Assembly: GCA_026421185.1 (NCBI GenBank)
Contig: JAPKCH010000019.1
Location: 1-32,799 of the forward strand
DNA from: Dehalococcoidia bacterium
Lineage (GTDB): Bacteria; Chloroflexota; Dehalococcoidia; Lucifugimonadales; Lucifugimonadaceae
Length of the DNA: 32,799 bases
Direction: 5' to 3'
The position numbers and the translations under genes were made by a program. Of this stretch, positions 1 through 32,799 are shown piece after piece; positions within the stretch are counted from its first letter, which is position 1, and every line of letters starts with the position of its first letter. The notes under the pieces were generated by a model. The model was not told the origin of the DNA and did not search any database. It was given only the letters and a program-made list of their open reading frames with translations.

Positions 1-129
1 ACTGAAACGCATGGGTCTAAGTAGCGGTTTAGATCATGGAGAGTTCTCTAAAACTTGCAACATGACGTGGTAAATAGATTTCAAACTATTTGCTAGTCAA
101 AGATCCAATTTAGGATTTTTGCACGTCTC

Positions 130-135
130 AGGAGG
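130..135 (+). promoter_or_regulatory. Strong ribosome binding site that fixes the TTG start of the binding protein
   Basis: A perfect AGGAGG lies 8 bases before the TTG at 144. The next in-frame ATG (162) is 26 bases away, too far for this site, so the TTG is the better start. Confidence 0.8.
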
Positions 136-143
136 ATTATATT

Positions 144-2066
144 TTGTTTAAGATAAGCAAGATGAAGCTCGTAATCGGGCTTTTGATTGGTGCTGCAATG
201 ACAGCTCTTGTCGCTTGTGGTGGTACAGAAACCATCACTGTCGTCGAGACTGTTGTTGTCACCGAAAAGGGTGAGACGATTACCATCACCGAGCAGGTTG
301 AAGTTATTCGTGAAGTCGAAGTTCAGGGCGCTCAGGTTGTTGTAACCGCTACGGCGATTCCAACAGCTACAGCGATTCCGATCGCTGCACTAGAACCTGC
401 TCCAGCACCTGTTAACCCAGCCGGAACGCTCAGTATCGCCGTTTTTAACATCGGTCCTGGCGTTGGTTTGGGCAGTTCACAGGCGCCTGTTGAAGCTATG
501 CAGTATTACGGCGTTGGTGAAGGTCTCTTCGCCATGGACGCTGGCGGAACTGTAATCAACAGATTGGCTACTGGATTCACAATTGCATCTGATCTGTCAT
601 ATGTTGATGTAGACATTCGATCAGGCGTGAAATTCCACAACAATTTGGGTGAATTTGGCGAACTAAGTGCTGACGACGTTGTGTGGTCGATGAATGATGC
701 AAACGCAAATACTAACCCGACCAGTATTCACGGTCAGGCTGGTGACTTTGCAGCGCTGTTCAAATCAACCGAAAAAATTGATGATGACACTGTACGGTTC
801 CACTTCAATTCGTTCGACTTGCGTTGGAACGGTAACTTCTTGAACGAACAAGCTCAGGGAACAGCAATGTTTCCTAAGTCTGCTTGTCCTGAATACACAG
901 ATTCCAACAGAAACTGTGCTTTCCTTCAGGAAAACATCGTTGCAACCGGACCATTCCAGGTTGATGAATGGGTTCAGGACGACCGAGCTGTTATCAGCAG
1001 GGTTGGATACGACCACTGGCGAACAAATGCGACTGCAGACACCATTCGAATTATCGAAGTTCCAGAGCCATCAACTCGTGTTGCATTGCTCAGGACTGGT
1101 GAAGTAGACATTGCAGACTCTATTCCGCTGAAGGACATTCGTCCTCTAGCTGAAAGTGGATTCAAGGCCGAGTCAATTACTCGTGCTGGTCGAGTTCACG
1201 AAATCATCTTCTCTGGTAACTACTGGGAAGAGAACCACGCCGTTACTGGCGAGGACTTGAAGCGAACTGGTTCTGGTTACTGTGTTCACGACCTTCCTTG
1301 GGTTGGTTGCAACATTGAAGGTAAGCAGCCTGGTGACATGGAAGAAGCACGACAAGTTCGATGGGCACTTGCTAAGGCAATTGACCGCGAACTGCTTGCC
1401 GACACCATTCTTGACGGCTTTGGAACAGTTGGTTCGATGGAATACGTCGACACTACCGCTCCTTGGTTCAAAGACCGATGGCTGATTCCGTACGACCCAG
1501 CAGGTGCTGTAGAGCACATGGAGAGTACTGCTTGGCCAACTGGTAAGTTCACTATGGGTATTTGGACCGGTGGAGAACTTGGTGGTTCAAGCGGATCAAA
1601 CGCTGAACTGAACGACGCTATTGCCGGTATGTGGCTCGCGTTATGGCCAGAGATGGACATTCAGGTGTTCAAGTCTGCCTACTCGATCATCCGACCTGGT
1701 TTGGTTGGTCGAACTAACACAATTCCTTACGCAGGTGACTGTGACGAAGGTTCAACGACGATTCCATTCGACTGGCCACATGGCCTGACTGAGACAAGCC
1801 GCACACGTGGTGGTTTCGGTTGTGGAATTGAGATTCCTGAAATTTCGGATGCATTCGGTGAAGTCTCTGTTATGACAGACCCAATCGAACGTGCAGCTCG
1901 AAACGTCAAGATGGTCGACTACCTTTACGATCAGATGATCTTCGCTGGTACCGTTCAGGTTCCAACGTTGGTTGTTTACAACCCGAATTCAATTTCAGGT
2001 TGGTTAGGTACTCCGTCCATGTTCGCCACAATGAACGAATTCGAGACAATCGAACTCGCTCGCTAG
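144..2066 (+). CDS. ABC transporter substrate-binding lipoprotein, peptide/nickel type (SBP_bac_5 family)
   Basis: Probably the extracytoplasmic solute receptor of a dipeptide/oligopeptide-type ABC importer. The 640-residue product starts with a short basic stretch, a hydrophobic segment and a lipobox LVAC with the lipidated cysteine at residue 25, so it should be a membrane-anchored lipoprotein. Residues about 28-80 form a low-complexity Thr/Val/Glu linker ending in a duplicated ATAIP unit, a style common in Chloroflexota binding proteins. The rest fits the family-5 fold: an N-terminal segment on the effect of a membrane anchor, then motifs such as VEVPEPSTRVALLRTGEVD-like text around 305-325 and a segment near 400-415 (ARQVRWALAKAIDRELL). 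The start is TTG, chosen from the AGGAGG 8 bases upstream. Two permease genes follow after a strong terminator, the usual arrangement for expressing more receptor than channel. The ligand cannot be read from sequence; peptide, nickel or another small molecule are possible. Confidence 0.9.
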   Translation: MFKISKMKLVIGLLIGAAMTALVACGGTETITVVETVVVTEKGETITITEQVEVIREVEVQGAQVVVTATAIPTATAIPIAALEPAPAPVNPAGTLSIAVFNIGPGVGLGSSQAPVEAMQYYGVGEGLFAMDAGGTVINRLATGFTIASDLSYVDVDIRSGVKFHNNLGEFGELSADDVVWSMNDANANTNPTSIHGQAGDFAALFKSTEKIDDDTVRFHFNSFDLRWNGNFLNEQAQGTAMFPKSACPEYTDSNRNCAFLQENIVATGPFQVDEWVQDDRAVISRVGYDHWRTNATADTIRIIEVPEPSTRVALLRTGEVDIADSIPLKDIRPLAESGFKAESITRAGRVHEIIFSGNYWEENHAVTGEDLKRTGSGYCVHDLPWVGCNIEGKQPGDMEEARQVRWALAKAIDRELLADTILDGFGTVGSMEYVDTTAPWFKDRWLIPYDPAGAVEHMESTAWPTGKFTMGIWTGGELGGSSGSNAELNDAIAGMWLALWPEMDIQVFKSAYSIIRPGLVGRTNTIPYAGDCDEGSTTIPFDWPHGLTETSRTRGGFGCGIEIPEISDAFGEVSVMTDPIERAARNVKMVDYLYDQMIFAGTVQVPTLVVYNPNSISGWLGTPSMFATMNEFETIELAR

Positions 2067-2088
2067 GCAAACCTAGACAAACATTGAG

Positions 2089-2133
2089 CCCCGGAGCGTT
2101 CCGCCTTGGTGCGGGCGCTCCGGGGTCTTTTTT
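2089..2133 (+). terminator. Rho-independent terminator between binding protein and permeases
   Basis: CCCCGGAGCG at 2089-2098 pairs perfectly with CGCTCCGGGG at 2116-2125. A second inner stem CCGC/GCGG (2101-2104 with 2111-2114) extends it, and TCTTTTTT follows. It sits 23 bases after the stop of the binding-protein gene and 55 bases before the first permease, so it likely lowers permease transcription relative to the receptor. Confidence 0.92.
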
Positions 2134-2187
2134 CTCACTCCGAACATTGAGGGTGGGATTCATATTTAGATTGATTCCGAGTAGCAC

Positions 2188-3138
2188 TTGCGTAAGTACC
2201 TAATTCAGAGATTCTTCTTTGGTATTCTGTCGCTGATAGCGGCGACCCTGATCGTATTTGTGCTTTCTCGGGCGCAGGGTGATCCTCTGCTGCTGTACGC
2301 AAAGCCTGGCGGCTATGGCGTATCGCCTGAACAGATTGCGGCTCTCGAAGAGAAACTCGCTCTCGATAAGCCGCTTATAGTTCAGTATTTGATTTGGCTG
2401 GGCCGTGTGGTTCGAGGAGATCTCGGTCAAACATTGCTCGCTGAGCGTGATGTTTCTACCGTTATTGGCGAAAAGCTTGGAGCAACTTTTCAGCTTGGTA
2501 TATTGGCATGGTTCTTCGCCACTTTGGTTGGGGTGCCTCTTGGGGTGCTCTCGGCGGTCAAACGTGGTTCCGTATGGGACTACATAGGCAGAATGTTCGC
2601 TTTATTTGGTCAAGCCGCGCCTGTTTTCTTCTTAGGAATTATTGGGATTCTAATTTTTGCGGTGCAGTTACATTGGCTTCCCGCTGGCACTAGACCAATT
2701 CAAGATCCGTTCTTTCCGAATCAAGCTAAGGCACTTCTGATGCCCACAATTGCGCTCGGGTGGCTTCCTGCTGCCGTTTATTTGCGCTTAACACGTTCGG
2801 CAATGCTAGAAGTACTTGATTCTGAATATGTGAAATTGGCTCGAGCGAAAGGTGTCTCTAGCCGCTCGGTCATTTGGCGGCATGCTCTTCGGAACGCTCT
2901 CATTCCGCCGATCACTGTATCGGCACTGGTTTTGGTTGGATTCCTTGAAGGTTCGGTTGTTGTCGAAGCGGTGTTTGCGTGGCCGGGAATTGGTCGTATG
3001 GCAGTTGAATCGATTCATAACAACGACTTCCCATTGCTAACTGGGGTCATTCTCATGTTTGCAGTCTTATATGTCGCCGGAAGTTTCCTTGCCGACATCG
3101 CATATACGCTTGTTGATCCTAGGATTAGGTACGACTAG
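2188..3138 (+). CDS. ABC transporter permease, DppB/OppB-like
   Basis: First inner-membrane channel subunit of the peptide-type importer. The 316 residues match the DppB pattern: an N-terminal membrane segment (about 8-27), a periplasmic stretch with the LALDKPLIVQYLIWL-type sequence typical of DppB (about 57-71), GDLGQT near 78, then five further hydrophobic segments. The EAA loop that docks onto the ATPase is clear at about 213-240 (EYVKLARAKG...HALRNALIP). The C-terminus VDPRIRYD is characteristic of the family. The start is TTG at 2188; no strong ribosome binding site precedes it. The stop is 2 bases before the next permease, so the two are cotranscribed and probably translationally linked. 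The substrate is unknown. Confidence 0.9.
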   Translation: MRKYLIQRFFFGILSLIAATLIVFVLSRAQGDPLLLYAKPGGYGVSPEQIAALEEKLALDKPLIVQYLIWLGRVVRGDLGQTLLAERDVSTVIGEKLGATFQLGILAWFFATLVGVPLGVLSAVKRGSVWDYIGRMFALFGQAAPVFFLGIIGILIFAVQLHWLPAGTRPIQDPFFPNQAKALLMPTIALGWLPAAVYLRLTRSAMLEVLDSEYVKLARAKGVSSRSVIWRHALRNALIPPITVSALVLVGFLEGSVVVEAVFAWPGIGRMAVESIHNNDFPLLTGVILMFAVLYVAGSFLADIAYTLVDPRIRYD

Positions 3139-3140
3139 AT

Positions 3141-4112
3141 ATGGCACAAGAAACATCCTCAGCAAGCACTGATTCAAGTTCAGTCGACTCTATACAATCG
3201 AATCTGATGGCCAATCAAGTAATTGGCATTCAAAAACAGACGTTAGGAGAGAAATTCTGGTACGTCGTTCGTAGGTGGCCGCTTATACCTATGGGGATTT
3301 TGGTAGTGATGCTTTTTGCAGCACTTTTCGCGCCACTTCTATCGCCTGTGGGACCACGTGATATTAACTTGCGTGGCCGGGCTGCACCGCCCTTCTGGCA
3401 GACGGAGTGGTACGACGCTAATCCGAAGAACGAGCAGACATATCTGTTTGGTGCCGATCACGTTGGGCGAGACGTTCTGACTCGAATGCTTTACGGTGCT
3501 CGAATTTCGCTGATGGTTGCGGTTATTTCTCTTACTACGGGCGTAGTGATCGGATCTGCAGTCGGGCTTGTTGCTGGCTATTACGGCGGATTTGTAGATG
3601 AATTTTCGATGAGAACTGTGGATGTTTGGAACGCGTTACCGTTCTTGTTAATTGCAATTCTCGCGGCCGTTACTTTTGGCCAATCTGTATCGATTGTGAT
3701 GATCCTGCTGGCGTTAGTCGCATGGGCGGGAGGAGTGCGTAATGTTCGAGCTGAAGTTTTGACGTTAAAGACGCGAGATTACATTGCTCTCGCTCGAATC
3801 GCGGGTGCATCTGACTTCCGAATCATCATGCGTCACATCCTTCCCGGTGTGGTCAACACGATTGTCGTGTTAGCCACATTGAGAGTTGGTGGCCTGATTC
3901 TTGCTGAAGCTTCACTTAGCTTTTTAGGAGCCGGAATTCCAGCAGCTACACCTACTTGGGGCAACATGATCTCTGAAGGTCGTGAATGGCTCAGTACAGC
4001 GTGGTGGATTGCGGTGTTCCCTGGAATTGCGATATTGCTTGTCGTGATGAGCGTGAACTTCTTAGGCGACTGGCTACGTGATCGCTGGGATCCGAAATTG
4101 CGACAGCTGTAG
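3141..4112 (+). CDS. ABC transporter permease, DppC/OppC-like
   Basis: Second channel subunit, partner of the DppB-like protein just upstream. Its 323 residues begin with a Ser/Thr-rich cytoplasmic tail of about 35 residues, then a membrane segment (about 50-68) and the DppC signature LFGADHVGRDVLTRMLYGAR at about 102-121. Five more hydrophobic segments follow. The EAA loop is near 213-240 (DYIALARIAGAS...HILPGVVNT), and PTWGNMI near 271 and the C-terminal GDWLRDRWDPKLR are typical. The ATG is 2 bases after the previous stop. Downstream, where DppD/DppF ATPase genes would often sit, there are only decayed genes. The ATPases must be encoded elsewhere, or upstream of the window, if the transporter works. 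Confidence 0.9.
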   Translation: MAQETSSASTDSSSVDSIQSNLMANQVIGIQKQTLGEKFWYVVRRWPLIPMGILVVMLFAALFAPLLSPVGPRDINLRGRAAPPFWQTEWYDANPKNEQTYLFGADHVGRDVLTRMLYGARISLMVAVISLTTGVVIGSAVGLVAGYYGGFVDEFSMRTVDVWNALPFLLIAILAAVTFGQSVSIVMILLALVAWAGGVRNVRAEVLTLKTRDYIALARIAGASDFRIIMRHILPGVVNTIVVLATLRVGGLILAEASLSFLGAGIPAATPTWGNMISEGREWLSTAWWIAVFPGIAILLVVMSVNFLGDWLRDRWDPKLRQL

Positions 4113-4194
4113 GCAGCACTGTCTTGAGGGTGAAATCGTCTGACGGACGAATATCACTTGTAACTTTTGCCACTACTAATAAGTTCTATCCAAG

Positions 4195-4580
4195 ATGTAC
4201 GCACCTCTTACACCTCGATTCAGCGCGGCGTTCTTTGATTTTGATGGAACGTTGATCGACACATGCCCTCCGCGTCGCGAAGCGGAGGAAGCGACTCTTC
4301 GTGAGTTTGGTATCGGTGGTCTCGCTAACGATCATCCCTATATATTTGGGCATGGTGTAATGCCCGGCTCGTAGAGGTTTGCCGAGCACTATGGCATCGA
4401 CGATCCTGAAGCTCTGTGGTTTTTGAGGATTAGATAGCTGGATTATTGGCTGCGAAGGCTGTAGGGATGACGTGTGTGGGCGTGGGGCAAGTGGCGCTTC
4501 AAACGGAAGAGAATATTGCGCCTGATATGGCGATATCGTCGTTCCTAGATTTCTATATCTGGAATGTTCGACCGCACTAA
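4195..4580 (+). pseudogene. Remnant of a HAD-superfamily phosphatase (phosphoglycolate phosphatase/beta-phosphoglucomutase type)
   Basis: Reading from ATG 4195 gives a clear HAD motif I, FFDFDGTLIDT, at codons 13-23, where the two Asp are nucleophile and acid/base. In-frame stops follow at 4372 (TAG) and 4435 (TAG). In another frame, from 4449 to the TAA at 4578, the translation AAKAVGMTCVGVG matches the C-terminal segment that follows motif IV in these enzymes (normally EAAKAAGM.CIGV). About 100 residues holding motifs II and III are missing between the two parts. The gene therefore has at least one large internal deletion, a frame change and nonsense codons, and cannot make an active enzyme. 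It is unrelated in detail to the intact HAD protein at 29341-30126. Confidence 0.75.
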
Positions 4581-4714
4581 GCGCTGCTTACACGTTCGGT
4601 TAATTCGTTTCAGAATCATTTTCATACGTAAATGTATGATGTCGAGATTCGACATGTTCGAGCGTTCAGACCGGCCAGTCGTGATTAAATATTAGAAGCA
4701 GACATACGGCGGCT

Positions 4715-5341
4715 ATGAAAATCACAATAAAACAGTTTTGGATTTTGTCGCCGGCGATGTTGGTCGTGATGGCATCAATCGCTTGTGGCAAAGATTCTGA
4801 AGGGCAAGGAGCTGGTTGGGATGAGGTCGGAACCATTGGAGCTAGCGACCATGAGCAAATTGCGGACCAGAGCTTACGGACCCTTGAAGCCTTTGGCTAA
4901 TACGCCAACGCCGGTTCCTACCGACACTCAAATTCCAGAAGCCACGCCTACTCCGGCTCCGACCAGCGCCCCAGAAACTACATTCGTATATATCTATCGA
5001 ATCGATGTGGAAGTGGGACTACGCACCAGCTACGTTGTCTATCACTCACGGTCGCAGGCAGCGCTGGATCGTGTCACGACTGCTGCCACTACTGGAAACG
5101 AATCCAACACGGTTGAATATATGAAATCCGCTTAAACTGAGACTAGAGGTTGAAGTGATTACCCGGACATCGATATAACCGAGATTACGTACATGAAGTG
5201 TGATGAAATTCTATTCAAGGTCAGGATTTGCCCTTCGATATCGAGACGTTCATCTACTTCAGGCGAGTAAATGGGGTGTGGCTAGAAGATCACACTCACG
5301 ATACGTGGGCCGACGAGTGGGAGAGCACGCACCGGCCGTAG
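4715..5341 (+). pseudogene. Frameshifted lipoprotein gene of unknown function
   Basis: ATG 4715 opens a good lipoprotein signal: a hydrophobic stretch and lipobox SIAC with Cys24. This frame stops at 4898-4900. The frame starting around 4785-4890 takes over with a Pro/Thr-rich linker (NTPTPVPTDTQIPEATPTP) and then VYIYRIDVEVGLRTSY, but it stops at 5133 and 5151. The same frame continues with DIDITEITYMKCDEILFK. From about 5213 the first frame resumes with GQDLPFDIETFIYFRRVNGV and DHTHDTWADEWES and stops at 5339. The three pieces read as one former protein of roughly 205 residues: signal, linker, folded domain. At least two frameshifts and two stops disable it. I do not recognise the domain. 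The 3' end lies 17 bases from the convergent epimerase gene. Confidence 0.65.
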
Positions 5342-5358
5342 GTGCCAGCGATCTGAGG

Positions 5359-6024
5359 CTAGCTACCGGCGTTGCGAATGGCTTCGATGCCTATCTTCAT
5401 ACCGTCGGGGAAGTTGAATACACCTGTACCTGAGATTAGCGTTGTCGCTCCTGCATCGATTACTTCGCCAGCTGTGTTGACTTTTATGCCGCCATCGACA
5501 GCGATTTCAAGATCGTGACTAGCTATCAGTGCCATGTTCCTAAGCTCCGATATTTTCGGCAGCATTTCGTACATGAACGACTGCCCACCAAATCCGGGTT
5601 CGACAGTCATCACGAGGACTCGCTCGATGAGCGGTAACGACGCTTGAAGAACCGAAGCGGGTGTATCGGGCTTCAGTGAAACTCCGGCGGTCATTCCAGC
5701 AACTCGTGCATCACCTAGCGACGATTCCAGATCATCACATGCTTCAATGTGCATCGTGAAAATATCTCCGCCGGCATCGGCGAACTGCTTTGCGTAGCGT
5801 GCTGGCTCGTGAACCATCATGTGGATGTCGATAGGCAGCTTTGTGAGCGGGCGTATAGCTTCTAGGACAGGAATACCAATAGTGATATTTGGGACGAAGT
5901 AGCCGTCCATAACATCGAAGTGAAGCTCATCCGCACCAGCTTCTTCTACGGCAGCAATTGAGTCGGCTAAGTGAGCGAAATCGGCTGCCAGTAGCGAAGG
6001 AGATATTTTGATGTGCGGTGCCAT
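5359..6024 (-). CDS. rpe: Ribulose-phosphate 3-epimerase
   Basis: Interconverts D-ribulose 5-phosphate and D-xylulose 5-phosphate in the pentose phosphate and Calvin pathways; cytosolic TIM barrel. The 221 residues equal the usual length. Visible signatures: SPSLLAADF at 8-16, HFDVMDGYFVPN at 35-46, DIHMMV at 66-71, VEPGFGGQSF at 141-150 and VDGGI at 176-180. The metal-binding and catalytic set is complete (His35, Asp37, His68, Asp177). It is the last gene of the minus-strand run that starts with argJ, 54 bases after the phosphodiesterase gene. The stop is next to the decayed lipoprotein gene. Confidence 0.96.
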   Translation of the reverse strand: MAPHIKISPSLLAADFAHLADSIAAVEEAGADELHFDVMDGYFVPNITIGIPVLEAIRPLTKLPIDIHMMVHEPARYAKQFADAGGDIFTMHIEACDDLESSLGDARVAGMTAGVSLKPDTPASVLQASLPLIERVLVMTVEPGFGGQSFMYEMLPKISELRNMALIASHDLEIAVDGGIKVNTAGEVIDAGATTLISGTGVFNFPDGMKIGIEAIRNAGS

Positions 6025-6078
6025 TTTATTTAGTGAACCTTGCTGGAATGACCTAAAGAACGAATCGCATACAGAAAA

Positions 6079-6831
6079 TCAGGCGAGTCTGGTGGCTAGA
6101 GCGTCAGGAGTGTACGCCATGATTGTGTCGGCACCAGCTTCGGCACTTAAGACCATATTATCGAGATTTTCCATTACATCGGGACCTGACGCAATTACCT
6201 TCATATCCCCATCGTGAGCAGCTTTAACGTCTTCCGGGCTCATCAGGTATCGTACGTAAATCCATGATGCGTAAGGGTCGGCTATAGCCCCTGGGAGTTC
6301 TGCGGCTGTGTTAGCGACCGAAGCGCACTGAAAGTCGGGACTTCCACCGTAGAAACGTCGACGAACATCGACAGATAAGTGGATGAGTCCGATGCCGACA
6401 GTGCTTCCAAGTAGTCCTCGTTCGGCGAGACCATCACATATCTTGCTTATGCTGCCGGGATCGAGCGTTTTCATCTCGATGATGAGAGTTGTTTCTTTAG
6501 TTCCGTACTTTTTAACCGCATCGAACGTTTCCATGAGCGTTGGGATTCGCTCACCCGTGAACTCTTCCCCCCACCAGCTACCAGCGTCGAGCGCTTTCAC
6601 TTCAGCGAGAGTCATTTGGGCTACTCTGCCTTCACCATCTGTAGTGCGGTCGACAGTATCGTCGTGCAGCACGATTAGCTCATCGTCCTTTGTCCCTCTG
6701 ACATCGATCTCAATAGCCATGCCTTTTTCGAGAGCGGCTTTGAAGGCAGTTATTGTGTTTTCAGGGTAGGTCTCGTCGAGACCACGGTGAGCGATGATGA
6801 TTGTCACAATGTGACTTTCTGGGAAGGGCAT
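6079..6831 (-). CDS. Glycerophosphodiester phosphodiesterase (GDPD family)
   Basis: Hydrolyses glycerophosphodiesters, released from phospholipid turnover, to glycerol 3-phosphate and an alcohol. The 250-residue TIM-barrel protein shows the catalytic signatures: AHRG at 14-17, PENT at 23-26, EIDVRGTKD at 41-49 with metal-binding Glu41 and Asp43, and the general-acid HDD at 56-58. RTTDG follows at 62-66. There is no signal peptide, so it should act in the cytosol. The start is uncertain: ATG at 6831 has no obvious ribosome binding site, and a GTG eight codons later would also keep the whole domain. It lies 66 bases after argH and 54 before rpe, on the same strand. Glycerol 3-phosphate is also the substrate of the PlsY encoded in the same cluster, a possible functional link but only an inference. 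Confidence 0.9.
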   Translation of the reverse strand: MPFPESHIVTIIIAHRGLDETYPENTITAFKAALEKGMAIEIDVRGTKDDELIVLHDDTVDRTTDGEGRVAQMTLAEVKALDAGSWWGEEFTGERIPTLMETFDAVKKYGTKETTLIIEMKTLDPGSISKICDGLAERGLLGSTVGIGLIHLSVDVRRRFYGGSPDFQCASVANTAAELPGAIADPYASWIYVRYLMSPEDVKAAHDGDMKVIASGPDVMENLDNMVLSAEAGADTIMAYTPDALATRLA

Positions 6832-6897
6832 GCACCGATCAGGCCGGGCAAGGTTAATATTTAAGTTGCATGCGATTGTAACTGCGGTTGAGCCGTA

Positions 6898-8301
6898 CTA
6901 TGCTCCGGCGTCGGCGAGTAGTTGCTTTGCTTCGACAATGGCTTCACGTACACGGTTCGGAGCAGTTCCGCCGGGTACATTACGTGCTGCGACGGCAGAA
7001 TCAAGAGTTATTTCCATGACTCCCTTATCGAATACCGACGAAGCTTTTTGGAAGTCGCTTAGCGACAGTTCGCCGAAGCCAACGCCATTGGCGATACACT
7101 GCTTAGAGAGATCGGATACAGCGATGTACGCCTCACGGAACGGGACGCCCTTACCTACGAGATAGTCGGCGATGTCGGTTGCGAGAACGAAGCTGTTCGA
7201 GGCGGCTTGACGCATGCGATCGGCGTTGACCGTCATACCAGCGACCATTCCAGTTGCGGCTTCTAGTGCGGCGATAACCGTGTCGGCAGCGTCGAAGAGG
7301 CCTTCTTTGTCTTCCTGCAAATCACGGTTGTACGTGAGCGGGAGTCCCTTGATCGTGGTGAGCAGTCCCATTAGTGACCCGTAGACACGACCTGTCTTGC
7401 CGCGAATTAGTTCAGCGAAATCTGGATTGCGCTTCTGCGGCATGATGCTGGAGCCTGAGGTGAATTCGTCAGACAGTTTGATGAATCCGAACTCGTCGGA
7501 TGACCAAATAATCAATTCTTCCGCAAGGCGCGATAGATGTGCCATTGCAAGCGATGAAGCGGTTAGAAACTCTACGATGAAATCCCTGTCGGATACGGCG
7601 TCCATTGAGTTGCGAGATATGTCGCTGAAATCTAGCTGCTTTGCTACCCATTCGCGGTCAATGTCGTATGGAACGCCAGCCATGGCGCCCGAGCCGAGTG
7701 GCATTACGTCGGCACTTTCCGCAGTTTGGGCAAAACGCGTGGCGTCGCGGTCGAACATCTCAAAATACGCCATAAGGTGATGACCAAGAACGACTGGCTG
7801 ACCGCGCTGCATGTGGGTGTAGCCGGGAATGATGGTGTCGACGTGCTCTTCTGCGAGAGTCACGAGTGCCCTTTGCAGTTGGGCCGCTGCGTCGAACGCT
7901 CTTCCGCACGCTAGCTGTGTCCAAAGACGGGTGTCGGTAGCGATCTGGTCGTTACGGGAGCGGGCGGTGTGTAGGCGGCCTGCTGCATCGCCAATTAGTT
8001 CGTAGAGACGTGATTCCACGTTCATGTGGATATCTTCGAGTTCTTCTTTCCACTCGAATTCGCCGTTTTCAATCTCTTCGACGATTGCGGCTAGACCTTC
8101 GACGATCTTTTCGACATCGTCGGATTCAATGATGCCCTGACGACCCAGCATGCGAGCGTGTGCGATAGATCCAGTGATGTCTTCACGGTAAAGGCGACTG
8201 TCATAGTGAATCGACACAGTGAAATCGCTGGCAAGCTCTGAGCCACGTGCGGCAGCAGCTGGGTTTTTGTTTTCGTTCGAGCCGTTATCTTGACTGGTCA
8301 T
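6898..8301 (-). CDS. argH: Argininosuccinate lyase
   Basis: Last step of arginine synthesis: cleaves argininosuccinate to arginine and fumarate; homotetramer of the fumarase/aspartase superfamily. In 467 residues the three conserved regions are clear: TARSRNDQ at 112-119, GYTHMQRGQP at 160-169 (general-acid region His163) and the mobile loop GSSIMPQKRNP at 283-293 with the catalytic serine. The N-terminus is odd. Most ArgH proteins begin with LWGGRF, but here residues 1-22 are a polar Asn/Ala-rich stretch and homology begins at about SELASDFTVSIHYDSRLYREDI. The start ATG at 8301 is the only one that fits. It lies 194 bases after argG. Confidence 0.96.
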   Translation of the reverse strand: MTSQDNGSNENKNPAAAARGSELASDFTVSIHYDSRLYREDITGSIAHARMLGRQGIIESDDVEKIVEGLAAIVEEIENGEFEWKEELEDIHMNVESRLYELIGDAAGRLHTARSRNDQIATDTRLWTQLACGRAFDAAAQLQRALVTLAEEHVDTIIPGYTHMQRGQPVVLGHHLMAYFEMFDRDATRFAQTAESADVMPLGSGAMAGVPYDIDREWVAKQLDFSDISRNSMDAVSDRDFIVEFLTASSLAMAHLSRLAEELIIWSSDEFGFIKLSDEFTSGSSIMPQKRNPDFAELIRGKTGRVYGSLMGLLTTIKGLPLTYNRDLQEDKEGLFDAADTVIAALEAATGMVAGMTVNADRMRQAASNSFVLATDIADYLVGKGVPFREAYIAVSDLSKQCIANGVGFGELSLSDFQKASSVFDKGVMEITLDSAVAARNVPGGTAPNRVREAIVEAKQLLADAGA

Positions 8302-8495
8302 TGAGATTTTTTTCTAATTGGCGTCACCGCGCATACAAATTCGTACTGCTTGCCACATTATCTCTATTGGCGGGATATTTTAAGGAAAAGGAAGGATAGA
8401 GCCGTACTCAAAACCCGACCAATTCAACCTTAAGGGAAAATCCAACACCCCAGAAAACCCGACGCTGCCGGAGAAAAAGTGGCTGAGTCACCTGT

Positions 8496-9719
8496 TTACC
8501 GCTTTTCTGAGTTGGTTTGCCTGCGGCTTTGGGTTCGGGCTGATAGCGAGTAGATATCGATGAATCCAGTAGCTGCCTCGTGATCAAATGAGTCAGTCGT
8601 CGAGTAAGTAGCCAGATCAAAGTCGTAAAGCGAGAACGGCGAGCGTCGACCCACTACAAGGCAAGAGCCCTTGTGTAGTCGCAGGCGAACGTCACCGGTC
8701 GAGTACTCGTGAACACTGTCCATGAACGCAGCGATGTTTGTGCGAAGCTCTGTGAACCAGCGACCGTCGTAAACCATGTCTGAATAGATTGCCGAAAGAT
8801 TCTCTTTCACACGCTGCTGCTCACGAGACATTGTTGATGTTTCGAGCGCCTTCAAAGCGGTGTGCAGAACAATAGCGGCCGGAGTTTCGTAAACCTCGCG
8901 TGACTTGATGCCGACCAAGCGGTTTTCCACATGATCGATTCGGCCAACACCGTGCTCGCCAGCCATGTCGTTCAAGATAGCGATGAGTTCAACACCCGAC
9001 TTCGGAGTGCCATCTATAGATACCGGAATGCCCTTTTCGAAGCCGACAACTACTTCGATTGGTTCATCTGGAGTATCGCTGATCTGCTTCGTCCACGAGA
9101 AAGCGTCCTCGGGCGGAGCGAGCCAAGTGTCTTCGAGATCTTCACCCTCGATAGCTTGACCCCACAGGTTGCGGTCGATCGAGTACACACGCTGGTCGGT
9201 ACCGACTTCGCGTAGCTCGAGTCCAGCTTTCTGGGCGTAAAGCTTCTCTTCGTCACGTGTCATGCCCCATTCACGGGCAGGTGCGACAATCCTAAGAGGC
9301 TCACCGGATGCGGCAAGAGTCATGATTCCGGAGTCGAAACGAACTTGGTCGTTTCCTTTACCTGTGCAGCCGTGGGCTACAGCCGTGGCACCGACTTCAC
9401 GTGCGGCTTCAACCAATTTCTTAGCCATAAGCGGGCGTCCAAGTGCAGTGGAAAGCGCATAAACGCCTTCGTACATGGCTCCCGCTTTTAGGCCAGGGAA
9501 TACATATTCGTTCACGAACTCATCCCGAACGTCCCAAACTAGTGACTGAACTGCGCCGGCTTGAGCTGCCCGTTCCTTCACTCCGACGATTTCGGGCCCT
9601 GCGCCAAGATCAACGGTGAGGGTTACAACGTCCATGTTGTAGTTCTCTTGGATCCATACGGTTGAGATTGTTGAGTCCATGCCCCCGCTATAAGCGAGGA
9701 CGCACTTTTCCCTTGCCAT
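8496..9719 (-). CDS. argG: Argininosuccinate synthase
   Basis: Joins citrulline and aspartate with ATP to make argininosuccinate. The 407 residues have normal family length. The PP-loop is LAYSGGMDST at 8-17; most relatives have SGGLDTS, so the last residues are swapped here, though the SGG and Asp are kept. Further family segments are AHGCTGKGNDQVRF, EGEDLEDTW with APPEDAF, and the C-terminal YSTGDVRLRLHKGS. The start ATG at 9719 directly gives the PP-loop. It is followed by argH on the same strand and separated from argD upstream by about 450 bases of structured non-coding DNA, so it may have its own promoter. Confidence 0.96.
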   Translation of the reverse strand: MAREKCVLAYSGGMDSTISTVWIQENYNMDVVTLTVDLGAGPEIVGVKERAAQAGAVQSLVWDVRDEFVNEYVFPGLKAGAMYEGVYALSTALGRPLMAKKLVEAAREVGATAVAHGCTGKGNDQVRFDSGIMTLAASGEPLRIVAPAREWGMTRDEEKLYAQKAGLELREVGTDQRVYSIDRNLWGQAIEGEDLEDTWLAPPEDAFSWTKQISDTPDEPIEVVVGFEKGIPVSIDGTPKSGVELIAILNDMAGEHGVGRIDHVENRLVGIKSREVYETPAAIVLHTALKALETSTMSREQQRVKENLSAIYSDMVYDGRWFTELRTNIAAFMDSVHEYSTGDVRLRLHKGSCLVVGRRSPFSLYDFDLATYSTTDSFDHEAATGFIDIYSLSARTQSRRQTNSEKR

Positions 9720-10165
9720 GTTTACGTAATTTTCCTATTTGGTATTGGCGGACGAGGAGCGTGTTTCTGCGACTGTGATGAGAAGCAACATGACTATTCT
9801 CTCGCTAGTTGGGGGAATTGTCATCTCCGTTTGCTCCGTGCGTCATCGAATGACTTGGTCGCGCGTAGCATTTCGTTAGTCGCGCTCTTCATCGAATGAC
9901 TCGGCTCTGTGTCGCAATATGGCATGGCTTCTAACTCCCTCTCGAAGGAGAGAGGACAGTGACAGCGAAGCGGTTCGCTTCCGGACAGGGAGCGATTTGT
10001 CGTTAGGATATAAATTTGCAATCGAAGTACGGCATGGACTGTCTCTTTCGAGCGCCTCAGTGTGAATGGCATTAATGAAATCAGCCCCGGTCAATTTCTT
10101 GATCGAGGCTGATTTTTCTAACTAATTGATTCAGACATGCTTAGGTTTGGGCTGATCCGCTCGTC
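9720..10165. other. Structured 446-base intergenic region between argD and argG
   Basis: No convincing gene. It holds two neighbouring hairpins: CCTCTC/GAGAGG (9938-9955) and GAAGCG-gtt-CGCTTC (9967-9981). A 12-base direct repeat TCATCGAATGAC occurs at 9843-9854 and 9889-9900; the first copy sits in the palindrome GTCATcgaATGAC. A larger hairpin is at 10078-10115. The short open frames here on the minus strand are rich in Arg and Ser and look like translations of non-coding repeats. Confidence 0.5.
10078..10119. terminator. Terminator-like hairpin downstream of argD
   Basis: AAATCAGCC (10078-10086) pairs with GGCTGATTT (10107-10115), with an inner TCAA/TTGA stem. The run of five T lies on the plus side; on the minus strand, the direction of argD, only TTT follows the stem. 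It may work weakly as the argD terminator, in both directions, or mainly against plus-strand read-through. Confidence 0.55.
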
Positions 10166-11368
10166 TTACTTGCTGGTCCCTTCTAGAACCTTGTCCAAAA
10201 TAGCTACCGCTTCATCGATTTCGTCTCGAGTTACGTTTAGCGGCGGCATGAAGCGGATCATGTTGGGTCGGACTGCGTTGATGAGGAGTCCCTCGGGCAG
10301 AGCGGCCGTAACTGTTGCTCCAGCGATATCGATGTTCATTTGAAGTGCGATTAGCATTCCCATGCCTCGAACTTCAGTAATGAAATCGTACTTCTCCGAG
10401 AGAGCGTTTAGTTTGCCCTGGAAGTAAGTACCAGTTTCGTTTGCGAGAGCAGGAATGTCTTCTTCGACAATCACTTTGGCAGCTGCAGCGCCGGCCGCAG
10501 TTGTCAGAGCGTTTCCACCGAACGTAGATCCATGGTCGCCTGGTTCAAGAACCGAGCAGAATTCCTTTGTGAGGAATGCGCCCAGCGGTGCCCCTGAACC
10601 GAGAGCCTTAGCCAGCGTCATTACATCAGGCTCAACACCTGGGAACTGCTGGTATCCGAATAGTGTTCCGAGTCGACCCATTCCGGTCTGAACTTCGTCG
10701 AGGATGAACAGAATGTTCTTCTCGTGGCAGAAATCCATGATGTCCTTCAGGTAGTTGTCGGAAGGAATGTTTACTCCGCCTTCACCCTGAACCGGTTCTA
10801 GCATTACTGCACAAGTTCGACCTTCAACGTAGGCATCTTTGATTGCCTGAACATCGTTGTAATCAACGTTTACGAATCCCGGCATGAGCGGTGTCCACTT
10901 TTCCTGATAGGCAGGCTGGCCAGTAGCGGCCATCATTGCTTGAGTACGACCGTGGAACGAATCGAACGTGGTGATGATCTCGTATGCACCGTCGAGCTTC
11001 GTCTTGCCCCACTTGCGAGCCACTTTGCAAGCACCTTCGTTGGCTTCTGCCCCAGAGTTGCAGAAGAAGACACGGTCGACATCGGAGTTGTCGACGAGAA
11101 TCTTCGCAAGTGGTAGTTGAGGTGTGGTGTAGAACAAGTTAGACATCTGCAGGATTTTTCCTGCCTGATCACGAATAGCTTCAGTTACAGCAGGGTGGTT
11201 GTGTCCGATGTTTAGGACTGCCCAGCCTGCTGTGAAATCGAGATAGCTCTTGTCGTCATTGTCGAATACCCGGGTGCCTTCCCCTCGAACTAGGACAGGT
11301 GGCATTCGATTAACCACTTGCATGTAGTACTTGGATTCGAGGGCTTTGTAGTCATCCGAGCTAGTCAT
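10166..11368 (-). CDS. argD: Acetylornithine aminotransferase, PLP-dependent class III
   Basis: Converts N-acetylglutamate 5-semialdehyde and glutamate to N-acetylornithine. The protein has 400 residues from the ATG at 11368. Numbering from that start: SGAEANE near 105-111, FHGRT near 138, LDEVQTGMGRLG near 223-234 with the cofactor-binding Asp, and the Schiff-base lysine in TLAKALGSGAPLG near 252-264 (Lys254). An in-frame GTG at 11416 would add 16 mostly basic residues with no family match. It has a possible AGGG site, so it is not excluded. Related enzymes with the same fold (GABA or ornithine aminotransferases) are made less likely by the argB and argJ neighbours. Confidence 0.93.
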   Translation of the reverse strand: MTSSDDYKALESKYYMQVVNRMPPVLVRGEGTRVFDNDDKSYLDFTAGWAVLNIGHNHPAVTEAIRDQAGKILQMSNLFYTTPQLPLAKILVDNSDVDRVFFCNSGAEANEGACKVARKWGKTKLDGAYEIITTFDSFHGRTQAMMAATGQPAYQEKWTPLMPGFVNVDYNDVQAIKDAYVEGRTCAVMLEPVQGEGGVNIPSDNYLKDIMDFCHEKNILFILDEVQTGMGRLGTLFGYQQFPGVEPDVMTLAKALGSGAPLGAFLTKEFCSVLEPGDHGSTFGGNALTTAAGAAAAKVIVEEDIPALANETGTYFQGKLNALSEKYDFITEVRGMGMLIALQMNIDIAGATVTAALPEGLLINAVRPNMIRFMPPLNVTRDEIDEAVAILDKVLEGTSK

Positions 11369-11530
11369 TGTTCTTCTCTTTTTTCTTGAGGCTGGCGTGC
11401 CAGTTATTTTGGACACGATCCCTACAGTGAAAATTGACGCTTGTTTAGCGGCATTTGCTAATCACAATCCGTAATTTGCAGAACGTGAACTATATCGTAG
11501 AGGCGATGAGATTGGGGTGAGGAGTTTGAA

Positions 11531-12139
11531 CTACTCTTTGCGACCGGGCTTCCATCCACGGGCCGCTGCACGCCCGAACAGTATGAATGCCAGCGCTATT
11601 ACGCTTGTAATTGCTGGCCATTCGGCTCTTATTGGGAAATCTACGTCGACCGCAAACACGTTTATTACGGAAGAGACGACCACAACGACGATGAGTCCGG
11701 TTAGTGCACCGTGTCCGCTGCTTTTCAGCTTGGCGATCACCAGCATTCCGAGTGTTATTCCTGCCAGACCGGCGATTGGCATGAGTGCGAGGACTACACC
11801 TGCCCCGCATGCCAATCCTGCTCCACCGCGGAATCGGTTGAACACCGGGTACCAGTGACCCGCAACGGCTGCCCATCCTCCGATAAACCAGAGATCTTGA
11901 GGAGTACCTAGTGCCCAAGCTAGTAGTATGGGTACTGCTGCTTTTAGTCCATCAGCGATAAATACCGCTACGCCTATTCGTCGGTCGATCTTTCGAAATA
12001 CGTTTGCAGCACCAGGGTTACCCGTGCCGGTTTCGAACAAATCGACACCAGAGCGCATGGTGAACAGCTTGGCGAAAGGAATTGAACCCAAGACATATCC
12101 GAATATCAGCATCGCAATGACGTGACTGGCTGTGTCCAT
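11531..12139 (-). CDS. plsY: Acyl-phosphate:glycerol-3-phosphate acyltransferase, PlsY-like
   Basis: First acylation in phospholipid synthesis: moves an acyl group from acyl-phosphate to sn-glycerol 3-phosphate; integral membrane protein. The 202 residues have several hydrophobic segments and the PlsY landmarks: GSIPFAKL at 18-25, GTGNPGAANVFR at 38-49, ADGLKAA at 62-68 and GHWYPVFNRF at 94-103. The phosphate-binding motif usually read as KGGKG is RGGAG at 104-108, so the lysine position is Ala107. Activity may differ from standard PlsY, or this may be a lineage variant. It is embedded between argB and argD, 52 bases after argB, likely one transcript. Confidence 0.88.
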   Translation of the reverse strand: MDTASHVIAMLIFGYVLGSIPFAKLFTMRSGVDLFETGTGNPGAANVFRKIDRRIGVAVFIADGLKAAVPILLAWALGTPQDLWFIGGWAAVAGHWYPVFNRFRGGAGLACGAGVVLALMPIAGLAGITLGMLVIAKLKSSGHGALTGLIVVVVVSSVINVFAVDVDFPIRAEWPAITSVIALAFILFGRAAARGWKPGRKE

Positions 12140-12191
12140 GTTGAGTTCCTTGTTGGCGGGCTATTTACTTCGGTGACTGAACGAGAAGTGC

Positions 12192-12998
12192 TTATGTAAT
12201 TCGAGTACCGATATCTTCGCCACGTGCACAGGCTAGCAATGCCCCCGCAAGTCGACCGTCAATGATGTGACCTGATTCAACAATTGATACAGCATCGGCA
12301 CAGGCTTCTATCTTAGGAATCATTCCGCCAGCCGCTATTCCGCCTGCGATAAGATCCATAGCTTGGCCGCGAGTCATTCGGGGGATCAGCCTTCTACGGG
12401 CGTCTAGAACACCTTCAACGTCGGTCTGGAACACTAGCTGGTCAGCACGAACAGCTTTGGCGATGTGCCCTGCTGATGTATCTGCATTTACGTTCAATAT
12501 ACGGTCTTCACCAGATTCAGAGGGGAACAAATGAAGAGCTGTAGGTGCGATAACCGGTATTCCGCCTGAATTAATTACAGTTTCAACCGGTGCGGCGTTT
12601 GCTTTGACGATTTTGCCAACGTAACCGAGATCAGGATCAAGAATTTCTGCCTGAAGCAGCCCCCCTGATACGCCTGAAATTCCAATTGCATTTGCGCCGT
12701 TAGCCTGAAATTCAGCTACCAATTGCGAGTTTACAAGTCCTGCTAGAACAGCGATAGCTACTTCCAGAGTTGCTCCGTCTGTTCTTCTTAGTCCCTGAAC
12801 GAATTCTGGATGGATACCTTGCTTGGTAACCCAGTTGCTGATGACTTTTCCACCGCCGTGTACAACAACAGGCTTAGCGCCTTGCTCCCAAAGATCGACG
12901 ATATCTGGAACGGTACTGTCGCCTTCGCCCAGCGTACTTCCACCGATTTTGATGACAATAGTCTTGCCGAAAACGTCGCGTTTGTCCGAAGTGGTCAT
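12192..12998 (-). CDS. argB: Acetylglutamate kinase
   Basis: Phosphorylates N-acetylglutamate with ATP, the second arginine step. The 268-residue amino-acid-kinase protein shows KIGGS at 17-21 and HGGGK at 47-51 for ATP phosphates. LNVNADTSAGHIAKAV (about 168-183) corresponds to the family's NVNAD acetylglutamate/nucleotide segment, and a C-terminal GGMIPKIEAC element is present. It lacks the extra N-terminal helix typical of arginine-inhibited hexameric forms, though sensitivity to arginine cannot be decided from this alone. The start ATG at 12998 leaves a 126-base gap from argJ. Confidence 0.95.
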   Translation of the reverse strand: MTTSDKRDVFGKTIVIKIGGSTLGEGDSTVPDIVDLWEQGAKPVVVHGGGKVISNWVTKQGIHPEFVQGLRRTDGATLEVAIAVLAGLVNSQLVAEFQANGANAIGISGVSGGLLQAEILDPDLGYVGKIVKANAAPVETVINSGGIPVIAPTALHLFPSESGEDRILNVNADTSAGHIAKAVRADQLVFQTDVEGVLDARRRLIPRMTRGQAMDLIAGGIAAGGMIPKIEACADAVSIVESGHIIDGRLAGALLACARGEDIGTRIT

Positions 12999-13124
12999 TG
13001 CGCGACTACTTCGTGATTGCCGTTTTGTGAACTACAAAAAAACGAATAATAGAGGGTAATAAGCACTCACTTGCCCCCGTGGAGTTGGCGTTGGCATCTC
13101 ACAGCGATATCCCTTTGAAGACGA

Positions 13125-14345
13125 TTACGTCGTGTAGGCCGAGTTGAATACAACGTACTCTTCGGTGAGATCGCAGCCCCATGCCACGCCCGTTCCATCA
13201 CCAACGTTGAGGTCCACTCGAAGCCTCACCTGGTCGCCACCGAGAGCGCTTACTACGCTCTGGATGTTATAGGAGATGGCTTTGCCAGCATGGACGATCT
13301 GAATGTCGTTCACGTAGCAATCGATCTTCGATTCATCGAGAGGAATCTCAGCCTTGCCAACAGCCATAAAAATTCGACCCCAGTTGGGGTCTCGTCCGTA
13401 AACGGCAGTTTTTACTAGGAGGGACGCTGCACATGATCGTGATGCTTTGAGTGCGTCATCGGTTGAATGTGCGCCGTTGACGGTCACTTCGATCAACTTG
13501 GTTGCACCTTCGCCATCACGGGCGATTTCTATTGCAAGATACTGGCTGACTTTTAGCACTGCTTCAGTGAAAGCCTTCGAGGCGTCGTCGCCACCGGATA
13601 TAACAGATCCACCGGCTGCACCGTTGGCTAGCAGCAGAACGGTGTCGTTCGTACTTTGGTCTCCGTCAACGTCAATCTGATTGAAGGAAAGTTTCACTGC
13701 ACCTGAAAGGGTTTCTTTTAAGAATCTAGTTTCAACATTTGCGTCGGTTGTTATATACGCCAGCATTGTCGCCATGTTCGGGTGAATCATCCCCGAGCCT
13801 TTGGATACGCCGCCAACGGTGTGGGTAACACCGTCGACATCGAACGATACTGCGATTTCTTTGGTGCGCTTGTCGGTAGTGAGAATTGCTTTTGCAAATT
13901 CACCGCCTCCGTCTTCGGTCACTTCGATCTGAGGAATGAATTCACGCATGAGAGCCATCGGAATCTCAACACCGATAACACCAGTAGAGCTAACCAGAGT
14001 TTGTTCCTCTGTAATCCCAAGGTGATCAGCTGCGATCTTGGTCATATCTTTGGCGTCAATCATTCCCTGATCACCGACCGCCGTATTAGCACAACCACTA
14101 TTTACTACTACTGCGTGAACAAGATTTCCGGTTTCGACTCGTGCTTTATCGAGAGTTACCGTGGGAGAAATTATGGTGTTTTGCGAAAACGTACCGGCTA
14201 CTGCGCATGGAGCCGATGAATAGATGATGCCGATATCTTTTTTATCGACGCCTGGGGTTTTGATTCCTGCGAATATGCCTCCGGCAGAAAAGCCTTTGGC
14301 GGAAGTGACGGTGCCGCTAGGCACGGATGCAATAAGGACTGTCAT
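13125..14345 (-). CDS. argJ: Bifunctional ornithine acetyltransferase/N-acetylglutamate synthase
   Basis: Moves the acetyl group from N-acetylornithine to glutamate, so it covers the first and fifth arginine steps; some forms also use acetyl-CoA. The precursor cleaves itself before a threonine: KGSGMIHPNMATMLA at 182-196 has the conserved cleavage site with Thr193 as the new N-terminal nucleophile. NSGCANTAVG at 82-91 and the NDTV segment near 236 are also family marks. The length of 406 is normal. It appears to lead the minus-strand cluster, with about 750 bases of non-coding DNA upstream that should hold its promoter. Confidence 0.96.
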   Translation of the reverse strand: MTVLIASVPSGTVTSAKGFSAGGIFAGIKTPGVDKKDIGIIYSSAPCAVAGTFSQNTIISPTVTLDKARVETGNLVHAVVVNSGCANTAVGDQGMIDAKDMTKIAADHLGITEEQTLVSSTGVIGVEIPMALMREFIPQIEVTEDGGGEFAKAILTTDKRTKEIAVSFDVDGVTHTVGGVSKGSGMIHPNMATMLAYITTDANVETRFLKETLSGAVKLSFNQIDVDGDQSTNDTVLLLANGAAGGSVISGGDDASKAFTEAVLKVSQYLAIEIARDGEGATKLIEVTVNGAHSTDDALKASRSCAASLLVKTAVYGRDPNWGRIFMAVGKAEIPLDESKIDCYVNDIQIVHAGKAISYNIQSVVSALGGDQVRLRVDLNVGDGTGVAWGCDLTEEYVVFNSAYTT

Positions 14346-15101
14346 GGCAATTATCTAAGTAGTTCACTGGTACAACCGCATCGGACATGAGCCCGGTCAG
14401 AGGGGTACTAGCGATTAAGTGAGTGTTATTAGAGATCCTAAGAAGTTAATGCATCACTTGTTCAAAGCATTCAACGAATGCCCGGCGTAAAACTATTATT
14501 CTAATAAAATAGAAAAAAGTGGTGCAGTTTAAATCGAAATGTGAGTATACAGCAGAGAGTGCACTAGTCCGCTAGGAATTAGGCTGCTGAGTCGATGTCG
14601 GATACTCGTTCATTCGCCGAACAGCAACTCATCTAACATGGATATTCGACTAAATCTTAGGCCTTGCGTGAAGGTGTGCAGCTAGCGAGTAGCGCAAGAG
14701 ATGAAGACTTCTAGACGGATTCACCGGTTTCAACTGAAGGTCCTGAAGTCGTACGTATCGCCATCTACCGGCGAAGCACTTCCGTTCGGTATCGATACAT
14801 ATACCCAATCTAATGAAAATAAACCCTCGGAAGAAGATGACATGTATTCCGGTGCGTGTTTTGATCTAGTCGCTGCCGCTCTTGCAGATATATCGGGTAG
14901 TGCGTCAACGATTGAATCTGAACGCATTGCATCTCTCAGGCATCTAACAATTTAAACACTCGAAAAATACAGTGTGACAGGCGATTGCTGAAATGCAGCA
15001 GCTTTACAGGCGAAGCGCCTATCGACACAAATGCCTAATGCTTCTAAACTTTCCAGTAGGTAACCACTTTGGGCGTATACGATTCAGCGGTGTGAGGAAA
15101 C
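14346..15101. other. Long intergenic region between the divergent argJ and thioredoxin-reductase-like genes
   Basis: No gene recognised apart from a weak short open frame at 14701-14955. There is an A/T-rich tract near 14490-14518 that could be part of the argJ promoter, and a small perfect hairpin AGGCG-aag-CGCCT at 15008-15020. Given the decayed genes elsewhere in the window this may be further decayed sequence, but I could match nothing. Confidence 0.4.
14701..14955 (+). CDS. Possible small protein, unrecognised
   Basis: 84 codons from ATG to TAA, with ordinary codon choice but only a weak GAG next to the start. The product has a basic N-terminus, a stretch SPSTGEALPFGID and an acidic middle. 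There is no signal peptide, membrane segment or known motif. The opposite strand is also open over most of it, which weakens the case. It could be a remnant or chance. Confidence 0.2.
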   Translation: MKTSRRIHRFQLKVLKSYVSPSTGEALPFGIDTYTQSNENKPSEEDDMYSGACFDLVAAALADISGSASTIESERIASLRHLTI

Positions 15102-16097
15102 ATTATCGGCATCAAGCAAGTTGACGTATTAATTGCTGGACAAGGTGCGGCCGCGTTCGCAGCTGGGCTCTATTCATCTCGTTATCAAGTAGAAACACTG
15201 ATAGTAGGAGAGCAGTTTGGTGGCGAAACTGCCATCGGCGGATTAATAGAAAACTATCCTGGCCAACCTGACATGGATGGCTTCGATCTGATGATGAAGT
15301 TCAAAGAGCAGTGCGACAATCTCAAGACTCCAATAGTGTCTTCGAACTTGAAGACTGTTGAAAAGAATGGCGATGTCTACAGAGCCGTTCTTGAAGATGG
15401 CATCGAAATAGACGCCATTTCAATAATCCTTGCAGTTGGTCGTGAACGTCGAAAGCTTTCCCTTCCCAAAGAAGAAGAATGGACTGGAAACGGCGTTTCG
15501 TATTGCTGCACTTGTGATGCCCCTTTGTATCGAAATAAGAAGGCTGCAGCGGTTGTCGGCGGTGGTAACGCTGCGGTTGAAGGTGCCGTTCTTCTCGCAA
15601 AATACGCTGAAACTGTTTATTTGATTTACCGACGTGATGAATTGACTCGACCCGAGCCAATTCTTCTCAAGGTTCTTCATCAGACCGATAACGTAAAGGT
15701 TCTCTATTCGACCGAAATTACTGAACTTTTAGGCAGTGATGAATCGGGACTTACGGGAATTCGAGTCAACAAGTCGTGGGAAGGCCAGGACGAACTAACT
15801 ATCGACGGATTGTTCGTTGAAGCTGGTGCAGACCCTCGACTCGATATTCCAAATCAACTCGGTCTTGAAATCAATCCGAACACCGGTGAAGTGCATGTTG
15901 ATAAGGGGTTAAACACATCAGTCGCAGGTATTTATGCTGCGGGTGATCTAACTGACGGTACTGAGTTGAAGCAGACCATTACGGCTGCATCCCAGGGAGC
16001 TATTGCTGCTCTATCTGCGTATCAGCACATCATGGAAGTGAAGTCCGGATGGCAGGATGCTAAGTCGTCCGCCCCGGCTGGCGTTTCAGGCGACTGA
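15102..16097 (+). CDS. Thioredoxin-reductase-like FAD/NAD(P)H disulfide oxidoreductase with a non-canonical start
   Basis: Probably passes electrons from NADPH through FAD to a redox-active disulfide. Numbering from ATT 15102: FAD-binding GQGAAA at 13-18, ENYPGQPDMDGF near 52-63, redox centre CCTC at 135-138 (Cys135 and Cys138), the second Rossmann motif GGGNAA near 152-157, and the C-terminal FAD motif GIYAAGDL with QGAIAAL. The total of about 331 residues is normal. The first ATG (15273) would remove the whole FAD-binding strand, so translation must begin upstream. The frame is open only back to 15096, after a TGA at 15093, and has no ATG, GTG or TTG before the Rossmann motif. GAGG at 15094-15097 is placed well for ATT 15102 or ATC 15105. 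I infer one of these rare starts; a sequence error or recent mutation is the alternative. Confidence 0.82.
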   Translation: MIGIKQVDVLIAGQGAAAFAAGLYSSRYQVETLIVGEQFGGETAIGGLIENYPGQPDMDGFDLMMKFKEQCDNLKTPIVSSNLKTVEKNGDVYRAVLEDGIEIDAISIILAVGRERRKLSLPKEEEWTGNGVSYCCTCDAPLYRNKKAAAVVGGGNAAVEGAVLLAKYAETVYLIYRRDELTRPEPILLKVLHQTDNVKVLYSTEITELLGSDESGLTGIRVNKSWEGQDELTIDGLFVEAGADPRLDIPNQLGLEINPNTGEVHVDKGLNTSVAGIYAAGDLTDGTELKQTITAASQGAIAALSAYQHIMEVKSGWQDAKSSAPAGVSGD

Positions 16098-16490
16098 TAG
16101 TTTTACGCCTATCGTGTATCAAAAGCATTTGAGTAATCTTTTCCCAGTCGACGGCAATATGGCATCCGACCAGTAGTTGACCGGCAGGGTAGTCGATTTT
16201 TACTACGCAGGATCACTCATAAAGAATAGTAGCGACTGACATCAGATAGTCACTTATACGCGGGAACGGTTGTGATACCACCAGCTAATGTAATTGACAA
16301 GAACCAGTGTGGATTCAACTCGTCACTAGCTGACGATAGGCATACAGATTGCCTAGTGCGGTTCCCCCGTGTGTATGGGGCCGTTCGTAATTCAACACTG
16401 CACGGGTAGTTACGATTCATGGAGTGTGTGATGATTGCATCCCGCCGTGAGGATGTGAGGATTTAGTCGGCGGGTAATATCGGAGCTATA
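16098..16490. other. Intergenic region with no gene seen
   Basis: 393 bases between convergent genes. The only structure I see is the 7-bp hairpin at 16441-16474 listed separately and an imperfect C/G palindrome near 16360-16384. Confidence 0.45.
16441..16474. repeat. Inverted repeat next to the 3' end of the flavoprotein gene
   Basis: CCCGCCG (16441-16447) pairs perfectly with CGGCGGG (16468-16474). The 20-base loop holds a tandem GAGGAT-GT-GAGGAT. It lies 17 bases past the stop of the minus-strand gene. No T-run follows on either strand, so it is not a standard terminator but could protect or end the transcript. Confidence 0.5.
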
Positions 16491-17795
16491 TCATCGGTAA
16501 TCGTTCTGAAAAGCGCCCGATTTACGAAGGATATCACCAGCTATTAAGAAGCATCCGGCATGGAATCCGATGACGCTGAGACCTGTTCCTTGTGCTAAGT
16601 ATCCAGATGGGTACAAGCCTGGTATATCAACCGATTCAAACGTTGCTTGGTCGACGACAAGTTGGTTCAACTGGAACCGGAAATTGTCTTTCTTAGCATG
16701 AAAGCTGAGATCGCTATACGAGTTGAGAATCTCATAGTCAGGGTCTCCACCGATTTCTACTATGGCGTGATCGATCTGAACCTGAACTAGCCCCTCAGGA
16801 GTCGAAATAGTAACGAGTCCTGAGGGGTCAAAAGCTGTGACTGTCGAGCCATAAAGTAGCCCCATGCGTTCCTGACCACCTGAGAGAATCTCTCCCCAGC
16901 GTTGGTAGTACGGCAGGAACTGAGAATCATTGATCAGCTTCAAATGGGTGTCTGGCTGTTGCCTCATTACATATACGACCATTCGGCCAGCATCGTGAAG
17001 CTCTTGGGCGGCCCAATCAGCCGATCTCCCACCGCCAATAACCATCACTCGCTTGCTCGAGTAGTCGTCAGGGTGCGTGTAGGCGAGCGACACGTAGTTT
17101 TGATCTGTTCCTCTTGCATCAAGCGCCCTAATGGAAGACCGAGGCCCGACTCCGAATACCACGTAGTCGCATGAGTATGTAATGGTCGCTCCAGATGATT
17201 GATCAACGGCATAAACTACGAAACGAGCGTCGATATCGTCTCCCGCGGGGGAGATGCTGGTGACTTTCATTCCGGAACGAATGTGATCGCTAAGTCCAAG
17301 CTCTTTAGCGCATGCCCGATAGTAGGGAACGAGGTCGTCTCGGTGAACCAATACGTTGAGGTCTCGTTCTCGCCCCGTCTGTTCGTAGAATTTTCCGATC
17401 GGGTAATGAGCTAGTTCCATCCAGTGGGCAGGGCCGAGCGTCATCTGTTCTTTCGGAACATTGTTCCATAGACCGCCTGGACCATCGGTTGTGAGCATAA
17501 GCCAATCGGATCTCTGCTGTTTCGTGAACTTTAGAGCCCAGTCGTTGAGTGGTACGGCATCTTGAATAGGGTGGTGTCGCATACGGTAGAACTCGATCGG
17601 ACGATGCCCGCGATCTAGTAACTCATGTGGATCGAATGCGAGCGGGTTGCCTTCGTTTGCTTTCGCGAATGATTGAACTTCGGCAGATGGAAATTCGTAG
17701 GCACCCTCGAACCGTGGATGCCAGCCTTCGAGCGTTGCTGCAACACCAAGCCCACCGGGACCGCCGCCGGCAATAATCACGCTGTGGTGTTCCAA
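16491..17795 (-). CDS. FAD/NAD(P)-binding oxidoreductase, flavin-monooxygenase-like
   Basis: A two-Rossmann flavoprotein of 434 residues. GGGPGG at 10-15 binds FAD and GGGRSAD at 254-260 binds NAD(P)H. VFGVGP near 213 and a C-terminal LSVIGFHAGCFLIAGDI complete the FAD fold. The order FAD site, long insert, NADPH site resembles N-hydroxylating or flavin-containing monooxygenases and the OSGIN-like group rather than thioredoxin reductase. There is no CxxC pair and no signal peptide. The substrate is unknown and neighbours do not help: a decayed response regulator lies upstream and an intergenic hairpin downstream. ATG 17795 gives the Rossmann motif directly. Confidence 0.8.
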   Translation of the reverse strand: MEHHSVIIAGGGPGGLGVAATLEGWHPRFEGAYEFPSAEVQSFAKANEGNPLAFDPHELLDRGHRPIEFYRMRHHPIQDAVPLNDWALKFTKQQRSDWLMLTTDGPGGLWNNVPKEQMTLGPAHWMELAHYPIGKFYEQTGRERDLNVLVHRDDLVPYYRACAKELGLSDHIRSGMKVTSISPAGDDIDARFVVYAVDQSSGATITYSCDYVVFGVGPRSSIRALDARGTDQNYVSLAYTHPDDYSSKRVMVIGGGRSADWAAQELHDAGRMVVYVMRQQPDTHLKLINDSQFLPYYQRWGEILSGGQERMGLLYGSTVTAFDPSGLVTISTPEGLVQVQIDHAIVEIGGDPDYEILNSYSDLSFHAKKDNFRFQLNQLVVDQATFESVDIPGLYPSGYLAQGTGLSVIGFHAGCFLIAGDILRKSGAFQNDYR

Positions 17796-18487
17796 CTAGT
17801 TCCCGCCTGACATCAGTATTTTTCACATCGCCTGTCCGCACTCTATTGCGGGTGAGCAAAATCAATGTCTGATTCTAAAGAACTATGCCGTACGGCGGTT
17901 GTCAGTTCAGTAGTGAACCGGAATCGAGCAATAAATACTTGACAGGTTGTTTACTACGCTGCGTTTGCAGAGTGAGACAGCCTTGCACAGCGGATTCTCT
18001 TGATGAGGTCGGCGTTGCTACTGAGAGAGGACGATATGATCACCGAAATATCCAATGTGTCCTCATGAATTTTTAGATCTCTGAGAGTGGTACACCCATC
18101 AGCTACCGGCATCATAAAATCGAGCATGATTACGTCGATTTGTTCAGATATCCCTCACTTGAAAACATTTGTGCAGTCAACAGATTCGATCATCTCGTGC
18201 CTTGCCGTTTGGAGGATGTTTACTATTTTGACTCTAACGAATACAGCGTCAATAACTAAGAGTATCTTTGCCATAAATGATGCACCTTATTAGCGCGTAA
18301 CGACTAATAGTCGATCTTCCTGAACTTTTCGGATTAGCGGCGCTTGTACGAGTCAGTTTTCCACGATCCTTGTGGGTCCACATCGGGGTGGTAACTTGTG
18401 GATATCGCCCAGATAAGCAAGTATGTGATTAATCAGTGTTAGCCCTGCTTCTTGTTTTGCAGTTGGTTTCATTCAGGCTTCATATGA
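17796..18487. other. Gene-poor region holding a decayed response regulator
   Basis: 692 bases between two minus-strand genes. The only recognisable content is the CheY-like remnant at 17954-18274. The part from 18275 to 18487 has a 61-codon minus-strand frame with one stop (18472 to 18290) that I cannot match to anything. Confidence 0.5.
17954..18274 (-). pseudogene. Remnant of a CheY-like response regulator receiver domain
   Basis: From ATG 18274 the minus strand reads MAKILLVIDAVFVRVKI, like the first strand of receiver domains (normally ILLVDDA). A TGA stop follows at codon 40 (18155-18157). The same frame then gives IDVIMLDFMMPVADG, with the phospho-acceptor aspartate in LDFMMP, and VIISSS at the Thr/Ser switch position. 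It ends at a TAG at 17954. The first of the two acidic residues is Ile, the stop removes half the domain, and the conserved lysine region is gone. About 106 codons are kept in one frame. It was probably a stand-alone receiver or the N-terminus of a longer regulator. Confidence 0.72.
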
Positions 18488-19396
18488 CTACTTACTAGAC
18501 TGCGCTTTGTCTACGACTTCTAAGATTGCAGGAACTATCTGTGGCCACGCTCCGGATGGGAGTTCGTGACTCATGCCTTCGATCATCGTTAGCCTCGCGT
18601 TTGGAATCAAATCTGCGGTATCAACAGCGCCTGCTGTATTGAGGAGATTGTCCTTGCTTCCGTGAATGACTGCTACGGGCAGATCGAGCTTGCTCAAGTT
18701 GGCGCTGTGAGTGGCGTATTCGAGAATTTGATCGGTGGTCATGAACATCAACGAGTGACGCATTACACCATTTGAATCGTCTGACCGATCTCGCATATCT
18801 GTTCGTTTTTTGAGACCGACTTCTTCGTCGAATTTGAAATGGGTTCCAGAGAAGAGTCGATCTCCATCGACTGCTCGCTTGATCTGCTCTTCACGACCAA
18901 TAGGTGCGGGTAGTCGGAAGAAATCCATAACTTCTTGACTATTGCCAACTTCGAGATCTGGATTGCCTGATGTCGATGCGATCGAGCTAAGTGATGCGAT
19001 GCTACTGGGATGAAGTGTGGCCACTCGCTGGCCGATCATGCCGCCCATAGACCTGCCTACTACGTGGACGGGAGCGTCGGATATTTCTGTGATCAAGGCG
19101 ACTGTATCGTCCACCATGTCAGAGTACGTATAGGGTGGAGTTATCGTTTCGCCGTTCTGAATCTTGTGCATTTCTTCTCTGGGATTAGGACAGGTAGCGT
19201 CGAAGTGAGTCGAAAGTCCAACGTCACGGGTGTCGACCCGATGAACAGTGCAGTCTTGTTCGGCGATTATCTGGCAAAACTGGTCGAGCCATTCGAGCAT
19301 TTGGCATCCGGCTCCGGGGAGCAGTATTACGGATCGTGAGCCGTTACCGAACGTTTCGTAGGCTATTTCGATTCCGTTGACTGCTGCGATTGGCAC
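18488..19396 (-). CDS. Alpha/beta-hydrolase
   Basis: Serine hydrolase of unknown substrate with 302 residues and no signal peptide. The nucleophile elbow is GRSMGG at 114-119 with Ser116. The acid is likely Asp249 in HGSKDN, and the base His277 in GMSHELP. LLPGAG near 25-30 marks the oxyanion-hole strand. Overall it resembles the broad esterase/hydrolase group that includes haloperoxidase-like and carboxyl-methyl-esterase proteins. It stands alone, with about 250 non-coding bases on its 5' side. The start ATG at 19396 gives the usual short N-terminal strand. Confidence 0.88.
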   Translation of the reverse strand: MPIAAVNGIEIAYETFGNGSRSVILLPGAGCQMLEWLDQFCQIIAEQDCTVHRVDTRDVGLSTHFDATCPNPREEMHKIQNGETITPPYTYSDMVDDTVALITEISDAPVHVVGRSMGGMIGQRVATLHPSSIASLSSIASTSGNPDLEVGNSQEVMDFFRLPAPIGREEQIKRAVDGDRLFSGTHFKFDEEVGLKKRTDMRDRSDDSNGVMRHSLMFMTTDQILEYATHSANLSKLDLPVAVIHGSKDNLLNTAGAVDTADLIPNARLTMIEGMSHELPSGAWPQIVPAILEVVDKAQSSK

Positions 19397-19666
19397 TGGC
19401 TACTCCTTTGCTTATACAAGTTCAACATAGCGAGTATTTTACTCCTAGCAATTGACTACGAGCGTCGGTGAGGGTCAGCTAATTTTACGGCAAAGGAGCA
19501 GCTAATCAGTCGCTGCAGGCATGATCGTAATTTGGATACTGTCGCAGATTGCGCGCTAGCGAATCGCGAAGTCACGCTAAGTGGCGCGCGTTGCGGTTCG
19601 TTACCGGAATCTTGTTTGAGCGTTCGGCGAGTGATTTTTTAGCTGCAGTTGGGATTTCTAAATCGG

Positions 19667-20233
19667 TTATTCAACTACCTGTGGATCGACTATCGTCATA
19701 AGCAAAGCGCAGTGTTCGAGTGCTTGATCTTGGTTTGCGCCTTCGCACAGCATAACCATGTTGCCGTAGATTGCGTATCCGCCGTACATCGCTTGAACTG
19801 TGCCGCTGCCGTGAGTGCCGACTCCGCCAGCGAAGAAGGCTCGACGGTCTTTGAGACCTACATCCCAAGTGGCGTCTTCTTCGTCGAGTAGAGCGGTTTC
19901 ACCTGAAGCCTCGATGGCTAACGATGTACCAAGTTCGATAGCGTCGGCGTGTGAAGCGTAAAAGCGTATTTCATATTCTTTGGCAACTGATCCGCTGGAC
20001 TTCCAGAAACCGTTCGATGCGCTAACTGCTCCGATGAGACCTTCGACATCGTACTCGTGCGAGATTTTGAAATTTGCAGACTTGAAATCGTCGATCGTGA
20101 AACTTCGCTCGGAGGGAGTTATCTGCGTAAATACATCAAGCTGAGTTTGGGTGTTATCGCTACTGCCGCAGCCGCTGAGGGCGAGAAGGGCGATTAGGGA
20201 CAGAATCAGGCGTGACGATTTCAACGAGGTCAT
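19667..20233 (-). CDS. Lipoprotein of unknown function
   Basis: From ATG 20233 the 188-residue product has a short charged start, a Leu/Ile-rich hydrophobic stretch and the lipobox LSGC with Cys22, followed by a polar linker: a clear lipoprotein. The in-frame ATG 21 codons upstream (20296) would put residues before the signal that do not belong to it, so I prefer 20233. The mature part has no motif I know. It contains an Ala/Gly-rich stretch near the end (FFAGGVGTHGSGTVQ) and two cysteines near the C-terminus that could pair. Neighbours give no hint of function. Confidence 0.75.
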   Translation of the reverse strand: MTSLKSSRLILSLIALLALSGCGSSDNTQTQLDVFTQITPSERSFTIDDFKSANFKISHEYDVEGLIGAVSASNGFWKSSGSVAKEYEIRFYASHADAIELGTSLAIEASGETALLDEEDATWDVGLKDRRAFFAGGVGTHGSGTVQAMYGGYAIYGNMVMLCEGANQDQALEHCALLMTIVDPQVVE

Positions 20234-20391
20234 GCTTTCGTTGGAAGTGAGAAATAAATTGAAATTATAAACCAAGAAGGCGACTCGCCTTTTCAATATT
20301 TAGTGACTGCCACATCGACGGACTTCTCGCAATGAAAAAGGTGCATTGTGATTTAGGTCACAAAGAGCCGAGCTGAAAAAAACGTGACTCG

Positions 20392-21384
20392 TCACACCGG
20401 TTTTACGATCCAGTCGGCGCCTTCACCTCGAACTACTCGGCCTACATTGTCCATTGTGAACTGCGCCGAGTTCCACTCTGATTCGATTGCTCGGGTTGCT
20501 AGGTGAGGTGTGACTACAACGTTTTCCATAGTCGGCAGCGGGTTGTCGGCTTCGATTGGCTCGACTTCAGTAACGTCAAGACCAGCTGCGAAAATTTCCT
20601 TCGCCTCAAGCGCTCGAATTAGAGCATTTTCGTCGACTACTGGACCACGGCAAGTGTTGATGAGAATTGCTGTCGACTTCATCATTGCGAACTCACGATC
20701 CGACATCATGTGTTCGGTAACTCTGTCGTGTGGAACGTGGAGGGTGATAATGTCGCAGGTAGAAACGAGTTCGTCGAAGTCAACTTGCGTTGCGCCAGTG
20801 GCCGCTATGTACTCGTCGTCATGCTCAACAACGTCATGGAAGACGAGTTCGCACTCCCAACCGGCGAGTCGTTTGGCAACCCGTGATCCGATTCTGCCTA
20901 GACCAACAATTCCGATTCGCTTACCAACGAGTGTGTGAAATTCAGCCCTGTCGCCTTCAACACCCTTCATCCATGTGCCGTCTTTAACGCTCTGTATCTG
21001 AACATCGAGCTTGCGGTTCGTTGAAAACATAAGACCAATGGCGTGCTCCGCAACTGCGACGGCGTTTGCTCCACCGTTGTTGGAAACGTCGACACCAAGT
21101 TCCGCAAGTGCAGCCTTGTCTATGTAGTCGGTGCCTGCGCTGAAAGTCTGTACGAGTTTTAGTGTGCCGAGTTTTTCTGCCAGTGGAACCAATTCTTTGT
21201 TGTGCCCAGTTGGAAGGATTACGACAGCGCCTTTGCACTGTTCGACGATATTGACGAATGACTGTTCACTGTCGACGAACTTGAGTTCTATTCCACCAAC
21301 ACGTTCTGCAGCCTCGGCGGTTTCTTTCATTCGTATTTTCGACCCTTCGTTATCGGGACCGATAATTACTGCGATGTTAGACAT
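20392..21384 (-). CDS. D-isomer-specific 2-hydroxyacid dehydrogenase, phosphoglycerate-dehydrogenase-like
   Basis: NAD-dependent oxidation or reduction of a 2-hydroxy acid. In 330 residues the NAD-binding GLGRIGSRVA is at 161-170, and the catalytic set is Arg246 (NTCRGPVV), Glu275 (TEVEP) and His294 (TPHLA). There is no C-terminal ACT domain, so it is not a long, serine-regulated SerA; glyoxylate, hydroxypyruvate or 3-phosphoglycerate are possible substrates. It is divergent from thrB with a 221-base gap. ATG 21384 is the only good start. Confidence 0.88.
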   Translation of the reverse strand: MSNIAVIIGPDNEGSKIRMKETAEAAERVGGIELKFVDSEQSFVNIVEQCKGAVVILPTGHNKELVPLAEKLGTLKLVQTFSAGTDYIDKAALAELGVDVSNNGGANAVAVAEHAIGLMFSTNRKLDVQIQSVKDGTWMKGVEGDRAEFHTLVGKRIGIVGLGRIGSRVAKRLAGWECELVFHDVVEHDDEYIAATGATQVDFDELVSTCDIITLHVPHDRVTEHMMSDREFAMMKSTAILINTCRGPVVDENALIRALEAKEIFAAGLDVTEVEPIEADNPLPTMENVVVTPHLATRAIESEWNSAQFTMDNVGRVVRGEGADWIVKPV

Positions 21385-21478
21385 GTTTATGAACTGCTTT
21401 GCTTTGTTTTTGTAAATTGTGGAGACTAATAGGGCTAAAACGGATTACTACGCAAGCGAACCGTATGTACGACGGCAG

Positions 21479-21484
21479 ATTATA
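21479..21484 (-). promoter_or_regulatory. Possible -10 element for the 2-hydroxyacid dehydrogenase gene
   Basis: A perfect TATAAT on the minus strand, 95 bases before the gene. The -35 is poor at normal spacing; the nearest match, TTGATC, is only 12 bases away. Weak evidence only. Confidence 0.28.
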
Positions 21485-21605
21485 CTTACAAGGTTCGATC
21501 AAAACGCAACTCGTTTAGTGATCTTTACAAATTGATGCGTTCGCCGTACACGCCGGATGTAATAAAAAAATTCGAAACACCTAACTTCATCTCACGAAAA
21601 AGAAC

Positions 21606-22511
21606 TTGAACTCAGTAACAGTACGCGCTCCTGCAACAACCGCCAATCTCGGACCCGGATTCGACAGCATTGGTATGGCTCTCGATATGTGGAACGAGCT
21701 CACCATAACTAGAGGTGAGTTCAGTGTTTCGACGGTTGGCGAGGGCGCTGATCTGCTGCCTCAGGACACGCGTAACCTTATCGTGACTGGTGTGAACGCG
21801 GTTTTTAACCACATCGGTGAAGCGATTCCGGATCTTGAGTACCAATGTAATAACGTAATTCCGTTTGCACGAGGTATGGGCAGCAGTTCAGCGGCGATCG
21901 TGAGCGGTTTGGTCGCAGGTTCTGCCATTTCAGGCGCTGATCTTTCTAAAGAAGAATTAACGATTATTGCCGCCGACATTGAGGGGCACCCCGATAACGT
22001 TGCGCCCGCTATTTACGGTGGTTGTACGGTTGGTGTTCGCAATGGGGCTGATAAGTGGATTGTCGATCAGGTAAAAATTCCTGAAGGCTTGCACGCGGTT
22101 CTTTTCGTCCCTGAAATCCATACGAATACAAACGAATCTCGTGCCGTTCTACCTGATCTAATCAGCCGAACTGACGCGGTATTCAACATTGGTCGAGCAG
22201 CGCTATTAGTGAACGCTCTTTCATCAGGTCGGCTTGAACTGCTGAAGTACGCCACTGATGACCGTATTCACCAGCCTCACCGAACTCAGGCGTTCAAAGC
22301 AATGCCTCATTTGATTGAAGCGGCTATTAAGGGTGGAGCACATGGCGCTTTCTTGTCTGGAGCTGGGCCTTCGGTTCTAGCTCTTGCAACTGGTCGAGAA
22401 GTGACGATCAGCTACGAAATGGCCGAAACTGCTCGCACACATGGTGTCGATGGCAAGCCGATGATCATGTCGATTGCTCACGAAGGTGCCGGAGTGATTG
22501 CAAGCTCATGA
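21606..22511 (+). CDS. thrB: Homoserine kinase
   Basis: Phosphorylates homoserine for threonine synthesis; GHMP kinase family. The 301 residues carry ATTANLGPGFDSIGMAL at 10-26, the phosphate loop RGMGSSSAA at 89-97, the EGHPDNVAPAIYGG stretch near 130-144 and the C-terminal GAFLSGAGPSVLAL. The start is TTG at 21606; the preceding bases are A-rich with no strong ribosome binding site, and homology begins within the first residues. The stop overlaps the lysC start as ATGA, so translation of the two is coupled. Both enzymes belong to the aspartate family pathway, which supports both calls. Confidence 0.95.
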   Translation: MNSVTVRAPATTANLGPGFDSIGMALDMWNELTITRGEFSVSTVGEGADLLPQDTRNLIVTGVNAVFNHIGEAIPDLEYQCNNVIPFARGMGSSSAAIVSGLVAGSAISGADLSKEELTIIAADIEGHPDNVAPAIYGGCTVGVRNGADKWIVDQVKIPEGLHAVLFVPEIHTNTNESRAVLPDLISRTDAVFNIGRAALLVNALSSGRLELLKYATDDRIHQPHRTQAFKAMPHLIEAAIKGGAHGAFLSGAGPSVLALATGREVTISYEMAETARTHGVDGKPMIMSIAHEGAGVIASS

Positions 22512-23758
22512 CGACTGAATATGCGATAGAGCGGCGTCCGGTTATTGTCCAGAAATACGGGGGAAGCTCGCTCGCTACTGCGGAACATATTCAAAATGTA
22601 GCGGCTCGCATTCAGGTGCGCAAAGACGATGGCGTGGATGTGATCGTGGTCGTTTCGGCGATGGGTGATTCAACTGATGATCTAATAGCACTGTCAGAGG
22701 CTGTTACCAACGGCCATTCGCCAGATGCTCGCGAGATGGACACACTACTATCAACAGGCGAGCTTGTTAGTTCAACTCTGATGGCGATGGCGCTAAAAGA
22801 ACGTGGCTACGCTGCGATTAGCCTGAGTGGTATTCAAGCCGGTATCAAGACTGACATGGTTCATGGATCAGCCCGTATCGCTGATATTAAAACCGACCGT
22901 ATTCGAAAAGAACTCGATCGAGGACGAATCGTTATCGTGGCGGGTTTTCAGGGTTTAGCTGAATCGGGCGATATCACGACATTGGGTCGTGGTGGATCGG
23001 ATACTACCGCAGTTGCGTTGGCAGTTGCTGTCGACGCTGAACGTTGCGAGATATATACAGACGTCGATGGCATCTACACGACAGATCCGCGACTTACCGA
23101 TAAGGCACGTAAGCTTGCCGAAATTAGCTTTCAGGAAATGCTAGAAATGGCTGTTCTTGGAGCGAAGATGAATCCACGTTCGATCGAACTTGGTGCTGTT
23201 TACGACATGCCGGTTTACGTTGCATCGTCATTCTCATATGAATCTGGCACGCTTATCCACGGAGGAGAGCACACTATGGAAGTCCGCAAAGCGGTTACCG
23301 GTATCGCAGTCGATCGAAATGTAGGAAAAATTACCGTTCGAGGTGTGATCGATCGACCCGGAGTGGCAGCAGGATTGCTCCAGCCGCTTGCCGACGCTGG
23401 TGTGAGCGTTGACGTTATCGTTCAGAACGCATCTTCCGATGGAACTACCGACTTTACGTTCACAGTGGCTCAGGCGAGTGTGGATAAGGCAGCGGAAATT
23501 CTTGGTAGTGATTCAGGCGTTGAGTACGCTGAAGTCGTTACGGGTTCTGATCTAGCGAAAGTAAGCATCGTCGGAACTGGAATGGAGAATGCTCCCGGTT
23601 ACGCAGCCAAGATGTTCGCTACGCTTTCCGAAGTCGGCGTGAACATCGATATGATCACCACTTCTGAGATTAGAATTACGACAATCATTGATCGTGATCA
23701 GGTCCAAAGTGCTGTTCAGGCACTCCATGATGCATTTGAGCTTGAGAAGAACGAGTAG
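22508..23758 (+). CDS. lysC: Aspartate kinase
   Basis: Phosphorylates aspartate, the first step to lysine, threonine and methionine. The 416 residues are typical of the monofunctional form. Catalytic part: KYGGSSLATAEHI at 15-27 (most relatives have KFGGTS), VVVSAMGDSTDDL near 46-58 and TLGRGGSDTTAVALA near 158-172. The last 150 residues form two ACT domains (a VSVDVIVQNAS segment, then VSIVGTGMENAPG), which normally sense lysine or threonine. The ATG overlaps the thrB stop by 4 bases. No lysine riboswitch is visible, as the gene is internal to the transcript. Confidence 0.96.
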   Translation: MTTEYAIERRPVIVQKYGGSSLATAEHIQNVAARIQVRKDDGVDVIVVVSAMGDSTDDLIALSEAVTNGHSPDAREMDTLLSTGELVSSTLMAMALKERGYAAISLSGIQAGIKTDMVHGSARIADIKTDRIRKELDRGRIVIVAGFQGLAESGDITTLGRGGSDTTAVALAVAVDAERCEIYTDVDGIYTTDPRLTDKARKLAEISFQEMLEMAVLGAKMNPRSIELGAVYDMPVYVASSFSYESGTLIHGGEHTMEVRKAVTGIAVDRNVGKITVRGVIDRPGVAAGLLQPLADAGVSVDVIVQNASSDGTTDFTFTVAQASVDKAAEILGSDSGVEYAEVVTGSDLAKVSIVGTGMENAPGYAAKMFATLSEVGVNIDMITTSEIRITTIIDRDQVQSAVQALHDAFELEKNE

Positions 23759-23811
23759 ACTGTCCCTCTTCTAGTTTTTTCCCACTACTTCAACAGTATT
23801 GAAATCGTAAA

Positions 23812-24585
23812 TTGATCCAGCCGTATTTAAGCGTCGTTATTCCCGCCTACAACGAAGAGGCTCGGATCGCGTCGACGGTTAAAGCGCTTGTCTACTATCT
23901 CGACGCTTGGTCAACTGGTGCTGGTGCGTCAGCAGATGACCGTTCATGGGAATTGGTTGTAGTAAGTGATGGCTCGACTGATTCGACCTGCAAGATCGTT
24001 TCAGAAATCAGCGCATCGAACGACAATGTCCGACTGATCGACGCTCCGCATGGCGGCAAAGGCGCTGCTGTTCGTCGCGGGATGGATGAGACGATGGGCG
24101 ACTGGCGATTCTTGTGTGATGCTGATCTTTCCATGCCAGCCGACAATATTGGTCGATTCTTTGGGGATGACCGGAAACCACCGTTTGATGTTTCAATAGG
24201 TTCACGTGAGGCGCATGGTGCTCAACGAATTAATGAACCACGTATGCGACACGTAAAAGGGCGCCTGTTCAACTACGCTGTGAAAATATTCGCCATTCGA
24301 GGAATAGAAGACACTCAATGTGGATTCAAGCTTTTCTCGACAGAGGCAGCCAAGAAACTATTTCCGCATCAATCTCTCGATGGATGGGCGTTTGACGTTG
24401 AATTGCTAGTGATGGCAAAAAACGCCGGATTCAGTATTGGTGAAGTGCCTATCGATTGGTACTACGGAGAAGGTTCTAAGATGACCCTGTATCAGGGCGT
24501 AATTGCAGTGCTAGATGTTGCGAGAGTTGGCGTGAACAACCTGTTCAGAAAATACCGAGTCATCGAACGAAAGGGTGGTGCATAA
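23812..24585 (+). CDS. Family 2 glycosyltransferase, dolichyl/polyprenyl-phosphate sugar synthase type
   Basis: Likely moves a hexose from a nucleotide sugar to a polyprenyl phosphate. The GT-A fold is clear in 257 residues: VVIPAYNEEARI at 8-19, VVSDGSTDST near 48-57, and the metal-binding DADLSMP near 104-110. ISO-like elements follow: GSREA near 126, CGFKLFS near 167 and GWAFDVELL near 185. No membrane segment is seen, unlike bacterial GtrB-type proteins, so it resembles the catalytic domain of ALG5/DPM1. The start is TTG at 23812, 53 bases after lysC. The next gene starts 2 bases after its stop. Confidence 0.87.
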   Translation: MIQPYLSVVIPAYNEEARIASTVKALVYYLDAWSTGAGASADDRSWELVVVSDGSTDSTCKIVSEISASNDNVRLIDAPHGGKGAAVRRGMDETMGDWRFLCDADLSMPADNIGRFFGDDRKPPFDVSIGSREAHGAQRINEPRMRHVKGRLFNYAVKIFAIRGIEDTQCGFKLFSTEAAKKLFPHQSLDGWAFDVELLVMAKNAGFSIGEVPIDWYYGEGSKMTLYQGVIAVLDVARVGVNNLFRKYRVIERKGGA

Positions 24586-24587
24586 CT

Positions 24588-25007
24588 ATGTTTTCAAACC
24601 CTTCCACCGGCGAAATACGGATGATACTCAAAGAATCTAAGACAATAGCTGTAATTGGTATATCCGACCGAGAAGATCGAGCCAGCAAGTACGTTTCTGA
24701 GTACATGCAATCTGAGGGCTACGCGATTTATCCGGTGAATCCTAATATCGATGAATGGAACGGAATCAAAGCGTTCGATTCCCTGGCCGATATTCCTGTG
24801 AAAATAGATATCGTCGATGTGTTTAGGCGTTCATCCCAAGTTTTACCCCTCGCCGGGGATGCCGTAGACGCTGGCGTAAATGTAATCTGGCTTCAGCAAG
24901 GCGTTGTGAACGAGAAGGTCGCCGATATAGCTTCGAAGGCTGGCATTATCGTAATCATGGATTCTTGCATCATGGTTGAACACAAATCTATGAAGTTGGG
25001 CTTCTGA
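24588..25007 (+). CDS. CoA-binding domain protein (YccU-like)
   Basis: A 139-residue single-domain Rossmann protein of the CoA-binding family related to the N-terminus of succinyl-CoA synthetase alpha. KTIAVIGISDREDRASKYV near 18-36 is the nucleotide-binding loop, followed by GYAIYPVNPN near 49-58, VIWLQQGVVNE near 103-113 and a C-terminal MDSCIMVEHK. The family's physiological role is not established. It is squeezed between two glycosyltransferases (2-base and 23-base gaps) and must be cotranscribed with them, but that does not define a role. Confidence 0.88.
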   Translation: MFSNPSTGEIRMILKESKTIAVIGISDREDRASKYVSEYMQSEGYAIYPVNPNIDEWNGIKAFDSLADIPVKIDIVDVFRRSSQVLPLAGDAVDAGVNVIWLQQGVVNEKVADIASKAGIIVIMDSCIMVEHKSMKLGF

Positions 25008-25030
25008 TATTGGCTGACTAGTCTAAGAAT

Positions 25031-25762
25031 ATGAACGGAAGTGCCACAGATTCAATTAAAGTCGTAATCGTTGTACCGACCTACAATGAAGCTGAAACTT
25101 TGCCAATTCTTGTCGAGAAGGTTCTTCAGCAGAATATTGATGGGCTTGGATTTGTAGTCGTTGATGATGGTTCACCTGACGGAACCGGAGATATAGCCGA
25201 TCGGATCGCTGGCGACTTCGACGGCGTGTTCATTGTTTTGCACCGTGAAGGTAAACAAGGCCTTGGAACGGCTTACATGGCAGGATTCCAGACTGCGCTT
25301 GATGCCGGGGCTGAGCGAATAATCGAGATGGACGCCGATTTATCCCATCCTCCAGAAGTATTACAAGGGCTGATAAACGAACTAGAAAGTGCGGATGTTG
25401 CAGTCGCTTCTCGATATGTTGCCGGCGGCGGGGTCGATCCCGAGTGGAGTTGGGGCAGGCAGCAGATTAGCTATTGGGGCAATATGGGTATTCGCCTGAT
25501 ATTAGGTCTTAAGGTCAAAGATTCCACAGCAGGTTTCAAGGGGTTCCGACGTAAAACTCTTGAGTCGATCGGTATCGATCGACTCAAACTCAGTGGGTTC
25601 GGATTTCAGGCTGAGGTGGCTTATCGATGTCAGCAGGCGGGCATGAACGTCGTAGAGCATCCGTATGTGTTCATGGATCGCACCGTTGGTAAGTCAAAAA
25701 TGTCCTTTGGCATAGTCGTGGAAGCGTTCTTCCATCTTTCCTGGCTACGTATTACTGGATAA
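25031..25762 (+). CDS. Polyprenol monophosphomannose synthase-like glycosyltransferase (GT2)
   Basis: Probably makes polyprenyl-phosphate mannose, a lipid-linked sugar donor for glycosylation outside the cytosol. The 243 residues match DPM1: VVPTYNEAETLPIL near 13-26, VVDDGSPDGTGDIA near 46-59, EMDADLSHPPEVL near 99-111, the DSTAGFKGFR motif near 163-172 and GFGFQAEVAYR near 189-199. No transmembrane domain follows the catalytic part. It is the last gene of the thrB-lysC run. Donor sugar and acceptor are inferred from family only. Confidence 0.88.
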   Translation: MNGSATDSIKVVIVVPTYNEAETLPILVEKVLQQNIDGLGFVVVDDGSPDGTGDIADRIAGDFDGVFIVLHREGKQGLGTAYMAGFQTALDAGAERIIEMDADLSHPPEVLQGLINELESADVAVASRYVAGGGVDPEWSWGRQQISYWGNMGIRLILGLKVKDSTAGFKGFRRKTLESIGIDRLKLSGFGFQAEVAYRCQQAGMNVVEHPYVFMDRTVGKSKMSFGIVVEAFFHLSWLRITG

Positions 25763-25792
25763 CTTTCGCCCTTTATGTAACGAATATAAATC

Positions 25793-25885
25793 ATGCAAGA
25801 AAACGGCAACGAGTACCGAATGTTGTGGCGGCAAGACGGAGTTGTGAAACTTGTTGATCAACGCCTGATTACATACAGATTCTAA
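25793..25885 (+). pseudogene. N-terminal fragment of a methylthioribose-1-phosphate isomerase (MtnA-like)
   Basis: A 30-codon frame, ATG to TAA, reads YRMLWRQDGVVKLVDQRL near its end. This resembles the conserved start of MtnA proteins (W-x-D-G-x-V-x-L-I-D-Q-R-x-L-P), which is followed in intact enzymes by about 310 more residues. Here the match stops after QRL and the frame ends. No other MtnA segment is visible before the sir2 gene. It is most likely the stump of a deleted methionine-salvage gene; a real 30-residue peptide is less likely. Confidence 0.5.
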
Positions 25886-25942
25886 GTTGCCTAAGCCGTT
25901 CTATCGTTTAAATACAGAACGAACCGTATGGGCGGTTTGAGA

Positions 25943-26746
25943 TTAATTTGAGAGTGTTTTAAATAGCAACGGAAGCGCTTCTCCAGCCGTCGAGCGCAAA
26001 GATACCTCACAAATTGGCGTTAGTTTAGTTTCGGTCGGGTTAATCTCAATAATCGTTGCGCCTAAAGACTCTGCGATCCAGAGAAGTCCGCTCGCAGGTC
26101 GCACCGTGGCAGATGTGCCGATGGAAAGTACACAGTCAGCTTTGTTGATTTCAGATCTGGCGGCAGTCATCACATCGTCAGGAATAGGTTCACCGAACAT
26201 CACCGTGTCGAATTTCACGATGCCACCACATTTCTTGCATGGATCGGGAGCGTAGAGCGGCACGAAATCGCCTAGAGAAACTCGATCTCCGCATTCAATA
26301 CAACGTAATTTTGTTCGATTGCCATGAATTTCAATTAGGTTTTGAAGTCCAGCTTTCTCGTCGAGTGCGTCGATGTTTTGAGTCACAAGAGATTGAATGT
26401 TGCCCTGTTTTTCCAGCTCGACTAGTGCGTAGTGACCAACGTGAGGTTCAGCATTGGTGAGAGCGTGTCGCAATTCATTGATATGGGAATCGATCTTTTC
26501 GTTGGTTCGACGGTTCCACCAACCTGTTGGGTCTTTTTTGAAATCAGAGTAGCCGTCCATTTTGGGCGCACCGTATTTGGTCCACAGGCCGTCGACTCCT
26601 CGGAACGGGGGAATGCCGCTTTCTACTGACATTCCAGCGCCGGTCATCCCAACCACGTAATCGGACTCGCTGACGATAGTTGCGATCTCGTCGATCGTTA
26701 CTTGTAATTCTTCGTTAGATAATTTGTGTATCGAAGAGTTAGTCAT
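25943..26746 (-). CDS. NAD-dependent protein deacylase, Sir2 family
   Basis: Removes acyl groups from lysines using NAD. From ATG 26746 the protein has 267 residues: GAGMSVESGIPPFR at 36-49, TQNID at 122-126, the catalytic His141 (EIHGN) and a zinc site Cys149, Cys152, Cys170, Cys173. CobB-type family length. A longer frame to 26896 would add 50 residues that overlap recF and have no family match. The true ATG overlaps the recF stop (ATGACTAA), so recF and sir2 are translationally coupled. The acyl type is not decidable from sequence. Confidence 0.93.
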   Translation of the reverse strand: MTNSSIHKLSNEELQVTIDEIATIVSESDYVVGMTGAGMSVESGIPPFRGVDGLWTKYGAPKMDGYSDFKKDPTGWWNRRTNEKIDSHINELRHALTNAEPHVGHYALVELEKQGNIQSLVTQNIDALDEKAGLQNLIEIHGNRTKLRCIECGDRVSLGDFVPLYAPDPCKKCGGIVKFDTVMFGEPIPDDVMTAARSEINKADCVLSIGTSATVRPASGLLWIAESLGATIIEINPTETKLTPICEVSLRSTAGEALPLLFKTLSN

Positions 26747-27974
26747 CTGATTTGGAAGAAGGTGTGGTGATCGAATCTTGAGTGACGTACCCGTTAGTAA
26801 CGGTGTAAATATCTGCTGTTTCCAAAAAAACCTTTGGCACGATGCCAGGTTCTGTCGATGTGAGCAGAACCTGTTCGTGCTTAGTTGCGGCTTCAAGTAC
26901 CAGAATCCGACGTTCGGGATCTAGCTCGGAGAGAATGTCATCTAAGGCGAGTACTGGAGTTCTTCCGGTCGAACGAGTTACGAACACGGCTTCAGCCAGT
27001 TTTAACGAGAGCGCAATTGTTCTCGTTTGACCTCTTGAAGCAAAATTACCTGCTGGATTGTCATTGAGACGGATTTCTATATCGTCCCTATGTGGACCTA
27101 TAACGGTCATACCTTGAGCGATTTCACGGCGACGAAGTCCTGGCAGAGCGTTCTTCATTTCCAGCTCGATCATTTCAGCTGTCATCTGCGCAATGTCTGG
27201 GCGGTCACTCGATGATGCCGTAATACGTGGCCGATACTTGAGCTCGAGCTTGTCGCCTCTGGTGAGATCGCTATGAGCAGGTACAGCGTGTTCGTTTAGC
27301 CCATCGACTGCACGTCTACGTGAGTCGGTTACGCGGGAGCCCTCGTACGCTAGGCGTTCGTCCCAGAATGCCAGCTCGAGTTCTTTAGATAGACCGTCAC
27401 GAATTCGACGAAGAAGCTGGTTACGCTGGGCCATGACCTGACCGTAACGCTGAAGTGATTTCAGATAGGCAGGATCTGACTGCGAGATGAGTATGTCTAG
27501 ATATCGGCGACGTCTGCCGGGTGAGCCGTGAACAATTTCTAGATCGTCGGCTTCGAAGAACACGATGTTTAGATTGCCTACGAAATCGATAGCCGAGCGT
27601 TTTATCCCGTTCACCCTCAGACCCTTGCGGAAACCAACATTTCCATTCGTAGTGGTCGCCGCAGTAACGTCGACATCGATTTGAGCCTGAGTAGTTGTGT
27701 CACCTTGCCTGCCTACACCAAGGACCTGCATGTGACCACCGGTTTCAGCTAGTGACCAGTTCACTAGTTCACGTTCGTGAGACGAACGTGCTGATTTAGC
27801 GATCGCCAACATATAAGCCGCTTCAAGTAAGTTACTCTTGCCGTGACCATTTCGACCTTGAAATAAGGTGAGTCCGGGGCGCAGCTCGAGTTCAGTATTT
27901 GTGTGGTTCCTAAAACCCGTTAGTGAAAGCCGGGATAGATAGATCGGAATGCCCTTTGTGCTGTTGTGCCGCAA
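26739..27974 (-). CDS. recF: DNA replication/repair protein RecF
   Basis: ATP-dependent DNA-gap-binding protein of the SMC-like family that helps load RecA with RecO and RecR. The 411 residues show the RecF start LSLTGFRNH, Walker A GRNGHGKSN at 40-48, the ABC signature SRGQTRT near 318-324 and Walker B VLALDDILSELD near 345-356. FFEADDLEIVHGSPGRRRRYLD near 120-141 is the RecF-specific region. The start is TTG at 27974; a later start is possible, since homology begins about residue 12. It is not next to dnaA, dnaN or gyrB here, unlike the classical origin arrangement. Confidence 0.94.
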   Translation of the reverse strand: MRHNSTKGIPIYLSRLSLTGFRNHTNTELELRPGLTLFQGRNGHGKSNLLEAAYMLAIAKSARSSHERELVNWSLAETGGHMQVLGVGRQGDTTTQAQIDVDVTAATTTNGNVGFRKGLRVNGIKRSAIDFVGNLNIVFFEADDLEIVHGSPGRRRRYLDILISQSDPAYLKSLQRYGQVMAQRNQLLRRIRDGLSKELELAFWDERLAYEGSRVTDSRRRAVDGLNEHAVPAHSDLTRGDKLELKYRPRITASSSDRPDIAQMTAEMIELEMKNALPGLRRREIAQGMTVIGPHRDDIEIRLNDNPAGNFASRGQTRTIALSLKLAEAVFVTRSTGRTPVLALDDILSELDPERRILVLEAATKHEQVLLTSTEPGIVPKVFLETADIYTVTNGYVTQDSITTPSSKSDD

Positions 27975-28110
27975 GATCTTGTATCGATGAAAACAAGCGG
28001 CGAAAAGATTTCAGGTTCGGTGACGGCAAATTTTAGCATCGTGACAGTGTCGAAAACCGAACATGGCGCATCTAACATATTACTGAGTGCGGCAATCAAG
28101 ATGTCGGCTG

Positions 28111-28734
28111 ATGATGCATAAGTTAGTTGGGATAGGGCTCATCATTATTCTGATCGGCTATGCGGTCTGGACCGTTACAGCCGGTAGCTCCGTTGCACGG
28201 GATGAAACGGTAGCGGTTAATTCCAACAGTGCTCGCCATGCTTCCGGAGAGAAATCGCTGGAAATTGTGAGTCTGCTCAGATTCGATGCAATTCCGTCGA
28301 TTTAGAACCCTAGATTCATTAATCAATCGGAATCCGGCAATACTTACGATCCCGATGAACTCGTACTGGGCGTCGATATAGACGGTGATTCTCGGGCTTA
28401 TTCTGTGCGGATACTTATACGGCACGAGATCGTCAATGACTTGGTTGGCGGCAAGCCTATTACCGTTACTTGGTGACTGCGTTACTTTACTGGTACCGAG
28501 TATTCCAGAGATATAAACGGTGCTGTTGTCGATGGGCATACGCTGGATTTCTTACTCGTCGAACAGGACAGCAGAGAATGGTTGAAGGATTATCAAACGG
28601 GTACTTTGCGGGTTCTTTTCACAGGGCAGTCTGATAACGGTGAACTTGTGAGAAGGGAGCTGGAACGAGTTCATTCCATCAACGTGTTTTGTTTTGCGTC
28701 GAACAATTTCTATCCTGAAACTAATGTTTGGTGA
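28111..28734 (+). pseudogene. Decayed DUF3179-family gene with in-frame TAG and TGA
   Basis: One reading frame runs from ATG 28111 or 28114 to TGA 28732 with only two stops: TAG at 28303 and TGA at 28474. It begins with a hydrophobic anchor (LIIILIGYAVW). FDAIPSI then the TAG then NPRFIN match the family's DGIPSIDNPKFI, and LGVDIDGDSRAY, RHEIVNDLVGG and KPITVTW match its core. The TGA falls where the conserved TYCPLC has its first cysteine, and the second cysteine is Tyr. The end (TLDF...HSINVFCFASNNFYPETNVW) matches the second half of the family, so roughly 100 or more middle residues are missing. No shift of frame occurred. A selenocysteine reading was considered and judged unlikely. Confidence 0.75.
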
Positions 28735-28823
28735 CAGAGTTAGGAAGCTCAGCCTAAATATCGTTCAGGGCACGGATAGAATGATCTGAACTATCTGTAA
28801 TCTAGACATTTTGGCGGTGTGAA

Positions 28824-29339
28824 TTGGACTTGAAGTCACTTATTCGTGACGTTCCCGACTACCCTTCCGAGGGAATTCTTTTTCGAGATTTGACCCCTGT
28901 AATGGCAGATCCTCGAGCGATGAATCACATCACAGAGACATTGGCGGAATATCTTGCTGCCAAGCAAACTCAGGCGATAGCGGCGATAGATGCACGTGGG
29001 TTCATATTTGGCGCACCGGTTGCCGCCAAGCTCAGCGTGCCGTTCGTGCCGCTAAGGAAAGCTGGAAAGCTACCGCCACCGGTCGTAGGGGCCGATTATG
29101 CTCTTGAGTACGGAACCGCACGATTAGAGGCGAGTACTTCGGGTGCGACCCAGGGCCAGAACATCGCAATTGTCGATGATTTGCTAGCCACTGGCGGGAC
29201 TGCTGCAGCCGGAGCCAAACTCCTTGAATCGCTCGGCGCAAACGTGGTTTCAATCGTATTTTTGGTTGAACTCACGTTTCTGAGCGGACGTGATCTGCTT
29301 CCAAGCGGAGTCGACGTGTTCAGCATGGTTCAGTACTAA
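28824..29339 (+). CDS. apt: Adenine phosphoribosyltransferase
   Basis: Makes AMP from adenine and PRPP (purine salvage). The 171 residues are family length: RDVPDYPSEGILFRDLTP at 8-25 is a strong Apt signature, DARGFIFGAPVA lies near 56-67, VPLRKAGKLP near 75-84, and the PRPP-binding IVDDLLATGGTAAAG is at 116-130. The start is TTG at 28824, preceded by a weak GGCGGTG. The stop is 1 base before the HAD gene start, so the two form a transcript. Adenine released by methylthioadenosine breakdown would be one source of substrate, notable beside the MtnA fragment. Confidence 0.95.
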   Translation: MDLKSLIRDVPDYPSEGILFRDLTPVMADPRAMNHITETLAEYLAAKQTQAIAAIDARGFIFGAPVAAKLSVPFVPLRKAGKLPPPVVGADYALEYGTARLEASTSGATQGQNIAIVDDLLATGGTAAAGAKLLESLGANVVSIVFLVELTFLSGRDLLPSGVDVFSMVQY

Positions 29340-29340
29340 A

Positions 29341-30126
29341 TTGGGTGTTACTTCTTTATCTGCGCCGTTAGCGGTTACGTTTGATCTCTGGCAAACCCTT
29401 ATATTTGAGGTTGACGGATCGGCGAAATCGAACGCCCGACGTGTGTTCCGGACCAAGCATTCTGTGAACGAATTGGCATTGCTCGGTGAGCATGTTGATC
29501 CTGAGATTGTTGACGGGCTGTTTTTGAGCCTTTCTGACGAGATTACTGAGGGGCACGATCACGGCCTAGACGCCCAGTATGACGAATGGATATTGAAGAT
29601 ATTCGATCGTATTTCTCCTGGTGTTGAAGCACGTGTCGGAACGGCAGAGGTCATTAGGATTGGGCGGGTTATCGATAGGACGTTCGTTGAGTCACCGCCG
29701 TTGCTTCTAGATGGATCACTTGGCGTACTTGAGTCAATCGCTAGTAAGGGCGTAAAGATAGGGCTTGTCTCAAATACCGGCCTCACAAGTCCTGAACTGT
29801 ACCGAGAGTGGTTCGAACTACAAGGAATCCTCGATAAGTTTGACTTTCTATCGTTTTCCAACGAACAAGAGGTCGCTAAGCCTAATCGTGCGATATTCGA
29901 AACGACGCTGGCCGGATTGGGCGTTGTTGCAGATAGAACGCTGCATGTTGGGGACAATATTCACACAGACGTTGGTGGAGCTGCCGCCGTTGGCATGTCG
30001 ACCGTATGGGTACGAGGCGGGATCGATTCTCCCGTGGAAACCAATGTTGAACCCGACTTCACGGTCGATTCAATCTTAGAGCTGCCAGCAATAGTTGATC
30101 GCTGGATATATTCCCTTACCGATTAG
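29341..30126 (+). CDS. HAD-superfamily hydrolase
   Basis: Phosphatase-like enzyme of 261 residues. Motif I is TFDLWQTL with the nucleophile Asp15; Trp17 stands where phosphatases have the second Asp, as in haloacid-dehalogenase-like and some related subfamilies. Motif II is VSNTG at 143-147, motif III the Lys of AKPNR near 180, and motif IV GDNIHTD with Asp205 and Asp210. An insert cap domain lies between I and II. TTG 29341 is directly after the apt stop; a start at 29290 inside apt would add residues with no match. The substrate is unknown. It converges with the DUF1461 gene and overlaps it by 11 bases. Confidence 0.86.
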   Translation: MGVTSLSAPLAVTFDLWQTLIFEVDGSAKSNARRVFRTKHSVNELALLGEHVDPEIVDGLFLSLSDEITEGHDHGLDAQYDEWILKIFDRISPGVEARVGTAEVIRIGRVIDRTFVESPPLLLDGSLGVLESIASKGVKIGLVSNTGLTSPELYREWFELQGILDKFDFLSFSNEQEVAKPNRAIFETTLAGLGVVADRTLHVGDNIHTDVGGAAAVGMSTVWVRGGIDSPVETNVEPDFTVDSILELPAIVDRWIYSLTD

Positions 30127-30880
30127 CCCTAGTATCGAGCGATACGAATCGTTTGTGAGCGAATCGTGCAGCTGTAGTTAATAGCCCAAAATCGATCACA
30201 GTCAGTAACCCGATAAACAGTGTGGCATCGAAGAAGAACTGCTGTGGGAACATGATGATCAGGTAATCGTTGTACGGATCAAGCAACCAGAGATCGTTCG
30301 CAAAGCTAAGAAAGTGAAACTGAGTGAACAGCCAGTCAAAATCGATGGCCGCCGTACCGCCGAAGATCAACAAGAATGCACCAGTGCCGATCGCCGACCA
30401 CTTCAGCGATCTGAGCAGCAAAGGAAATACGTTCTGCTTCAGGGATATTAGTCCCACTGCCAGAAGTAACAGCAACGTAAGCCCTGACCATCGAGTGATC
30501 TCGAAGACTGATTGCATCAGAGCCTTAACATCGACCATATGCAGTACTTCTCGCTCTTTGTAGAGTGAGACGTCTTTTCCGTTGTAGTCGACTAATAGAT
30601 TAAGTAATTCGGCGTCGTTTCCGAAATATTCCTTGATTTGGTCAGCGCCACGATTCAGCTGTTCCACGGGAAGTCCGGTTCGGTTCGCGATATCGTTTCG
30701 CCACCAGCCGTAGTCGTAGAGCCATTCGCTATTAGTGATGTAGCTCGTGTTGAAGAGAATCAGGAACAAAGGCAGCACTATTGCGAATATTGCGGCTCCG
30801 ACAAGTGGGAGCTTGTGTTTGCCAGATGCGTGGGAGACTGAACGGCTTTGTTTGGCTTTTTGCTGCGACTTTGTTGTCAT
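30116..30880 (-). CDS. Integral membrane protein, DUF1461/TIGR01906 family
   Basis: A 254-residue membrane protein of unknown function from ATG 30880. A basic, polar N-terminus is followed by four hydrophobic segments (about 24-44, 130-147, 158-176, 216-238). The family mark is clear: QFHFLSFANDLWLLDPYND and then IIMFPQQFFFD. The large loop between segments 1 and 2 is probably outside. An earlier start at 30958 would add 26 residues that overlap the mazG start region and have no match. It is divergent from mazG with only 57 bases between, so both promoters share that gap. Confidence 0.82.
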   Translation of the reverse strand: MTTKSQQKAKQSRSVSHASGKHKLPLVGAAIFAIVLPLFLILFNTSYITNSEWLYDYGWWRNDIANRTGLPVEQLNRGADQIKEYFGNDAELLNLLVDYNGKDVSLYKEREVLHMVDVKALMQSVFEITRWSGLTLLLLLAVGLISLKQNVFPLLLRSLKWSAIGTGAFLLIFGGTAAIDFDWLFTQFHFLSFANDLWLLDPYNDYLIIMFPQQFFFDATLFIGLLTVIDFGLLTTAARFAHKRFVSLDTRANR

Positions 30881-30927
30881 CACAGTTAGGATACTTTGCA
30901 TTAGTTGAAATGGTGCGTAACCAATAC

Positions 30928-30932
30928 GGAGG
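30928..30932 (+). promoter_or_regulatory. Ribosome binding site that sets the TTG start of mazG
   Basis: GGAGG lies 5 bases before TTG 30938. The ATG at 30905 has no such site. Confidence 0.75.
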
Positions 30933-30937
30933 AAAAC

Positions 30938-31750
30938 TTGAGTTCTCAAAGGCCACACGGTTCCGATAGTTCACGGACTTCACGAAGCGAGCAAGCTAAT
31001 GCCGCCGGAGAGGCGTTTGCAGAGCTGACTGCGACTGTGGAGTTGCTCAGAGACCCCGGAGGCTGCCCGTGGGATGCCGAACAGACTCATGTTTCGTTGC
31101 GACCAAATCTGTTGGAAGAGACATACGAGACGCTTGAGGCGATTGATTCAGGCGATCCAAAAAGTCTTGAAGAAGAGCTTGGCGACATCATCACTCAGAT
31201 CATTTTTCACGCCGACATCGCACGAAATGAAGACAATTTCGATGCCGCTTCTGTTTGCAACGCTGTTCGAGAGAAGTTGATCAGCAGGCACCCACACGTA
31301 TTCGGTGATGACGCCGCAGCTAAAAGTTCTGAAGAGGTCGTTGACAATTGGGAGGCTTTAAAGCGAGCTGAAGCGGGTGGTAAACGCTCGATAGTCGCTT
31401 CGTTGCCTTCTGCGATGCCTGCGCTTGCATATTCATCTTCAGTTCAGCGCCGAGTGATGCGAGCCGGGCTTCCGTGGCCTGAAAAGCACGCTATGCCATT
31501 GGCATTTGGCTCGATTGAAGGCGAATCACTTGAGGATGGCGAAGATCGTGCGGGTGAGTATCTTATGGCGGTCGCAAGGCAGGTTCACGCTGCTGGTCTC
31601 GATGCTGAAATTGCTCTGCGTAAAGCTACGGTCGGTCTGCGAGATCACGTTATTAGGGCAGAAGAAGTTGCAGGCGACGATCCATTGGCTGAGATGGATG
31701 ACGAGCAGCGTTCACGTATTTGGGACGAAACTGAAGCCAAGGCTGACTAG
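30938..31750 (+). CDS. mazG: Nucleoside triphosphate pyrophosphohydrolase MazG
   Basis: Hydrolyses (d)NTPs to monophosphate and pyrophosphate, a housecleaning and stress-related enzyme. From TTG 30938 it has 270 residues, consistent with two MazG-like domains, the usual full-length form. The first domain is canonical: LRDPGGCPWDAEQTH near 40-54, LLEETYETLEAI with the ExxE metal site near 60-71, and EELGDIITQIIFHA near 80-93. RHPHVFGD near 120 ends it. The second part is more divergent, with AGLPWP and LGD-like acidic stretches (GESLEDGEDRAGEYL, DAEIALRKA). Its stop is 6 bases from the end of the convergent selD gene. Confidence 0.93.
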   Translation: MSSQRPHGSDSSRTSRSEQANAAGEAFAELTATVELLRDPGGCPWDAEQTHVSLRPNLLEETYETLEAIDSGDPKSLEEELGDIITQIIFHADIARNEDNFDAASVCNAVREKLISRHPHVFGDDAAAKSSEEVVDNWEALKRAEAGGKRSIVASLPSAMPALAYSSSVQRRVMRAGLPWPEKHAMPLAFGSIEGESLEDGEDRAGEYLMAVARQVHAAGLDAEIALRKATVGLRDHVIRAEEVAGDDPLAEMDDEQRSRIWDETEAKAD

Positions 31751-31756
31751 AGGCCG

Positions 31757-32799
31757 CTAGGCTTCGATCGTCACGATTCCGGGAGTGCTGCTACTTCCGG
31801 ACACCTTGCCGACCAACTCACTGTAAAGTGTTTGGTTAGCAACTAAACACTTTACAAGTGCGTCTGAGCGTTCTTCTGGAACTGAGATCAGCATGCCTCC
31901 AGATGTTTGTGCGTCGGCGAGAACCATGAACTCGAACTCAGAAACGCCTTCTCCTAGAACTACTTTCCCTTCAAGTGATTCCATGTTGCGAGCTGTTCCG
32001 CCTGATACCGATCCCGCACGCGCTAATTCCAGTGCGCCGGGAAGAATTGGAATATCAGACCACCGCACCGTCGCCGTTGTTCCACTTGCCTTCATCATTT
32101 GTGAAAGATGACCCAGTAGTCCGAATCCGGTCACATCAGTGGCTGCGTTCACGCCAACTTCGATCATGGCGTCGGCTGCGCCCTTGTTTAGGGTCGCCAT
32201 AGACTTCACCGCTGCTGCGATTGATTCTTCGGGAGCAGTTCCTGCTTTGCCAGCAGTTGTGATCACGCCCGAACCGATTGCTTTGGTGAGAATCAGAACA
32301 TCGCCCGGTTGTGCGTTTGCGTTGGTGATTTGCTCTCCGGGAGTAAGTACGCCAACGGCCGCTAGACCGTATTTTGGCTCTTTGTCATCGACAGTGTGAC
32401 CGCCGATGATCAAGATTCCAGCTTCTTCAGCTTTGGCCTGTCCACCTTCGAGGATCTTTGCAATAACATCTGGACCGAGATCCCGAGGGAAGGCTGCGAT
32501 GTTCAGCGCTGTGATCGGCGTGCCGCCTACTGCATATATGTCGCTGAGAGCGTTTGCGGCGGCGATTTGTCCGTAGTCGAATGGGTCGTCTACGATAGGG
32601 GCGAAGAAGTCATTTGTGAGTACGATTGCGACGCGGTCGTTTATCCGGTAGATGGCAGCGTCATCTCCGGTTTCGGTTCCAACCAGCACGTTTGGATCGG
32701 TGATGGTTGGTGTTGGCAGCCTGCCCAAAACCTGGGCAAGTTCACTCGCACTGAGCTTTCCAGCTCAACCGGCGCAGGTTGCCAGTTCGGTTAGTCGTA
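31757..32799 (-). CDS. selD: Selenide, water dikinase (selenophosphate synthetase), probably a selenoprotein; 5' end beyond the window
   Basis: Makes selenophosphate, the selenium donor for selenocysteine, from selenide and ATP. The visible part has about 347 codons. The frame has no proper start at 32728 (a TTG that is an internal Leu): it continues upstream as LTELATCAG, TGA, AGKLSASELAQVL to the window edge. This matches the family's N-terminal LT...GC..K...L. The TGA is exactly at the catalytic Cys (three residues before the conserved Lys), where many SelD proteins carry selenocysteine. Further marks: DPNVLVGTETGDDAA, TNDFFAPIVDDPFDYGQ, NALSDIYAVGG, GGHTVDD, DVTGFGLLGHL and TSGGML. A SECIS-like hairpin follows the TGA. 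Conventional gene callers would truncate this gene. Confidence 0.93.
31822..31856. repeat. Near-perfect 35-base palindrome inside selD
   Basis: TGTAAAGTGTTT (31822-31833) is the exact reverse complement of AAACACTTTACA (31845-31856). One G-T wobble and three more pairs extend the stem to 16 bp with a 3-base loop. It is inside the coding frame near the 3' end, encoding part of KCLVANQTLYSEL. Confidence 0.85.
32720..32740 (-). promoter_or_regulatory. Candidate bacterial SECIS element of selD
   Basis: Read on the minus strand, CUUGCCCA, loop GGUUU, UGGGCAGG: an 8-bp stem with one G-U pair. The loop begins 32 bases after the UGA. Bacterial SECIS hairpins have a small apical loop starting with G (GGU in E. 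coli fdhF) and lie about 16-37 bases after the UGA as I recall; this fits. No bulged U like that of fdhF is evident. Confidence 0.7.
32765..32767 (-). other. In-frame UGA, probable selenocysteine codon of selD
   Basis: TGA 13 codons before the apparent TTG start at 32728, in the same frame. Flanking residues TCAG and AGKLS fit the SelD active site on both sides, so this is a recoded position rather than a true stop. Confidence 0.85.

Follow-up and report, generated by a model that had tools for sequence, protein, structure and literature searches.

An in-frame UGA lies within what reads as a selD gene at the right edge of this contig, and the question is whether the codon specifies selenocysteine (Sec), marks a decayed or misread gene, or has taken on another meaning throughout the genome. 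The window, the whole stretch of 32,799 nucleotides that was analysed, is the entire contig C83, and its right edge is the contig end. Judging from the sequence, it almost certainly carries a 5'-truncated selD that encodes a Sec-containing selenophosphate synthetase, the bacterium being a marine member of the SAR202 group of Chloroflexota with Candidatus Lucifugimonas as a relative.

The truncated selD frame and its active-site codon

The frame and the two active-site codons considered here are as follows.

31757..32797, minus strand: selD (selenide, water dikinase), with its 5' end cut by the contig edge; 346 residues between the contig end and the TAG stop when the UGA is counted as Sec.
32774..32776, minus strand: Cys codon TGC, three residues 5' of the Sec, giving CxxU; read directly from the sequence.
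32765..32767, minus strand: UGA predicted to be read as Sec, residue 17 (the E. coli Cys17 position), from the 3u0o alignment and the TGA kept in relatives.

The assignment of the frame to SelD is well supported, as the TIGR00476 (selD) model spans all of it at 370 bits (cut-off, 125) with exactly one internal TGA, and the cut-off of NF002098 is also exceeded. With Cys substituted for Sec, the frame scores 376 bits against NCBIfam, and E. coli SelD (3u0o) matches it at 250 bits. Read on the minus strand from position 32799, the edge of the contig is TA CGA CTA ACC GAA CTG GCA ACC TGC GCC GGT TGA GCT GGA AAG CTC AGT, and its translation runs R-L-T-E-L-A-T-C-A-G-UGA-A-G-K-L-S-A-S-E-L-A-Q-V-L. 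In the phmmer alignment, the UGA residue pairs with Cys17 of E. coli SelD, and the conserved Lys20 follows it as U-A-G-K. The initial annotation had placed the UGA inside the selD frame at the catalytic Cys, which is confirmed by the TIGR00476 match, the alignment to Cys17, and the conservation described below, and it had correctly put a conserved Lys three residues after the UGA. The CxxU pair that it pointed out is also present in the sequence and has already been published for SelD (PMC2398784).

One alternative is that selD is a pseudogene here, or that a TGC or TGT was misread as TGA in sequencing, with a protein made from the TTG at 32728 or none at all. Consistent with this, the open reading frame under translation table 11 starts only at that TTG, which the initial annotation had singled out and which is indeed the first start-like codon 3' of the UGA. 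A start at this position, however, would leave the protein without its catalytic residue and conserved Lys, and the remainder of the selD frame is intact. In close relatives, an ATG is found six codons 5' of the edge Arg (M-S-D-K-P-V-RLTELATCAGU), so the Sec would be residue 17 and the TTG is not the start of selD. The first six codons, bar two bases, are lost to the contig end, and the true start, an ATG, is predicted to lie about 16 nt past the contig edge. Automatic annotation would place the selD start wrongly.

Conservation of the UGA and the predicted SECIS hairpin

The TGA is shared with relatives assembled independently. A SelD over the cut-off was found in 35 of the 40 related genomes, and because every such match has exactly one internal TGA, the UGA in selD is not a product of chance. 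Among these independent assemblies is the closed genome CP046147, from the SAR202 bacterium Candidatus Lucifugimonas marina JH1073, which is in culture (PMC10444878). The SelD of JH1073 is 85% identical to that of the window, and its locus, along with those of Chloroflexi/Dehalococcoidia MAGs, is among the closest named SelD loci. Set against this recurrence, a pseudogene or a sequencing error is highly improbable, and we can predict that the UGA at 32767-32765 is a genuine selenocysteine codon at the SelD active site.

Within the order, the internal TGA is the same active-site codon in every relative parsed by the active-site motif search, which left 20 of 110 SelD loci unparsed, and the Cys of CxxU is kept in nearly all of the parsed order-level relatives. 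SelD is present in 168 of 245 genomes of the class, and nearly all of the matches listed have one TGA. The same UGA occurs in SelD homologues of Clostridia and Marinimicrobia.

Nine SelDs without an internal stop appear among the matches listed for the class (G232, G261, G211, G238, G130, G224, G200, G181, and G132), and these are candidates for Sec-to-Cys replacement. A separate case is the single-contig genome G027, with two TGA-containing selD matches (G027:C1:3386799-3387722 and G027:C1:15765-16688), both near the record ends; the gene may truly be duplicated, or the record may still contain the overlap of a circular sequence.

Downstream of the UGA, a candidate bacterial SECIS (bSECIS) element was found.

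32720..32740, minus strand: predicted bSECIS hairpin, with an 8-bp stem CUUGCCCA/UGGGCAGG and the apical loop GGUUU; from fold and covariation.

This hairpin lies inside the 57 nt 3' of the UGA. The SECIS element of E. coli fdhF has a bulged U, whereas this hairpin has none. All the published bSECIS constraints (PMC13188914) agree with what we found, namely an 8-bp upper stem, a 5-nt loop starting with GG, and a UGA-to-loop spacing of 32 nt. A comparable hairpin arises in 0.65% of synonymous shuffles of the region, although in overall stability the hairpin does not stand out, being equalled by 28.6% of the shuffles. Over 27 distinct homologues, 81.5% of the cells of the helix are paired, compared with 24-46% when it is slid, a control that somewhat favours the helix, as the window itself served to define it. 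The same homologues contain 22 double changes in the helix, and 0 of 500 shuffles reach the observed covariation score. The consensus fold restores only four of the eight hairpin pairs, and some homologues drop pairs or fold in another register.

Selenocysteine machinery and other uses of UGA in the genome

The source genome consists of 117 contigs (2.13 Mb) and is 96.6% complete. Two genes for Sec synthesis and insertion are found in it over their cut-offs, selA (518 bits, contig C1) and selB (313 bits, contig C58). The tRNA-Sec family model recovered no true selC from this genome; its top match (53 bits, contig C32) was rejected as selC, as ARAGORN calls it a tRNA-Ser(GCT). In JH1073, ARAGORN calls a tRNA-SeC with the anticodon TCA in the selC region, and this region matches contig C35 of the source genome (3356 bases) up to its last base. 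The last 53 bases of C35 are the first 53 of the JH1073 tRNA-Sec, identical at 53/53 nt with the TCA anticodon included. The contig end halves the tRNA-Sec gene at L164:2475-2527 (the end of G000:C35). We can predict from this match that selC is present, with its 3' half missing from the assembly, and the cut at the contig end is the reason why the tRNA-Sec model misses it. The presence of selA, selB, and selC elsewhere in the genome, as the initial annotation had predicted, is therefore borne out, selC as a 53-nt fragment. Among the relatives, a tRNA-Sec match of >60 bits accompanies Sec-SelD in 32 of 35 genomes (the exceptions are the source genome, G015, and G026), and none of the five related genomes without an over-cut-off SelD has a match over 60 bits.

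Another in-frame TGA was found in the gene for the formate dehydrogenase alpha subunit, FdhA (G000:C55:4050-6062, L166; 784 bits), where it is the only one and sits in the motif NCSRT-U-HAPTVAGM (SRTUHAPTV). We take the SRT-U-HAPTV position to be the known Sec site of FdhA, and the gene is predicted to be a second selenoprotein gene in the genome. The claim that this organism reads UGA as Sec is supported by the selA, selB, and selC genes, by the putative Sec-containing FdhA, and by the conserved UGA of selD.

An open frame that spans a UGA would by itself fit any genome-wide reassignment of the codon (to Trp or Gly, for example), but UGA is the stop of 6 of the 28 ORFs examined in the window and hence is not globally reassigned, the internal UGA of SelD and FdhA falls at the catalytic Cys/Sec position, and the genome has dedicated Sec machinery, which makes this explanation practically negligible.

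With the codon read as Sec, the genes and the RNA structure suggest that the UGA at residue 17 would be decoded by tRNA-Sec and SelB together with the downstream hairpin. The Sec would stand in for the catalytic Cys in helping to turn selenide and ATP into selenophosphate, as is established for the family, and the selenophosphate would then be used by SelA to form Sec-tRNA for SelD itself and for the Sec-containing formate dehydrogenase. We infer from sequence data that Sec is actually inserted and that SelD would be enzymatically active. SAR202, a widespread ocean group, would be equipped to decode UGA as Sec, at least for SelD and formate dehydrogenase.

The selenouridine enzyme YbbB was looked for in the genome and not found, and the SelW-like protein of the genome has no UGA in its gene and is apparently a Cys form. 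A second recoding site seemed conceivable at a UGA 5' of a thioredoxin-reductase-like gene (ORF at 15273), but was discarded, as the gene starts in relatives at an ATG that follows this UGA. This gene (window 15096-16097, plus strand) has an ATT where all 11 of the genus relatives inspected have an ATG start, the context being TGA GGA AAC ATT compared with TGA GGA AAC ATG; the ATT could mean that translation begins at a rare AUU, that the start is shifted, or that the sequence is wrong here.

Relation to known selenophosphate synthetases

Sec in the SelD of other bacteria, to which the initial annotation had referred, is well documented. Mariotti et al. (2015, PMC4561486) put the share of Sec-encoding genes at 19% of the prokaryotic SelD genes that they detected, and in all of these the Sec occupies this position. 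The window encodes the same enzyme as the Sec-SelD/SPS2 family (TIGR00476; PMC4561486), with Sec at the same single position, and nothing of substance differs. It is an ordinary Sec-SelD from an already known selenoprotein family, with SAR202 Chloroflexota as the host. Since SelD is common among marine selenoproteins, being one of the most widespread (PMC2398784), the finding is incremental. Our literature search found no paper describing Sec use in SAR202 Chloroflexota.

The active site of E. coli SelD reads CGCK, whereas that of this SelD reads UAGK, with Cys19 replaced. The 2008 GOS selenoproteome paper (PMC2398784) already described CxxU SelDs in marine metagenomes, at about 5.6% of the single-domain Sec-SelDs of the GOS data, and the motif seen here is the same as in those proteins and in the Geobacter NifS-SelD (PMC2398784). 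The text of that paper makes no mention of Chloroflexi, and the present gene links CxxU to the SAR202 lineage. We tentatively suggest, as a possibility on the doubtful side, that SAR202-group Chloroflexota ancestrally had, and have almost fixed, a CxxU Sec-SelD without the Cys two residues after the Sec; if so, the resolving thiol in the catalytic cycle would differ from that of E. coli-type SelD.
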